From Rubritalea profundi (lineage in GTDB: Bacteria > Verrucomicrobiota > Verrucomicrobiia > Verrucomicrobiales > Akkermansiaceae): a DNA stretch of 58,497 nt. Under the pieces are notes generated by a model. It was not told where the DNA came from and ran no database searches. It was given only the letters and a program-made list of their open reading frames with translations. Where the stretch lies: positions 110,964-169,460 of the forward strand of contig NZ_MQWA01000001.1 of assembly GCF_002954445.1 (NCBI RefSeq), in the 5' to 3' direction. Below are positions 1 to 58,497 of this stretch, piece after piece. Every line of letters starts with the position of its first letter. Position 1 is the first letter of the stretch. The position numbers and the translations under genes are program-made.

Positions 1-1037
1 AAACAAAGGCTGACGGGCTGACGGAAGGTTTCACCAGCCGGGACATATTCAAAGCAATTGGGCTTGAGAACATCATGACCTACGCACAGTCCTCTACTCC
101 ACGAGGTACCGAGTGGATCAATAAAATCCGTCTCAACAATGGAGGAAAAAACGAAGGAGCACTCAAACTTCTATTAGACACCCAGCACAAAGGTCTTTCA
201 GTGCCGACAATGGCACCAGCCGGCACAGACCTAGCACTTCAGCTCAGCATCAACCTCTCCAGCCTCGAACCTCTCATCGCGGGAGTCATGAAAGCAGCCG
301 CTAGCGATGAAGACAAAGCTGAGTTCAAAGCTGAAATGGCTAAGCCAGTCCCAATGATGGAGATGACCAATTCTGAGCTACTTCAAAAACTCGACTTGCG
401 TTTCAACCTTGTCATCGATCTTGACGCGACCGAGAAGCTCCCTACTCCTATCGGAGCATTTGATAAACCTCATCTCGTTGGGCGTATCGACGGAGCGGCA
501 TGGGCATGGGCAAAAGCTGGAGGGCAACTTCTAGGACTCACTGGTCTACCATTCGAAAAAACAGAAGCAAACGGAGTTACGACGTATAGCCTCCCGGCAG
601 AAATGACTGAAAACTTCATGGGCTATTCCCCAGTGATCTCAGTAGACTCTAACAAAAATCACATATGGGTCGCATCTTCACCTGAATTCCTAACAAAGAG
701 CAGCAGCGGAAAAAACACTCTAGCAGAAAGCGCAGCATTCAAGGCCACAATGGCTGGACTTCCAAAAGAGGGAGTCTCCATGACCTATATGTCGAAGGAT
801 TTCGCCACATTCCTCACACAGACACTTACCACATTCAAGAGCGGTGGAATGCTCGAAGAAGCGGGCGAGGAAGCTAAAACGCAAATTGATAATGCACTTG
901 AGCAACTAGCAAAAGTTAAGAATGGTGCCGCTCAGGTTATCTCGACTGACGCAGTTGGTATCCTTCTCTCAGAGCGCAATGTGCAAAATATTGAACAGCA
1001 AATGGCTGAAGCTATGAAGCTCATAAATGAAAAGTAG
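1..1037 (+). CDS. Conserved hypothetical protein, 5'-truncated by window edge
   Basis: The reading frame is open from base 3, so the ATG at 75 is probably internal and the true start lies outside the window. The visible part is about 345 residues, mostly soluble, alanine- and lysine-rich, with no membrane segment and no catalytic motif I recognise. A paired-repeat look (two stretches rich in small residues around a central AAWAWAK stretch) suggests a repeated alpha/beta fold, but this is only an impression. It ends just before a strong hairpin terminator. Function unknown; a secreted or periplasmic role cannot be judged without the N-terminus. Confidence 0.7.
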   Translation, partial: TKADGLTEGFTSRDIFKAIGLENIMTYAQSSTPRGTEWINKIRLNNGGKNEGALKLLLDTQHKGLSVPTMAPAGTDLALQLSINLSSLEPLIAGVMKAAASDEDKAEFKAEMAKPVPMMEMTNSELLQKLDLRFNLVIDLDATEKLPTPIGAFDKPHLVGRIDGAAWAWAKAGGQLLGLTGLPFEKTEANGVTTYSLPAEMTENFMGYSPVISVDSNKNHIWVASSPEFLTKSSSGKNTLAESAAFKATMAGLPKEGVSMTYMSKDFATFLTQTLTTFKSGGMLEEAGEEAKTQIDNALEQLAKVKNGAAQVISTDAVGILLSERNVQNIEQQMAEAMKLINEK

Positions 1038-1072
1038 TTCGTTAGAGTTGCTATCACTTATCTAAAAATCAA

Positions 1073-1108
1073 AAAACGCCTAGCAGTCTAAATTCTGCTA
1101 GGCGTTTT
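1073..1108 (+). terminator. Bidirectional rho-independent terminator
   Basis: A 14-bp perfect inverted repeat (AAAACGCCTAGCAG and its complement) with an 8-nt loop. T-runs follow on both strands, so it can end both the plus-strand hypothetical gene (stop at 1037) and the minus-strand AHSA1-like gene (ends at 1120). Confidence 0.9.
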
Positions 1109-1119
1109 CATTTAAAGGT

Positions 1120-1568
1120 CTAGGTCAAGTCTGACGACTGCGGTTCAATGTACTGTTTTAACGATGAAAGTAAGTAGCTCCAAACTTGAGAATCCATAAG
1201 CTCGTAGAGTTCTGGCGACTTGATGTTAGTTTGATTCACCTTCAGTAGAGTTCCTCCAGTAATACTTTCCAAACGATATGTGATCGTTAGATAGTTCTCA
1301 TCGACTCGTTCTGTCCCATGGTTATCACTCCAGTAGCGGTAGGAATAAACATGAGGTCGATATAGTTTCTCAATCACACCGAAATCAGTAAATTTATTGC
1401 CATATATTTCGCCGTGATAGAGCACCTCACTGCCGACTAGCCATTTACTTTTAACCGAAGCAACGGAAAGAACTGTGGGATCTCCTCGCTATCCGTCAGG
1501 GCTGTAAAAACGCGCTCAATGGATATATCCATTTGAATTTCTTTCTGTATGCTTAGTGTTTCCAACAT
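1120..1568 (-). pseudogene. AHSA1/SRPBCC-family protein, frameshifted
   Basis: Two adjoining frames together make one protein of about 149 residues. The first begins at ATG 1568 (MLETLSIQKEIQMDIS, then ERVFTALTDSEE), which matches the start of the AHSA1 (activator of Hsp90 ATPase homologue) SRPBCC fold. It hits a stop soon after FFPL. The second frame picks up at KWLVGSEVLYHGEIYG and runs to the end, with the expected GSEV.Y.GE strand. The break is at a run of four A on the coding strand (plus-strand T at 1449-1452); one extra A restores a single frame. The gene is therefore either a real single-base deletion, a sequence error, or (least likely) -1 slippage. Members bind hydrophobic ligands or act as co-chaperones; the ligand here is unknown. 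An in-frame ATG at 1583 is an alternative start. Confidence 0.65.
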
Positions 1569-1640
1569 CTTGGGATATCTCATATCAGGACAATGCCACT
1601 AACCAAATATAATACCACTAGCCCACCTCTGAAAATAAAA

Positions 1641-1670
1641 AGCCCCGGCTGAAATCCATCAACTGGGGCT
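1641..1670 (-). terminator. Terminator of gpmI
   Basis: AGCCCC and GGGGCT arms, extended by weaker pairs, around a short loop. On the minus strand the hairpin is followed by TTTTATTTT. It lies 26 bases past the gpmI stop codon. Confidence 0.75.
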
Positions 1671-1695
1671 AAAATATTTTACGCTACGGAAGCAT

Positions 1696-3231
1696 CTACT
1701 TAACGAGCATGCTCTTACCCGTCATTTCCTCTGGCTGGGCTACTCCTAACATATCGAGAAGTGTGGGAGCCACATCTGCAAGGATGCCATCGTTGACCGT
1801 AACACCAGCATGGTCGTCGGCCACGTAGATAGCATGCACCAGGTTGGTAGTGTGCGCTGTGTGCGGCGAGCCATCAGTATTGATCAACTTCTCGCAGTTG
1901 CCATGGTCGGCAGTGATCAGAAGCTTACCGCCGAGACGTAGAGTTTCTTCTACTACTGCTTGGACTCCTGTGTCGATCGCGACGCAGGCTTTGTTACAAG
2001 CCTCCACAATTCCTGTGTGCCCCACCATGTCTGGGTTTGCAAAGTTGAGAATCACAAGGTCGTAATATTTAAGGCTAGCTACCAATTTCTCGGTCACTTC
2101 TGGCGCGCTCATTTCTGGCTGAAGGTCGTAGGTCGCCACTCCTGGAGATGCTACGATCTGACGATCTTCATCCATAAATGGAGACTCAGCACCACCATTG
2201 AAAAAGTATGTCACATGTGGGTATTTCTCAGTCTCGGCAATGCGAAGCTGGCTCAGTCCGGCATCAGCAACTACTTCACCTAACACATTCTTCATGCTGC
2301 TAGATGGATAGACAACTTCACAATCGAAAGTCTCATCGTATGCTGTAAGAGTCACGAAATAGGGGTTTGGCTGCACTTCTTTATCAAAAGCGACAAAGGC
2401 TTCACCATTGAGGAATGCATTACAAAGCTGGCGCGCACGATCAGCACGGAAGTTGAACCAGAAGACAACATCTTCGTCATTGATGCGTTGCTCATCAGCA
2501 TCTGCTAGAATCATTGGTGTGATGAACTCGTCAGTCTCGCCCTTAGCATAGGCCGCAGCCACTGCCTCACTAGCAGATCCTTCAAACTTTTCACCTTTAC
2601 CGAGCACGATAGCATCCCAGGCGAGCTTATTACGTTCCCATCGAGTGTCGCGGTCCATCGCATAGTAACGGCCAATGACTGTCACAATCTTAGCACCGGT
2701 GCCTTCGATATCAGCCTCTAACTTCTTAAGGTAACCGATTCCACCACTAGGCGAGGTATCACGTCCATCAGTGATCGCGTGGATTGAGATATTTTTAACC
2801 CCTGCATCAGCAGCTGCTTTTACAAATGCGGCAAGATGGTCTTGGTGGCTGTGTACTCCGCCATCAGAAACAAGTCCCATAAAGTGCATTGTACCACCCT
2901 TCGCTTTTTCAAAAGCTTTCTTCATCACTTCGATGTTAGGCATTTCACCATCGGCGATCGATTTGTTGATCCGTGTGAGGCTTTGGTAAACAACACGACC
3001 AGCACCTAGGTTGAGGTGCCCCACTTCGGAGTTACCCATTTGACCATCAGGAAGACCTACGTCCATACCTGAGGCACTTACAAATCCCTTAGGATATGCC
3101 TCGAACATCTTATCATGAAATGGAGTATCCGCGAGGAGTGTGGAATTGCCATCCTTCACTGCTGTTTCTTGTCCACCAGGGTTTACACCCCAGCCGTCAC
3201 GAATAATGAGTACTACTGGTTTCTTAGCCAT
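1696..3231 (-). CDS. gpmI: 2,3-bisphosphoglycerate-independent phosphoglycerate mutase
   Basis: Interconverts 3- and 2-phosphoglycerate in glycolysis and gluconeogenesis in the cytosol, using two metal ions (usually Mn). The 511-residue length is normal. The N-terminal VVLIIRDGWG contributes a metal-binding Asp. The phosphoserine nucleophile is Ser68 in GQMGNSEVGHLNLGAGR. The substrate loop ITDGRDTSP and the C-terminal TADHGNCEKL and HTAHTTN metal sites are all present. It is a single-gene unit: a terminator lies downstream and a 299-bp divergent gap separates it from the NagZ-like gene. No Shine-Dalgarno is visible before the ATG. The family assignment is secure. Confidence 0.97.
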   Translation of the reverse strand: MAKKPVVLIIRDGWGVNPGGQETAVKDGNSTLLADTPFHDKMFEAYPKGFVSASGMDVGLPDGQMGNSEVGHLNLGAGRVVYQSLTRINKSIADGEMPNIEVMKKAFEKAKGGTMHFMGLVSDGGVHSHQDHLAAFVKAAADAGVKNISIHAITDGRDTSPSGGIGYLKKLEADIEGTGAKIVTVIGRYYAMDRDTRWERNKLAWDAIVLGKGEKFEGSASEAVAAAYAKGETDEFITPMILADADEQRINDEDVVFWFNFRADRARQLCNAFLNGEAFVAFDKEVQPNPYFVTLTAYDETFDCEVVYPSSSMKNVLGEVVADAGLSQLRIAETEKYPHVTYFFNGGAESPFMDEDRQIVASPGVATYDLQPEMSAPEVTEKLVASLKYYDLVILNFANPDMVGHTGIVEACNKACVAIDTGVQAVVEETLRLGGKLLITADHGNCEKLINTDGSPHTAHTTNLVHAIYVADDHAGVTVNDGILADVAPTLLDMLGVAQPEEMTGKSMLVK

Positions 3232-3530
3232 ATACCCGGCTTATAAGGGCAACTCATCTGACTGGCAACTGGGAAGTGGGTCGCTGCGCTCCAATGAAGA
3301 ATGAACAATTAATAATTAATAATTCCAGGTACGGTGGCACGGGTCAGGACACCCTTTACAATTTGTGCTCAACACATGATTTACAATATTGCGAGGTTCT
3401 TTACTGCGATGATACGTTGGAGGAAAGTTGGATGATCTGAGGGAGGCTCAGAAAATCTAACTTCTTAAATTTAAAGTCTTAAATTCAATAGCGACTTGCT
3501 ACTTAGCACTCCCCCCTCCAACCTCCCGCC
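3232..3530. other. Divergent intergenic region between gpmI and the NagZ-like gene
   Basis: 299 bases with no coding potential. It must hold both outward promoters. It contains an AT-rich stretch (AATTAATAATTAATAATT near 3306-3323) and a small hairpin (TCTGAG/CTCAGA at 3436-3452). No clear operator or standard -35/-10 pair was recognised. Confidence 0.5.
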
Positions 3531-4628
3531 ATGCACGGCCAACTGTTACTCTTAGGGATCAAGGGATACGAACTCTCGACTAACGAGATCCATTACCTAA
3601 GTAAAATCCAGCCTGGTGGGTTTATCCTCTTTGGCCGCAATGTGCAGTCCCCTACTCAGGTGCGTGCACTCACTGATTCACTGCGTGAGATCTGCGACAT
3701 TGAACCCATCATTGCCATCGACCAAGAAGGAGGTAGAGTCACTCGCACCAAAGAAATAGGCAACACGCCTCCCTCAGCCGAACAACTCCGAATCTGTGGC
3801 AAGCCCGACCTCATCGCATGGCATGGCATCCAAACTGGCCTTCTACTTAACCAGTTGGGCATCAACATGAACTTAGCTCCAGTGTTAGACATTTGCTATG
3901 ACCCCGAAGCCGACAACGCCCTGCGAAGCCGTTGCTATGGTAGAGACGCGCAAGAAGTCATCAACAACGCGGGAGTCTATAACCGAAATCTCATCCGCAC
4001 CAAAGTGCACGGATGCGGCAAACACTTTCCGTCATGTGGACTCGCCGATGTGGACCCTCACCACATGCTTCCCGTGTCTCATAAATCAAAAGAGGATATG
4101 ATGCAGAGTGACCTACTGCCCTACACGGCGCTCGGTGACGAACTCAGTGCTGTGCTGACTGGTCACACCCATTTTTCCCAGCTCGATCCAAATTCACCTG
4201 GCTTACCAGCTTCACTTTCTAGAAATATCGTCACCAGATTACTTCGTGACCAACTTGGTTATGATGGTGTGGTAATGACTGACGACCTCGACATGGGAGC
4301 TATCATCAACACCTACGGTCGTGGCCCCGATGTAAAAATGGCAATCGAGGCCGGCAACGACATGGCTATGATCTGCCATCAGACTGACACAGCCGAGCAA
4401 GCATTAGCCTCTCTACAGGAACTCTCTGGTTATACGCTCGAAGACTCGCTCAAGAGAATCCACAAACTGAAAAGAAAGTTAGCCAAACCGATTGATTTCA
4501 GCCAAGAACGTTGGGACAAGCTCAACGACGAAATCATGGAACTTCGTATCAAAACCCTCGGTGAAGAAGCGGCAAAATTCCAAAGTGATTCAGTCGCCAA
4601 CTCCCGCAGCCCAGTCGAAGACTACTAA
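3531..4628 (+). CDS. nagZ: Glycoside hydrolase family 3, beta-N-acetylhexosaminidase-like
   Basis: 365 residues forming a GH3 TIM barrel. NagZ removes N-acetylglucosamine from anhydromuropeptides during cell-wall recycling. IAIDQEGGRVTR (substrate-binding loop), KHFPSCGLADVDPHH (the loop with the Asp-x-His acid/base dyad, near residues 163-178) and VVMTDDLDMGAI (catalytic Asp, about residue 251) are all present. The loop reads KHFPSCG where most family members have KHFPGHG, but the Asp-x-His dyad is retained. No signal peptide, so cytosolic as expected. It is followed closely by the MntR-like gene and the methyltransferase, possibly co-transcribed. A broader GH3 glucosidase role cannot be excluded. 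Confidence 0.88.
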   Translation: MHGQLLLLGIKGYELSTNEIHYLSKIQPGGFILFGRNVQSPTQVRALTDSLREICDIEPIIAIDQEGGRVTRTKEIGNTPPSAEQLRICGKPDLIAWHGIQTGLLLNQLGINMNLAPVLDICYDPEADNALRSRCYGRDAQEVINNAGVYNRNLIRTKVHGCGKHFPSCGLADVDPHHMLPVSHKSKEDMMQSDLLPYTALGDELSAVLTGHTHFSQLDPNSPGLPASLSRNIVTRLLRDQLGYDGVVMTDDLDMGAIINTYGRGPDVKMAIEAGNDMAMICHQTDTAEQALASLQELSGYTLEDSLKRIHKLKRKLAKPIDFSQERWDKLNDEIMELRIKTLGEEAAKFQSDSVANSRSPVEDY

Positions 4629-4672
4629 TTTTTTCAATCTTAGATCTCAAATCTCAAATCATCAATCACTCA

Positions 4673-5098
4673 GTGTCTTCATCTAACCGCACATCTGGCT
4701 CCGTAGCCATGGACGACTACCTCGAACAAATTCTCAATCTGATCGAAGAAAAAGGCTACGCCCGCCCAGTCGACATCTCAAAAAAACTCGGAATTTCCCA
4801 AGCGAGTGTCACTAACATGATCCGCAGGCTCGACACCGAAGGGTTGGTGAAACACGAGAAATACCGTGGCACTATCCTCACTGAAAAAGGCCGTACGATA
4901 GCCAATGCCATCATCACTCGCCACGACACGCTCACCGAGTTCCTCCGCCTCTTTGAGATCGATGAAGACACTATCTATGCCGACGTTGAAGGCATGGAAC
5001 ATCACATTTCCAAAGCCACACTCGGCGTGATCACCACTCTGGTAGAAGAACTCAAGTCAAATTCTGAAGTTCTCACCCGCTTGAAAAGCAAACTATAG
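4673..5098 (+). CDS. mntR: MntR/DtxR-family metal-dependent transcriptional regulator
   Basis: A manganese- or iron-sensing repressor of about 129-141 residues with an N-terminal winged helix (LIEEKGYARPVDISKKLGIS onward) and a dimerisation/metal-binding helix bundle. It lacks the SH3-like tail of DtxR, as MntR does. All residues that bind Mn in Bacillus MntR have counterparts: the Asp and Glu in DDYLEQI, the His in TRHDTLTEFL, and Glu, Glu and His in DVEGMEHH. The GTG at 4673 and the ATG at 4709 are both possible starts; the ATG gives a protein beginning MDDYLEQI. No Mn transporter gene is nearby, so the regulon must be elsewhere. Only 9 bp separates it from the next gene. Confidence 0.9.
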   Translation: MSSSNRTSGSVAMDDYLEQILNLIEEKGYARPVDISKKLGISQASVTNMIRRLDTEGLVKHEKYRGTILTEKGRTIANAIITRHDTLTEFLRLFEIDEDTIYADVEGMEHHISKATLGVITTLVEELKSNSEVLTRLKSKL

Positions 5099-5107
5099 CC
5101 CGCGCTC

Positions 5108-5617
5108 ATGAGTGATTCCAAAAAATTCGAACACATCCGCCACAAGCCACCGGCGGAACTCACCACCCCGAGGCCGCTCATCATCGCCCTCTCTCCTTTG
5201 AGAACCCACGCGAACCTCTCGACCATTGTCCGCACCGCCGGATGTCTAGGCCTCACGGAGGTCATCGCCACGGGAAATGCCAAGATCAACCCGAAGATCG
5301 CGCGCGATGGAGCCGACAACGTGAACCTCACCTCAAGGCGCACACTACTTCCTGCACTAAAGAAGCTCAAAGCGGATGGCTACCAACTAGTCGGCCTTGA
5401 GCAGACCACCAACTCCGTCCCACTCGGAGACTTCCAATTTCCACACAAGACCGTCCTAGTCGTCGGTTCCGAGCGCGAAGGTCTCAATCAAGACACACTT
5501 GATGTACTCGATCACGTGGTAGAAATCCCAGTCTGGGGGCTGCCTTATAGCTACAATGTGGCCACCGCCACCAGCATCTGCCTCCACACCTATTGCGAGC
5601 AATACCCAACAGGTTGA
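5108..5617 (+). CDS. SpoU/TrmH-family RNA 2'-O-methyltransferase
   Basis: A SPOUT methyltransferase of 169 residues, with a trefoil knot that binds S-adenosylmethionine. Motif 1 is NLSTIVRTAGCLGL with the catalytic Arg, motif 2 is VLVVGSEREGLN, and motif 3 is VEIPVWGLPYSYNVATATS. The usual SLN of motif 3 is SYN here. There is no N-terminal substrate-binding extension, so the protein is close in size to the TrmL or minimal TrmH types; which tRNA or rRNA it modifies is not clear. It directly follows the mntR-like gene with a 9-bp gap. Confidence 0.85.
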   Translation: MSDSKKFEHIRHKPPAELTTPRPLIIALSPLRTHANLSTIVRTAGCLGLTEVIATGNAKINPKIARDGADNVNLTSRRTLLPALKKLKADGYQLVGLEQTTNSVPLGDFQFPHKTVLVVGSEREGLNQDTLDVLDHVVEIPVWGLPYSYNVATATSICLHTYCEQYPTG

Positions 5618-5653
5618 TGAAGGTTTGCGACAAAGCAGATCTAACTCTCCAAC

Positions 5654-5680
5654 TTCAAATTTGTTTTCTTTAAATTTGAA
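5654..5680. other. AT-rich hairpin in the trmH-secA gap
   Basis: A perfect 9-bp inverted repeat (TTCAAATTT and AAATTTGAA) with a 9-nt loop, 37 bases after the methyltransferase stop. It could be a weak terminator or an operator for secA; the low GC and lack of a following T-run argue against strong termination. Confidence 0.35.
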
Positions 5681-5835
5681 TTCCATCACGAAATTCGAGC
5701 CCAAATTCACCCCTCATTTAAGAAATACGTAGTAATCCTTGGAGAATACTACATCTACACAGAAAGTCCCTTGCCTATCGGGGCTAAGAGGTGTATGGAG
5801 AATCCGCCCAACCCTAATAATGCGGGCAGATAGCT

Positions 5836-8800
5836 ATGCTTAAATGGATTCTCCAAAAAATCGTCGGTAACAAAAATCAGCGCGAGATAAAGCGCATGAA
5901 CCCAGTCGTTGCCAAAATCAACGAAATCGAGGAGGCGCTTCAGAATGAATCTGAAGCTGCTGTTCTAGCCAAAGTCACTGCGTGGCAACACCACCTTCAC
6001 CGCTATTTGCCACTTGGAGCTCCGACCAAACGCACCATCGAAGCAATGGACAGCGGAACGCTTTCCCAGTTTGCTGAAACCCTAGAAACCCGCTTCAGTG
6101 ACCTGCGTAGCGAGTACCCATCACTACCAAAAGTAGAAGCGTCCCCAGAATCTATCGAAGCGGCTAAAGCTGCTTTTATTGAGATCGAGGACGAATTTCC
6201 AGCGAAGCGCGATCTCTACCTCAAGCAAATCCTTCCTGAAGCTTATGCCGTGGTAAAAAATGGAGCGCGCCGCATTTGTGGCCGCAGCATCCCACTCGGT
6301 GGAAGTGAAATCAAATGGAACATGGTGCACTTCGACGTGCAGCTCGTCGGTGGTATAGCTCTCCACAATGGCATGATTGCCGAGATGCAAACCGGTGAAG
6401 GTAAAACTCTCGTTGGTACTCTTCCAGTTTTCCTCAATGCCCTCACCGGCCTTGGTGTGCACGTCGTCACAGTCAACGACTACCTCGCTCAGCGTGACTC
6501 CGAATGGATGGGTGCACTTTACAGCTACCTCGGACTCAGCATCGGTTGTATCCAGAACCAACAGCCACCACAACTGCGTGCGGCCCAATACCAATGTGAC
6601 ATCACCTACGGAACAAACTCCGAGTTCGGATTCGATTACCTCCGCGACAACGGCATGTCTTCCTCAAAAGAAGAGCAGGTCCAACACGGCCACTTCTTCG
6701 CGATCATTGACGAAGTTGACTCAATCTTGATTGATGAAGCGCGTACGCCACTCATCATTTCTGGCCCATCTACTGTTTCAAACACTGAGCAGTACGGCTT
6801 ATTCAAGGGGAATATTCAAGCTCTAGTTAAGCAGCAAAACCTCCTCTGTAACGAACTCGCCGAAGAAGTTAAAAAATCTCTCGCAGCGGATGACGAAGAA
6901 ACTGCCGGCCGCGCACTCTTTAAAATCAAACTTGGCCAGCCACGCAGCAAACAACTTGCTCGCTACATGCAGGATCCAGACGCTCGCCGTCTGATCGAGA
7001 AGACAGAGCTCTCAATGTACCAAGACGCGCAGAAGAAAGATCTCTACGCAATCAAAGAAGAGCTCTTCTACACCATCGATGAGAAAGGCCACGATGCTGA
7101 TCTCATGGATAAAGGACGTATCTTCCTCGACCCTAACGACTCGGACTCTTTCGTTCTCCCAGACCTCGCTGAAGAATACGCTGACATTGACGCTCAAGAC
7201 GAACTCACAGCCGAAGAAAAGGCGGAGCACAAAGACGTTCTTCAGACTCGCCTCGACAGCCAAGGCCAGAAGATGCACTCCATCTCGCAGCTCCTCAAAG
7301 CATTTTGTATCTACGAGAAAGACGTCGAATATGTGATCGAAGAGAACAAGATCGTGATCGTCGACGAGCAGACTGGCCGTAAGATGGCTGGACGCCGTTG
7401 GTCCGATGGTCTCCACCAAGCGATCGAAGCAAAAGAAGGTGTGACGGTGGAACGTGAGACGCAGACTTACGCGACTATCACTATCCAGAATTACTTCCGC
7501 CTCTACGAGAAGCTCGCTGGCATGACTGGTACAGCTGAAACTGAAGCTGCAGAATTCCACGATATTTACCGTCTCGACGTTCTCCCTATCCCAACCAACC
7601 GTCCTAACACACGTATTGACGACAACGACCAGGTCTTCAAGACCCGCCGTGAGAAGTACAATGCGGTGGTCAAAAGGATTGCTGATTCCCAAGAACGCGG
7701 TCAGCCAGTCCTCGTTGGTACAGCATCTGTCGACGCCTCAGAAACTCTTTCACGCCTCCTCAAACGCGCTAAGATCCCACATAAAGTTCTCAACGCTAAA
7801 TTCCACGAACAAGAAGCCGAAATCATTGCCAACGCTGGCCAAAAAGGAGCAGTCACAGTCTCCACTAACATGGCTGGCCGAGGCACTGATATCAAACTCG
7901 CTGATGGTGTGGAAGCTCTCGGCGGCCTCTTTGTCATCGGTTGTGAGCGCTACCCATCACGCCGAGTAGACCGCCAGCTACGTGGCCGATGCGCCCGTCA
8001 GGGTGACTCAGGTCTCAGCCAGTTCTACATCTCCTTTGAAGACGACCTTATGCGTAACTTTGCCGCAGCCGACCGCATGACTACCATGATGGAACGATTC
8101 GGTATGGAAGAAGGTGAAGCACTAGAGCACAAGTGGCTCAACCGCTCCATCGAGACTGCTCAAAAGCGTGTCGAACAACGCGACTACCAATGGCGTAAGC
8201 GCGTCCTCGATTTCGACGATGTGATGAACATGCAGCGCGAAGTAGTCTACGGCTACCGCAACGAAGTCCTCTCCTCCGAAGACCCACGCGAGCTTCTCAA
8301 CGAAGTGATCGACGACATGATTCCTGCTACCGTCCACGAATACATGGACCAGCGCGACGCAGGAGCTCCTGACTACGCTGAGCTCCTCGGCTGGATCAAT
8401 ACCACCTTCCCACTCTCTCTCAGTATGGAAGAAAGTGGCATTCAAAACCGCTCGGCTGATGACAATGCCGAATGGCTCATCGCTGAAGTCAAGAAGTCCT
8501 ACGAACTTAAAGTAGCAGACCAACCTGCAGAGTACCTCGATCATCTCGAGCGTCAGATCATCCTCACTGCGATCGACCGACTTTGGCAGGAGCACCTCTA
8601 TAACATGGACGCGCTCCGTGAGGGTGTGCACCTCCGCGCTCAAGGCCAGAAAGACCCGCTCGTGGAATACAAAAACGAGGCATACGCTTTGTTTGAGACA
8701 CTGATGGATTCGATCAAAGGTGATGCACTCAGCAACCTGTTCCGCTCTACTGCGAGCCTCGACCAGTTCGAGCAGCTCCTGCAAAGCATGCCACAGGAAC

Positions 8801-8985
8801 TCGATGGACCAGAACAGCCACAGATCACTAACACCAACATGGCCCAGGCGATCACCTCTCAAGAAGTAGCACTAAAGCCACTCAAAAGCGGTAAGCCAGT
8901 CAAAATCGAGTTTCCAAAGCGCAAGCCAATCCAACTTAAGAACACCAAGAACACCAAGAACACCAAGAACGCCAAGAAGAGCTAA
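5836..8985 (+). CDS. secA: Preprotein translocase ATPase SecA
   Basis: The motor that pushes unfolded preproteins through SecYEG. At 1049 residues it is longer than E. coli SecA (901). Walker A is [11 protein letters not shown] (about 184-194), and Walker B/DEAD is [17 protein letters not shown] (about 292-307). The preprotein cross-linking insert and helicase domain 2 ([25 protein letters not shown]) follow. The extra length comes from insertions between residues 320 and 450. The C-terminal zinc-finger/SecB-binding motif is missing; instead the protein ends in a lysine-rich NTK tail made by a 9-bp DNA repeat. The upstream region contains an AT hairpin but no Shine-Dalgarno. Confidence 0.97.
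8941..8976 (+). repeat. 9-bp tandem repeat inside secA 3' end
   Basis: Three exact copies of AACACCAAG and a fourth with one change (AACGCCAAG), encoding N-T-K repeats at the SecA C-terminus. The period is a multiple of three, so copy-number change would not shift the frame. Confidence 0.9.
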
Positions 8986-9092
8986 GATTAGTTCTCCTCA
9001 TCACTAGCCTGAATGAGATAAATGAAGTTCTTTACATCTCTCTCTTTTCTGGCTTTTCAAATTCACCAAAATCACCTTTAATTCACACAGTC

Positions 9093-9854
9093 ATGGCCAA
9101 CCTCAACCTTACTCTCAAAGTCTGGCGTCAAAAAAACGCTAACGACCGCGGTACAATCGAAACTCACGAAGCGACCGACATTCCGCAGGAAGCATCCTTC
9201 CTCGAAATGCTCGATATCGTAAACGAGCGTGTCATCGCTGAAGGCGGACTGCCAATCGTCTTCGACCATGATTGCCGTGAAGGTATCTGTGGAATGTGCT
9301 CACTCACCATCAATGGTGTACCACACTCCAAGGAACACGGCATTACAACTTGCCAGCTTCACATGCGTAAGTTCAAGGACGGCGAGACCATCTGGGTCGA
9401 GCCATTCCGCGCAAAAGCATTCCCAGTCGTCAAAGACCTCATCACAGACCGCAGTGCGTTTGACCGCATCATGTCTGCAGGTGGTTTCATCGACGTTCGC
9501 ACAGGATCAGCACCTGACGCAAACTCCATACCTGTCGAAAAGAAGCTTGCTGACGAAGTATTCGACGCAGCTGCTTGTATCGGTTGTGGTGCATGTGTTG
9601 CAGCCTGTAAGAACGCTTCAGCTATGCTCTTCGTTTCAGCCAAAGCAGCACACCTCAATAAGCTTCCACAAGGCCAGCCAGAAAAGACCAAGCGTACTCT
9701 CGCAATGGTTCGCCAGATGGACGAAGAAGGCTTCGGCAACTGTACTAACCAGTACGAGTGTGAAGCAGTTTGCCCTAAGGAAATCAGCGTCGATAATATC
9801 GCTAAACTCAACCGCGACTACCTCCTCGCCTCAGCAAAAGACGGCCTAATATAA
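9093..9854 (+). CDS. sdhB: Succinate dehydrogenase/fumarate reductase iron-sulfur subunit
   Basis: A 253-residue iron-sulfur subunit that passes electrons from the flavoprotein SdhA to quinone at the inner membrane. The N-terminal 2Fe-2S site is CREGICGMC with a later Cys in TTCQL. The C-terminal ferredoxin-like part has [11 protein letters not shown] and [12 protein letters not shown] for the 4Fe-4S and 3Fe-4S clusters. The sequence style fits the type B complexes of Bacteroidota and Verrucomicrobiota. sdhC and sdhA, which normally precede it, are absent: the upstream neighbour is secA, and the next gene is on the other strand. A strong terminator follows. Confidence 0.96.
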
Positions 9855-9879
9855 GCCTCCGCTGCTAGAAATTTCAAAG

Positions 9880-9914
9880 CGCCCAGCTGACCACGTGTCA
9901 TCTGGGCGTTTTTT
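9880..9914 (+). terminator. Terminator of sdhB
   Basis: Stem CGCCCAG/CTGGGCG with an inner TGAC/GTCA pair, followed by six T. It lies 25 bases after sdhB and only 2 bases from the stop codon of the opposing thioesterase-like pseudogene. Confidence 0.9.
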
Positions 9915-9916
9915 AT

Positions 9917-10402
9917 TTAATCTGCAATCACTACGTATTCACCCATGTGGCTGCCACATTCATTTCCATCGGAGTCACGAATGAGCGACCTTAGCTCAAG
10001 CCTAGCTCTCCCCCTTCGCTTGAGTATTTTTAAAAATATTGCGTACTTATCACTCGTTGGAAGTTCGACACTAACGACAAAATCCGAGACGACTGGAGCC
10101 GTGAACTGGAAATTTGAACTCTAGATCACGAGCTTATTTCTCACCCCCAACTCACGCATCTTGATAAACAGCAGAGCCCAACCCGAAAGAATCCCTATCG
10201 CCGAGATACTCCCGCCAAAGGCTGAGTTGCGATGGTTTATATTTGCCTTAAGCGGAGCACTCACCTCGAGTGAAGAACCATCATAGTTCGCCAATTGAAC
10301 TCCGAAGTGACAGGTGATGGGAATGTGCTCATGCACGTACTCGAGAACTTCGTTCAAATCAATTTCCATAGACATGTATAAACTAGGATTCTCAAAATGC
10401 AT
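9917..10402 (-). pseudogene. YiiD C-terminal-type thioesterase-like protein with in-frame TAG
   Basis: A hot-dog-fold protein of about 160 residues split by one amber codon at 10121-10123. Before the stop: PITCHFGVQLANYDG, APLKANINHRNSAFGGS and GWALLF, the typical pattern of the YiiD_C thioesterase domain. After it, the same frame continues for 67 codons with SSNFQFTAPVVSDFVV, RRGRARLELRSLI and GEYVVIAD, ending at a TAA. The continuation fits the family (strand ..VI-x-SS..F.APV..DF), so the TAG most likely arose from CAG (Gln) or a similar codon by one substitution. The truncated 93-residue product would lack half the fold. Substrate unknown. It could be a true pseudogene or a base-call error. 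Confidence 0.7.
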
Positions 10403-10506
10403 CCCATAAGTCGCTGATACTTGTTAGTTAATTTGAAGGTTGATCTCAGTTAAATCGTTGAATATCTTACAATTTCGTACTCCTACGACACACGCCTAAT
10501 CCCATT

Positions 10507-11301
10507 ATGCAACGCCGTATTTCCAGCATTATCATCCTCGTTCTGTGCACACTCACCAGTGTCGCATCGGCTCAACGACTCTCATCACCTACCGCTCCTC
10601 AAGACCCGTTCAAGAAGCAAGCCTACCCGTGGAAACAAAACATCACCGCCACCGTATTCTGGATCGGAGAGAAACCTACTCCTAGAAACCCCACCCCAAA
10701 CCACGCCAGTTCTTGGGACACTAAATGGCAGGTGAACTTTGGAGGTTATGATAATCCCAACCCAGCCGCGCGCACCTACGGCTTTCGCCCTAAAGCTTTT
10801 CGCCCGAAGCAAAATCCTTTCTACGTCGCCCTTCCCTACAATGACAAGATCAACTGGAGACGCCACAAGCCTGAAGCCTCAAAGGTGATTCCTTGGTTCC
10901 GTAAATACCAACCTAAGCCAGGAAAAACTGTCTGCAAAGGCCGCTGGCTCCAGATCGTGCACGGTCGGAAAGTTTGCTATGCCCAGTGGGAAGATTGTGG
11001 CCCATTCTGCACCGATGATTACAAATACGTCTTTGGCTCTTCACGGCCAAAGAATTCTAAAAATAATGCTGCGGGCATCGACCTTTCACCTGCAGTCCGA
11101 GACTACCTAGGCTTCAAGTCCGGAGCTAAAGTCCACTGGCGCTTCATTGATTTTGAAAATGTCCCCAAAGGAGCCTGGTCAAAATACGGCACTAACAATC
11201 CTTTCGTAAATCCAGCAATGGATGCAGACCTCATCGCAAAACGACGCTATATGGAGTACCTCCGACAGCAACGAGATCGATCACGCGGTAAAAATTCTTA
11301 A
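10507..11301 (+). CDS. Secreted protein of unknown function, possible double-psi beta-barrel
   Basis: 264 residues with a clear signal peptide (about 22 residues, cleavage near ASA-QR). The mature part is basic and aromatic. Two Cys (in KTVCKGRW and RKVCYAQW) are followed by WEDCGPFC, giving two likely disulfides. The stretch NAAGIDLSPAVRDYLGFKSGAKVHWRF resembles the end of RlpA/expansin-type double-psi barrels (GIDLS..a...lG....G...V.W). The C-terminal tail is Arg-rich. It is preceded by about 100 bases without genes. I do not assign an enzymatic role; binding to cell wall or polysaccharide is a guess from the fold hint. Confidence 0.75.
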   Translation: MQRRISSIIILVLCTLTSVASAQRLSSPTAPQDPFKKQAYPWKQNITATVFWIGEKPTPRNPTPNHASSWDTKWQVNFGGYDNPNPAARTYGFRPKAFRPKQNPFYVALPYNDKINWRRHKPEASKVIPWFRKYQPKPGKTVCKGRWLQIVHGRKVCYAQWEDCGPFCTDDYKYVFGSSRPKNSKNNAAGIDLSPAVRDYLGFKSGAKVHWRFIDFENVPKGAWSKYGTNNPFVNPAMDADLIAKRRYMEYLRQQRDRSRGKNS

Positions 11302-11389
11302 GCCCTCCATAAATTCTACCGAATGAACACAACATTAGCGACTAGGTGCATGAAACCTACGGTAGAACCTATTCGGTGCACTAAAATCT

Positions 11390-11470
11390 ATGGTTTCCCA
11401 GTTCTTAAAAATCGGGCAACCGAACCTAATACTACTGGGTGTGAAGCGATAAAGGACGCTATTCGTCCGA
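11390..11470 (-). pseudogene. Decayed 3' fragment of an alpha/beta hydrolase gene
   Basis: Read on the minus strand this encodes FIASHPVVLGSVARFLRTGKP and a stop. It is clearly related to the C-terminus of the intact hydrolase at 15666-16370 (FITSNPEVLESANRFLRTGKL). The DNA shares an exact 23-base block with 15670-15692. Upstream on the minus strand the frame soon meets a stop and no other hydrolase sequence is recognisable. Reading the plus strand as a 64-codon ORF (11323-11517) is not convincing. Confidence 0.6.
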
Positions 11471-11560
11471 CCGAAGAAAGTCAGGTAAATGTACCTTTCC
11501 TGGTCATGATAAAGTGATGCTTGGTTTCTTTGAGATTAACAGTAATAGTCCTAATTCTTC

Positions 11561-12361
11561 ATGCAACAATCTACGCTTCGCCTCTTTGTTATTTGCCTAA
11601 TGCTTGCCTCAACTATTGGGGCAAAGGAAACGAAGGGTTTAAATCTAACTCTCATTTCAGAGAATAAATCGATTCAAGCAGGACAGCCCTTTACTATAGG
11701 ACTGCACATACAGCATCACAAAGGCTATCATACCTATTGGCAGAACCCAGGAGTCGTAGGTGTTCCAACCAACCTCAGCTGGACCTTACCTGATGGCTTC
11801 ACGGCCTCCGCAATTCGATGGCCCTATCCAGAACAGAGCGTGATGGCGGATTACCCGTGCCATGGCTACGAACGTGATGTCACACTTCTAGTCACTATCA
11901 CACCCCCTAAAACATTTACCAAAAAGCAATTCACCTTAACAGCGAAAGTTAGTTGGATGTGCTGTGCTATGAATTGCCAACTAGGCTTTAAAACTCTAGC
12001 TATCACCCTACCTGTCGGAGCCAAGAGTGAGGTGAATTCAATTTATCAGCTCAAATTCTCCAAAGCCCGCAAAGAACTGCCACGCTCATCAGCAGGTATC
12101 AAGTGCAAGCTTCTTAGCTCAGCTCAGCAAGATGTCATCAACCTATCCTTCACACTTCCTGTACAGCAAAAACCGATTTATTTGTTCTCCTCAGATGGTC
12201 AACTTTCCTCAGATCAAAAACAAACTTTTAAACTTCAGCAAGACGGCAGCTATCTACTCAGTATCAAACGTTCCAACTCCCCTCTAAAAGGCACCACTTC
12301 GCTCCCCGGCGTTCTAAAAACCAATCTTGGCTGTGTACTTGTTGAGCCGAAATATAAGTAA
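11561..12361 (+). CDS. DsbD N-terminal domain-like periplasmic protein
   Basis: 266 residues with a signal peptide (cleavage near IGA-KE). The rest matches the DsbD-alpha (DsbD_N) pattern: GLHIQHHKGYHTYWQNPGVVGVPTN, WTLPDGFTAS, a WPYPE motif and a Cys-containing strand (KVSWMCCAMNC). In full DsbD this domain receives electrons from the membrane domain and passes them to periplasmic thiol proteins. Here the membrane and thioredoxin domains are missing, so it is either a stand-alone domain or works with another transporter. It has a CC pair where DsbD-N uses two separated Cys. The gene precedes the large propeller-cupredoxin gene by 61 bp. Confidence 0.75.
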   Translation: MQQSTLRLFVICLMLASTIGAKETKGLNLTLISENKSIQAGQPFTIGLHIQHHKGYHTYWQNPGVVGVPTNLSWTLPDGFTASAIRWPYPEQSVMADYPCHGYERDVTLLVTITPPKTFTKKQFTLTAKVSWMCCAMNCQLGFKTLAITLPVGAKSEVNSIYQLKFSKARKELPRSSAGIKCKLLSSAQQDVINLSFTLPVQQKPIYLFSSDGQLSSDQKQTFKLQQDGSYLLSIKRSNSPLKGTTSLPGVLKTNLGCVLVEPKYK

Positions 12362-12422
12362 TTTGACTCAGAAATCGTTGGAAAAATTAATAATTAACTT
12401 TTAAGAGTCTGTAATAAAAAAT

Positions 12423-15308
12423 ATGTCTTATTCAATGATCATAAAATTCGCTATTCTATCAACACTCGGATTAACTCTCTCATCCACGGCAAAGGATCTC
12501 AACATAGCTAGAGTGGAGAAGCATCCATATGTGGATGTTAGCAAGGGCCGAGACGGCTATCGCTTTGCTGGTAAGCTAGCGAATGAAGTACGGCTTTATG
12601 ACTTCTATCAACGTCAGGCTGATTACTATATGGACTCGAAAAACCGACTTCCAAAGGTGATTCCAAGCTACCCAGGACTTGATGGCGGCGAATATGGTCA
12701 CTGGGGTAAGCATAACCAAAACAACTATCGTGATAATCGGTGGAATGAAATGGGCCAGAGTGGCTTCATGGGCCAGCAGATGGAAAGCATAGCGCCTGAT
12801 ACTATTTCTGTGTTGTTGGGGAATAACTGTTATGCTGCCTTCTCAGCAAAAGCTAACTTAAGTTTTTTTAGGTTTTGGCAAGGTGAGTTTGTCAAATTTG
12901 GCGATTTCCGCTGGGGAACGTCAAGCGGTGCTTCTCCAAAGGGAAAGATGGTATTTTCACAAAGTAAAGGACGTGTCGGTAGTGCCCGCAATGCAACTAA
13001 GGCGGACGCCAAAACAGTTGGTTGGCAGGTCGATAAGTCTGAGCAGAAATATATAGGAATGCACGACGCTGATGGAGGAGCCATTTTCTCTTATAAAATC
13101 AAAGGAGCTTCGGTTTTAGACTCGGTGCAGGCTTTAAAAGGTTGTCATTTTGTCAGAACCTTGGAATTTGCTGATGGCACACCTGGTTTGATTAAGCTGG
13201 CTTTGTTCGAGGCTAGCGACAAAGGGCTGACATTATCAAAGAACGGGCTTGCTGGCACTTCTCCAGACGGTAAACGACCATGGGCCGTGCAAGTGGAGGG
13301 TGGGGCAAAGTTAGTCGTGGAAAATCAGATGCTTATTTTACACCTTTCCAAACAAGTTCGGGCCTCACAGGTAAAGCTCTACATGGGCACTACTGAAGCT
13401 GACGTCGCCAATCTAGCTCGATCCAGCAAACAAACAAGCTTGGCCAAGCGCAGCGAAACTCGCAAGACTCGTTGGGATAAGACAGTCACTGTAAAAGGGA
13501 CATTGGCTAAGAACGATAAAGCCTACGTGGTCGACGATATTCCACTACCTATGAACACGGCCAACAAGTCGTTGATGTTTATGACTGACATAGCATTCGA
13601 TACTCTAGGCACAGCCTATATTAGCACACTAATGGGTGAAGTTTGGCAAGTCTCAGGGTTAGATGCTTCTCTCAATAACGTGGTCTGGAAGAAAATTGCC
13701 ACGGGGCTGAATCAACCTTTCGGTCTTAAGATTTGGGATGGGAAAATTCATGTGCTAGAGCGTGAACAGATCACCTATTTAGAGGATCGAAATAACGATG
13801 GTGAAATTGACTTTTACGGTAATTTCAGTAACGATTTTAAGGGTTTAGATGGCAGTCACACTCATAGTTTTGGTATGGGGAGGGATAAAGAAGGACGCAC
13901 TCATTTGGTATCGGGTTGGACTTCATACCGTATTTCTAAAGATGGCAACAAGGCCGAGCCAATGGTAACAGGTTTACGTAACTGTATGGGCTTTGGTCAA
14001 ATGTCGGACGGCACCATCTTAGTTGGTCCGCAAGAGGGAACTAGTACACCGACTTCGACGCTGATTGAAATCCGAAAGGGCGACAATTATGGCTTTAAGA
14101 ATAAGGAAGAACTATCCACGCCACTTGGCTATATCCCCAGAGGAGTGGATAACTCAACCGGTGGTTTTCTAGAAGTTGATAGTAAGCGTTGGGGGCCATT
14201 GGGAAAAAAGTCCTTGATCGGCATCTGCTATGGATATGGCTCGTGGTATCACATCATGTTCGACAAGAACGCAGCGATAACAAAACACCGTCAAATTGCC
14301 TCAGTGCCGATGGCTGGCGAGTTTTCTAGTGGGGTGACGCGTGGTGCTGTAAACCCCAAAGACGGTCAAGTCTACCTTGTCGGCCTAGACGGATGGGGTG
14401 ACTATGCAATTGAAAATGGTTGTCTACACCGTGTGCGTTACACTGGCAAACCGCTGCATAAACCGGTTGAATATGAAGTCTTCGACAATGGCATCAGGAT
14501 AGCTTTTTCTGAGGCTTTAGACAAACAATCGGTGATTAAATCAAAGAACTACTTTGCCCAAATGTGGAACTATAACAACTCACGTCAGTATGGTTCACCT
14601 GAGTTTTCGATCAAGCACCCTGACTCACTCGGACACGATCACTTACCGGTGACTAGCACACATTTATTGGACAACGGAAAATCAATATTTGTAGAGATTC
14701 CCTCGCTGCAACCCGCCATGCAAATGCACTTAAGAATGCATCTTAAGAGCAAGGCTGGGGTAACATTCAAGACAGACCTGTTCCCTACTATTGTGAAGCA
14801 AGGTGACTTCTACAATTTCGAAGGAGCGCAAGCAAAGAACACAACGAAGCCCAACACCTTCGTACTTCGCAGTGATAGAGACGAATTGAAGAACTCTAAG
14901 TTAGTGACGCAATCTGGCAAAGTGGATGAACACGCCAAACGTATTAAAATCCAAACAATTCTAGGCCTCAAGTATGATGTGTTAAAGTTCAAGGTGAAGG
15001 CTGGTGAATCAGTTGCATTAGAACTCCATAACGCAGATGCAATGCCCCACAATCTGGTGTTAACTATGCCCGGTAAGAAGGAGAAGGTCGGCGAAGCTGC
15101 ATTCAAGATGCTCAACGATCCCAACGCTATCAAGAAGAGCTACGTTCCTGACGGTGGTCTAGACGTAATAGCCCACACCACAGTGGTTGACCCTAAAGGC
15201 ACCCACACCACTTATTTCACGGCTCCCAAAGAAAAGGGCGAGTACCCCTACATCTGCACCTTCCCTGGTCATTGGCAAGTAATGCAAGGCGTCATGATTG
15301 TCGAATAG
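12423..15308 (+). CDS. Secreted DUF6797/beta-propeller protein with C-terminal azurin-like copper domain
   Basis: 961 residues with a signal peptide (cleavage near STA-KD). The N-terminal ~330 residues resemble the DUF6797 region seen in Verrucomicrobiota and Planctomycetota. Residues about 365-690 look like an NHL/PQQ-dehydrogenase-type beta-propeller (FMTDIAFDTLGTAYIST, GLNQPFGLKIWDGKIHV, DRNNDGEIDFY, GSHTHSFGMGRDKEG). The last ~110 residues form a cupredoxin: His876 (MPHN), Cys945, His950 and Met954 in CTFPGHWQVM are the four type 1 copper ligands. Family members of the propeller type are putative membrane-bound sugar dehydrogenases, and the copper domain could be an electron acceptor. The substrate is unknown. 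This is one of the larger secreted proteins here; the base composition matches its neighbours. Confidence 0.82.
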   Translation: MSYSMIIKFAILSTLGLTLSSTAKDLNIARVEKHPYVDVSKGRDGYRFAGKLANEVRLYDFYQRQADYYMDSKNRLPKVIPSYPGLDGGEYGHWGKHNQNNYRDNRWNEMGQSGFMGQQMESIAPDTISVLLGNNCYAAFSAKANLSFFRFWQGEFVKFGDFRWGTSSGASPKGKMVFSQSKGRVGSARNATKADAKTVGWQVDKSEQKYIGMHDADGGAIFSYKIKGASVLDSVQALKGCHFVRTLEFADGTPGLIKLALFEASDKGLTLSKNGLAGTSPDGKRPWAVQVEGGAKLVVENQMLILHLSKQVRASQVKLYMGTTEADVANLARSSKQTSLAKRSETRKTRWDKTVTVKGTLAKNDKAYVVDDIPLPMNTANKSLMFMTDIAFDTLGTAYISTLMGEVWQVSGLDASLNNVVWKKIATGLNQPFGLKIWDGKIHVLEREQITYLEDRNNDGEIDFYGNFSNDFKGLDGSHTHSFGMGRDKEGRTHLVSGWTSYRISKDGNKAEPMVTGLRNCMGFGQMSDGTILVGPQEGTSTPTSTLIEIRKGDNYGFKNKEELSTPLGYIPRGVDNSTGGFLEVDSKRWGPLGKKSLIGICYGYGSWYHIMFDKNAAITKHRQIASVPMAGEFSSGVTRGAVNPKDGQVYLVGLDGWGDYAIENGCLHRVRYTGKPLHKPVEYEVFDNGIRIAFSEALDKQSVIKSKNYFAQMWNYNNSRQYGSPEFSIKHPDSLGHDHLPVTSTHLLDNGKSIFVEIPSLQPAMQMHLRMHLKSKAGVTFKTDLFPTIVKQGDFYNFEGAQAKNTTKPNTFVLRSDRDELKNSKLVTQSGKVDEHAKRIKIQTILGLKYDVLKFKVKAGESVALELHNADAMPHNLVLTMPGKKEKVGEAAFKMLNDPNAIKKSYVPDGGLDVIAHTTVVDPKGTHTTYFTAPKEKGEYPYICTFPGHWQVMQGVMIVE

Positions 15309-15665
15309 CTCCATCGAAAGACTAAAGCAATTCAACAAGAGAGTGTTAACGGCTGAATAATCATCGGGTGTTTCTGAGGGTTTCTTTCACGTTTTCGTCT
15401 TAATGCCGTTAGATTTTTCCATGGTGAATTTCACTCATTTTTAGCGGATTCATGGTGAGCTTGGCTGCGGTGACTGTCTATGAGGACTCTAATTCTCGCC
15501 AGTAAGTTCTTGTTATTCTAGGTGATTTCCTAACGAAATAAGGTAATAGACCAATTCAACTAAGGAGTCACTAAGACTTAATGTATGACTCAATGTTGTG
15601 TAACACGCTAATTATTAGACACTATAATAATTAAGTTCGGTAGTTTATTTCTTAATTACTCCTAA
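15309..15665. other. Convergent intergenic region, no gene recognised
   Basis: 357 bases between the ends of two convergent genes. It has no convincing ORF. It contains a perfect 9-bp AT inverted repeat (TAATTATTA at 15609 and TAATAATTA at 15625) that might slow transcription of either gene but lacks the GC stem of a classical terminator. Confidence 0.5.
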
Positions 15666-16370
15666 CTATAGTTTCCCAGTTCTTAAAAATCGGTTAGCCG
15701 ATTCTAACACCTCAGGATTAGAGGTGATGAAGGTGTGATCCGCGTGCATGATCTTGAAGTCGTTCAGCCCTTCGATCTTACCAGACTGCACCCTGACTAT
15801 TCCGTCGTTATCACCTTCAATCGCATGGTGCAACAAGGGAATCTTCACCCGATCGCCCATAATAACTGCCGACTCAACATCTTGGCAAAAGGTCGAGCAC
15901 TCGCCGGCCATCTGGGCTGTTGAAAGAAAATCTCCAGCTGGGCCCAGCACCTTACGTAGAGGAGAATTACCTAACCAATCTATAATCATGCTTCCCTGTA
16001 GGGGTGGAGCAATCATCAAAACTTTGGAGCACTTTTCATGTGAGCATGTATCTAGGTACCTTCGCACAATGACTCCTCCTAACGAATGGGTCAGTAAATG
16101 AATTTTACGGTAGTTCGGAGCTTCTTTTTGGATCAAGAGGTCTAAGCGCTCGACCATTTGTTCCAGAGTGTTTCGAAAAGATGGGTAAGGTAGGTTGATA
16201 CAACTGAATCCTGAACTAACACATTGTTTAGCCAACGGCTCCATCGCCCATTTACTGCGCCATAGTCCGTGTAGGCAGACCACTAACTCGTCACCATTTC
16301 CCCGCTTCACTCCTTTGTGCCATGGCATTGGCATCCGTAGTACCCCCAATTGATTCAATCTACTCATCAC
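15666..16370 (-). CDS. Alpha/beta hydrolase (lipase/PGAP1-like)
   Basis: 234 residues. VVCLHGLWRSKWAMEPLA gives the oxyanion strand. LLTHSLGGVIVRRYL carries the nucleophile elbow (GxSxG variant H-S-L-G-G). DNDGIVRV supplies the likely acid Asp and MHADHTFI the catalytic His. No signal peptide is obvious, so cytoplasmic or peripheral. The family includes lipases and acyl-transfer enzymes that act on triacylglycerol or lipid substrates; specificity cannot be told. Its last ~25 codons are echoed in a decayed fragment at 11390-11470. ATG at 16370 and the next codon ATG are both possible starts. Confidence 0.85.
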   Translation of the reverse strand: MMSRLNQLGVLRMPMPWHKGVKRGNGDELVVCLHGLWRSKWAMEPLAKQCVSSGFSCINLPYPSFRNTLEQMVERLDLLIQKEAPNYRKIHLLTHSLGGVIVRRYLDTCSHEKCSKVLMIAPPLQGSMIIDWLGNSPLRKVLGPAGDFLSTAQMAGECSTFCQDVESAVIMGDRVKIPLLHHAIEGDNDGIVRVQSGKIEGLNDFKIMHADHTFITSNPEVLESANRFLRTGKL

Positions 16371-16541
16371 GGGTTAGAATACTCGATTCTTCCTTTAGGG
16401 GAAATCGATTCTTATGATTGTATCATCGATAATATTTAAAATTTTGCAATTCATCGGAATAAAGGTACAAACCAGACGCTCTTAGTAATATGCCTACGAT
16501 GTTTGGCATAATTTACGAATAAACATAAAACTACCAAAATC

Positions 16542-16928
16542 ATGAAAATTATAACAACCCTCCTCGCAGCTTCCGCAATGGTGAGCTTTGCTGGTGCACA
16601 AACTGCAGCTAAAACAGAAAAAACTGAGTGCGCAAAAAAGTGCCAAACTGAATGCCCATCCACGGCTAAGACAAAGTGCGCTGCTGACTGCAAGAAAGCA
16701 TGTTGTACTGCTGAAGTTACTCACGTCAATGTCACAGGCATGACTTGCGGTGGTTGCTCCAAGAAACTCACCACAGCTCTTGCTGCAGTCAAGGGTGTTC
16801 AAGTGAAGAAAATTTGTCACAAGTCCGGCTGTGTTGACGTCGTTCTTACCGACGGAGCTACAGCTGCGCAGGTTAAAGAAGTCATCACTAAGACTGGCTT
16901 CAAGATCGCTCCAGAAAAGAAGAGCTAG
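16542..16928 (+). CDS. Secreted Cys-rich heavy-metal-associated (HMA) domain protein
   Basis: 128 residues with a signal peptide (about 19 residues, FAG-AQ). A Cys-rich linker follows with seven Cys between residues 30 and 55. Then comes an HMA fold with the metal site GMTCGGC (Cys69, Cys72) and a later pair of Cys (KKICHKSGCVDV). The HMA fold binds Cu(I), Zn or Hg; the secreted position and extra thiols suggest extracytoplasmic copper binding or mercury-type scavenging. No P-type ATPase or CopZ partner gene is adjacent. A perfect-stem terminator follows. Which metal it binds is not known. Confidence 0.85.
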   Translation: MKIITTLLAASAMVSFAGAQTAAKTEKTECAKKCQTECPSTAKTKCAADCKKACCTAEVTHVNVTGMTCGGCSKKLTTALAAVKGVQVKKICHKSGCVDVVLTDGATAAQVKEVITKTGFKIAPEKKS

Positions 16929-16949
16929 TCTCTTCCATTGATTTTACAA

Positions 16950-16983
16950 AAAAGCGCATTGGGCTAGCCCAATGCGCTTTTTT
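16950..16983. terminator. Bidirectional terminator between the HMA and RidA genes
   Basis: A near-perfect palindrome (AAAGCGCATTGGGCT and complement, about 15 bp with a CTAG tip) followed by T-runs on both strands. It can end the plus-strand HMA gene and the minus-strand RidA gene, which converge here. Confidence 0.93.
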
Positions 16984-17001
16984 ATCTCTCACAAGAGTTC
17001 T

Positions 17002-17352
17002 TTATTTTTCCGCAGCGACTACCGAGATTTCAACCAAAAGCTCAGGGCGCGCCATCCGTGCTTCCACGCACGCTCTCGCCGGAGCATGGCCTTCAGGCAC
17101 CCACGCGTCCCACACTGCATTCATTCCAGCAAAGTCCTCCATATCGCGAACGTAGATCGTCGCAGACAGCATGTGTTCACGATCGGAGCCAGCCTGGAGT
17201 AATAACCCATCCACCTTGTCTAACATCGTCTGAGTCTGCTCCTCAATACCCTGAGTAGCATCCGCACAAACCTGCCCGCAAAGGTAGATCGTTCCATTGA
17301 GCTTCACAACTCGGCTCATCCGCGGCTTGGTTTCCTGTCGTTCAATTTGCAT
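17002..17352 (-). CDS. RidA (YjgF/YER057c/UK114) family protein
   Basis: 116 residues in the chorismate-mutase-like fold that makes homotrimers. Known RidA members hydrolyse reactive enamines/imines released by PLP enzymes such as threonine dehydratase. [21 protein letters not shown] at the N-terminal half, [21 protein letters not shown], and the trailing [19 protein letters not shown] with the conserved Arg of the active site are all present. The protein is slightly shorter than E. coli RidA (128). It stands alone, convergent with the HMA gene. Whether it is an enamine deaminase or one of the many RidA subfamilies with other roles is open. Confidence 0.88.
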
Positions 17353-17449
17353 ACGCCCCTTTTAGTGCTTTAGCTCTGGGAATACGAGTAACTTCCCACT
17401 ATTTTAAAAAAGGATTTACCTTCTCATCAATCAAAGATTGGATGACGGC

Positions 17450-17980
17450 ATGAGCGAAATCGAAGTACTTCACGAGGGCAAATACCTCGGACTCTACCAA
17501 CGCGGGAACTGGGAGTTCGCCCTGCGCCCAAATGCATCCGTCTGTGCCACGATCCTGCCGATCACTGATGCTGGTGAAATCGTGCTGGTGGAACAATTCC
17601 GAGTACCTATGCAAGCCCGCGTGATGGAAGTGCCCGCTGGGTTGGTCGGTGACGAACCAGAATTTGAGGCTGAGTCCATTGCTGACTGCGCTGGCCGCGA
17701 ACTTTTAGAAGAAACCGGCTATAAGGCAGAGTCGATCATCGAGCTGATAGCCGCTCCTACCTCAGCGGGGATGACGCCAGAAATCACCCACATGTTTGCC
17801 GCTACAGGACTAAGCAAAGTCCACGATGGAGGAGGAGTCGACGGTGAAGACATCACTGTTCACGTTGTCCCGCTGACCGAGCTTGACAGCTTCCTCGCGG
17901 CCAAGCAGACCGAGGGCTTACTCATCGATTTCAAAATCCACGCCAGCCTGTATAAGGCCAAAGAATTCGGGTTAATTTAA
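17450..17980 (+). CDS. NUDIX hydrolase, ADP-ribose pyrophosphatase type
   Basis: Cleaves nucleoside diphosphate sugars such as ADP-ribose to AMP and sugar phosphate. The NUDIX box is the segment GLVGDEPE...ADCAGRELLEETGY with the REXXEE signature (RELLEE). The upstream strand EIVLVEQFRVPMQARVMEVPAG is typical of the NudF/ADPRase subfamily. About 177 residues. The ORF opens at a TTG at 17438, but the ATG at 17450 (MSEIEVLHEGKYL) is the likely start. It forms a run with tcdA (12-bp gap) and the hscB-like gene. Confidence 0.9.
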   Translation: MSEIEVLHEGKYLGLYQRGNWEFALRPNASVCATILPITDAGEIVLVEQFRVPMQARVMEVPAGLVGDEPEFEAESIADCAGRELLEETGYKAESIIELIAAPTSAGMTPEITHMFAATGLSKVHDGGGVDGEDITVHVVPLTELDSFLAAKQTEGLLIDFKIHASLYKAKEFGLI

Positions 17981-17992
17981 ACACCTCCATAG

Positions 17993-18793
17993 ATGAATCT
18001 TTCAGAAAATACCCTCTCACGCTTCGGCGGCATTGCTCGCCTCTACGGAGTGGATGCACTAGAGAAGTTTACCCAGTCACACGTGGCGATCGTCGGTATC
18101 GGTGGCGTCGGCTCTTGGACAGTCGAGGCTCTCGCCCGCTCAGGCGTTGGCAAGATCACCATGGTCGACCTCGACGAAATTTGCGTGACCAACATCAATC
18201 GCCAGCTCCACGCGATGGATGGCAACATTGGTCAACAAAAGACCGATGCGATGGAAGCACGCATCAAAGCCATCAACCCAGATTGTGTCGTCACTAACAT
18301 TCAGGGGTTCTACTCCGAGCGCTCGGCTGATGGCTTTTTCGAAAACAACTTTGATGTCGTGATCGACGCGATTGACCGGGTGAAAGAAAAAACCCACCTC
18401 ATCGTCGAATGCAAAAAGCGCAAAACCCCTGTTATCTGTTGTGGCGGAGCCGGTGGACTTCGAGACCCATCGAAGATCCAAATCGCAGACCTCAGCAGAG
18501 TGACCAACGATGCCCTCTTAGCGCAAGTGCGCACCAAGCTCCGCAGCCAATATGGATTCCCAAAAGGTGACACCAAGAAGCCCAAGAAATTTAAAGTCGA
18601 AGCGATATTCTCGACCGAGCAAGCAATGTTCCCACAATGTGATGGCAGCGTGTCGACCGAACGCCCTAAAGACGCGGATGGCCGCGACATGCGACTCAAC
18701 TGCGCCAGCGGCTATGGCTCAATCACCCACATGACAGCCACTGTCGGACTCTTCGCCTCCGAACGCGCCTTAGCGAAACTCACACAACTTTAG
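17993..18793 (+). CDS. tcdA: tRNA threonylcarbamoyladenosine dehydratase (TcdA/CsdL)
   Basis: An E1-like (ThiF/MoeB family) enzyme that uses ATP to cyclise t6A to ct6A at position 37 of ANN-decoding tRNAs. The Rossmann segment VAIVGIGGVGSWTVEALARSG carries the glycine-rich nucleotide site. It is followed by VDLDEICVTNINRQLHA (the conserved DxxxxxNxxRQ), DVVIDAIDRVKEKTHLI and the C-terminal CASGYGSITHMTATVGL. At 266 residues it is normal in length. tsaD, which makes the precursor t6A, is in the same window at 39.4 kb but not linked. Part of a NUDIX-tcdA-hscB run. Confidence 0.93.
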   Translation: MNLSENTLSRFGGIARLYGVDALEKFTQSHVAIVGIGGVGSWTVEALARSGVGKITMVDLDEICVTNINRQLHAMDGNIGQQKTDAMEARIKAINPDCVVTNIQGFYSERSADGFFENNFDVVIDAIDRVKEKTHLIVECKKRKTPVICCGGAGGLRDPSKIQIADLSRVTNDALLAQVRTKLRSQYGFPKGDTKKPKKFKVEAIFSTEQAMFPQCDGSVSTERPKDADGRDMRLNCASGYGSITHMTATVGLFASERALAKLTQL

Positions 18794-18812
18794 ACAACAC
18801 CTCAGACCCACC

Positions 18813-19343
18813 ATGAACGCCTTCGACACCTTTTCCCTCACTCCTGCATTAGTTTTAGATCTAGATAACCTACGTGATATCTATCAGAATCTAGCAGCTG
18901 AGAACCACCCAGATAAGGGTGGCGACAAACAACTGTTCGAGAAAATCAATCTCGACTACGCCATCCTTCGTTCTCCAGCAAAGCGGATCAAAGCCATCAT
19001 GGATCACCAAGGCATAGAATACGATGCCCGAGGTGCTGTCAGCAATGACTTGATGGATCTCTTTATGCTGGTCGGAGCACTCATCCAAGAAGCTGATTCC
19101 TTTATCCGCAAAAAATCTGCTGCAACCAGCGTCCTCGCCAAAGCATTGTTAGAGGCCGAATCGATGGAGTTGCAGAACAAGCTCAGTGAGCGCATCGCCA
19201 CAATCGAGTCAAACCAATCAAAAATAACCGAGAGATTCGCCTCACCGATAAACGACTCAGAGCTGCCCCAAATCGCCCGAAATCTATCTTTCCTAGAAAA
19301 ATGGCAAGCTCAGCTGCAACAACGCTACGGCTCTTTATTTTAA
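18813..19343 (+). CDS. J-domain co-chaperone, HscB-like
   Basis: 176 residues. An N-terminal J domain with the HPD motif (AAENHPDKGGDKQLFEKINLDYAIL) stimulates an Hsp70 ATPase. The C-terminal helical domain (residues about 85-176) resembles the three-helix IscU-binding bundle of HscB. HscB delivers IscU to HscA for iron-sulfur cluster transfer. An IscU-like gene lies 1.8 kb away on the same strand (21100) but no hscA is in view. The match is by pattern only, so a different DnaJ-like protein is possible. Confidence 0.75.
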   Translation: MNAFDTFSLTPALVLDLDNLRDIYQNLAAENHPDKGGDKQLFEKINLDYAILRSPAKRIKAIMDHQGIEYDARGAVSNDLMDLFMLVGALIQEADSFIRKKSAATSVLAKALLEAESMELQNKLSERIATIESNQSKITERFASPINDSELPQIARNLSFLEKWQAQLQQRYGSLF

Positions 19344-19379
19344 AAAAATGACCTATAAGACACTGTGATCCTATAGGTC
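19341..19379 (-). terminator. Terminator of folD
   Basis: An 8-bp perfect stem GACCTATA/TATAGGTC with a 14-nt loop, followed on the minus strand by CATTTTTTT. It sits 26 bases past the folD stop, and just after the stop of the convergent hscB-like gene. Confidence 0.8.
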
Positions 19380-19404
19380 GGTTTGAAAAATTGGAGAGCG
19401 TTCC

Positions 19405-20289
19405 TCACACTAATCCGTTAGCGAACTTAGCAGCTTGGATGGTATTTTGCATCAGCATGGCGATGGTCATTGGTCCCACACCGCCGGGAACAGAGGTGAT
19501 AGCTTTGCACTTTGGTGCTACTTCATCGAAGGCGACATCGCCAACGAGTTTGTAGCCGCTCTTTTTAGACGCATCTTTGACACGATTGATACCGACATCG
19601 ATGACTGTTGCTCCGTCTTTGACCATGTCAGCTGTGACAAACTCAGGCTTGCCGATGGCGGCAATCACGATGTCTGCACGTCGGCAAACGGCTGCGAGAT
19701 CTTTAGTACGTGAGTGAGCAATGGTGACTGTCGCATTGCCGGCTTTACCCATGAGTAAAAGAGCCATTGGCTTGCCAACAATCATTGAACGGCCGATGAC
19801 TACAGCTTCAGCTCCAGAGGTTTCGATTCCAGCTTCTTTGAGCAGGCGCATGCAACCAGCGGGTGTGCAGGGCACGTAGCCAGTTGGGTCTTCGAGCACT
19901 AGCTTTGCCACATTCTCAGGATGGAATCCATCGACGTCTTTCGCGGGATTGATCGCACGGACGATCGCTTCTTCATCGATATGAGCAGGCGGTGGTGACT
20001 GCACTAGAATCCCGTGGATCGCAGGGTCGTTGTTGAGTTCTTCAACCACAGCCATGACTTCCTCTTGGGTGGATTCAGTTGGCATCACGATCTTGTGGGA
20101 GAAAATCCCGAGCTCTTCGCACTTTCGTGCCTTTGATCCGACGTACACCATAGAGGCTGGATCTTCACCAATGAGGACAACTGACAGTCCTGGTGTGATC
20201 CCTTTTCCTTTCAACTCTGCGATTTGCTCTTTGCATTCGGAGAGGACTTTTTCAGCTACAAGTTTACCGTCGATTTTTTGCATACACAT
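19405..20289 (-). CDS. folD: Bifunctional methylenetetrahydrofolate dehydrogenase/cyclohydrolase FolD
   Basis: 294 residues. Converts 5,10-methylene-THF to 10-formyl-THF through the methenyl form, using NADP, in one-carbon metabolism. [14 protein letters not shown] carries the active-site Tyr and Lys; [35 protein letters not shown] is the classic motif around the folate site; [21 protein letters not shown] is the nucleotide-binding signature. The C-terminal [19 protein letters not shown] is also present. A terminator follows. A single gene in its own unit, 32 bp from the minus-strand acyltransferase gene upstream, which may share a transcript. Confidence 0.97.
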
Positions 20290-20321
20290 TTCTTAAAGAG
20301 CCCGTGCCTTATAGACAATAG

Positions 20322-20978
20322 CTAAATGTCATCAAGGCCCTCTTGCATGACTGATTCTAAATCTGCTCGCGCTTGTTCGAACTGCTCGGTGTCCAGCCCA
20401 AGATCGATCTTTATCGGTTCCCCTAGGATCACCGAGACTCTGGAGAATGGTACAGGAACACGAAAAGCATCCCATGTGTCGAGCTTCCAGCATCGGTCAA
20501 ATTCCACACGAATCGGAACAATTGGGGCGCCCGTAGATTCGGCCATTTTTATAACTCCCGGCTGCACAATATAGCGAGGTCCACGTGGTCCATCAGGTGT
20601 GATACAGACATCGCGCCCCGCTTTGATAGCCTTCCGCAGTGCTATGAGAGCTGCCACGGCACGACGCGAACTCGATCCACGCACAGCCCCAATACCAAAG
20701 ACTGCTACGGCACTTTCTAAAATCGCTCCATCCTTACTCGCACTAGTCAGTACAACTACCTTGCGATGCGAGAAACACGTGAGGCTCAAGTAGGGCAGTA
20801 CGAAGACGGTATTATGCCAGAATGCCCAAAGTATCGGATTATCACTACCTCTAAGAAGTCCAGATTTATCCTCGACCTCAATGCGAAGGGAGGCACCCAC
20901 TAGCCGTAGCACCCAGCCGACAATAGTGCCGATAATTCGTTGCTTCTTGTCGCCTCTAATCTCTTGGTGATTCCCCAT
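20322..20978 (-). CDS. DUF374 lysophospholipid/lipid A acyltransferase-like protein
   Basis: 218 residues with the DUF374 pattern. PILWAFWHNTVFVLPYL holds the acyltransferase His (H in WHN). SKDGAILESAVAVFGIGAVRGSSSRRAVAAL and DVCITPDGPRGPRYIVQPGVIKMAESTGAPIVPI follow. The N-terminal 20-25 residues (IGTIVGWVLRLVGASLRI) are hydrophobic and probably anchor it in the inner membrane. Relatives acylate lipid A precursors or Kdo, or lysophospholipids; which applies here is not known. It is 32 bp upstream of folD on the same strand. Confidence 0.83.
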   Translation of the reverse strand: MGNHQEIRGDKKQRIIGTIVGWVLRLVGASLRIEVEDKSGLLRGSDNPILWAFWHNTVFVLPYLSLTCFSHRKVVVLTSASKDGAILESAVAVFGIGAVRGSSSRRAVAALIALRKAIKAGRDVCITPDGPRGPRYIVQPGVIKMAESTGAPIVPIRVEFDRCWKLDTWDAFRVPVPFSRVSVILGEPIKIDLGLDTEQFEQARADLESVMQEGLDDI

Positions 20979-21099
20979 ATCTTGGCGTCACCATCCACCA
21001 CATCCCAAGAATTGACAAGTCCCTGCTAGGAAAAATAAATGTTGTCAGCAGAACGATGTTCTTCTTGCATGCCGAGTCTTCCCGCACAATGTTTCTAGC

Positions 21100-21576
21100 A
21101 TGAGCGACTTTGAGGAAAAGGTGCGAGAAACCCTCGCCAATCCACAGAACCAAGGAGAGATGCAAGATGCTGATTCAGTCGGCACCGTAGGATCTCCCGA
21201 CTGTGGTGACATGCTGCGCATGTGGCTCAAATTCACTGAGAAGGACGGCAAGAAAGTCATCGACCGCGCTTCCTTCCAGTCCTTTGGTTGCCAGACAGCC
21301 ATCGCCGTCGCCTCAATGGCGACTGAGATGCTCAAAGGTAAGACGGCTGAAGAGGCTGCCGAGCTCAATGCCCAAGAGCTGAGTGGTGACCTCGGAGCAC
21401 TCCCTCCTATGAAAATCCATTGTGGTCAACTGGTAGAAGGAGCTCTCAAAAACGCTCTCGACCAAGACGCTGAAAGCAGTCAGCCAGCGAGCAATCAAGG
21501 CACCAGCCAAACGCTCGCCAGCAGTATGCATCAGAAGCCTAAAGGCACACTCAGAATTGTTCCCCTCGAGGACTAA
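21100..21576 (+). CDS. Iron-sulfur cluster scaffold, IscU/NifU N-terminal type
   Basis: 158 residues. The three cluster-ligand cysteines are GSPDCGDM, FQSFGCQTAIAVA and KIHCGQLVEGAL, as in IscU/SufU/NifU-N. The scaffold assembles a 2Fe-2S cluster with sulfur from a cysteine desulfurase, then hands it on. The desulfurase gene is not adjacent. A tail of about 50 residues, rich in Gln and Ser, follows the scaffold domain, which is longer than IscU. The LPPMKIHC segment is like IscU's LPPVKLHC but no hscA/fdx genes are near. Confidence 0.88.
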   Translation: MSDFEEKVRETLANPQNQGEMQDADSVGTVGSPDCGDMLRMWLKFTEKDGKKVIDRASFQSFGCQTAIAVASMATEMLKGKTAEEAAELNAQELSGDLGALPPMKIHCGQLVEGALKNALDQDAESSQPASNQGTSQTLASSMHQKPKGTLRIVPLED

Positions 21577-21608
21577 ACTTCACACTTTCTCTAGCCACCC
21601 TCGTATCG

Positions 21609-22190
21609 ATGAAGCGCAAGTATCTCAGAATGGTTCGACGAACCTATCGCTACTTGCGCCACCCTCGGATTCGAAAGATCAAATGGCTGAGCCCCTTCAC
21701 CAAGGCGATTTTCAATAAGCGTTACTGGAAACCCTGCAGAGCAACAGTCGCCAACGGTCTCTCGATTGGCCTATTTTGCGCCATGCTACCAATCCCGATG
21801 CAGATGCTTGTCGCTGCACTAGGCTGCCTTCGTGGACGTGGTAATGTTCCCGTTGCACTTGCTGCTTGTTGGGTTACTAACCCAGTAACTCAGATCCCCA
21901 TCTGGGTTCTTCAAGAAAAATTTGGATGGTGGCTACATGAGTCCGTAGGTGTTCCGAACATCCCCTTTCTATCTAAGCTCGAGTTCAGTAAAGATATCCC
22001 GACATTCGAAATCTTTGGAAATACGATCATAGATGCTTCTACTGTATCTGGTAACGCTGGGAACTTCATTCTAGGTTTTCTTGCCGCTGGCATCACGCTC
22101 AGCCTACTTGCTTACCCTCTCGTTTGGGGCATCAGCATGTTCTTGCCCAACCGCGGCAAAGCTCTAGATGTCTGGGATTCCTCAATTTGA
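21609..22190 (+). CDS. DUF2062 membrane protein
   Basis: 193 residues with a basic N-terminal arm and at least three membrane segments: SIGLFCAMLPIPMQMLVAAL, a stretch around VALAACWVTNPVTQIPIWVL, and a C-terminal FILGFLAAGITLSLLAYPLVW. The motif F.a..PiP.Q......a...r.N.p.a....WvtNPvT..p.. is the DUF2062 signature. The role is unknown; in some species it neighbours glycosyltransferases. It follows the IscU-like gene by 32 bp. Confidence 0.85.
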   Translation: MKRKYLRMVRRTYRYLRHPRIRKIKWLSPFTKAIFNKRYWKPCRATVANGLSIGLFCAMLPIPMQMLVAALGCLRGRGNVPVALAACWVTNPVTQIPIWVLQEKFGWWLHESVGVPNIPFLSKLEFSKDIPTFEIFGNTIIDASTVSGNAGNFILGFLAAGITLSLLAYPLVWGISMFLPNRGKALDVWDSSI

Positions 22191-22311
22191 GGATATTTTC
22201 AGAACGCAACTCGAGTTCTGAAATAAAATATATTTTTTTTTGCAACTATTGTAACGTTGCTAAGTTTTACCCTTACACTGATAGTAACTGATCATTGCCA
22301 CCCAAAGCCGT

Positions 22312-24369
22312 ATGACTTCCTTTCCCAATCTCCACCTTCTAGTTCTGAGTACAGGTATACTCCTCAGTAGCCTGTCTATTTCTCATGCTGAGAAGCTACC
22401 TCTGCAAATGATTACCAACTCAGCCGCTGAGATAGACTACATCATTGAAAATGCAAATAAGGCTAAAGGAATTCAGCCCAACCCGATCGTTGACGACGCC
22501 ACATTTCTGCGCCGCTCCTACATTAGTATCATCGGCCGCATTCCCACCTACCAGGAAACGAAATCCTTTCTAGACCTAGACGCCAAATCCCCCAATAAAC
22601 GGTCCGACTTGCTCGACTCTCTAGTCTATTCCAAGGGCTACAACTCCCAAATTTTCAACTTCTACGCCAACTTGCTCCGCCTCCAGACCAGTCGTGATCA
22701 ACACGGCCTAGGCTGGCATATGTGGTTAAAAAAAGCAGTAAATGACAACATGCCATACAACAAAATGGTGTTCGAGATGCTTTCCGCTACTGGACACTGC
22801 TCTGAGACACCTGCCGTCGGCTACGCTCTACGCGACCGAGGAATGTTGCTCGATAACATCTCAAATACGGCCAAAATATTTCTCGGCACCCAGATCGGCT
22901 GCGCACAGTGCCATGATCACCCCTTTGAAGACTGGACTCAAAAACAATACTACGAACTTGCCGCCTTCGGTTCACAGATCGACTACCAGAGCCTAGGAGC
23001 TCAGAAAAAAATACAAGAAACCGTTGCCTTCAAAATCAATCAAAACAACAAGGAAAAAACTGCAAAACGCACTAGAAAAGATGCTCAAAATCTCAAAGGC
23101 CTAAGAAGATCTGAATCAAGAGACCTCAGATCTTTATTTAAGGACTTCAACAAAAATGCCACCTATGTAAAGGCTGGCAAAGAGCTCAAACTCCCAAGCA
23201 ACTACGAGTATAATGATGGTAAGCCGGGTGACACCGTCACTCCCCATGTTCTCTTTGGAAACCTCTCCACCAAATCGGATAAAAAAGACATCCCACCGCA
23301 TGAACAACTCGCGACATGGGTCACCTCTAACTCTAACCCAATGTTCACCAAAGTCTTTGCTAACAGACTCTGGAAGCACGCCCTCGGCTACGGTCTTGTA
23401 GAACCCGTAGATAACTGGACGGAACGCAGTAACATGTCTCACCCAGAGGTATTAGACACTTTGGTACAAATCCTTCACGCATCAGACTACGACACCCGTG
23501 AACTTCTTAGGGTCATCTACCATACGAAAACATTCCAACGCGCCGCTTGTGATTTTGAAATCACTGATGGCCGCGTGCACGACTTCAGAGGCCCTATGCT
23601 AAGACGTATGAGTGCTGAACAGATTTACGACTCACTGCTCACCCTAGAAAAAGGTAATATCGACGCTCTTGAAAATATAGCGCAACAAATCAAGTGGGAA
23701 CAATACACCTCAGGAATTGACTCTATCTTTTCGGCAACTCCACAACAAATCATCAAAATCGATGACCAACTCGATATCGAAGAAGACGCCACTAGGAAAT
23801 ACCAACAAGTCGTTAGGGAGCTCAGAATCAAAAAGGCGCAAGCCGCCAATGATGACAAAAAAAGTGAAATCGCCAAAATTGATCGCAAACTCGCCAAGCT
23901 CTACGCAAAAATTAAAGAAGTCCGCGCAAAAGTAAAATCAGATCAAAAAATGAGCATGGACACAAGCATGGTTCCTATGAGTAATCTCAGAGTTAGGGAT
24001 AGAAAACTACTCCGTGCGTCGGAAATGTCCTCCCCTTTCAAGCCGGGTAGCTTCGCCCGTGACTTCGGTGCATCGGACAGAATCACCACAGACTCCCAGC
24101 ACACCCATGCATCCATCCCCCAAGCTCTAACCATGCTCAATGGCAAACAGATAAAAACTATCACCGACGAGAATGGAAAAATGGCGCAACAAATGAAATC
24201 CGCCCACAGAGGGGAACAACGCCTCGATGTGCTTTTCCTTTCAATCTACAATAAATACCCGTCAAAACAGGAACGTACCGACCTCAAATATGTAGCGCGC
24301 AGCCGTCAAGACATCAAGATTCTCGCCAAAGCCATGCTCAACTCAAAGCGCTTCCTCTTCATCCAATAA
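22312..24369 (+). CDS. DUF1549/DUF1553 domain secreted protein
   Basis: 685 residues with a signal peptide (cleavage near SHA-EK). The N-terminal half is DUF1549 (DATFLRRSYISIIGRIPTYQET, then NMPYNKMVFEMLSATG) with GCAQCHDHPFEDWTQKQYYELAAFG, a CxxCH-type motif typical of the PVC group. The second half is DUF1553 (MFTKVFANRLWKHALGYGLVEPVDNW, MLRRMSAEQIYDSLLTL). A Lys- and Glu-rich coiled coil is inserted near residues 480-545. Always or nearly always found with a DUF1501 gene, as here, 20 bp downstream; the pair's function in Planctomycetota and Verrucomicrobiota is unknown but is often linked with carbohydrate use. Confidence 0.9.
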   Translation: MTSFPNLHLLVLSTGILLSSLSISHAEKLPLQMITNSAAEIDYIIENANKAKGIQPNPIVDDATFLRRSYISIIGRIPTYQETKSFLDLDAKSPNKRSDLLDSLVYSKGYNSQIFNFYANLLRLQTSRDQHGLGWHMWLKKAVNDNMPYNKMVFEMLSATGHCSETPAVGYALRDRGMLLDNISNTAKIFLGTQIGCAQCHDHPFEDWTQKQYYELAAFGSQIDYQSLGAQKKIQETVAFKINQNNKEKTAKRTRKDAQNLKGLRRSESRDLRSLFKDFNKNATYVKAGKELKLPSNYEYNDGKPGDTVTPHVLFGNLSTKSDKKDIPPHEQLATWVTSNSNPMFTKVFANRLWKHALGYGLVEPVDNWTERSNMSHPEVLDTLVQILHASDYDTRELLRVIYHTKTFQRAACDFEITDGRVHDFRGPMLRRMSAEQIYDSLLTLEKGNIDALENIAQQIKWEQYTSGIDSIFSATPQQIIKIDDQLDIEEDATRKYQQVVRELRIKKAQAANDDKKSEIAKIDRKLAKLYAKIKEVRAKVKSDQKMSMDTSMVPMSNLRVRDRKLLRASEMSSPFKPGSFARDFGASDRITTDSQHTHASIPQALTMLNGKQIKTITDENGKMAQQMKSAHRGEQRLDVLFLSIYNKYPSKQERTDLKYVARSRQDIKILAKAMLNSKRFLFIQ

Positions 24370-24389
24370 TATAAAAACTCACATCCACT

Positions 24390-25691
24390 ATGTCTGAACT
24401 CGACCGCCGCGCATTTCTCGCCCGTACAGCACAATCCTGTTTTGGAGTCACACTGGGCGGCTCCATGGCCAGCCTCTTTAACTCACCGCTCAATGCCGCC
24501 AATGCTGCGATCAAAGCTGCTGGTGGAGGTAAAGCCAAACACGTCATCTACCTCTTCATGTCCGGAGGAATGACCCACATCGACACCTTTGACCCCAAAG
24601 CCGAAGCCGGCTCATCCATCATGGGTGACACCCGCGCCATTGGAACTAATGTCGACGGTATTCAACTCGGCCATTGGCTGCCCCAGCTAGCGAAACAAGC
24701 TGACAAGCTCGCCATCATTCGCTCAATGAGCTCCACCCAGGGCGCACACGGACCTGGCCGCTACTTCATGCGTACGGGTTACGCGCAGCGCTCCTCCATC
24801 GTCCACCCCTCCACTGGCGGTTGGATTAACAAACTCAGCACCCCTCTCAACAAAACCCTGCCTTCGAGCGTCACCATCAGCTGTAGCAATGATCACCCAG
24901 GGGCTGGATTCCTAGAACCGAGCCTCCAGCCACTTCCCGTTGGAAACCCTACGGAAGGACTCAAAAATTCTGTAAAGAATAGAAAAGTCACGGAATCCGA
25001 TTTCAAAAAACAGCTCGAGCTTCGTAAGCTCTTAGATACCGAATTTGACGCTAAATACCATGCCGGCCACAAAACTGTGAGAGCCTACAGCGAAGTTTAC
25101 GACTCTGCTGTCAAACTCATGAAAAGTGAAGACCTCGCAGCCTTTGACCTCTCAGACGAATCCCCCGTGGCCCACAAGCTCTATGGCGGTACTCAATTCG
25201 CTAAAGGATGCATGCTTGCTAGACGCCTGGTCGAGAAAGGTGTGCGCTCAGTTGAAGTTGAACTCGGTGGATTCGATTGGCACAACGATAACTTCCAACA
25301 AGCAGCAGATAAGCTACCAATCCTAGATCAAGCGGTCTCAGCTTTACTCATGGATCTCAAAGCCAAAGGCCTACTAGACTCCACACTCGTCGTGCTAGCT
25401 ACCGAATTCGGCCGCACCCCAAAAGTCACGGACGATGGCGGACGCAATCACTTCCCCAAAGCATTTTCCACCATCCTCGCTGGCGGAGGAATCAAAGGCG
25501 GCATGGTCTACGGCGAAACCGATGCCACTGGCTCCAATGTGGTTAAGGATGCTGTGAGCGCCTCGGACTTCAATGCGACAATCGGACACGCTATGGGACT
25601 GAAATATGACGAAACAATCTACTCGGCAAGCAAGCGCCCATTCAAAATGGCAGGCAGAAAAGGCTCCGCAATAACTAAGATCTTTGCATAG
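24390..25691 (+). CDS. DUF1501 domain protein, Tat-exported
   Basis: 433 residues in the alkaline phosphatase/sulfatase-like superfamily. The N-terminus LDRRAFLARTAQSCFG is a twin-arginine-like signal. VIYLFMSGGMTHIDTFDPK, RSMSSTQGAHGPGRYFMRTGY and LATEFGRTPKVTDDGGRNHFPKAFSTILAGGGIKGG are the conserved metal-site-like segments of DUF1501. It is probably co-transcribed with the DUF1549 gene upstream. The substrate is unknown and the family has no proven activity. Confidence 0.9.
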   Translation: MSELDRRAFLARTAQSCFGVTLGGSMASLFNSPLNAANAAIKAAGGGKAKHVIYLFMSGGMTHIDTFDPKAEAGSSIMGDTRAIGTNVDGIQLGHWLPQLAKQADKLAIIRSMSSTQGAHGPGRYFMRTGYAQRSSIVHPSTGGWINKLSTPLNKTLPSSVTISCSNDHPGAGFLEPSLQPLPVGNPTEGLKNSVKNRKVTESDFKKQLELRKLLDTEFDAKYHAGHKTVRAYSEVYDSAVKLMKSEDLAAFDLSDESPVAHKLYGGTQFAKGCMLARRLVEKGVRSVEVELGGFDWHNDNFQQAADKLPILDQAVSALLMDLKAKGLLDSTLVVLATEFGRTPKVTDDGGRNHFPKAFSTILAGGGIKGGMVYGETDATGSNVVKDAVSASDFNATIGHAMGLKYDETIYSASKRPFKMAGRKGSAITKIFA

Positions 25692-25717
25692 TCCGCAGTT
25701 GCATGCATATTCTTGGC

Positions 25718-26842
25718 ATGCAAAAAAGCATCACGCATCTAACACTCATCGCCTTAACCATTCCTAGCTTTGCCGCTGGGCTGAGTAAAACCGAAGCCGA
25801 CGCCTATAGCTCGGAATCACTCGCTCAACGAAAGAAAGAACTCTAAGAAGAGCGTCAGCAGGATTTCGATTCTAAGACCATCAAACACGGTGGGTTAAAA
25901 ATGCCTTATGCCTTCCTCAAATATGGTGAAGCACCCGCGACTGGTCACTCGCTCTACATTTCCATGCATGGTGGTGGCAATGCTCCAGCAGCAGTCAACG
26001 ACAGGCAATGGAAGAACCAAATTCGGCTGTATAAACCAAAGGAGGGCTACTACCTAGCTCCCCGCGCAGCAACAAACAGCTGGAACCTCTGGCACGAAGG
26101 CCATATCGACCCGATGTTTGACACCCTCATTGAGAACTTCGTAGCCCTCAAAGGCGTCGATCCTAACAAAGTCTACATCACAGGGTACTCGGCCGGCGGC
26201 GACGGCACCTACCAGCTAGCACCGCGCATGGCTGATAGATGGGCCGCAGCCGCCATGATGGCGGGTCACCCGAATGAAGCTCGCCCAGACAACCTCTACA
26301 ACCTCCCCTTCTTTATCCAATGTGGAGGAAAGGACGCGGCCTACGATCGCAATAAAATTGCAGCCCAATGGGGAGCGAAACTCGACGGCTTAGCCAAGCT
26401 GAATCCTGGTGCCTATAAGCATAAAACCATCATTTACCCCAACTATGGCCACTGGATGAATGGCAAAGATGCTGTAGCTATCCCATGGATGGCCAGCCAC
26501 ACGCGTGATCCCTGGCCAAAACACATCCTATGGCATCAAGACGACATCACAGGAAAGCGCTTCTACTGGCTCTACAATGAAGCCCCGAAAAAGGATCAAA
26601 TCATCTCGGCAACTATCGATGGCCAAAAGATTCTTTTAGACTCTGACAACGTCCCTACCATCACTCTACGTTTAAGCGACAAACTGCTAAACCTCGAAAA
26701 AGAAATCACCGTAACCAACAAGCAAGGTAAAGAGCTATTCAAAGGTCTCGTGCCACGCAGCAAAAAAGCTATCGACCACTCCATCCAACAACGCTTCGAT
26801 CCTAATAGTGTTGCCACAGCTTTACTTAAAGTGACTCTTTAG
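25718..26842 (+). pseudogene. PHB-depolymerase-like esterase with in-frame TAA
   Basis: One frame from ATG 25718 to the stop at 26842, except for a TAA at 25844-25846 (residue 43). The part before the stop is a signal peptide (MQKSITHLTLIALTIPSFAAG) and a charged segment. The part after (an ORF from 25901) is an alpha/beta hydrolase: YYLAPRAATNSWNLWHEGH, VYITGYSAGGDGTYQLAPRMAD with the nucleophile Ser, FIQCGGKDAAYDRN and a His in YPNYGHWMNGKD. It resembles PHB depolymerase/feruloyl-esterase-like secreted enzymes. As written, a product without its export signal would result. It follows the DUF1549/DUF1501 pair and may have been part of that transcript. Confidence 0.75.
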
Positions 26843-26862
26843 CTACTTCTAGAAAAACCTAA

Positions 26863-27462
26863 CTACCTCCGTCCTTGGAGTGCCCTCATCAGAGTGAGTT
26901 CGTCAGCATGCTCAAGCCCACCACCGGCAGGCAAGCCTTGCGCGATACGCGTGACAGCACACTTTTTCTCAGCCAACACCTCAGCTAGGTAGTTGGCTGT
27001 TGCCTCACCTTCCACATCGGAACTGAGTGCTAAAATCACTTCGACTTCCTCTAACGTCTCCAAGCGCTTGAGCAATTGATTGATGCGTAAATCGTAGGGG
27101 GTGACATTATCCAGTGGAGAAAGCTTTCCACCAAGACAGTGGTAATAGCCACTAAATGCTCCACTTCGTTCTAGCGGTAGGACATCCGTCGCTTGCTCCA
27201 CCACACAGACCAGTTTTTCATCCCGGCTGTGGTCATCACAAATAGTACAGCCATCAGCCGTTGCGAAAAAGCCACAGGCTGGGCAAAGCGTCACTGAGGC
27301 TTCAGCTTGGCTAAGAGCTTGAGCGAGTTCGAGCGGATTACGTTTCTTGTGCTGAATCATCCAGACAGCCATCCTTTCAGCACTCCGAGGTCCCACGCCC
27401 GGAAGACGCTTCAACTCAGCTATGAGTTCCTGAATTGGCTGTGGGTAGTCTGCTCTGGCCAT
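26863..27462 (-). CDS. recR: Recombination mediator RecR
   Basis: 199 residues. Helps load RecA at gaps with RecO (and RecF). The helix-hairpin-helix (LKRLPGVGPRSAERMAVWMI) is N-terminal. The Cys4 zinc finger is CPACG and CTIC. The Toprim domain (LVCVVEQATDVLPLERSGAFSGYYHCLGGKLSPLDNV) and Walker-like tail (ALSSDVEGEATANYLAEVL) follow. dnaX, its usual neighbour, is not here. It starts 3 bp after the stop of the small membrane protein gene, so the two are probably co-transcribed. Confidence 0.96.
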   Translation of the reverse strand: MARADYPQPIQELIAELKRLPGVGPRSAERMAVWMIQHKKRNPLELAQALSQAEASVTLCPACGFFATADGCTICDDHSRDEKLVCVVEQATDVLPLERSGAFSGYYHCLGGKLSPLDNVTPYDLRINQLLKRLETLEEVEVILALSSDVEGEATANYLAEVLAEKKCAVTRIAQGLPAGGGLEHADELTLMRALQGRR

Positions 27463-27465
27463 CGT

Positions 27466-27969
27466 TTACTTTGCTTTCTTTTTGGTTGGAAAAGGAATTG
27501 TTTCCACTTTCATTTCCACTGGCTCCACTTCTGTAGCAACAGCTTCGCACGGCATGGCGTGCTGACTTCCATAGAGAATAGCGCATGCCCATGTCCAGAG
27601 TACGGCTATGGCCGAGACTATTGGCAACCAAAGTATCCCCCATAATGCTAAACTCGGCATGAAACCCACCAGCACAAGCCCAGCCATTATACCCACCAGT
27701 AGGCGTCGCCACAGTTGGGCTGATGCCAAAGTAAAGTAGGCAACCAACCAACTCGCTAAAAAGGTCACTAGCCAATTCCATTCACGGGAAACAAGCTCGG
27801 GGTCCACCAAGAAAAATGGCTCTTTTTCCCAAAAAAAAGCCAAGCTAGCAGTCACCTCGTTGAGGAATCCCATCCACTCCATGCTCACAGCAAGCACACT
27901 GCCAGTGAGAGCACAAAGTAAGGCTGGCACACCGACGGTGCCTACTGGTTTAGTTGTTTGAGGTGCCAT
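27466..27969 (-). CDS. Small membrane protein of unknown function
   Basis: 167 residues with about three to four hydrophobic segments: PALLCALTGSVLAVSMEWMG, LVTFLASWLVAYFTLASAQLW, LLVGIMAGLVLVGFMPSLAL and LWLPIVSAIAVLWTWACAIL. The C-terminus is acidic then Lys-rich. No family recognised. It sits just upstream of recR with 3 bp between them, which suggests translational coupling. The downstream product gives no functional clue. Confidence 0.7.
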   Translation of the reverse strand: MAPQTTKPVGTVGVPALLCALTGSVLAVSMEWMGFLNEVTASLAFFWEKEPFFLVDPELVSREWNWLVTFLASWLVAYFTLASAQLWRRLLVGIMAGLVLVGFMPSLALWGILWLPIVSAIAVLWTWACAILYGSQHAMPCEAVATEVEPVEMKVETIPFPTKKKAK

Positions 27970-28118
27970 ATCTGAAGAGTGCTAAACTATAGGGCTAGAC
28001 TCAGCCGCAACTCAAGCGAATACCCTCGACTCATACTAATCTAAAGCTAGATTTACCTGACTAATCTAAAAAGATGAGTTTTTATGCAACTTCACAATCA
28101 AATGCACCTATATCAGTA

Positions 28119-29663
28119 ATGAATAAAATCTGCCAATTCACAAGTTCACTCCTAGTAGCGACAAGTATGACTCTTGTGGCTGCTGACCGTCCTAATGTCG
28201 TTATAATCTATGGCGATGACGTCGGCTAAGGTGACAATGGGGTTTATGGATCAAAAATGGTTCCAACTCCTAACATTGATAAAATGGTCAGTGAGGGCCT
28301 GATGTTCACCGACGGTCATTGCTCTGCTGCGACCTGTACACCCTCCCGTTTCTCTATGCTCACTGGCGTCCATGGCTTCCGCAATGATGTGAGCATTTTA
28401 CCTCCCAATGCTCCCCTCTACATTCCACAAGATAAAACCACCCTTCCTAAGCTCTTCAAAAAGGTTGGTTACACTACTGCAATCGTTGGTAAGTGGCACT
28501 TAGGCATTGGCGAGAGAGGCACGCCGCTAGACTGGAATGGCGAAGTCAAACCTGAGCCACTGGAGATCGGCTTTGATTATTCCTTCTTACTCCCTTCCAC
28601 AAACGACCGCGTCCCCTGTGTTTATGTGGTCAACCACAAGGTTCTCAATCTAGACCCTAAGGACCCACTCTATGTGACACGTAGTTACGAGAGCCCTGAC
28701 GAGAAGTCCACTCGATACCCGAATGACAAGACTGATCGTGAAGCGATGACCTACTACCAAAGCTCCCACGGCCACAACCACTCAGTGATCAACGGTATTG
28801 GACGTATCGGCTACCAATGGGGTGGTAAATCAGCTCTCTGGGATGACCAGACAATGGCTGACGAATTCGTCAAACAGACTAAAGAATACATCTCCAAGCA
28901 AAAAGGCAAAGATGAGCCATTCTTCCTCTACTTCGCCTCACAAGACATCCACGTACCGCGTGCACCTCACCCACGATTCCAAGGAAAGACTGAGCTAGGT
29001 CACCGTGGTGATGCCATGGTCCAATGTGACTGGGCAACCGGTGAAATATTGAAAGCAATTAAAGAAAATGGGTTCGAAGAAAACACTCTCGTCATTTTCT
29101 CCAGTGACAACGGACCAGTCTACGATGACGGCTATGAAGACGGCACGACTGTCCACACTTCTAGCAAAGAGTCTGACGGTGGCCACGACGCCTCTGGAAT
29201 CTACAGTGGAGGTAAATACCAAATCTACGAAGGTGGCACACGCGTGCCATTCATCGTAAAATGGCCAGCCAGGATCAAGCCAGGTAAGTCGGGAGCCATG
29301 ATGAACCAGATTGATTTCATTGCCAGCTTCGCAGACCTATTGGGCGTAAAGCTCGCTGATGGTGAAGCGCGCGACAGCCGCAACATGCTGCCAGCTCTAC
29401 TCGGTAAGGATAGCAAAGGACTACCATACATGCTCGAAGAAGCTCGCGGTATTGCACTTCGTAAAGGCGACTTTAAATACATCCCTGCTCGCCAGGCCCA
29501 AAAAGGCAAGAAAGCTCCACTCGCTCAACTGTATGACCTCGGTACTGATCCAGGCGAACAAAAGAACATCGCAGCAGGCAATGCTGACAAAGTTGAAGAA
29601 CTTGATGCTCTGCTCGTCAAGCTCCGCCAATCCGAAGTTGGCGTGAGAAACGAAGCTCAATAA
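28119..29663 (+). pseudogene. Sulfatase with in-frame TAA in the DDxGYGD motif
   Basis: One frame from ATG 28119 (signal peptide MNKICQFTSSLLVATSMTLVAA) to 29663. A TAA at 28227-28229 interrupts it at residue 37, exactly where the Tyr of the metal-binding DDVGYGD motif belongs (IIYGDDVG-stop-GDNGVYG). After it the sulfatase continues intact: CTPSR at residue 73 is the formylglycine site (C-x-P-S-R), followed by VGKWHLG, FSSDNGP and a long C-terminal region. ATG 28257 could start a 468-residue product but would lack the first metal-binding aspartates, so activity is unlikely. The target would be a sulfated polysaccharide. TAC or TAT to TAA is a single change. Confidence 0.8.
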
Positions 29664-29678
29664 GAAAGTCAAACTCAA

Positions 29679-30530
29679 CTATCCGACCCAAGCCGAGGAA
29701 AGTAACTCGCGCAGACGATCAGGAGCGATGGCTGAACTCTTAGCCATGAAGCCTGATTTATGCGCAAAGTGCACATCATCACAGTCTCCAATTCTCGTGA
29801 AGTTGAGGCGCAAATCATCGTTATAGCGGGACAATCCATAACCAGAGCCACGTCGATCTGGATACACCATCGCCACACAGTCCAACTCGTTGCTCTCAAT
29901 GTATCGGCCAAGTCCAGCGGACGGCTCACCTATCATAGGCTCTACTCTCGGAATAAATACCACCTTAAACTTCTCATCGATCTCCCATATTTCAGACTGC
30001 CTCTCAATTTCCTTCATGCGCTCACGCATTCCTTTGAGAAAGCTAACCATGTCTTCACCTATCATGCGCATGACCTCGTAAACTGGCTGCCCCGCCTCGT
30101 GTCTCTCCTGTTTTGCAAAACGCCTCAAGAGAGTAATATCGACTGGCGAATTAAGCTTAGCCATCGCTGAGCGCTCAATACCCAACCACTTAGATGTTTT
30201 CACAGCACCACGTGTATCCAGCCACTCTGAAGTCTCTAACCAATCGCAATACTGGCGGGCATCTTCGTAGAGACCTAAATGGCGAAGCACCAGGCTCAAA
30301 GCACAAGTGGGTGCATAATCAGCTGGGAACTGATGGTGGTCGAAATTCATTTTCGTAGGCTCATGCTCCCCCCCCACATCAACTACAGCGATGGAGGCAT
30401 CTCCCACTTCCGCCTCGCTTGGCTCTTTACGAAGCACTGGTACTCCGTGGCTATAAATCATAAGGCTGCAGGCCAAAAAGTCATCTTTGTGTGCACCACC
30501 TGGATGGGTGATGATGTGCTTAATACTCAT
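29679..30530 (-). CDS. MYG1/UPF0160-family protein
   Basis: 283 residues of the DHH-like phosphoesterase/MYG1 type. IITHPGGAHKDDFLACSLMIY and VAVVDVGG (metal-binding), FDHHQFPADYAPTCALSLVLRHLG and the C-terminal GRRGSGYGLSRYN-like region (VYPDRRGSGYGL) are recognisable. Eukaryotic MYG1 is a mitochondrial/nuclear RNA exonuclease; bacterial members are little studied. Its 3' end is 16 bases from that of the sulfatase on the opposite strand. Confidence 0.8.
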   Translation of the reverse strand: MSIKHIITHPGGAHKDDFLACSLMIYSHGVPVLRKEPSEAEVGDASIAVVDVGGEHEPTKMNFDHHQFPADYAPTCALSLVLRHLGLYEDARQYCDWLETSEWLDTRGAVKTSKWLGIERSAMAKLNSPVDITLLRRFAKQERHEAGQPVYEVMRMIGEDMVSFLKGMRERMKEIERQSEIWEIDEKFKVVFIPRVEPMIGEPSAGLGRYIESNELDCVAMVYPDRRGSGYGLSRYNDDLRLNFTRIGDCDDVHFAHKSGFMAKSSAIAPDRLRELLSSAWVG

Positions 30531-30803
30531 GTGCGCAGCATCATCTGGATCACTACAATGTCAACTGCGCTCACTTCAAAATGCGTAAATCACTGACAAA
30601 GTTGCCTAGCTGTGAACTACCCATTTCTTGGCTTCGCCGGAATCGGTTCGATCTAAATGCTCTTAACGCATTCATCGACTCAGTCAATCGTATCCTAGAT
30701 GCGCACCCGCAATGGAGGATAAGGCATTCAATTAAGCCTATCCTTACCCGCGAAAGCAGGACTGGCTATGTACCCATCAATCCATTGACGGCACGGAAAA
30801 AAA

Positions 30804-33212
30804 CTAATTCACAGCCTCCATACATGCCTTCCAGCGCTTAGAAAAGGTAGGGCTCGCGTCAGCCAAACTTTCGGCTCCACTACGAGCTTTGGCTTCAAGC
30901 CCGGTCAACCAAGTGTAGGCGATAAGCTGCTCGCGTCGCTGATTTTTCTCGTCTTCGCTCAGCTGAACAATCGAAATTTTCTTATGTAAATCGATCATTG
31001 TGTAAGGAGATAAATCACGCCAAGCCAACAACTTTTCTCTATCCTCTACTCCAACTAACAACCCTTCAGGTTTAGCTCCCAACAATTTTTCATACTCAAC
31101 CATTCCATCTAGTCGTTTCACGACAAAATCAGCTGATTTACCCTCAAGAGCAACAGAGGTCGATTTATAAAGAGCCACTGCATTTTCAGTTAAATAAAGA
31201 ATACTGCTTCTCCAGGCTTTATCATCCTCACTGATCGCTTTGACTTTTTTAAGCTCCTTAACCACACGCTCAAAGTCGTGTTGCTTTAGTGCTCTGAGAG
31301 CGTTGCTTTTGGCCATTGCCCAATACTTCACAGCATTCTCTCGCTGCTCTTTGGATTCTAATATAGCTCTTTGCTGCTTCGCCTCGATATGCTTAATCTT
31401 AGCATTGATCTGACGCTGCCATTGAAGAGTATTGAAGGGTGCTCGTCCTTTGGTCTTGAGGTTATTGCGTGCGCTAAGAACATCCACTAGATCCTCTTTG
31501 GCCTGCTCCACCGTCTTCGGATCAAATCCCTCTTTAAGCGGACTCAGCAACTTCAGATCAGCTAAATAGGCATCGGACATTTGCTTATAGTATTCTAATC
31601 CAGCTTGATCAGAATCCGTCTTCGCTTGCTTCAGAGTCAAAAATAAAATCTCCGCATTTTGCCACCTCCCTTGATCCCATTCTTTCAAAGCTGAGGCAAA
31701 TAGGATCATGATATCTAAATCGTCATTCAGTTGACTTACTTGCTCTAACGGGATTGATTTCAGCCCAAGGAGTCGCACCATGGCTTTCTGTAATTTCTTA
31801 TCAACCGTAGAAAGCTCCTCCCTTCCCGACTGTGCTTGAAGCTTTAAAATCTCGCGCAGTGCATCTCGGGCGTTCTGTGATTCACCTCCGAGCCAGGCTG
31901 AAATAGCCGAGCGCATTCCTGTCCAGTACATCGTTTCACTCTCAACCGCTTTATTTTTTGCCAGCTTGAGGTAGCGCTCGTGAGCCGACATGTATTTCCC
32001 TTGAGTCAGAAATGTCTGTGCAATACGCAACTCAGCAGCGATCAGCACATGCATCGCTTCCTCGTCTATTCCTGGATCTTCGGCGGGTTCGCCACCAACG
32101 ACCACTGGCGTTTTCACCTTCTCCGGAGTCGTATCAGTGGTCATCAGCGTTACGACACCGATGATGAGTGCCGTTACCACAACTGCTACGGCGATGAGTA
32201 CACTTGAACTTTTAAGTTGTCTTTGACCGCGTCGCGATTTTGTTGGTTCAGACAACTCCTCAGGTTCATTGCCTGTACGAAAATACATTTCGACCTGTCG
32301 TAATGCAGCAAGAAATTCTTCATAACTCTGGAAGCGATCATCGGCATCAAAAGCCATTGCTTTATCGATAACCTCAGACAAAAAGGGACTCACATCAGAT
32401 GTCACCTTGCCAAGGCGTGGCACATCAGTCTTGATCTTTAGAAGCTCAGTAGTCGATCTGGTCTCAGTAGTGAATGGGGCCATTCCTGACAATGCGTGAT
32501 ACAAGCTAGCTCCGAGAGCGTAGATATCACTCCGTAAATCTTCTTCACGTAATTGTAAGGTTTCTGGTGGCACATAATAAGGAGTTGCCCAAATTTCATC
32601 AGCGATGGCTTTGCCTCCAGAAGTCATCAAAGCGAGACCGAAATCAACAATTTTAGCATGACCATTGCTATCGATCAGCACATTTCCAGGCTTCATATCA
32701 CGGTGAATTAGCCCTTCTGTATGGGCTGCTTTGAGCCCCTCAACAATTTCAATGGCAAGACGAGTGATCATGTCTTCACACAACTTCCCTTGTTTCTGCA
32801 TCAATTGCTCTAGGCTATCCCCATCCACCAACTCCATCGCGATATAGTACCGGTTGAATGCTTGGCCAACAGTATAGACGCGCACCACATTGGGGTGACT
32901 GATCAATGCTGTGATCTTTGCTTCCTTTTCAAATTCTTCAATACGCTTAGTGTCGCGGGAGTAATCCTCATTCAGCAACTTGATAGCCACTTTACGCCCG
33001 AGAGTTTGGTCTCTGGCAGCAAACACTAGGCTCATTCCACCTACTCCCTGGCGACTTATAATACTATAAGCACCTATCTGACACTTCACATGAGAGTGCT
33101 CACCACAGCTAGGACACTGCACATTTGTGTACGGAGGAAGGGCCGATACATCCATCACTTCGCCACAAGAACTGCAATCTTCTACTTCAACCTCTAACGG
33201 GAAATCCTCCAT
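30804..33212 (-). CDS. Ser/Thr protein kinase with zinc ribbon, one membrane segment and helical sensor-like domain
   Basis: About 802 residues. The reading frame opens at 33389, but that start would overlap the oppositely oriented rluD-like gene; ATG 33212 (MEDFPLEVEVEDC) is preferred. It begins with a zinc ribbon (CSSCGE and CPSCGE). The Hanks-type kinase follows: GVGGMSLVFAARDQTLGRKVAIKLL, HRDMKPGNVLIDSNGHAKIVDFGLAL, then SDIYALGASLYHALSG. A membrane helix (SSVLIAVAVVVTALIIGVV) is near residue 345. The outside part of about 440 residues is helical, TPR-like and charged. Likely a membrane sensor kinase, a common PVC type. Its input and target are unknown. Confidence 0.92.
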   Translation of the reverse strand: MEDFPLEVEVEDCSSCGEVMDVSALPPYTNVQCPSCGEHSHVKCQIGAYSIISRQGVGGMSLVFAARDQTLGRKVAIKLLNEDYSRDTKRIEEFEKEAKITALISHPNVVRVYTVGQAFNRYYIAMELVDGDSLEQLMQKQGKLCEDMITRLAIEIVEGLKAAHTEGLIHRDMKPGNVLIDSNGHAKIVDFGLALMTSGGKAIADEIWATPYYVPPETLQLREEDLRSDIYALGASLYHALSGMAPFTTETRSTTELLKIKTDVPRLGKVTSDVSPFLSEVIDKAMAFDADDRFQSYEEFLAALRQVEMYFRTGNEPEELSEPTKSRRGQRQLKSSSVLIAVAVVVTALIIGVVTLMTTDTTPEKVKTPVVVGGEPAEDPGIDEEAMHVLIAAELRIAQTFLTQGKYMSAHERYLKLAKNKAVESETMYWTGMRSAISAWLGGESQNARDALREILKLQAQSGREELSTVDKKLQKAMVRLLGLKSIPLEQVSQLNDDLDIMILFASALKEWDQGRWQNAEILFLTLKQAKTDSDQAGLEYYKQMSDAYLADLKLLSPLKEGFDPKTVEQAKEDLVDVLSARNNLKTKGRAPFNTLQWQRQINAKIKHIEAKQQRAILESKEQRENAVKYWAMAKSNALRALKQHDFERVVKELKKVKAISEDDKAWRSSILYLTENAVALYKSTSVALEGKSADFVVKRLDGMVEYEKLLGAKPEGLLVGVEDREKLLAWRDLSPYTMIDLHKKISIVQLSEDEKNQRREQLIAYTWLTGLEAKARSGAESLADASPTFSKRWKACMEAVN

Positions 33213-33313
33213 TTCGTGGGATATTAGGAAGAAAATTCTCAAATGGCACTGAAAAACTTTAGAAATCGAAAGTTTTTTCTGGTGTCCCTCTGATTCTGAC
33301 AAATCATCACTGG

Positions 33314-34243
33314 ATGAAGATTCAAGTGGACGACAATACTGGAAAGCGGCTCGATGTATTTTTGTGCACTCAGTTGCCAGATCTCTCACGAGCGCGTATC
33401 CAGTCGTTGCTGAAATCGGGAGACATCCTCGTCAATGGAGAAAAAGCCAAGCCTAAGTACTCCATCCAAGTCGGCGACTCCCTCACGGTAAACATACCCG
33501 AACCAAAATCAGACACCGCCGAGCCCGAAGAAATCCCAATTGATGTCATTTACGAGGACGACGATCTCATCGTCATCAACAAAGCCTCAGGCCTAGTGGT
33601 GCACCCAGCAGCAGGAAATGCCACGGGGACCCTCGTCAATGCTTTGCTCCACCATTGTAAAGGCAAACTGGCTGGCATCGCAGGTGTCGAACGTCCGGGA
33701 ATCGTTCATCGCCTAGACAAAGACACCTCTGGTTGCATAGTCGTTGCCAAAACCGACAACGCTCACGTCGATATTGTTCAACAATTCAAAGACCGCACGA
33801 CCAAGAAGCAATATTTAGCTGTGGTAGAAGGAAAACCAAACAAAGACCATGACAGCATTTTTACCCAGATTGGCCGCCACCCAGTCAATCGCTTAAAAAT
33901 GGCAGTCGTCAATCCTGGCTCTGGCAAGCCAGCGATCACCGATTACTGCGATCTCGGCACCGACGCCACCACCAATAGCTCGTTGATCCATTGTGACCTC
34001 CATACTGGGCGAACCCACCAGATTCGGGTGCATATGCTGCACCTTGGTTGTCCAATCCTTGGCGACCCGATCTACGCAAAACCAAACCGCCAAAAGGCGC
34101 AGCCCGGCAGGCTCATGCTTCATGCTCGCCGGCTCAGCTTCACCCATCCACGTAGCGGCAAGCGCCTGACCTTTCACGCTCCTCTGCCTGAAGCATTTTC
34201 ACCGTGGACGGATCGCTTCTTCCATGGTGTCGATGAGGACTAA
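33314..34243 (+). CDS. rluD: RluA-family pseudouridine synthase (RluD-like)
   Basis: 309 residues. An N-terminal S4 RNA-binding domain (DNTGKRLDVFLCTQLPDLSRARIQSLLKSGDILVNG) precedes the catalytic domain. The catalytic Asp is in IVHRLDKDTSGCIVVAKTD, and HTGRTHQIRVHMLHLGCPILGDPIYA is the second signature. RluD makes the pseudouridines of 23S rRNA helix 69, but other RluA-type enzymes share these motifs. It is divergent from the kinase, with about 100 bp between the two starts. Confidence 0.9.
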   Translation: MKIQVDDNTGKRLDVFLCTQLPDLSRARIQSLLKSGDILVNGEKAKPKYSIQVGDSLTVNIPEPKSDTAEPEEIPIDVIYEDDDLIVINKASGLVVHPAAGNATGTLVNALLHHCKGKLAGIAGVERPGIVHRLDKDTSGCIVVAKTDNAHVDIVQQFKDRTTKKQYLAVVEGKPNKDHDSIFTQIGRHPVNRLKMAVVNPGSGKPAITDYCDLGTDATTNSSLIHCDLHTGRTHQIRVHMLHLGCPILGDPIYAKPNRQKAQPGRLMLHARRLSFTHPRSGKRLTFHAPLPEAFSPWTDRFFHGVDED

Positions 34244-34334
34244 GTCCACTACGGCACTGGGTTTCCCATAACATAGCACGAAAACTTTTCACTTCCCCTT
34301 GAAAGCAACTTCCCCTACAAGCCTCTGCAACAAT

Positions 34335-36593
34335 ATGAGAAGAAACCTACGCACCTACATCTCAATCATTCTTATCGCCTTACCCTCCACCCTTCTAGCT
34401 CAAGAGGTCAAGGAACCTGTGCGCCCTGGAACTATTCTCCTCTCAGCCTACCAGACTGTCTCTGAGGCTGAAAAGCTAGAGGAAGAGAAAGCATTCAAGA
34501 ATGCCTGGAATAAGTACCACCAGGCACTGCGCTATTACGAGTCCCTCGCAGCAGCTCACCCAGCTTGGAAACCTCACATAGTCCATGGACGCATTGACAA
34601 AACAAAGGCCGCTATCAAACGCGTAGAGCCAGCCGCTCAAAAGGTGTTCATGGCCGAGCAAGCTCAGCTGCAGCATTTAGTGATAGGTAAAGGCGCGCAA
34701 AAAAGCATCCCCAGCCCTGCGGTCGTGAAAAGTAACCAAGGAGACCTCCGCCAGCTTACCCAACTCAATGACCGAGTGAATAGTCAGCAAAAGGAACTCG
34801 AATCTCTTAAAATAAAGCACACATCAGAGAAACTCAAATACACTCAACGCATTAGCAAACTTCAGACTGAATTGCGAAAAAACCAACAAGGGCTCGGTAA
34901 AGAAAGCACTCAGACCCGTATGCTCAATGGTGAGATTGCACGGCTCCAGCAGGAGCTCCGCAAGAGTCAGCACTTAGGGAAAAATGACCAACAAAAGCTA
35001 CTCTCTAGCATCGAGGAACTGCAGCGCACTCGCACAGCTCTCGCCACGGCCCCACTACGTGCTGATGTCGACAAGCTCGAACAACAAAACGATACGAAAG
35101 AGAAAGAGCTCATCTTGCTCACCAATGCTCATCTTAAGGCCAAGAAACTTCTAGAGATCAAGACGCTTGAAAACCAAAAACTTCTCAGAGAAACCAAACT
35201 CAATAAAAGTCTATTAGCTAAGAAGACCAAAGACCTAGATGCATCACAGACAAACACAGCGGTCGTCGTCGTTACCATGCGCAAGGAAATTAACCTCCTG
35301 AAAAGCCAACTTGCCGAAGCTGACGTCATCATGAACTCCCAAAAAGGTGAGATCTCCGACCTCATCAATCGACTTTCCGACTCTGAGTCACTTAGCTATG
35401 AGCTGCGACAAGACCTCGTCAATATGACGGCCGAGCGCGATCAACTCAGCCAGATGCTCAAACTCAGCGATGCCAACCGAGCCAAGGAATTGATGAAAGA
35501 AAACCTGCGTCTCGGCCATGAACTACGCGATGCTAAGCAAAGCCTCGCCCAACTCAATGCCGATAAGAACATCGCACTAGACCTAGTAAAAATAGCGGAA
35601 AAAGATGTCGCTATTGCTAAGAATCAACTTATTCTTAAACGCAAAGAAAACGCCGAATTTCGCACGAGAACCACCAACCTAGCATCCGCCCTCAAAGCCA
35701 CTCAAGAGCAACTCGCACTTAAAGCCAGCCAACCACTCGCTGACGAAGCTGCACGTGAAGAGGCTGAACTTCTCAAGAAAACAGTCAACCGTCTCATCAC
35801 CCAGTCCTCGCGCCGCCGTCAGGCCGAGCTCCTCCTTTGGGATGAATACCAGCGTTCGGCGGTACCAAACCCTGATTTCGAAACAGAATACCTCGCAGCA
35901 GGTGGTGATGAACTGCAACTCACCCAGCGTGAACGCGAAATGCTCCTCGAGCACAAATCCGAGGGCACCCTCCACAGCCCACTTGGCAGAGCTAGCAGAC
36001 AGAGCCGAGATCGCGCTCAAAAAATTGCCAATGACAAAATCAATATCTATCACACGATTGCTAGACGACTCGTTGAAAAAAATAACCTCGGCTTCGCCAA
36101 AGACATTTATGATGAAGCATACGATGCCATCCCAGACTATAGCTTCCTTATCAATCGCGGAGTGATCCGCATGCGTCTCGGTGAAATAGAAGATGCCGAA
36201 ATAATCTTCGAACTAGGCACATCACAGCGCCCTAGAAGCCCCTACACCCATTTCATGCTGGGCATGTCCCGCTTCCAACAGAACAATGATGACCTAGCCG
36301 CCAAGTCGATCGACCGAGCCATTGACCTCAAACCTGACTACATAGAAGCTTTCCTCTACAGAGGAATCATTGAGGCTAGAAAAGCCCGCTACACCAAGGC
36401 TCTCGACTTCTTACAGAGTGCCGTAGAACTCGACCCAGAATACGAAGCTGGCTACTACAACATCGCTCTAGTGCACAACCTAAAAGGCGATAAAAAGAAA
36501 GCCAGAGAAGCCTACAACAATGCTCTCCGCGCTGGCCTAGCTCCCGATCTCGAGTTCGAACGCAAGATCGGAATAATGAAGGCGTCATCTTAG
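34335..36593 (+). CDS. Exported coiled-coil protein with C-terminal TPR repeats
   Basis: About 752 residues. The ORF opens at a TTG (34299), but the ATG at 34335 places a signal peptide (MRRNLRTYISIILIALPSTLLAQ) at the start. Residues about 100-470 are long coiled coil rich in Lys, Gln, Glu and Leu. The C-terminal ~180 residues hold TPR repeats (AKDIYDEAYDAIPDYSFLINRGVIRMRLGE, FMLGMSRFQQNNDDLAAKSIDRAIDLKPDYIEAFLYRGI, AVELDPEYEAGYYNIALVHNLKG). The role is unknown; a periplasmic scaffold is likely. No obvious operon partner. Confidence 0.8.
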   Translation: MRRNLRTYISIILIALPSTLLAQEVKEPVRPGTILLSAYQTVSEAEKLEEEKAFKNAWNKYHQALRYYESLAAAHPAWKPHIVHGRIDKTKAAIKRVEPAAQKVFMAEQAQLQHLVIGKGAQKSIPSPAVVKSNQGDLRQLTQLNDRVNSQQKELESLKIKHTSEKLKYTQRISKLQTELRKNQQGLGKESTQTRMLNGEIARLQQELRKSQHLGKNDQQKLLSSIEELQRTRTALATAPLRADVDKLEQQNDTKEKELILLTNAHLKAKKLLEIKTLENQKLLRETKLNKSLLAKKTKDLDASQTNTAVVVVTMRKEINLLKSQLAEADVIMNSQKGEISDLINRLSDSESLSYELRQDLVNMTAERDQLSQMLKLSDANRAKELMKENLRLGHELRDAKQSLAQLNADKNIALDLVKIAEKDVAIAKNQLILKRKENAEFRTRTTNLASALKATQEQLALKASQPLADEAAREEAELLKKTVNRLITQSSRRRQAELLLWDEYQRSAVPNPDFETEYLAAGGDELQLTQREREMLLEHKSEGTLHSPLGRASRQSRDRAQKIANDKINIYHTIARRLVEKNNLGFAKDIYDEAYDAIPDYSFLINRGVIRMRLGEIEDAEIIFELGTSQRPRSPYTHFMLGMSRFQQNNDDLAAKSIDRAIDLKPDYIEAFLYRGIIEARKARYTKALDFLQSAVELDPEYEAGYYNIALVHNLKGDKKKAREAYNNALRAGLAPDLEFERKIGIMKASS

Positions 36594-36601
36594 ACAGCTA
36601 T

Positions 36602-36967
36602 TCAGTCAGCGTAAAATCGAATCCACACCTCTGGATCATCGCCCAGAGTTTGTCCTGAAGTTGTCTGCAAATGAGTAATCACATCACGCATCACCTCGCT
36701 ACGCACTAATTCGACAGCAGCGCCCAACGGACTCCCTGTCGATTGCTTGGTGCCCGATGGATAGTGATTTTTTATTTTCGCCGATTCCTCAGCAGTTGAG
36801 CCGAGAGCACTCTCGCGAATCAAGTAAAACGTCTTGATTTGATCTTGTGCAAACTTGGCCTGAAGCCCCCGATACTCGGATTTAACCGAAAACGCACCAC
36901 AGAAAACCAAACTCACTGCCAACATGACAGTGAGCACAATGGTTTTCTTATTAGCTCGTCTCGCCAC
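36602..36967 (-). CDS. Hypothetical protein with N-terminal membrane anchor
   Basis: 121 residues. MARRANKKTIVLTVMLAVSLVFCGAFSV is a signal anchor or signal peptide with a Cys that could be a lipobox-like site but is not a clear match. The rest is soluble and acidic. The GTG start overlaps the mdh stop by one base (TAGTG), so it is translationally coupled to mdh. No family recognised. Confidence 0.65.
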   Translation of the reverse strand: MARRANKKTIVLTVMLAVSLVFCGAFSVKSEYRGLQAKFAQDQIKTFYLIRESALGSTAEESAKIKNHYPSGTKQSTGSPLGAAVELVRSEVMRDVITHLQTTSGQTLGDDPEVWIRFYAD

Positions 36968-37950
36968 TAGAGCAAATGCTTCACGGCCTCTTTCTCGCCA
37001 TTAAGCTCGGCGATTGAGGCATCTATTTTCTCGCGTGAGAATGCGTTTACCTCCACCCCTTCGACAACCGACCACGTTTTACCATCTTCGGTACGAATCG
37101 GCATAGAAGCGATCAAGCCAGCATCAATTCCATAGGCACCAGGCGAACAGACCGCCACGCTGAACCAATCACCAGCAGCAGTCGGAGAACACAAGCTACG
37201 AACAGTATCGACGATGCCATTTGCAGCCGATGCCGCAGACGATGCCCCTCTTGCTTTGATAATCGCTGAGCCACGTTGCTGCACTGCTGGAATAAATGTT
37301 TGCTGCAACCACGCCTCGTCATTGATCACTTCAGTAGCGGGCTTGCCACCAATTTTAGCATTATAGAAATCTGGATACTGGGTGGAGGAATGATTCCCCC
37401 AAATACAGAGATTCGTTACCTCTGAGCTATGCACTCCCGCTTTGACTGCAAGCTGGCTTTTCGCGCGGTTCTCATCGAGTCTAGTCATTGCAAAAAATCG
37501 ATCACTCGGCACCCCACTCGCGTGCTGCATAGCAATCAGGCAATTCGTATTACATGGGTTACCTACGACAACGACTCGAACATCAGCCGCTGCGGAACGT
37601 CCAATCGCTTCCCCTTGACCAGTGAAAATCTTTCCATTGATGCCCAAAAGGTCATTGCGCTCCATTCCAGCACCACGAGGAACTGAACCGACGAGTAACG
37701 CCCAGTTTGTCCCATTGAAACCTTCATCGAGGTCGCTCGATGTGGTAACACTCTGTAACAGAGGGAAGGCGCAATCATCGAGCTCCATCACTACCCCTTG
37801 CAGGGCATTCATGGCGGGCTCGATCTCGATCAAGCGCAGGGCGACTGGTTGGTCTGGCCCAAACATGGCTCCAGATGCAATTCTAAAAAGTAAGGCGTAG
37901 CCAATTTGGCCCGCAGCTCCGGTGACGGAAACAGTGATAGGATTCTTCAT
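36967..37950 (-). CDS. mdh: Malate dehydrogenase
   Basis: 327 residues from ATG 37950 (the upstream ATG at 37977 is less likely). NAD-dependent oxidation of malate to oxaloacetate in the TCA cycle. [21 protein letters not shown] is the nucleotide-binding site; [50 protein letters not shown] and [14 protein letters not shown] (catalytic His) are all present. This is the longer, cytosolic/group-2-type MDH. The next small gene overlaps its stop by one base. Confidence 0.96.
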
Positions 37951-38091
37951 AAATTCGCGGCTAACATAGGAACCCAATTTTCAGCCGTCAACCTCTTAAG
38001 TCCGCCCCGCGAAATGAGTATAAAAAAAGTGAACAAAAAGGCCCACATCATTGATGTGAACCTGAAATCTTAACTAAGGTCTATCTGACTG

Positions 38092-38805
38092 CTATTGAGC
38101 GACTTCCTTAGCTTTAGCAAAAGATGCTTGAGAGCCCTTCGCTAATACTTTTCCGTCTTTGTCGACAAAACAGTAAAATGGAACATACCGCTCCGTTTTA
38201 AACTTTGCTAAATCAGCCTTGGCTATGCTTTGCTTCATGACATGTAACCATGGAAAGTTTTCTTTTTTGGCCCACGCAAGAGCAGATTCCTCATTACTAT
38301 CAAGGCTAACGTGAATGAATTCGACATTTTCATTACCTGCTATTTCTTTGTTGAATTTGGCCACTAACTGTGGCGCAGCTTTACGACAAGGTGGTCACCA
38401 ACTCGCAGAATAATAGAGTAAGTAATATTCCGGAACTTTCTCAATCTGAGCCTTCTTGAAGCGCTTACCGTCAAGCCGCACAAGAGTTTTCTCATTCAGC
38501 TTAGACCCCACTGTTTGAGCTGCCAATTGTTCCTCCACCGTAGGAGCATTTGCAGCAGCCTCTTTAGCGGCAACCTCTTCAACTTTTACATTCACCCAGT
38601 CGCGATCCGATGGTGAAAGCACATCCATCGAAAACTTGAGTTTCTTATACTTTCGTAGAACCGTGACTTCTTTGGTCTCTTGGTCGAAGGATTTATACTC
38701 ACCCTCAAATGTCTTTAAGCCGTCAACACTCGTCCAAGTCCTTGCTTGAGCTGGAAGCCCTAACAATGATAAAGCCAGTACTATTTTATAACTTTTTGAA
38801 AACAT
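38092..38805 (-). CDS. SHD1-thioredoxin protein with TGA at the redox Cys: candidate selenoprotein
   Basis: One frame of 237 codons, broken only by TGA at 38395-38397 (codon 137). The N-terminus is a signal peptide (cleavage near AQA-RT). Residues 22-70 match an SHD1 domain (RTWTSVDGLKTFEGEY, then LSPSDRDWV). The C-terminal part is a thioredoxin of the nucleoredoxin/TlpA kind: LLYYSASW-(TGA)-PPCRKAAPQLV, FIHVSLDSNEESALAWAKK, YVPFYCFVDKDGKVL. The expected motif is SASWCPPC, so the TGA stands exactly at the N-terminal, attacking Cys. That is the position where selenocysteine occurs in known selenoproteins (UxxC). A SECIS-like hairpin follows. Read as a stop, the product is 136 residues without any redox centre. 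A Cys-to-stop mutation is the alternative. Confidence 0.6.
38360..38374 (-). promoter_or_regulatory. Possible bacterial SECIS hairpin
   Basis: On the coding (minus) strand, 20 nt after the TGA, GCCAC pairs perfectly with GUGGC around the loop AGUUA. The loop begins 25 nt after TGA and has G at its second place followed by U, as the general bacterial SECIS rules ask (loop 16-37 nt away, G within the first two loop bases). It lies in coding sequence. A 5-bp stem can arise by chance. Confidence 0.35.
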
Positions 38806-38914
38806 TATTGCCTAAGTTGCAACGTCTATTACCATTTGTCAATGCTCAAGCTGCCCCCAAGATGACCGCTGAGCCTGTTGCCAACTTAAGAAAGCTGGTC
38901 AAGCTCTCCAAACG

Positions 38915-38946
38915 AAAAAGCGCCCCCATTAGGATGCGCTTTTTTT
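38915..38946 (-). terminator. Terminator of the tRNA-Asp pair
   Basis: AAAAAGCGC/GCGCTTTTT stem with a 12-nt loop. On the minus strand it follows the second tRNA by about 10 bases and continues into a T-run, so it can end the tRNA transcript. Confidence 0.85.
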
Positions 38947-38956
38947 AATCAACGAG

Positions 38957-39033
38957 TGGCGGAGCGGACGGGAATCGAACCCGCAACCTCCGCCGTGACA
39001 GGGCGGTGCTCTAACCAATTGAGCTACCGCTCC
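38957..39033 (-). tRNA. tRNA-Asp (GTC), copy nearer the terminator
   Basis: 77 bases on the minus strand with the CCA end encoded. Acceptor GGAGCGG/CCGCTCC, anticodon stem CCGCC/GGCGG around loop CTGTCAC (anticodon GTC), T-arm GCGGG/TTCGATT/CCCGT. It is identical over its whole length to the copy at 39066-39142. Confidence 0.95.
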
Positions 39034-39065
39034 ACTTAGTCGATGTGTTTTGCATTGAAAGAAGA

Positions 39066-39142
39066 TGGCGGAGCGGACGGGAATCGAACCCGCAACCTCC
39101 GCCGTGACAGGGCGGTGCTCTAACCAATTGAGCTACCGCTCC
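39066..39142 (-). tRNA. tRNA-Asp (GTC), promoter-proximal copy
   Basis: Identical in sequence to the tRNA at 38957-39033, 32 bases upstream of it. The two are probably cut from one transcript. Anticodon loop CTGTCAC gives GTC; CCA is encoded. Confidence 0.95.
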
Positions 39143-39442
39143 ATCGTCTTTCGTTGCTTTGCCTTGCGGCGGCTGGAACCTACCTATTTCCATGCCCTGT
39201 GCAAGTCCTTTTTAACTAAAAAACTCAGATTTGTTTTCACCCATAAACATCGCAGCTCTTAGCTATCTTAAAATCAACACACTAGATGAATTTCACCTTT
39301 CTTAACTTTCAACTCAACACCCGCAATCCCTACGAAACAACCAACTCGAGAGGATCCATTTAAATTCCTATTTTCTTAATTTTGCTAGAATCGTAGAGAA
39401 ATCCACTTGCAAGTAATACGCTTTCAGCAATTACTCGCAGCT
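39143..39442. other. Gap between tRNA-Asp pair and tsaD
   Basis: 300 bases, AT-rich. It should carry the promoters of the minus-strand tRNA pair and of the plus-strand tsaD. No clear ORF, operator or hairpin was recognised. Confidence 0.4.
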
Positions 39443-40498
39443 GTGCCCGATACGACAGTCATCTTACTAGCCATCGAATCCAGCTGTGACGAAACAGCGG
39501 TTGCGATTTTACGAGGAAATTTAAATAAAGCCGAAGTGCTCAGCTCTGAGATTTCCTCGCAGATCGACATCCACCGCGAGTACGGAGGAGTGGTTCCTGA
39601 GTTGGCTTCACGTAATCACTCGCTAGCGCTGCGCCCACTGATCGACGCCGCATTAAACAAAGCTGGAGTTACTTTCGAACAAGTTGATGGGTTTGCTGCC
39701 ACCGCAGGCCCCGGTCTAGCATCATCTCTGCTGATTGGTCACACCGCTGCTAAGGCAATGGCAGTCGCGGCTAGCAAGCCCTTCATTTCGGTTAACCATA
39801 TGGAGGGCCACTTGCTCTCACCATTCATAGCGGGAGACAAAGGAATCCTCCCCAACATCTCGTTAGTTGTCTCTGGTGGGCACACCATGATCCTGCACAC
39901 CAAACAATTTGGCGAGTACGAGCTATTAGGTAAGAGCGTGGATGATGCGGCTGGCGAAGCCTACGATAAGGTCGCCAAGATGCTAGGTCTCCCCTATCCC
40001 GGAGGCCCAGAAATCGAGCGAGTCGCACGTGACGGCAGCCCTGTTGCATACAGCTTCCCCCGTTCAATGCTCAAGCGAGCCAACCTCGATTTTTCCTTCT
40101 CAGGTCTCAAAACTGCAGTGCTCTATACTATCTCAGAGCTCAACCCAGAAACCGGACTAGCCACCGCTGAGCAACTTCCAGACATCTGCGCCTCCTTCCA
40201 AGCTGCCGTCATCGAAGTCTTGGTTAAGAAAACTATTCGTGCGGCCCAGTCAGTCCAAGCGGATCGCATCACCATGTCTGGCGGAGTTTCCTGCAATGGC
40301 GCCCTCCGCGACGCAATGGCTGACGCCTGTAAGCGGCACAACATGGAGCTCGAAGTCTGCAGCAAGCACCTAAGCACTGACAATGCAGCCATGATCGCCT
40401 TCGTTGGACTGCAAAAATTCCTCAGAAATGAATACTCAGACATGTGTTGCGATATCGACCCAAACCTCCCACTCAACACTCTGAAATTGCGTAAATAA
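39443..40498 (+). CDS. tsaD: tRNA N6-adenosine threonylcarbamoyltransferase TsaD
   Basis: Transfers the threonylcarbamoyl group to A37 of ANN-reading tRNAs. About 351 residues from GTG 39443 (MPDTTVILLAIESSCDETAVAIL); the frame is open to a TTG at 39407 but the shorter start fits the family. ESSCDET, ISVNHMEGHLLSPF (metal-binding His), LVVSGGHTMI, KSVDDAAGEAYDKVAKMLGLPYPGG and SGGVSCNGALRDAM are all family signatures. The threonylcarbamoyl-AMP synthase and TsaB/E are not in the window; tcdA, which acts next, is at 18 kb. Confidence 0.95.
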   Translation: MPDTTVILLAIESSCDETAVAILRGNLNKAEVLSSEISSQIDIHREYGGVVPELASRNHSLALRPLIDAALNKAGVTFEQVDGFAATAGPGLASSLLIGHTAAKAMAVAASKPFISVNHMEGHLLSPFIAGDKGILPNISLVVSGGHTMILHTKQFGEYELLGKSVDDAAGEAYDKVAKMLGLPYPGGPEIERVARDGSPVAYSFPRSMLKRANLDFSFSGLKTAVLYTISELNPETGLATAEQLPDICASFQAAVIEVLVKKTIRAAQSVQADRITMSGGVSCNGALRDAMADACKRHNMELEVCSKHLSTDNAAMIAFVGLQKFLRNEYSDMCCDIDPNLPLNTLKLRK

Positions 40499-40583
40499 CC
40501 TTGGCCCCAAACCTGTGCTTGCCGCCCCACTCATAATTCACTAAAGACTAGCCCACACCTACAACACCCGACCCAATCTTCAA

Positions 40584-41747
40584 ATGTCCGAAAAAAATTC
40601 CACACCCACAGCTGCCCCAGCGAGCAGCCAAAATACTCTCATCATGATCGTCATAGCGATGTTAGCTATCATTGCCCTCATGATGTTCTTCAGCATGCAG
40701 CAGAAAGGTAATGTTCCTGCAGTGAGTGGAGTAAATACCGAAAAGCTCATCGGGCTCCGTCAGAGTGTCGCCACCAAAGAGCAAGAGCTCAAGTCACTCG
40801 GTATCGCTCTCCCGGCTGATACCAGTTCAATTGATGAGCTCAGCACACGCATCAGCCGCGATGCTATGGATTTGCGCACCAACATTGAGGAATTCCAAAC
40901 TGCCCTCAGTGCCAAAGAAGCCTCACTCACCAAGGCTCAGCTCGATCTCAAGGCGGCGGGTTCAATGAACCAGTCACTCAGCGATGAAGCGAGTAAACTC
41001 CGTTCACAGCTGGCGCAACTCCAAGGCCAACAAGTAAATGTTGCCTACCTCAAACAAGAAGCTGAAGCCCTCAAAGCTAAGCTAGCCGAGCGCGACAAAC
41101 AAATCAAAGAGCTAGCTGGACGCCCTACACCGGAAACGGTTGCCCAATTTCGCGCATCACTCAATGAGACCATGCTCACCAACGAAAAGCTCAATAAGAA
41201 GATTGCTGACCTCGAAGTCCAGTTAGTTGGCGCGATGAACTCAAGCGAGGTCGAAAGAATGAGAATCGAACTGCAACAACTCCGTGCGGCAAACGACTAC
41301 GACAGCCTCTATGCTAAATCTGTAGACGAGCTTCACCCTGCAGCATCACGACTCTATAAAGAACTAGAGAAGCTAGAAGACTTCAACCCTAAACAGCTGG
41401 TTGAAGCTTACGGACTTATCAATACCGAACTCAACGATCACATGGTTCGCTCAATTCGCTTCAAGACCAATTCGTCAGAAGTAGCTGACAAAGACCGCTC
41501 GGAAATTATAGACACCCTTGCTGCTGCTCGCCCAGATTCATTCTTCCTTATCGTCGGCTACGCCTCCGAGACCGGCAACAAAGTGGATAATAAAATCCTC
41601 TCAGCTAAACGCGCAGTCGCAATAGCATCTATCGTTAAACACGTCAAAGACGGTAACACGCGCGCAGTGTTCCTAGGCCAAACCGATCGCTTCTCAAAGC
41701 AGCCACTCGATAATCAAATCTGTGAGATCTGGGAAATAAGAAAATAA
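40584..41747 (+). CDS. Inner-membrane-anchored coiled-coil protein with OmpA-like C-terminus
   Basis: 387 residues. One membrane helix (TLIMIVIAMLAIIALMMFF) near residue 18, then a coiled coil to residue about 250, then an OmpA/MotB-like peptidoglycan-binding domain (VRSIRFKTNSSEVADKDRSEIIDTLAAARPDSFFLIVGYASETG, KRAVAIASIVK). It probably spans from the inner membrane to the cell wall. A barrel protein gene follows after 19 bp, so both may act in the envelope. Confidence 0.8.
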   Translation: MSEKNSTPTAAPASSQNTLIMIVIAMLAIIALMMFFSMQQKGNVPAVSGVNTEKLIGLRQSVATKEQELKSLGIALPADTSSIDELSTRISRDAMDLRTNIEEFQTALSAKEASLTKAQLDLKAAGSMNQSLSDEASKLRSQLAQLQGQQVNVAYLKQEAEALKAKLAERDKQIKELAGRPTPETVAQFRASLNETMLTNEKLNKKIADLEVQLVGAMNSSEVERMRIELQQLRAANDYDSLYAKSVDELHPAASRLYKELEKLEDFNPKQLVEAYGLINTELNDHMVRSIRFKTNSSEVADKDRSEIIDTLAAARPDSFFLIVGYASETGNKVDNKILSAKRAVAIASIVKHVKDGNTRAVFLGQTDRFSKQPLDNQICEIWEIRK

Positions 41748-41766
41748 ATCACTCATTCGACACCTC

Positions 41767-42663
41767 ATGAAAAACCTACTACTCAGCAGCACACTAGCAG
41801 CAGCTCTCACATGTTCTTCCTATGCAATGGAAGTAGCCCCTATCCAGACTGGATATATCTACGATTTCGGTGCGAATGTTGATGGCGGCGGTGACGTCTC
41901 TAACCAGTTCTTCCACATCTCAGGTGGCGTCCCAATTTATAATAACAATGACGACCTATTCGTCGCTCTCACAGCCTCCTACCAACTCCATTCCTACGAT
42001 TTCGACGGTGGGTCTGCAGGCAGTTTTGTTGGACTCAATCCTTGGGATAACATCCACACTAGTAATTTAGGAGCGCTCATTAGCTGGAAATTTGCCGACA
42101 ACTGGAAACTCTTTGCTCTCCCCAGCGTCAGAACCTCTGGTGAAAGCGGCGCTAGTTTTAGTGACACCCTCACAGGTGGAGCCCTACTTGGTGCCTCCTA
42201 TAAATTCAGTGACACCCTGACTATTGGGCCAGGTGTGGGTTATGTCGGGCAACTCGAAGATAGTGCCAGCGTCTTTCCTATCCTTGTTGTTGATTGGGAA
42301 TTTTGCCAGAATCTGAGTCTCACCACCGGCCCTATTGTTGGAGCATCACTCGGCCCAGGTTTAGCCGTCAAATGGCAAATCAAACATGACTTACGTTTCA
42401 CCTTTGGAGCTCGCTCCGAACGCCTCCGCTTCCGTCTTGATGACTCCATTACAAACGGCAAACAGGCCATTGGTGAAGATAACAGCATCCCAGTATTTGG
42501 CATACTCACATGGCAAGCCAATGATAACCTGCAGACCTCTTTTATCGCAGGTGTTGGTTTTGCTAATGATCTTTTACTCGATGACTCTAACGGTCACCGT
42601 ATAGCCAGAGAAGACTACGACCCATCTCCATTCATCGGTGTGAACCTCGGGTATTCATTCTAG
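41767..42663 (+). CDS. Outer-membrane beta-barrel protein
   Basis: 298 residues with a signal peptide (cleavage near SYA-ME). Alternating polar/aromatic strands (FFHISGGVPIYNNNDDLFVALTASYQLHSYDF, LTIGPGVGYVGQLED, LTTGPIVGASLGPGLAVKWQIKHDLRFTFGAR) and a final aromatic strand (PFIGVNLGYSF) suit a barrel inserted in the outer membrane. It may belong to the DUF6268-type porin-like group. It follows the OmpA-like gene closely. A terminator follows. Confidence 0.8.
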   Translation: MKNLLLSSTLAAALTCSSYAMEVAPIQTGYIYDFGANVDGGGDVSNQFFHISGGVPIYNNNDDLFVALTASYQLHSYDFDGGSAGSFVGLNPWDNIHTSNLGALISWKFADNWKLFALPSVRTSGESGASFSDTLTGGALLGASYKFSDTLTIGPGVGYVGQLEDSASVFPILVVDWEFCQNLSLTTGPIVGASLGPGLAVKWQIKHDLRFTFGARSERLRFRLDDSITNGKQAIGEDNSIPVFGILTWQANDNLQTSFIAGVGFANDLLLDDSNGHRIAREDYDPSPFIGVNLGYSF

Positions 42664-42702
42664 CACAATATCTAACTCGACCTTTGACAGTTATCAATAT
42701 TA

Positions 42703-42738
42703 AGCGCTCGTCACTCCCTGGAGTCCGAGCGCTTTTTC
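42703..42738 (+). terminator. Terminator of the OmpA-like/barrel unit
   Basis: Stem AGCGCTCG/CGAGCGCT with an inner ACTCC/GGAGT hairpin, followed by five T. It lies 40 bases past the barrel gene. Confidence 0.9.
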
Positions 42739-42768
42739 GCCTCATAAAGTAAACAATCCTACACTCTT

Positions 42769-43826
42769 TTGCATTTTCTCGACTCCATCACCCTGCCTAG
42801 TGATCTAAGCATCCATTCTGAGGTCATCGACGTCCGATCCCCCTCTGAATTCGCGATCGACCATATCCCAGGAGCAATCAACATCCCTGTCCTCAACGAC
42901 GAGGAAAGAGTAAAAGTCGGCACACTCTACAATGATTCGCCATTCGAAGCACGTAAGCTTGGCGCGGGATTGATCTCAGCCAATGCCTCAGCTGCTCTCG
43001 CTGGTCACTTTGCTGACAAAGAGATCGACTACAATCCACTGCTCTATTGTTGGCGTGGAGGAATGCGCTCGCGCTCGCTCACCCACATCCTGAGTTCCAT
43101 CGGCTTCAAAGCCATTTACTCAAAGGCGGCTACCGCTCATTTAGAAAATTTGTAGTAGACGACCTCAACCGCATTCTCACAGAAACTACACTGGAACTGA
43201 CTGTCCTCTCTGGCCTAACTGGCGTGGGAAAAACACGCATGCTCCACGCTCTCGAAAAACGTGGTGAGCAAATCCTCGACCTCGAGGGCTTAGCTAATCA
43301 CAAGGGATCGCTTTTAGGCAGCCCACAAGTAGGTAAGCAACCAAGTCAAAAGCAATTTGAAACACGACTTTGGAACGCCTTACAGTCGCACGACCCTCAG
43401 AAAAAGGTCTGGACCGAAGCTGAAAGCAACCGAATCGGTAATGTGCATTGCCCACCGGTCTTGTGGAAGAAATTGAGCCAAAGTAAACTCATTGAACTCA
43501 AGCTCTCAATCGCTGAGCGCTGCGTTCTGCTGCGTGAGGACTATCCACATTTTTGTGAAAATCCAGCCACTCTTACCGAACTCCTCAATGTGCTCGTACG
43601 CTTGCGTGGCCAGGACCAAGTCAGCCAGTGGCAAGAGCAAATTGCAAATTCCGATTGGGAAGCATTCCTTCAGTCTATCTTGGTCGACCACTACGACCTA
43701 AGCTATCGCAAACCGAGCGATCAGAAATCCATTTACTCAGCCCCCTTGGCCGAGCTAACTGTCGAGTCCGCTTCACTCTACTCCTACGACAAATCTGCCG
43801 AAGACCTCGTCAATCTGAATATCTAA
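42769..43826 (+). pseudogene. mnmH: tRNA 2-selenouridine synthase MnmH (SelU), frameshifted
   Basis: MnmH exchanges sulfur for selenium in 2-thiouridine at tRNA wobble positions using selenophosphate. The first frame has the rhodanese domain with Cys94 in LLYCWRGGMRSRSLTHIL. The frame changes near 43121-43124, where KGGYRSFRKF should follow. The second frame carries the P-loop domain: LTGVGKTRMLHALEKRG, LDLEGLANHKGSLLG, PSQKQFETRLW, WTEAESNRIG. One extra A in the AAA run at 43122-43124 would join the frames. A -1 slip there would also give YSKGGYR. Either a true mutation or a base-call error. It needs SelD, so the lineage has or had selenophosphate. Confidence 0.8.
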
Positions 43827-43830
43827 CCCC

Positions 43831-44595
43831 ATGCCTCCCCTCCGCCTGCAAGACGCGCATCTTCACCTTCAGTCGTCACTATTGATGGCTGATAGTGATG
43901 CCATTGTTAAGCAAGCGCAGGATGTCGGAATCAGCCAGATGGTTGTCAATGGCACCAGTCCACTTGACTGGGACGAAGTGAGCGAACTTGCACATCGCTA
44001 CCCAGAAATAATCATCCCATCGTTCGGCCTTCATCCCTGGAAAACTCCAGAAATCAAAGATGGATGGAAAGATCTTCTGATCGAAAAACTCGACTCCCAC
44101 CCGAATGCCTGCATCGGCGAATGCGGCCTCGACCGCTGGATGACTGGCCTAGACAAGCAAGCCCAAGAAGGGGCATTCGTCTTCCAACTCAAACTGGCTA
44201 GCGACAGGAACCTCCCAATCTCCATCCATATTCTTAAAGCCTGGGGTTGGCTGTTAGACATCCTACAGGAAACTCCCACACCGACTCGCGGCTTCCTCCT
44301 CCATAGCTTTGGCGGCTCCACAGAAATCGCGAAACAGCTGGCAAAACATGGAGCGTACTTTTCTTTTTCTGGCTACTTCCTGCAGCAACGCAAAATTGGC
44401 GTTCAAGACACATTTCGCTCCCTACCACGCGAGCGCATTTTGATAGAAACCGACGCTCCAGATATGACTCCCCCTCCCCAATGGATTAGCCATAGCCTTG
44501 TGAACCAGGCGAATCATCCAGCAAACCTCAGCTCAATCCTTACTGGTTTCGCTGAAGTGATGGATGAAAAAAAGAAACGCTGGCTGAGCAGTTAG
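43831..44595 (+). CDS. TatD-family metal-dependent hydrolase
   Basis: 254 residues. TIM-barrel metal-dependent hydrolase; TatD members are 3'-5' exonucleases/DNases. DAHLHL (the H-x-H metal site), PSFGLHPWKTP, ACIGECGLDRWM, LPISIHILKAWG, GFLLHSFGGS and ILIETDAPDM (Asp) are in order. It starts 4 bp after the mnmH frame ends. RNA or DNA substrate not known. Confidence 0.9.
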   Translation: MPPLRLQDAHLHLQSSLLMADSDAIVKQAQDVGISQMVVNGTSPLDWDEVSELAHRYPEIIIPSFGLHPWKTPEIKDGWKDLLIEKLDSHPNACIGECGLDRWMTGLDKQAQEGAFVFQLKLASDRNLPISIHILKAWGWLLDILQETPTPTRGFLLHSFGGSTEIAKQLAKHGAYFSFSGYFLQQRKIGVQDTFRSLPRERILIETDAPDMTPPPQWISHSLVNQANHPANLSSILTGFAEVMDEKKKRWLSS

Positions 44596-44631
44596 AGCTC
44601 AATTTCCAGCGCTTCTTTAAAGACTAAACTG

Positions 44632-46161
44632 CTACATCAACTGAGCACCAGCTTCAGCGAGTGGGCTGCGTTCACCACGTGACAGCGATACATGTGCCGT
44701 GAAAGGCTGCCCCTTTAGACGATTACGTGTGTAAACTAAACCGTTGCTCCGGCTATCAACGTAGGGGTTATCTATCTGCGCAGGATCTCCCACCATTACC
44801 AATTTTGACCCGCGCGACATCCGTGTCACTATCGTTTTAGCTTCTAAAGGAGTGAGCTGCTGAGCTTCGTCTAAAACAAAAAATCTGTTAGGTATAGATC
44901 GCCCACGAATGTAACAGAGCGCTTCGATCTCTATTAGACCTTGCTCAATAAGTGCTTCCCAAGGTTTGGCGTTAGTGACGGATTTACTCGCTGAATCCTT
45001 CTTTACTTGCTTGCGTCGAGGAGCTTGGCTGGTGTGAGCAGGCGGTGACATGAGTAGCTCCAAGGCATCGTAAATAGGCTGCAACCAAGGACGCATCTTG
45101 TCATCTAGATCACCAGGTAAAAAGCCAATCGTATCCCCCATAGCCACCACTGGTCTACTAACGGTAATTCCATTATACTCACGATTGAACATCTCGCTTA
45201 ACCCGGCCGCCACTGCAACCAGTGTCTTACCTGTACCAGCTTGCCCATAACAGGTGACTAGAGAAATATCAGGGTTGAGTAATGCGTCGATCAAACATTT
45301 TTGCCCCAAATTCAAAGGCTTCAAATGATGTCCATCTGGGATTTTAAGAACATTGGGAACTTGTAACCTAACAAAAGTCCCTTCGGAATCCAGGCGTGCA
45401 GGCATCGTCTGTTTCTCTCCAGCTTCGAGCAATACGTATTGGTTGAGAACCACTTCAGGTCTTCTCTCGTGCTCGATTTCTAAATGCCCAGCACTGGCGA
45501 ACTTTTGAAGCTCACTGGCTTCGACTTCCACAGTGCGCATGTCATAGTTAGACACCTCACTGGGATCCACTTTATCGTTGAGATAATCTTGGCAGTTGAT
45601 GTGCACGGCACGCGCCTTTAGCTGCATATTAAGATCTTTAGTAACTAAAACCACTGGTGAGCTATTGTGCTCAGCTAACAACAAAGTGGCCGCTAGTATA
45701 CGGTGATCGATACGCTCCCTGTCCGGAAACACTCTCAGGAATTGAGCTAGAATCTCAGAGTTTTCCATGCAGAAGGTAGGATCATAAATAACCAACCTCA
45801 CAGTCCCTCCCCCTTCAGTTTCAACTCCTTCGGTGACTTGCTCTGATGTGCCAAATATCTCAGTCAACTTACGGTGAACTTGCCGCGCATTCGCCCCACG
45901 CTCCGATTGTTCATTCTTAAATTTGTCTAACTCAGAGAGAACATCCGCTGGAATGCACACATGGTTGTTGGCGAACCGATTTAAACAACCCGGATCATGC
46001 AGCAGCACATTCGTATCTAACACAAAGTTTTTTGCCTTCTGATTTGGAGCTTTGATGCCGAACTCCTGTAATCGTTTACTGGTTCCTTTTTGCGATTTAG
46101 GATCCGTGCTGACCTTCGTTGCCTTATCGGTAACTTCTGAAGATTTGATAGATGAACTCAT
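44632..46161 (-). CDS. PhoH-like protein with N-terminal PIN domain
   Basis: 509 residues. An N-terminal PIN nuclease domain (NFVLDTNVLLHDPGCLNRFANNHV, DILSELDKF-like VLSELDKFKNEQSERG, SSPVVLVTKDLNMQLKA) is joined to a PhoH ATPase (YGQAGTGKTLVAVAAGL, RPVVAMGDTIGFLPGDLDDKM, FFVLDEAQQLTPLEAKTIVTRM, MVGDPAQIDNPYV). This is the long PhoH2/YlaK type, thought to be an RNA helicase/RNase. The pair is a stress-linked enzyme in other bacteria; nothing here proves the role. Confidence 0.93.
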   Translation of the reverse strand: MSSSIKSSEVTDKATKVSTDPKSQKGTSKRLQEFGIKAPNQKAKNFVLDTNVLLHDPGCLNRFANNHVCIPADVLSELDKFKNEQSERGANARQVHRKLTEIFGTSEQVTEGVETEGGGTVRLVIYDPTFCMENSEILAQFLRVFPDRERIDHRILAATLLLAEHNSSPVVLVTKDLNMQLKARAVHINCQDYLNDKVDPSEVSNYDMRTVEVEASELQKFASAGHLEIEHERRPEVVLNQYVLLEAGEKQTMPARLDSEGTFVRLQVPNVLKIPDGHHLKPLNLGQKCLIDALLNPDISLVTCYGQAGTGKTLVAVAAGLSEMFNREYNGITVSRPVVAMGDTIGFLPGDLDDKMRPWLQPIYDALELLMSPPAHTSQAPRRKQVKKDSASKSVTNAKPWEALIEQGLIEIEALCYIRGRSIPNRFFVLDEAQQLTPLEAKTIVTRMSRGSKLVMVGDPAQIDNPYVDSRSNGLVYTRNRLKGQPFTAHVSLSRGERSPLAEAGAQLM

Positions 46162-46924
46162 GGGTTATTTGGGTATTCATTTGGGTTAGGTTGTAGGCGC
46201 TTAAGCTTGATCGAGATGCCCCACCTACAGGAGTCTCGAATAATCACATCGGTATGCAATTCATGGAAAAACTTATCAAGATACCTAAACTATCGCACTA
46301 CTAGGGCGTTGATGTAAACATGATTCCATTGCCGCACCCTCAAAATCACCCACTAAATTTCAATAAAACATTGATAAGATGGAACTTAGGTCAATAGCCA
46401 AGCCCAATATTTTTTCTTATCTGGAAACAGAGCATCAATACTTGGACTTCAAATAGCTCCCCTAATCCAGCCAGAGTTCATAGCAATGTAATCAATAGAA
46501 ACCAATCCTATTCTTCTCTATGTGAAACTGACCGAAATCAGTCTCGAGAGAATCCAGCTACGTCACCTCTATACTTCAGTAATTTGAAGAAAAAACATTT
46601 CCTTCTCAGCTAGTGGAGATTCGTAATTTAGTTCGTCTTCTTTTTTACGATTCTACTTAACTTGCAGTCTAGAACCTTCTCTATTTCTGATACGCAATCA
46701 TCAGTAATTCGGCGATTGCGTAGGTCATATATTAGAAATTTGGCTCCTACTCAGGGGGTAAGGCGCGTCCATATCCAAGACCAGATTATTTTGAACAGGA
46801 AAAATAGCGCTCCAATTTATACTCAATCATCACTTCTCAGAAGAAATTTAGCCAACTGCTAAACTTCCTCTTTTTTAGCTCAGAACGGCATGATAAAATA
46901 AAACGATTACTGACAAAGTCTAAC
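46162..46924. other. Long intergenic region, no gene recognised
   Basis: 763 bases between divergent phoH and tdh. It is AT-rich and broken by stops on all frames I read; a 66-codon ORF at 46662-46862 has no recognisable features. It contains the promoters of both flanking genes. A small RNA or decayed gene could be hidden here, but no hairpin with a T-run or conserved motif stands out. Confidence 0.4.
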
Positions 46925-47950
46925 ATGAAAGCACTCGTGAAATCCAAAGCGGAAGAAGGTCTCTGGCTCGAAGACGTGCCAAAACCAACAGCTGGCCCTG
47001 GTGAGGTTCTCATCAAAATTAAGAAAACATCGATTTGTGGCACTGATCTCCATATCTGGAAATGGGATAAATGGGCTCAGCGCACCATCCCCGTTCCAAT
47101 GACCATCGGTCACGAATTTTGTGGTGAGATCGCAGAAGTCGGGGCTGGTGTGCATGATTTCACCGTCGGTGAACGTGTTTCAGGTGAAGGCCATATCGTG
47201 TGCGGACATTGCCGCAACTGTCTCGCTGGCCGACGCCACCTCTGCCCTAACACCAAAGGAGTTGGCGTCAACCGCACTGGCGCCTTTGCCGAGTACTTGT
47301 CCATTCCAGCTGTCAATGCCTACAAAGTCCACACGTCCATCCCTGATGACATCGCATCCACATTTGATCCACTTGGAAATGCGATCCACACCGCTCTATC
47401 CTTCGACCTCGTTGCCGAAGACGTACTCATCACAGGAGCCGGACCCATTGGTTGCATGGCTGCCGCTGTCGCCAAATTTGCTGGTGCTCGCAACATCGTT
47501 GTCACCGACGTCAATCCCTACCGCCTGGACCTAGCCAAAAAGCTCGGAGCCTCTCGCGTTGTTGATGTCTCTAAAGAAAGCCTCGACGACATCAAAGCCG
47601 AGCTAGGCATGACTGAAGGCTTCGACATTGGATTCGAAATGTCCGGTCACCCCAGCGGCCTCAATGACATGCTTGAGCACAGTTCCAACGGAGCGAAGAT
47701 TTCACTGCTCGGTATATTTCCAGAAAAAGTGACCATCGATTGGGACAGGATCATCTTCAAAGGGCTTATTCTTAAAGGCATTTACGGCAGAGAGATGTTC
47801 GAAACTTGGTATAAAATGAGCTCAATGGTGCGTGCTGGACTCGACATCAGCCCAGTGATCACCCATCGCTTCCATTACACCGATTTCGCCAAAGGCTTTG
47901 AAACAATGCTCTCTGGTCAGTCTGGAAAAATAGTTCTCGATTGGGATTAG
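46925..47950 (+). CDS. tdh: L-threonine 3-dehydrogenase
   Basis: 341 residues. Zinc-dependent medium-chain dehydrogenase that oxidises L-threonine to 2-amino-3-ketobutyrate with NAD. Catalytic-zinc residues: Cys in [14 protein letters not shown] and His/Glu in IGHEFCGE. Structural zinc: [46 protein letters not shown] is the nucleotide fold. [15 protein letters not shown] is typical of Tdh. The usual partner kbl (2-amino-3-ketobutyrate CoA ligase) is not adjacent. Confidence 0.93.
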
Positions 47951-48177
47951 CTCCATGGTCACTAAACTAGGAAATTTTCATACAGAATTAACAAAACTCC
48001 GCAGGATTTCTCAAAAGGTTAAGCTAAGAAAAAGGCCAAAACCCTGAATCCTCTCTTAAATATCCCAAGAGCTTTGTTTTTCATTGGTTAATTCTGGATA
48101 AATTCTGTTCATTCTGTCGAGCGCCGCAGGCAACAACCTAGATAACCTCCCGAGTGTAGCAACCCTAAGATTAGCTC

Positions 48178-48642
48178 CTATTGTGCCTCCCCACGATCGA
48201 TAAAGCTTACTTTAGCGACATCCGTTTCCGACAGGCAATTCATCACATCAATAAACCGTTGGTGTGAAGCATCGCCTTCCACGTCTATTTGCACCAGCAA
48301 CTCATTGGGAGCTGCCGCCATTTGCATCAGATTGATTCTATCCTTAAGTAGAGGCAAACTACGACTATCTCCATCAGTGTCTAGGGGCTCAGCCGAGCCC
48401 GACTCTTGGGCCATGCTCACCGCTCCTGTCGTCTCTAGGTTTAGCCGCATCACTAAATCCTCCATAGCGGCACTTTCTCCCGGCGTAGGCAATTGTAAGT
48501 CTAGATCACTTTCTCGCGGCATTATGGTCGCCGTCACCAAAAAATAGATCAGCAGGAGGAAACAGACATCGATCAATGAGGAAATGTCGACTGGCACTTC
48601 TTCCTCTTCGACGTGTAATTGGTAGGCTCTAGTGGCTTTCAT
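48178..48642 (-). CDS. exbD: ExbD/TolR-family biopolymer transport protein
   Basis: 154 residues with one N-terminal membrane helix (SSLIDVCFLLLIYFLVTATIM) that carries the essential Asp (ID in SLID). The rest is the periplasmic domain, with about 25 acidic and Ser/Gly residues inserted (TTGAVSMAQESGSAEPLDTDGDSR region). ExbB is absent, so the motor partner is elsewhere. A TonB-dependent receptor is in the same window but not linked. Confidence 0.85.
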   Translation of the reverse strand: MKATRAYQLHVEEEEVPVDISSLIDVCFLLLIYFLVTATIMPRESDLDLQLPTPGESAAMEDLVMRLNLETTGAVSMAQESGSAEPLDTDGDSRSLPLLKDRINLMQMAAAPNELLVQIDVEGDASHQRFIDVMNCLSETDVAKVSFIDRGEAQ

Positions 48643-48774
48643 ACTCAGTAAAACGCGCCATCCACAGGATTTCTTAGATCTTTCGAGCTACTTATTACGC
48701 CTCATACTGTTAGCGAATGTAGCACTTTCACCTTTACCCACAGGTTAGCGCTCCTACATTAGCTTCCCTAATCA

Positions 48775-50241
48775 ATGAAATCCACACTATCAGCACTGCT
48801 ACTATCACTGATGCCATGCTTGGTGTCTGCTGACTGGCGCACAGATATTGGGTGGGATGAACTTCAAGAATGGGCTAGCCTCAATAGTATGACACTGCCT
48901 GATACGTCTGGTCTTGCTGTTGGCATGTCTGAAGCCGGAACCACAGCCTATGCACCAGACTTTAATGACATCCAACTCTCTGACGAATCGATCATCGACG
49001 TCACAGGAGAATCTATAATTCCATCCAGCCACGCCACGGGTGTAGCTAGCCAATTCTTTGGAAATTCCAGCAGTATGACTCCATCTGTCGCCTCAGTGAA
49101 CATTTACTCTGCAGATGACTTTATTGACAAAATTAAAAACGATAATTCAGGTCTCTGGACTGAGCGGGTCATGAGCCACGCATGGATAGGCTCAGTTGGG
49201 AGCTCACAAGGCACGGAAATTTTGTCAGCTAGACTTGATGCCACCACTATAAATTCTGACACTCTCCACATTGTAGGGGTAAATAATGGGTCAGCAAAAA
49301 CACTCCCTGAACTATTGAACCAATCTTATAACGGAATTTCAGTCGGCATTTCAAGTGGTAACCATAGCAGAGGTCCTGTGCCCGATGGCTATGAAGGAGC
49401 TGGTCGCCAAAAACCTGAAGTAGTTAACTCCCTCGGAAGCAGTAGCTCTGCAACAGGAGCTACCGCATCTGTCGCAACTCTCTTGCGAGCTCAAGCTTCT
49501 AGTGCTACTTCAGTTGCAATCAAAAGCGTCATATTGGCTGGAGCTGATAAATTAAAATTTGAAGATTGGGATAACTCCTCAACTAGACCCATTGATGACA
49601 TTTATGGAGCTGGTGAAGTAAACATTCTTAATAGCTTTCGAATACTCAGTGGAGGAGAGCAAAGTGCTGGCTCAATTGGCAGTTACGGCTGGGATTATTT
49701 TTCTCCTGGCGGCAGAAATAGATTTCCCCAAGCTTACACATTAACAATCCCGGATAATTCTACGTCCTCATCACTCTGTGCCAACCTTAGCTGGAATCGA
49801 GCTAGCTCAGGTGGGAGTTACTCTACCTTAGCTAATCTCTCACTCACGCTCACTGATAGCTCTGACGTAGTGGTATTTAGCTCAGATAGCAGCGTAGATA
49901 ACATCGAGCACATTTGGCAAACTAACCTCTCGCCAGGCACCTACACTATCACAGTCGCTAGAAACGGGAGTGTCAATGCCGACTACGCCCTAGCATGGAG
50001 AGTGGATACAGAAACAAATAGTTCCCCTTCTAGCTTCAACCATGGAGCAACTTCAAACGACCTAGTTTTTGCCAATCTCGCTCCACTGCATAAATACATT
50101 CTTCAGCGTAGTTCCAAGCTTTCTGCTTGGGTAGACATCAGCACAACAGAATCGCTAGCTGACGGATCTCTGAGCGTCAGTGATCCTAACTCTGAACTCG
50201 GCGAAAAGGTCTTTTACCGCCTTAGCTACTACACGCCGTAA
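48775..50241 (+). CDS. Secreted subtilase-like (S8) protein with unusual first catalytic motif
   Basis: 488 residues with a signal peptide (cleavage near VSA-DW). The His motif is SSHATGVAS (His86; usual HGTHVAG). KPEVVNSLGSSSSATGATASVATLL aligns in length with the serine motif (KPDV...GTSMATPHVAGVAALL), Ser224 being the likely nucleophile. The Asp motif is not canonical: LAVGMSEAGTTAYAPDF has Glu/Ser where VDTG should be. A C-terminal region (residues about 305-410, LSPGTYTITVARNG) resembles the pre-peptidase C-terminal beta domain. It is probably secreted or bound to the surface. Possibly a protease with an altered triad, possibly an inactive relative. Confidence 0.7.
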   Translation: MKSTLSALLLSLMPCLVSADWRTDIGWDELQEWASLNSMTLPDTSGLAVGMSEAGTTAYAPDFNDIQLSDESIIDVTGESIIPSSHATGVASQFFGNSSSMTPSVASVNIYSADDFIDKIKNDNSGLWTERVMSHAWIGSVGSSQGTEILSARLDATTINSDTLHIVGVNNGSAKTLPELLNQSYNGISVGISSGNHSRGPVPDGYEGAGRQKPEVVNSLGSSSSATGATASVATLLRAQASSATSVAIKSVILAGADKLKFEDWDNSSTRPIDDIYGAGEVNILNSFRILSGGEQSAGSIGSYGWDYFSPGGRNRFPQAYTLTIPDNSTSSSLCANLSWNRASSGGSYSTLANLSLTLTDSSDVVVFSSDSSVDNIEHIWQTNLSPGTYTITVARNGSVNADYALAWRVDTETNSSPSSFNHGATSNDLVFANLAPLHKYILQRSSKLSAWVDISTTESLADGSLSVSDPNSELGEKVFYRLSYYTP

Positions 50242-50301
50242 ATCCGACTGTCTCCAAACTCAGCCCTTGTGCAGAGTCGTATCGCCAGCCACATTGCACC
50301 C

Positions 50302-50754
50302 ATGAGCATGAACAACACACTGACCGTCGATATGAAGACCGCAATGAAGGCTAAGGACAAGCTCGCCCTCACTACCATTCGCGCGCTCAAATCAGCGATC
50401 AAGAACGCTGCGATCGAGCTCGGTGGCGCAGATACTATACTCGATGACACAGCCATCATCGGCATCATTCGCAAGCAAGTGAAGCAACGCCTCGACTCCA
50501 TCGAGCAGTTCACCGCAGCAGGTCGTACTGAGCTAGCCGAAAACGAGCAAGCTGAGATTTTAGTCCTTGAAAAGTATCTACCAACCGCAATGACTGAAGA
50601 CGAAATCAATGCCGCAGTGGCTGCGGTCGTTTCCGAAACTGGTGCGGCATCTCGCGCTGACATGGGCAAGGTCATGGGCCTCCTCCAGAAAAAGACTGAA
50701 GGACGCGCAGATGGCAAGATCCTCTCACAAGCTGTCATGAAAGCTCTTTCCTAA
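50302..50754 (+). CDS. YqeY/GatB-like protein
   Basis: 151 residues from ATG 50302 (a GTG at 50269 lies upstream). Helical protein related to the tail domain of GatB (amidotransferase). Motifs: MKAKDKLALTTIRALKSAIKNAAIE, KQRLDSIEQFTAAGRTELAENEQAE and YLPTAMTEDEI, LVSETGAASRADMGKVMG and LVMKALS-type ending. The job in the cell is unknown; it may help tRNA-dependent steps. It is the first gene of a run with ispD and the M16 peptidase. Confidence 0.9.
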   Translation: MSMNNTLTVDMKTAMKAKDKLALTTIRALKSAIKNAAIELGGADTILDDTAIIGIIRKQVKQRLDSIEQFTAAGRTELAENEQAEILVLEKYLPTAMTEDEINAAVAAVVSETGAASRADMGKVMGLLQKKTEGRADGKILSQAVMKALS

Positions 50755-50769
50755 GCTATCAGCACTACT

Positions 50770-51435
50770 ATGCTTTCTGCTATCATTGTCGCTGCTGGAA
50801 CCAGCCGTCGGATGGGCTTTGATAAACTCATTGCTCCACTCGCTGGCGCCCCAGTTCTTCAGCACTCGATCAATGCCTTTATCCGCTCTGAAGCGGTGAA
50901 TGAAGTCATCATAGTTTGCCCTGAAGAACGCTTCACCCAACTCGATCTCACTCAGAATGGAACAGTAATCAAGCGCATTGATGGTGGTGCTGATAGACAC
51001 AACTCAGTCTCTAATGGACTCGACGCCCTTGACGCGTCAAGCACATGGGTAGCTGTTCACGATGGTGCTCGGCCATTGATCTCCCAGCAACAAATAGTCA
51101 CCACCCTCAAAGCTGCCCAGCGACACAAGGCTGCCACCTCTGCTAGGCGGATCACCGAGACCGTCAAACGTGCCGATAGCAACCAATGCATCAGTGAGTC
51201 GGTTGATAGAGAAAACCTCTGGGCTATGGAGACTCCACAGATCTTCAGCAAGGATCTATTGTTAGACGCCTACGCTAAAGTTGAAAAGTCTCAGCAGCTC
51301 GTCACCGATGAAGTCTCAGCACTTGAGCTTATTGGAGTTCACACCTACCTCGTTCCCAATCCGACTCCCAATTTAAAAATCACCTACCCTGAAGACTTAG
51401 CTTTAGCTGAACTTCTCTACCCAGAATCGGAGTAA
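50770..51435 (+). CDS. ispD: 2-C-methyl-D-erythritol 4-phosphate cytidylyltransferase
   Basis: 221 residues. Makes CDP-methylerythritol from CTP and MEP in the non-mevalonate isoprenoid pathway. AIIVAAGTSRRMGFDKLIAPLAGAPVL is the CTP-binding loop; VIKRIDGGADRHNSVSNGLDAL, VAVHDGARPLIS, METPQIFSKDLLLDAY, VTDEVSALE and KITYPEDLALAE are all signature segments. 15 bp after yqeY and directly abutting the M16 gene. Confidence 0.95.
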   Translation: MLSAIIVAAGTSRRMGFDKLIAPLAGAPVLQHSINAFIRSEAVNEVIIVCPEERFTQLDLTQNGTVIKRIDGGADRHNSVSNGLDALDASSTWVAVHDGARPLISQQQIVTTLKAAQRHKAATSARRITETVKRADSNQCISESVDRENLWAMETPQIFSKDLLLDAYAKVEKSQQLVTDEVSALELIGVHTYLVPNPTPNLKITYPEDLALAELLYPESE

Positions 51436-52746
51436 ATGCACGCCTCAGCCACATACAAACACACCACCATTCGTGGTTTCCACATTGCAACTTGCGAAAT
51501 GCCACACGTCGAGAGCGTCTCTGTCGGCATCTTCATCCCGGTTGGTAGTCGCCATGAATCTGCGGCAGAAAATGGCTCAGCCCACTTTGCTGAGCACATG
51601 ATCTTTAAAGGTACCCAAACTCGCAATGCTCTCGATCTAGCAATCTCCATCGAAGGCTCAGGTGGCAGCGTCAATGCATTTACCACTGAGGACCAAACTT
51701 GCCTCGAAACCCGAGGTCCTGCCGAGCTCTTACCTCACTTATTAGAAGTCATGTCTGACATGCTCTGGAACTCAACATTTCCGGATGAAGAAGTCGAACG
51801 CGAGCGTGAGGTCATCGCGGAAGAAATCGTGATGTACCAGGAGAACCCTGGAGAGCACCTGCACGATCTACTTTCTGAAGTCCTCTGGCCAAACCACCCG
51901 ATGGGGCGTTCGATCACCGGATCCGAAGCATCGATTCTAGGGATCAATGCCGAGTCACTCAAAGCGTTCACTAATCAGCACTATGCTAGTAAAGGGATTA
52001 CTGTCTCCATCGCTGGCAACACCACACATGCAGAGGTTCTCACACTCGTTGAGAAATACCTTCCACAAGAAACGCATGGGAAAAGCCCCTTCGAGAGCTT
52101 CACTCAGCACGCTGCCTCAAAAAGCATCCCCTCTCTCCATGACCAGCGGGACATCGAGCAATCACACCTAGCAATAGCTTTTCATACCTCTGGTCGCCAT
52201 TCCAAAAATCGTCATATCCTGCGCATGCTTAGCCTATTATTAGGCGAGACTATGAGCTCCCGCTTGTTCCAAGAGCTACGTGAAAAGCGCGGACTTTGTT
52301 ACCATATCGCTAGCGACTTTAGCCTCTACGAGGACACTGGCACCTTTGAAATCCACGCAGGACTCGACAGCGATCGACTAGAAGAAAGTATTCTCGCTAT
52401 CCAACAGGTTCTCACAGACATCCTAGAAAATGGCTTCACCAAGGATGAGCTAGCCCAAGCCAAACGCTTCGCAATGGGCCAAGCGCGCATCGGCTTAGAA
52501 ACTCCACATTCTCAGATGAGTTGGATGGGTGATTCTCTCACCTCTTTCGGTAAAATAGTGAACCCAGTCGACGCAAGAAATACGCTCGACTCCGTCACTC
52601 TGGAGCAACTAAAAACGCTCACTCAAAATATTTTCATTCAAGAAAACCTAGCTATCGCGAGCATCGGCCCTCACACCGATGCTCAAATGATCGATATACT
52701 AAAGCACCTAGATTTTACGCATCAGACAACGGCTGGCGCAGTGTGA
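51436..52746 (+). CDS. M16-family zinc metallopeptidase
   Basis: 436 residues. The inverted zinc motif HFAEH (His50, Glu53, His54) and the downstream Glu in EIVMYQENPGEHL, as in M16 peptidases of the PqqL/YmxG type. A second M16-like half follows (SMSSRLFQELREKRGLCYHIAS). No signal peptide, so cytosolic. The start codon immediately follows the ispD stop (ATG at 51436), so it is probably coupled. Its last ~30 bases overlap the 3' end of apaG on the opposite strand. Confidence 0.93.
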   Translation: MHASATYKHTTIRGFHIATCEMPHVESVSVGIFIPVGSRHESAAENGSAHFAEHMIFKGTQTRNALDLAISIEGSGGSVNAFTTEDQTCLETRGPAELLPHLLEVMSDMLWNSTFPDEEVEREREVIAEEIVMYQENPGEHLHDLLSEVLWPNHPMGRSITGSEASILGINAESLKAFTNQHYASKGITVSIAGNTTHAEVLTLVEKYLPQETHGKSPFESFTQHAASKSIPSLHDQRDIEQSHLAIAFHTSGRHSKNRHILRMLSLLLGETMSSRLFQELREKRGLCYHIASDFSLYEDTGTFEIHAGLDSDRLEESILAIQQVLTDILENGFTKDELAQAKRFAMGQARIGLETPHSQMSWMGDSLTSFGKIVNPVDARNTLDSVTLEQLKTLTQNIFIQENLAIASIGPHTDAQMIDILKHLDFTHQTTAGAV

Positions 52747-53104
52747 AATCGGGAATTCTCACGCTGAAAATCTCCCCAGATTCCGTAGAGCCAAAGAGCG
52801 TCCCCTGCACTTCTGCGTCATGCAGAATCACATGATAGCTATTGTAAGTAAAATCATCTCCAGGCTCAATCAGTGGTGTCTCACCTACTACTCCTAGCCC
52901 TTCGACCACGGTACATTCACCATCGGCCTCGCGTACAATCCACTTGCGCGCCTTGATCGTCACATTCACTTTTGCTCGATTCATCACCGTGATGAAATAC
53001 ACAAAAGCAAAGGGCTTATCCTCAGGAGCATCAATGTGGGGAACGTACATCACGTTGTCTACTCGCACGCTTAGTCCTGGAACTTGCTGATCATTTAAAT
53101 TCAC
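52715..53104 (-). CDS. apaG: ApaG/CorD family protein
   Basis: 129 residues. Fibronectin-III-like beta domain known as ApaG. VRVDNVMYVPHIDAPEDKPFAFVYFITVMNRAKVNVTIKARKWIV and the GLGVVGETPLIEPGDDFTYNSYHVI loop are the signature. ApaG is linked in Gammaproteobacteria with KsgA and ApaH; neither is here. Its function is unproven. The 3' end overlaps the M16 gene by about 32 bp. Confidence 0.9.
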   Translation of the reverse strand: MNLNDQQVPGLSVRVDNVMYVPHIDAPEDKPFAFVYFITVMNRAKVNVTIKARKWIVREADGECTVVEGLGVVGETPLIEPGDDFTYNSYHVILHDAEVQGTLFGSTESGEIFSVRIPDFTLRQPLSDA

Positions 53105-53144
53105 AGCTGCAGCATAATACCATCATGCTGGATCAATCAACCTA

Positions 53145-54428
53145 CTATAGCAGGAGACTTGCTCGAATAGTCTCTAACATCTCACTTTCGCTCTCATGAA
53201 TAGCTGTGACACCAGCCATAATGAGCTCAACTTCTTTGCGGAGATCATTCCTCGATGGCTCAACCAACCACTCTGCCCACGTCACTACTAACAACTGCAT
53301 TTTACCACCAGAGCTAAGGTCACTCCACTCTGTCTTAGAATAAATCACTGCTAGACTTGCTTGCTCGGCAGCGCCTTTCTGTCGTAAATGAAGATTCAGA
53401 ATGGGTTCGTTTATATCGGCATCTTCGGCCAGCTTAAGTGCGTAGGCCACCTGGTGCGAGTTCCCAGCATCCATCAACTGAGATGGCGCGAGCTCTACCT
53501 TTCCAGCATCTTGCTGATAACCTAACAACCTATATGATTTTACTGATTCAGAAAATTCCAATGCGGCCTCTAGATCAATTGATTGCTTCGCATTGAAACT
53601 GACAAACAACAACAGCTCAGATGAATCCAGTGGTGACTCCACCAGCTCAACTCCTGCACTCGCTCCGCTATGTGTGATGTCAGCCATTCCTCTAGCAGGA
53701 AAATGATTTAACAACTCCTCCACCCGCACACTAGCTGGCGATGGAAATATACCTGCAGCCACGCTCTTACTCACCCAGGCATAGCTAGCATTTCCAGCCA
53801 CTAGCGGGATGCGTGTTTCAGCCTGTTCAGAGCGCATGACCCATGGGGACTTCTGTTCACCAGAACCAGTTTTAGCTAGAACTGAAACATCAACAACTTC
53901 AGCGCGATCAGCCATTTCGGACCTCATCGAACTCGCATGCATTTGTAGTCCCTCACTCACCTCACTTGATTTTTCATGGCTCACAGACTCATTATTAGTC
54001 CACGAATCCGAGCTTGGGGTCACACCCTGCAGAAGCTCGCCATCAGATAGTGAGGACCAATCTAACTGCACGACTGAGTCAACACTCTCACCACTAGGCC
54101 GCTGTAGAATTGTCAGAGAGACCACCACTGCGGCGGCAACTCCTAACACAGCCACCACTCGCTTAGCCCAGCTTTTTTCTGGAATATGCACAACATTGCT
54201 AGGCTCTGAAGATGATTGGAAAATGGCCGCACGTTGCTCGGGACGTAGTGCATACTTTGGTTCCGAACCTGTCTGAAAAACTGATTCAATGGCGATCAAT
54301 TCATTCACTGCCGCTCTCAACTCAGGATCAGCAGTCACCAGCTTGGCGACCTCTTTTGTCTCCTTAGGATTGAGTTCGCCGAAGGCGTATGCAGTCAATC
54401 GCGGATCATCTATGGTTAGTTTCATCAT
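53145..54428 (-). CDS. Anti-sigma-like membrane protein with YfbK regions but no VWA domain
   Basis: 427 residues. The N-terminus (LTAYAFGELNPKETKEVAKLVTADPELRAAVNELIA) looks like a cytosolic anti-sigma domain. One membrane helix lies near residues 90-107 (VVAVLGVAAAVVVSLTIL). Outside, ASYAWVSKSVAAGIFPSPASVRVEELLNHFPARG matches the N-terminal part of YfbK-type VWA proteins, and SYRLLGYQQDAG...DAGNSHQVAYALKL matches their C-terminal DUF3520. The VWA domain that normally lies between (about 180 residues) is absent: the gap is only about 60 residues. The ECF sigma factor gene ends 14 bp upstream, so this is probably its membrane-bound regulator. Confidence 0.7.
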   Translation of the reverse strand: MMKLTIDDPRLTAYAFGELNPKETKEVAKLVTADPELRAAVNELIAIESVFQTGSEPKYALRPEQRAAIFQSSSEPSNVVHIPEKSWAKRVVAVLGVAAAVVVSLTILQRPSGESVDSVVQLDWSSLSDGELLQGVTPSSDSWTNNESVSHEKSSEVSEGLQMHASSMRSEMADRAEVVDVSVLAKTGSGEQKSPWVMRSEQAETRIPLVAGNASYAWVSKSVAAGIFPSPASVRVEELLNHFPARGMADITHSGASAGVELVESPLDSSELLLFVSFNAKQSIDLEAALEFSESVKSYRLLGYQQDAGKVELAPSQLMDAGNSHQVAYALKLAEDADINEPILNLHLRQKGAAEQASLAVIYSKTEWSDLSSGGKMQLLVVTWAEWLVEPSRNDLRKEVELIMAGVTAIHESESEMLETIRASLLL

Positions 54429-54442
54429 TCTCTTTTTTCCGC

Positions 54443-54967
54443 TTAGTTTAATAAATCTTTAGGGAGGATTTCTCTCAATTTCTTGAGCCCGTTATGTAAT
54501 AAAAACCCCACATTGCTGGAGCTCAGCCCAGTTTGTTCGCTAATCTCTTGGTAGCTCATTCCTTGCTCGAATTTGAGTCGGATCACGAGTTGTTGGTTCT
54601 CGCTCAATGACTCCATTTTCTGGTGCACTTCATCGAGCCGTTCGTGTCGGTCAGCAGACAAATCTGGCGACGTCACATTGCTCGGTTCTTTCTGGAGGAT
54701 TTCGTCATCGACACTCACCATCCGTTTTTCTTTGCGCAGCACATCGAGAGCCCGATTTCTACAGACAGTAAAGAGCCAACTCTTTAGGCCACTTTTCACC
54801 TTATCCACGTCTTGTTTATACAAGCGAATAAAGGTGTCCTGAACCACATCGCGGGCACGGTCATGATCACGAACAATGCCAATAGCAAAGCCAATAAGCG
54901 GCGACTCATACTCTTTTAAAGCATGCTCAACCAGCTGTTCTGAAGTTGTGATCATATCGAATTTCAT
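54443..54967 (-). CDS. ECF RNA polymerase sigma factor
   Basis: 174 residues. Sigma-70 region 2 (LVEHALKEYESPLIGFAIGIVRDHDRARDVVQDTFIRLYKQ, then WLFTVCRNRALDVLRKEKR) and region 4 (LSENQQLVIRLKFEQGMSYQEISEQTGLSSSNVGFLLHNGLKKLRE) are joined by a short linker, as in extracytoplasmic-function factors. It is followed within 14 bp by the membrane anti-sigma-like gene. Target promoters not seen. A TonB receptor lies upstream behind a terminator. Confidence 0.95.
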   Translation of the reverse strand: MKFDMITTSEQLVEHALKEYESPLIGFAIGIVRDHDRARDVVQDTFIRLYKQDVDKVKSGLKSWLFTVCRNRALDVLRKEKRMVSVDDEILQKEPSNVTSPDLSADRHERLDEVHQKMESLSENQQLVIRLKFEQGMSYQEISEQTGLSSSNVGFLLHNGLKKLREILPKDLLN

Positions 54968-55032
54968 AGTACCCTTGCCTGCACTATTTAACTCTTAAAC
55001 GCACAGACCAAGACTTTCTTAGAAAAAGATGC

Positions 55033-55067
55033 AAAAAAATCCGAAGCCGCAATTCAGCAACTTCGGA
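55033..55067 (-). terminator. Terminator of the TonB-dependent receptor gene
   Basis: TCCGAAG/CTTCGGA stem with a 14-nt loop, followed on the minus strand by seven T. It is 23 bases beyond the receptor stop and separates it from the ECF unit. Confidence 0.88.
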
Positions 55068-55089
55068 TAACGTCAAATTCGTGATTCCT

Positions 55090-57153
55090 TTACCAATCGT
55101 ACTTCACACCGATGAGCGCATTGAGCCCTTGCTCGTTCAAGCCAGATCCATGCACACGGTAGTCTTCATCAGTGAAGTTTTCGATCCCAAGAGTCACTAA
55201 TAAATTCTCTCTAGCCTGCCACCCACCACGCACAGAGCCCACTAGGTAACCAGGAGTGCCATTCGTTGGGATACGCTGATCATCATCAAGGTCCTTCTTT
55301 GATAAATTATTTTGAGTTGCGGCGCCCAAGATTTGCCCCTCTATCCAGTACTTTCCACCAGTCTGAGTCCAGCGCAGTCGTACGGATCCAAACAAAGGAG
55401 CCAGACGTGACACGGTGTCCTCAAGCACGGGGCCGCCAATAACTTCACGGGACTTTTGCTTACCATCTTGATACGTGAGGTTTCCGAAAAGCCCCCACTG
55501 CTCGGAAATTCGCCATGCAGCATCCCCTTCAAGCCCCCAGATATATCCTTCCTCGCCATTAGTGAGTCGCAGATAGTCGACACCTCCGATGGTTTCTCCA
55601 GCGCTTGTTATAGGATTGCGAATCTGTGTGTAGAAACTCGTGAGACTCACTGTCACATCTCTGAAGTCCGCTTTAGTTCCCAGCTCATAGCTGAGAGTTT
55701 TTTCTGCGTCTAGGTCAGAGGAACCTATCACCTCGTCGCTTGATCGTGACACGGTAGATCCAGTCAAATCTGCTAAATTGGGTGCTCTGAAGCCTTCTGA
55801 AACACCGCCGAACAACACCCAGTCCTGGCTGAAATCATAGGTAGCCCTCACACTCAGTGAGAGATCGGACCAGTCGCCATCACCAGATTCATCTGCATCT
55901 ATATTGCGATTATAGGCATTGTCCCAAGCTGCATCAAAATAGCTCGCACGGGCACCTAGATCCAGATGGAAAGTTTCTGTTAAATCCCAGTTGTATTGGG
56001 CAAATCCTCCCAATGAATCGTAGCGTGAATTATCCGCCACTGGGCGGCGACTTGGATCGCTAGCATCGGTATCAACAGCATCGTGGTAGAAATCACCACC
56101 CCAGATCAAACGCCCTGGGCCCACTACTCCACTAGCCTGAAAACTCATTCCAAGCGTCTGCACATCAGAAACCGACCAACGAGGGTCACTACGTTTTTCA
56201 GAATCTTGTGTTTTTTGATAGGAGAAGGTACTGGTCCATTCTTCCATCATTCCTTCGGCATTCGTTCCTGAAAACTTTGCGTAAGTAAGCGAGCGCTCTT
56301 GATCGTAAATTCTATAGTCTAACTTTCCAGGCTGAGTCACATGATCCCCGTGGGTCCATCCCTTATTATTGGTAGTACTATGCCACCTCCAAACATCATC
56401 TTGATTGACGTATTGGTAGGCCAAATCCATTTGTGTCGTCTCGCTCAATGCATAACTAAACTTTAAATCAACATTTTGCTCAGGATAGCCCGTACGGTTC
56501 ATTTGACCGAAATAACTATCGCGGATGTCACCATAGCTTTTCACACTAATACCAAGATTTAGCCCCCATTTACCACCTTCACCAATCCGTTGCTCCATGC
56601 GTCCTATGTGACTTTGACTATTCGTGTCGAAACGATAAAACAGACTGCCGTCCTGAAAAAAACCTTTCTGATCTCGAAACTCAGCGCCCTTGCTGAAGAG
56701 GTTCAATGTCCCCCCTAGCGAATCCGAGCCATACATCACCGAGCCAGGTCCCTTGACCAGCTCCATGCGATCCACCGAGTACACATCGAGCGTATTCCAG
56801 TACTGGATAGGGCCACTACGCCAGGTCGAATTATTCAATCGAACACCATCAACTAACAATAGGTTTTGGCGTCCTGTAAAACCACGGATAAATGGACTAC
56901 CATGTCCATGAGTCGTCTTTTGTATCAGCACACCAGAAGTGTTTCTCAATGCTTCAGGCACAGTTCTTAGCTGCTCATTGACAATTTCATCCTTACCAAT
57001 AATTGAAATACTATAAGGCGACTCCAATTGTGATTGCTCTACCCGTGATGCGGTAACCACAGTTGCCTCTAGAAAATCTTGCGCTAAAACGGGATGAACT
57101 AATCCCACTAATGGCAGGACAAATCGAAAATTAAGTGACTGAATTTTGAGCAT
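55090..57153 (-). CDS. TonB-dependent outer-membrane receptor
   Basis: 687 residues with a signal peptide (cleavage near VLA-QD). The plug domain runs from about residue 28 (LEATVVTASRVEQSQLESPYSISIIG, VPEALRNTSGVLIQKTTHGHGSPFIRGFTGRQNLLLVDGVRLNN, VDRMELVKGPGSVMYGSDSLGGTLNL), followed by a beta-barrel with the final aromatic strand (LNALIGVKYDW). Substrate unknown: plug features fit siderophore, vitamin or nickel receptors, but none is decisive. A weak Fur-box-like sequence lies at 57229-57243. The exbD gene is 7 kb away. Confidence 0.93.
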   Translation of the reverse strand: MLKIQSLNFRFVLPLVGLVHPVLAQDFLEATVVTASRVEQSQLESPYSISIIGKDEIVNEQLRTVPEALRNTSGVLIQKTTHGHGSPFIRGFTGRQNLLLVDGVRLNNSTWRSGPIQYWNTLDVYSVDRMELVKGPGSVMYGSDSLGGTLNLFSKGAEFRDQKGFFQDGSLFYRFDTNSQSHIGRMEQRIGEGGKWGLNLGISVKSYGDIRDSYFGQMNRTGYPEQNVDLKFSYALSETTQMDLAYQYVNQDDVWRWHSTTNNKGWTHGDHVTQPGKLDYRIYDQERSLTYAKFSGTNAEGMMEEWTSTFSYQKTQDSEKRSDPRWSVSDVQTLGMSFQASGVVGPGRLIWGGDFYHDAVDTDASDPSRRPVADNSRYDSLGGFAQYNWDLTETFHLDLGARASYFDAAWDNAYNRNIDADESGDGDWSDLSLSVRATYDFSQDWVLFGGVSEGFRAPNLADLTGSTVSRSSDEVIGSSDLDAEKTLSYELGTKADFRDVTVSLTSFYTQIRNPITSAGETIGGVDYLRLTNGEEGYIWGLEGDAAWRISEQWGLFGNLTYQDGKQKSREVIGGPVLEDTVSRLAPLFGSVRLRWTQTGGKYWIEGQILGAATQNNLSKKDLDDDQRIPTNGTPGYLVGSVRGGWQARENLLVTLGIENFTDEDYRVHGSGLNEQGLNALIGVKYDW

Positions 57154-57759
57154 TTTCTCTTTCCTAAAAGTTGTTTCAAGGGAGTTATATGAAATATACG
57201 AAATTGACCATGAAACATTACACCCTGTTGAAAATAAATCTCAATAAGAACTAATTTGTATCATTGTACCCGAAAGTGACTCAGTCTGACCGAGCGTCTA
57301 AATTTGCTATTTTGACGCTAATGTTCGAATGGTGTTTTTTTGAGGTCTAAAGCCTCGCTGAAACCTTGGCCAACATCCTGTCTGAAAAGTTCAATATCTT
57401 AGTAATGGGTATGACCATGAACCAAAAATCCAATCATTGAGGCTAGAATATCAGCATCCGCAATACGGTCAGTGCGTGACCCCTTCGGTTTTTTGAAGAA
57501 GTTTCCGATTTCGTCAAATTTTAAAATCAGACGCCCAGCCGCATTGCTAGTTCGACATGGGCATTGATTTTTTCATTTGTAAGTGATAGGGATGTCATTG
57601 GTAATCCGCTGGTTGATTATTGCTAACAATTCCTCACCATATTCTGGGCGGGTTGTCGACTTTTCTGGAGTCTTTATCTTACGCGGATTCATTCAGGAAC
57701 AAATAATTTGACACTTCTTTGACACTTTCGCGGCGATTGGCTGCTAATCTTCACGTGCT
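57154..57759. other. Intergenic region with a broken small ORF
   Basis: 606 bases between the divergent receptor gene and the last gene. On the minus strand, from about 57692 to 57410, there is an ORF-like stretch: MNPRKIKTPEK then EYGEELLAIINQRITNDIPITY, broken by TGA; then, after a second frame with NEKINAHVELAMRLG, the first frame resumes with GRLILKFDEIGNFFKKP and RTDRIADADILASMIGFLVHG. Two compensating indels would make one protein of about 95 residues. No family recognised; probably a decayed gene. Confidence 0.4.
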
Positions 57760-58497
57760 ATGAAACTAAAAACCATTGTTATACAACCCCTCCTTATCGC
57801 CGTCTGCTCCATCGCCGTCCTCCACGGTCAGACCCCGCGACCTGCAGATCCCGATGCAGATCCCGATGCAGATCCCTATGCAGATCCCGATGCAGTTCCC
57901 TATGTCAAGAGAGAACCGGATTTTAAAGACCCTAAGCAGATCTCTTTCTGCTGTGAAGAGTTTTCGCTGCCGCTTGCCTCGGCCGCAAAATTGCGCAGAG
58001 AAGGGCTCACCGACGCTGAGATTTACCAGCGTCTCATTGCCGAGGTGGACAAAGGCACGGCCATCCAGGAAAGCTTCACAGTGATCCGGACCCGATCCGG
58101 AGAGAAGGCAACCAGCCGAGCAATCAGCGAGGTGATCTATCCTACCGAATACGAGCCGGCACAAGTCCCGGAAACCCTGAGTGTCGCGACGAGCCAGCCT
58201 ACAGGAAAAAAAGCGCCGCAAGCTGTCACCGATGCCAGTAAGCTCGCCCACACACCACCCATTTCGTTAAGCGGTGGACTGATCACCCGAGCCACCCCCA
58301 CGGCCTTTGAAACGAGGGACACAGGCACGACCATCGAGATCATGCCGACGATCAGCGACTCAGGCAAATTCATCGACATACGCTTCAACTTGGAATCCAC
58401 GGAGCTGGTGGATATACGCTCATGGGGGCAGGGGGTCAACACCTGCCAGCTACCCGATTTCGAAGGGCGATACCTGAGCTCTGGCGCTGTATTGACC
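57760..58497 (+). CDS. Secreted protein with DPDA repeat, 3'-truncated by window edge
   Basis: Open from ATG 57760 to the end without a stop (246 codons). A signal peptide (MKLKTIVIQPLLIAVCSIAV) is followed by a five-unit Asp-Pro repeat encoded by 12-bp units. The later part contains RATPTAFETRDTGTTIEI then MPTISDSGKFIDIRF, a pattern like the secretin/pilus-linked beta segment seen in many Verrucomicrobiota exported proteins (l.v.P.i...g..i.l.f). GC is visibly higher than in the neighbours. Function unknown; continues beyond the window. Confidence 0.75.
   Translation, partial: MKLKTIVIQPLLIAVCSIAVLHGQTPRPADPDADPDADPYADPDAVPYVKREPDFKDPKQISFCCEEFSLPLASAAKLRREGLTDAEIYQRLIAEVDKGTAIQESFTVIRTRSGEKATSRAISEVIYPTEYEPAQVPETLSVATSQPTGKKAPQAVTDASKLAHTPPISLSGGLITRATPTAFETRDTGTTIEIMPTISDSGKFIDIRFNLESTELVDIRSWGQGVNTCQLPDFEGRYLSSGAVLT
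57844..57903 (+). repeat. 12-bp tandem repeat encoding ADPD units
   Basis: Five units of GCAGATCCCGAT, the third and fifth with changes (CCCTAT, GTTCCCTAT). They encode A-D-P-D repeated in the secreted protein. Copy number can change without frameshift; such Asp repeats can bind Ca, but this is inference. Confidence 0.85.

Follow-up and report, generated by a model that had tools for sequence, protein, structure and literature searches.

Does a TGA codon at the active site of a thioredoxin-like protein of Rubritalea profundi end the protein, or is it read as selenocysteine (Sec)? The question is raised by a locus in a stretch of 58,497 nucleotides, which is referred to here as the window. A preliminary description had noted a frame of 237 codons broken by TGA alone, at the position of the attacking cysteine. 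Translation confirmed this and placed the frame on the minus strand, which had been left unstated: positions 38805..38092 encode 237 residues with one internal TGA at residue 137 and a terminal TAG. The codon lies in the context YYLLYYSASW-U-PPCRKAAPQLV, and the following features can be assigned to the gene and its predicted product:

38092..38805, minus strand: candidate selenoprotein gene for an exported SHD1-like/thioredoxin protein, 237 residues with Sec137 and the TAG stop at 38094-38092 (translation and model)
38395..38397, minus strand: in-frame TGA, putatively read as selenocysteine U137 (SASW-U-PPC), in the same column as the TGA or Cys codon of homologues
38386..38388, minus strand: codon for the putative resolving Cys140 of the UxxC motif (translation and alignment)
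38743..38805, minus strand: probable signal peptide, residues 1-21 (MFSKSYKIVLALSLLGLPAQA), read by eye
38590..38742, minus strand: SHD1-like beta-rich N-terminal domain, about residues 22-72 (modelled strands and SHD1 matches in the family)
38146..38508, minus strand: thioredoxin-fold domain, about residues 100-220 (Pfam, AlphaFold2 and Foldseek)

Nine TGAs in the window, counted on both strands, have 60 or more open codons on either side, and only that at 38395-38397 belongs to a thioredoxin motif; another one (7014, minus strand) reads UELC by chance, its frame being antisense to a 1049-aa ORF (5836-8985). Amino acid identity to four homologues is 0.44-0.49 before and 0.44-0.55 after the TGA, and in both halves of the gene divergence from these homologues is greatest at third codon positions. 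Judged from these sequence comparisons, the stretch 3' of the TGA behaves as coding.

The thioredoxin fold had been described as well preserved after the TGA, and this assessment holds. Thioredoxin_8 (PF13905) is the best Pfam match of the protein (52.4 bits against a cut-off of 27), and PF00578, PF08534 and PF00085 are likewise over their cut-offs. An AlphaFold2 model, for which 15 aligned members were used and U was entered as C, has a mean pLDDT of 91.3 and a pTM of 0.71, with low confidence for residues 1-20. The N-terminal strands of the model comprise residues 22-26, 32-41, 46-51 and 54-59, linker helices join this beta-rich domain to the thioredoxin domain, and a helix of residues 138-154 directly follows U137, thereby placing the redox pair at the helix start. 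The best match of the model in the PDB is a tryparedoxin (Foldseek, E 6.4e-8), and the top ranks are held by tryparedoxins, other thioredoxin-fold proteins, ResA and StoA (9fov, 1qk8, 1st9 and 3erw), with 14-33% identity in the thioredoxin domain and TM-scores by query length of 0.33-0.45 among the 50 rows listed; such scores would be expected if the match is limited to the thioredoxin domain. Tryparedoxin, ResA and StoA are Cys proteins and are not known to carry SHD1. The SHD1 label that had been given to the N-terminal domain turned out to be indirect: SHD1 (PF03983) has no match in the protein encoded in the window even at E up to 1, but it is found in nine of the 22 family members that were aligned (best E 5.2e-6), with whose N-termini that of the window protein aligns.

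Homologues carry either TGA or a Cys codon at the motif position. Among 50 distinct sites, including the window gene and its paralogue, 38 have TGA and 12 have Cys, a count that is conditional on the site-finding motif, which admits U or C only. The sample was drawn from the loci L021-L050 and L067-L085; a second ORF in L077, which lacks the motif, was dropped, and L033 (without differences from L030 in the 210 nt used) as well as L069, L072 and L076 (repeats of L028, L040 and L031) were counted once. All 15 full-length members of the TGA form, among them the window gene, have the TGA at the same alignment column, as they were chosen to, and keep W-U-x-P-C and both halves together. A protein search of 58 related genomes gave a match at E up to 0.001 in 52 of them, in some cases to the N-terminal domain alone. 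The TGA form, for which any homologue with TGA was taken, is found in 27 of the 58 genomes and selB over its cut-off in 30: both occur in 24 genomes, TGA only in three, selB only in six and neither in 25. The TGA form thus tracks selB (Fisher P 7.6e-8, uncorrected for relatedness). The three genomes with TGA and no selB over the cut-off are G001 (58% complete), G003 (82%, a partial piece) and G007 (93%), which has a 59.8-bit selC.

The TGA is followed by a hairpin that resembles a bacterial selenocysteine insertion sequence (SECIS):

38360..38374, minus strand: SECIS-like hairpin with five pairs (GCCAC/GUGGC) and the loop AGUUA (comparative pairing and RNAalifold)

If the U of UGA is counted as position 1, positions 23-28 pair with positions 34-39 in the family and positions 29-33 form the loop; the AGUUR loop starts 25 nt after the UGA, and the sixth pair of the family (23/39) is C-C in the window hairpin. 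In PMC1088965, the bacterial SECIS is described as a stem-loop just 3' of the UGA with a small apical loop containing a G; with its hairpin 3' of the UGA and its loop AGUUA, the window gene shows this feature. Across the 38 TGA-form sequences, 91.7% of 228 pair cells are formed, and both sides change in all six pairs (22 cells compared to 4.2 in shuffles). None of 500 shuffles, which do not keep relatedness, attains any of five hairpin measures; sliding the hairpin by 1-3 columns leaves at most 59.2% of the pair cells, and RNAalifold proposes the identical six pairs. As the hairpin region is coding, a null that preserves the encoded protein was used as well, in which 1000 synonymous redraws yielded on average 54.2% and at most 63.6% of the pair cells. 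Measured against this null, all six pairs are formed in 24 of the 38 TGA forms (0.5 expected), and the Leu codon of the loop starts with UU in 37 of them (8.2 expected, null maximum 18); the loop G is invariant in all 38. The Cys forms have 45.8% of the pair cells, a little more than in the null computed for them (36.2%, P 0.022), and a Leu codon starting with UU in 1 of 12. An exact scan of public contigs with the 39-base pattern of the hairpin found 68 sites at 67 loci, at which the inner pairs are fixed by the pattern and the outer three are formed in 60, 60 and 44 cases; the results of slid controls at these sites are mixed, with the middle pair forming in 61-62 at shifts of -2, -1 and +1 and the third in 68 at -1 and 53 at +2. 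Folded as a single sequence, the window hairpin is little better than shuffles (z -1.08; z -0.26 for 100 nt). Since this signal is not significant, support for the hairpin is comparative only, and the weight of the case for a candidate SECIS lies in the covariation among the 38 sequences.

The genome of R. profundi (4.17 Mb in four contigs, 95.8% complete) also encodes the genes for selenocysteine synthesis and insertion, for which the preliminary description had proposed a search: selA, selC and selD are present, but selB carries one single-base frameshift. The single selA match (E 9.7e-149) has no internal stop. The selC match reaches 49.6 bits (cut-off 47) and is called tRNA-SeC with the anticodon tca by ARAGORN; it ranks among the weaker of the over-cut-off matches, which are found in 38 of the 58 genomes and some of which are short (about 84-86 nt) and probably represent other tRNAs. 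The searches with RF01852 and selB also give matches in every one of the 14 control genomes when E up to 0.001 is allowed; other tRNAs and elongation factors presumably account for them. Over the cut-offs, RF01852 matches five and selB two of these genomes. The selD match (E 1.3e-112) has one internal TGA (C1:4054761-4055690; L018:1531), followed by a hairpin with the loop GGUCU. This selD is a TGA-containing selenoprotein gene itself, and its GGUCU loop, which is that of the formate dehydrogenase SECIS in E. coli, is unlike the AGUUR loop of the thioredoxins. A second TGA-containing thioredoxin paralogue is encoded elsewhere in the genome (L074:1480-2004; C1 about 338779-339303); it has 175 aa and the same type of hairpin, and an SHD1-like N-terminus was not seen in it by eye. 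The strict hairpin pattern occurs at two sites of the genome, in the window gene and at C1:338998.

The selB match (E 2.0e-79, over the cut-off) is split into a 394-aa ORF and a 309-aa ORF in a different frame (L009:1495-3401; C1 about 1020794-1022700). A tblastn search with the SelB proteins of 16 relatives places the break at about L009:2562, and an alignment of the DNA shows that one base is missing compared to four relatives of the same genus. This frameshift is the main doubt on the selenoprotein reading; if it is real in the organism, selenocysteine insertion would be disabled there. The lineage would then still make the selenoprotein, and R. profundi would recently have lost the trait, with UGA acting as a stop codon and the window gene being a fresh pseudogene. 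The deletion lies outside any homopolymer, which speaks for a true loss; the two halves of selB, however, retain 75.7% and 57.1% identity to the Rubritalea marina protein, and selA, selC, selD, the window gene and the second TGA paralogue (near C1:338851) look intact. A lone indel can also be an assembly error, and a recent loss is considered unlikely.

With this reservation, the candidate status that had been given to the gene is supported by the Sec genes, the 38 TGA sites and the covarying hairpin. The gene very probably encodes a selenoprotein, most likely an exported UxxC thiol-disulfide oxidoreductase, into which selenocysteine would be inserted at codon 137 via SelB and the hairpin. On sequence and predicted structure, this reading is strongly supported by the replacement of Cys by TGA, the conservation, the covarying hairpin, the Sec genes and the predicted fold.

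When a TGA stays open in many genomes, recoding is another possible cause, that is, read-through or reassignment of UGA to Trp, Gly or Cys without selenium. UGA had been described as an ordinary stop codon elsewhere in this DNA, and indeed it ends 2 of the 30 window ORFs of at least 250 aa (TAG 15, TAA 13) as well as some family members in relatives, and global reassignment was rejected for this reason. The alternation of the residue with Cys at the catalytic site, the association of TGA with selB and the position of the hairpin, which is that of a bacterial SECIS, likewise make reassignment very improbable. Equally little is to be said for two separate proteins, an SHD1-only product that stops at the UGA and a thioredoxin half that restarts downstream. 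The ORF listing does contain separate ORFs at 38395..38805 (136 aa) and 38092..38364 (90 aa, GTG start), but the restart GTG sits after the UxxC motif and would yield a product without an active site; moreover, motif and both halves are conserved together in the 15 full-length TGA-form members, and shorter paralogues without SHD1 carry the TGA, too. TGA is one base away from the Cys codons TGC and TGT, but it is hardly credible that an ordinary thioredoxin gene acquired it through a nonsense mutation or an error in base calling. This explanation was rejected: the TGA recurs in 27 of the 58 related genomes and in cultured strains, which a single sequencing error does not explain, the sequence 3' of it is under coding constraint, and the covarying hairpin is tied to the TGA. 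The caveat that other genes of this DNA carry TAA, TAG or frameshift breaks was not confirmed: no Pfam family is split in ten ORFs chosen as possible broken neighbours, four of which have no Pfam family at all.

According to the selenoprotein reading, SelD and SelA would supply Sec-tRNA(Sec), the product of selC, and SelB would bind the AGUUR-loop hairpin and deliver selenocysteine at codon 137. The N-terminal signal would then export the selenoprotein, and outside the cytoplasm the thioredoxin domain may act as a UxxC thiol-disulfide oxidoreductase, in which Sec137 would attack a disulfide or an oxidised substrate and Cys140 would resolve the mixed selenenylsulfide. Most proteins with the nearest folds are thiol-disulfide oxidoreductases, and reduction of envelope disulfides is proposed. 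For the SHD1-like domain, a probable role is the docking of the enzyme to a partner or the envelope.

The preliminary description had considered the architecture to be possibly new, and this stands in part. Sec-containing thioredoxin, Prx-like, Redoxin and TlpA-like oxidoreductases use the same replacement of the attacking Cys of CxxC by Sec (PMC13188914), and the UxxC entries in Table 1 of that paper are PF00085, PF00578, PF08534 and cd02966. The window protein differs from these families in its exported SHD1-like N-terminal domain and in having Thioredoxin_8 as its best Pfam match; neither SHD1 nor Thioredoxin_8/PF13905 has an entry among the 119 prokaryotic selenoprotein families of that table (2026). 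In a broad reading, the thioredoxin domain could be filed under the UxxC entries. UxxC thioredoxin-fold selenoproteins are thus already well known at the domain level, and the exported variant with an SHD1-like domain appears to be the new part. Cys-containing SHD1-thioredoxins of the same order (L036, L045, L046 and L047) share the two-domain layout and have CxxC at the same column; they differ in the Cys codon and, as judged from the 12 Cys forms, in the low proportion of hairpin pairs (45.8%) and of Leu codons starting with UU (1/12). The NCBIfam model seleno_TsoB (NF045694) matches 3 of 15 members weakly (best E 5.8e-4); it is named for a rhodanese/DsbD fusion-like selenoprotein, and the window protein is unmatched at E up to 0.01. 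In the open-licence literature, no paper was found that combines selenoproteome and SHD1. Open-licence titles and the beginnings of abstracts yielded nothing on SHD1-thioredoxin selenoproteins under Rubritalea, Roseibacillus, Akkermansiaceae or Verrucomicrobia/Verrucomicrobiota, and the name of the phylum was not found in the main text of the selenoproteome papers searched (PMC9312934, PMC5029168, PMC12013277, PMC1088965 and PMC2398784 among them).

The titles of the 67 loci found with the hairpin pattern name Verrucomicrobiota or a subgroup in 65 cases, a plain Bacterium in one and Planctomycetota in one. An HMM built from the family alignment A2 detects the SHD1-like N-terminus at 48 of the 68 sites; among the other 20, which include the Planctomycetota site, some are cut by contig ends, some are truly shorter and several look lipoprotein-like by eye. 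Cultured species with the TGA form are Rubritalea marina, Roseibacillus persicicus, Roseibacillus ishigakijimensis and Persicirhabdus sediminis. Of 387 genomes drawn from the phylum, 115 give a match when E is limited to 1e-15, and among the matches listed seven TGA rows come from R. profundi (G000), G021, Roseibacillus persicicus (G033) and G024, one more comes from G269 and the rest are without TGA. The match in G269, another genus of the same family (G269:C1:8918-9241), was not counted, as the open frame of the stretch has no W(C/U)xxC.

In a tree built from 37 Sec rows and 36 Cys rows, the Sec/Cys label needs 5 changes compared to 24.8 in shuffles. A sister pair from two genomes of one family, L039 (Sec) and L036 (Cys), is supported with 100/98 and shows Sec/Cys interchange; the genome with the Cys form of this pair (G051) has selB and selC over the cut-offs nonetheless. 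The Cys forms of genus g3 may or may not nest inside the Sec clade: with 33 Sec rows constrained to stay together, the tree gains 6.38 log units over that of the free search (p-AU 0.64). In this genus of the same family, CACAG(C/T)GTGGA follows the Cys codon in L160-L163, L165, L168, L169 and L171; it is perhaps the remnant of a hairpin after loss of Sec, although the sequence is ambiguous.

It is tempting to speculate that the Verrucomicrobiales own a large superfamily of selenoproteins, and the chances for and against this are about even. It would consist of exported thioredoxins, some of them lipoprotein-like and many with SHD1, would be present in several copies in some genomes, would use one compact SECIS of five or six pairs with an AGUUR loop, might account for much of the demand for Sec and would have interchanged Sec and Cys more than once. 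For the Verrucomicrobiota, a well-supported subfamily of exported selenoproteins is added. Gene callers that treat UGA as a stop codon would presumably cut these proteins short of a complete active site, and the strict hairpin provides a 39-base search pattern with which the family can be retrieved from raw genomes. Furthermore, the occurrence of the family in cultured strains makes bench testing possible.

Among nine loci, those of eight relatives and the window, no neighbour is common to at least three when ORFs of at least 110 codons are compared, and a conserved operon context was not found. In the window, the gene is followed by a possible terminator:

38039..38063, minus strand: terminator-like hairpin with a U-run just past the downstream TAG (consensus match only)

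The assignment of 38063-38039 as a putative terminator is weak, because the scan found four such sites compared to 1.3 expected, one of them on the minus strand inside the selenoprotein gene. Immediately upstream of the gene, two tRNA-Asp (gtc) genes lie in tandem on the minus strand (38957-39033 and 39066-39142). In Roseibacillus persicicus, a TGA-form SHD1-thioredoxin gene (L068:1380-2099) is divergently oriented to and about 200 bases away from the gene for tRNA-Sec (2299-2392).
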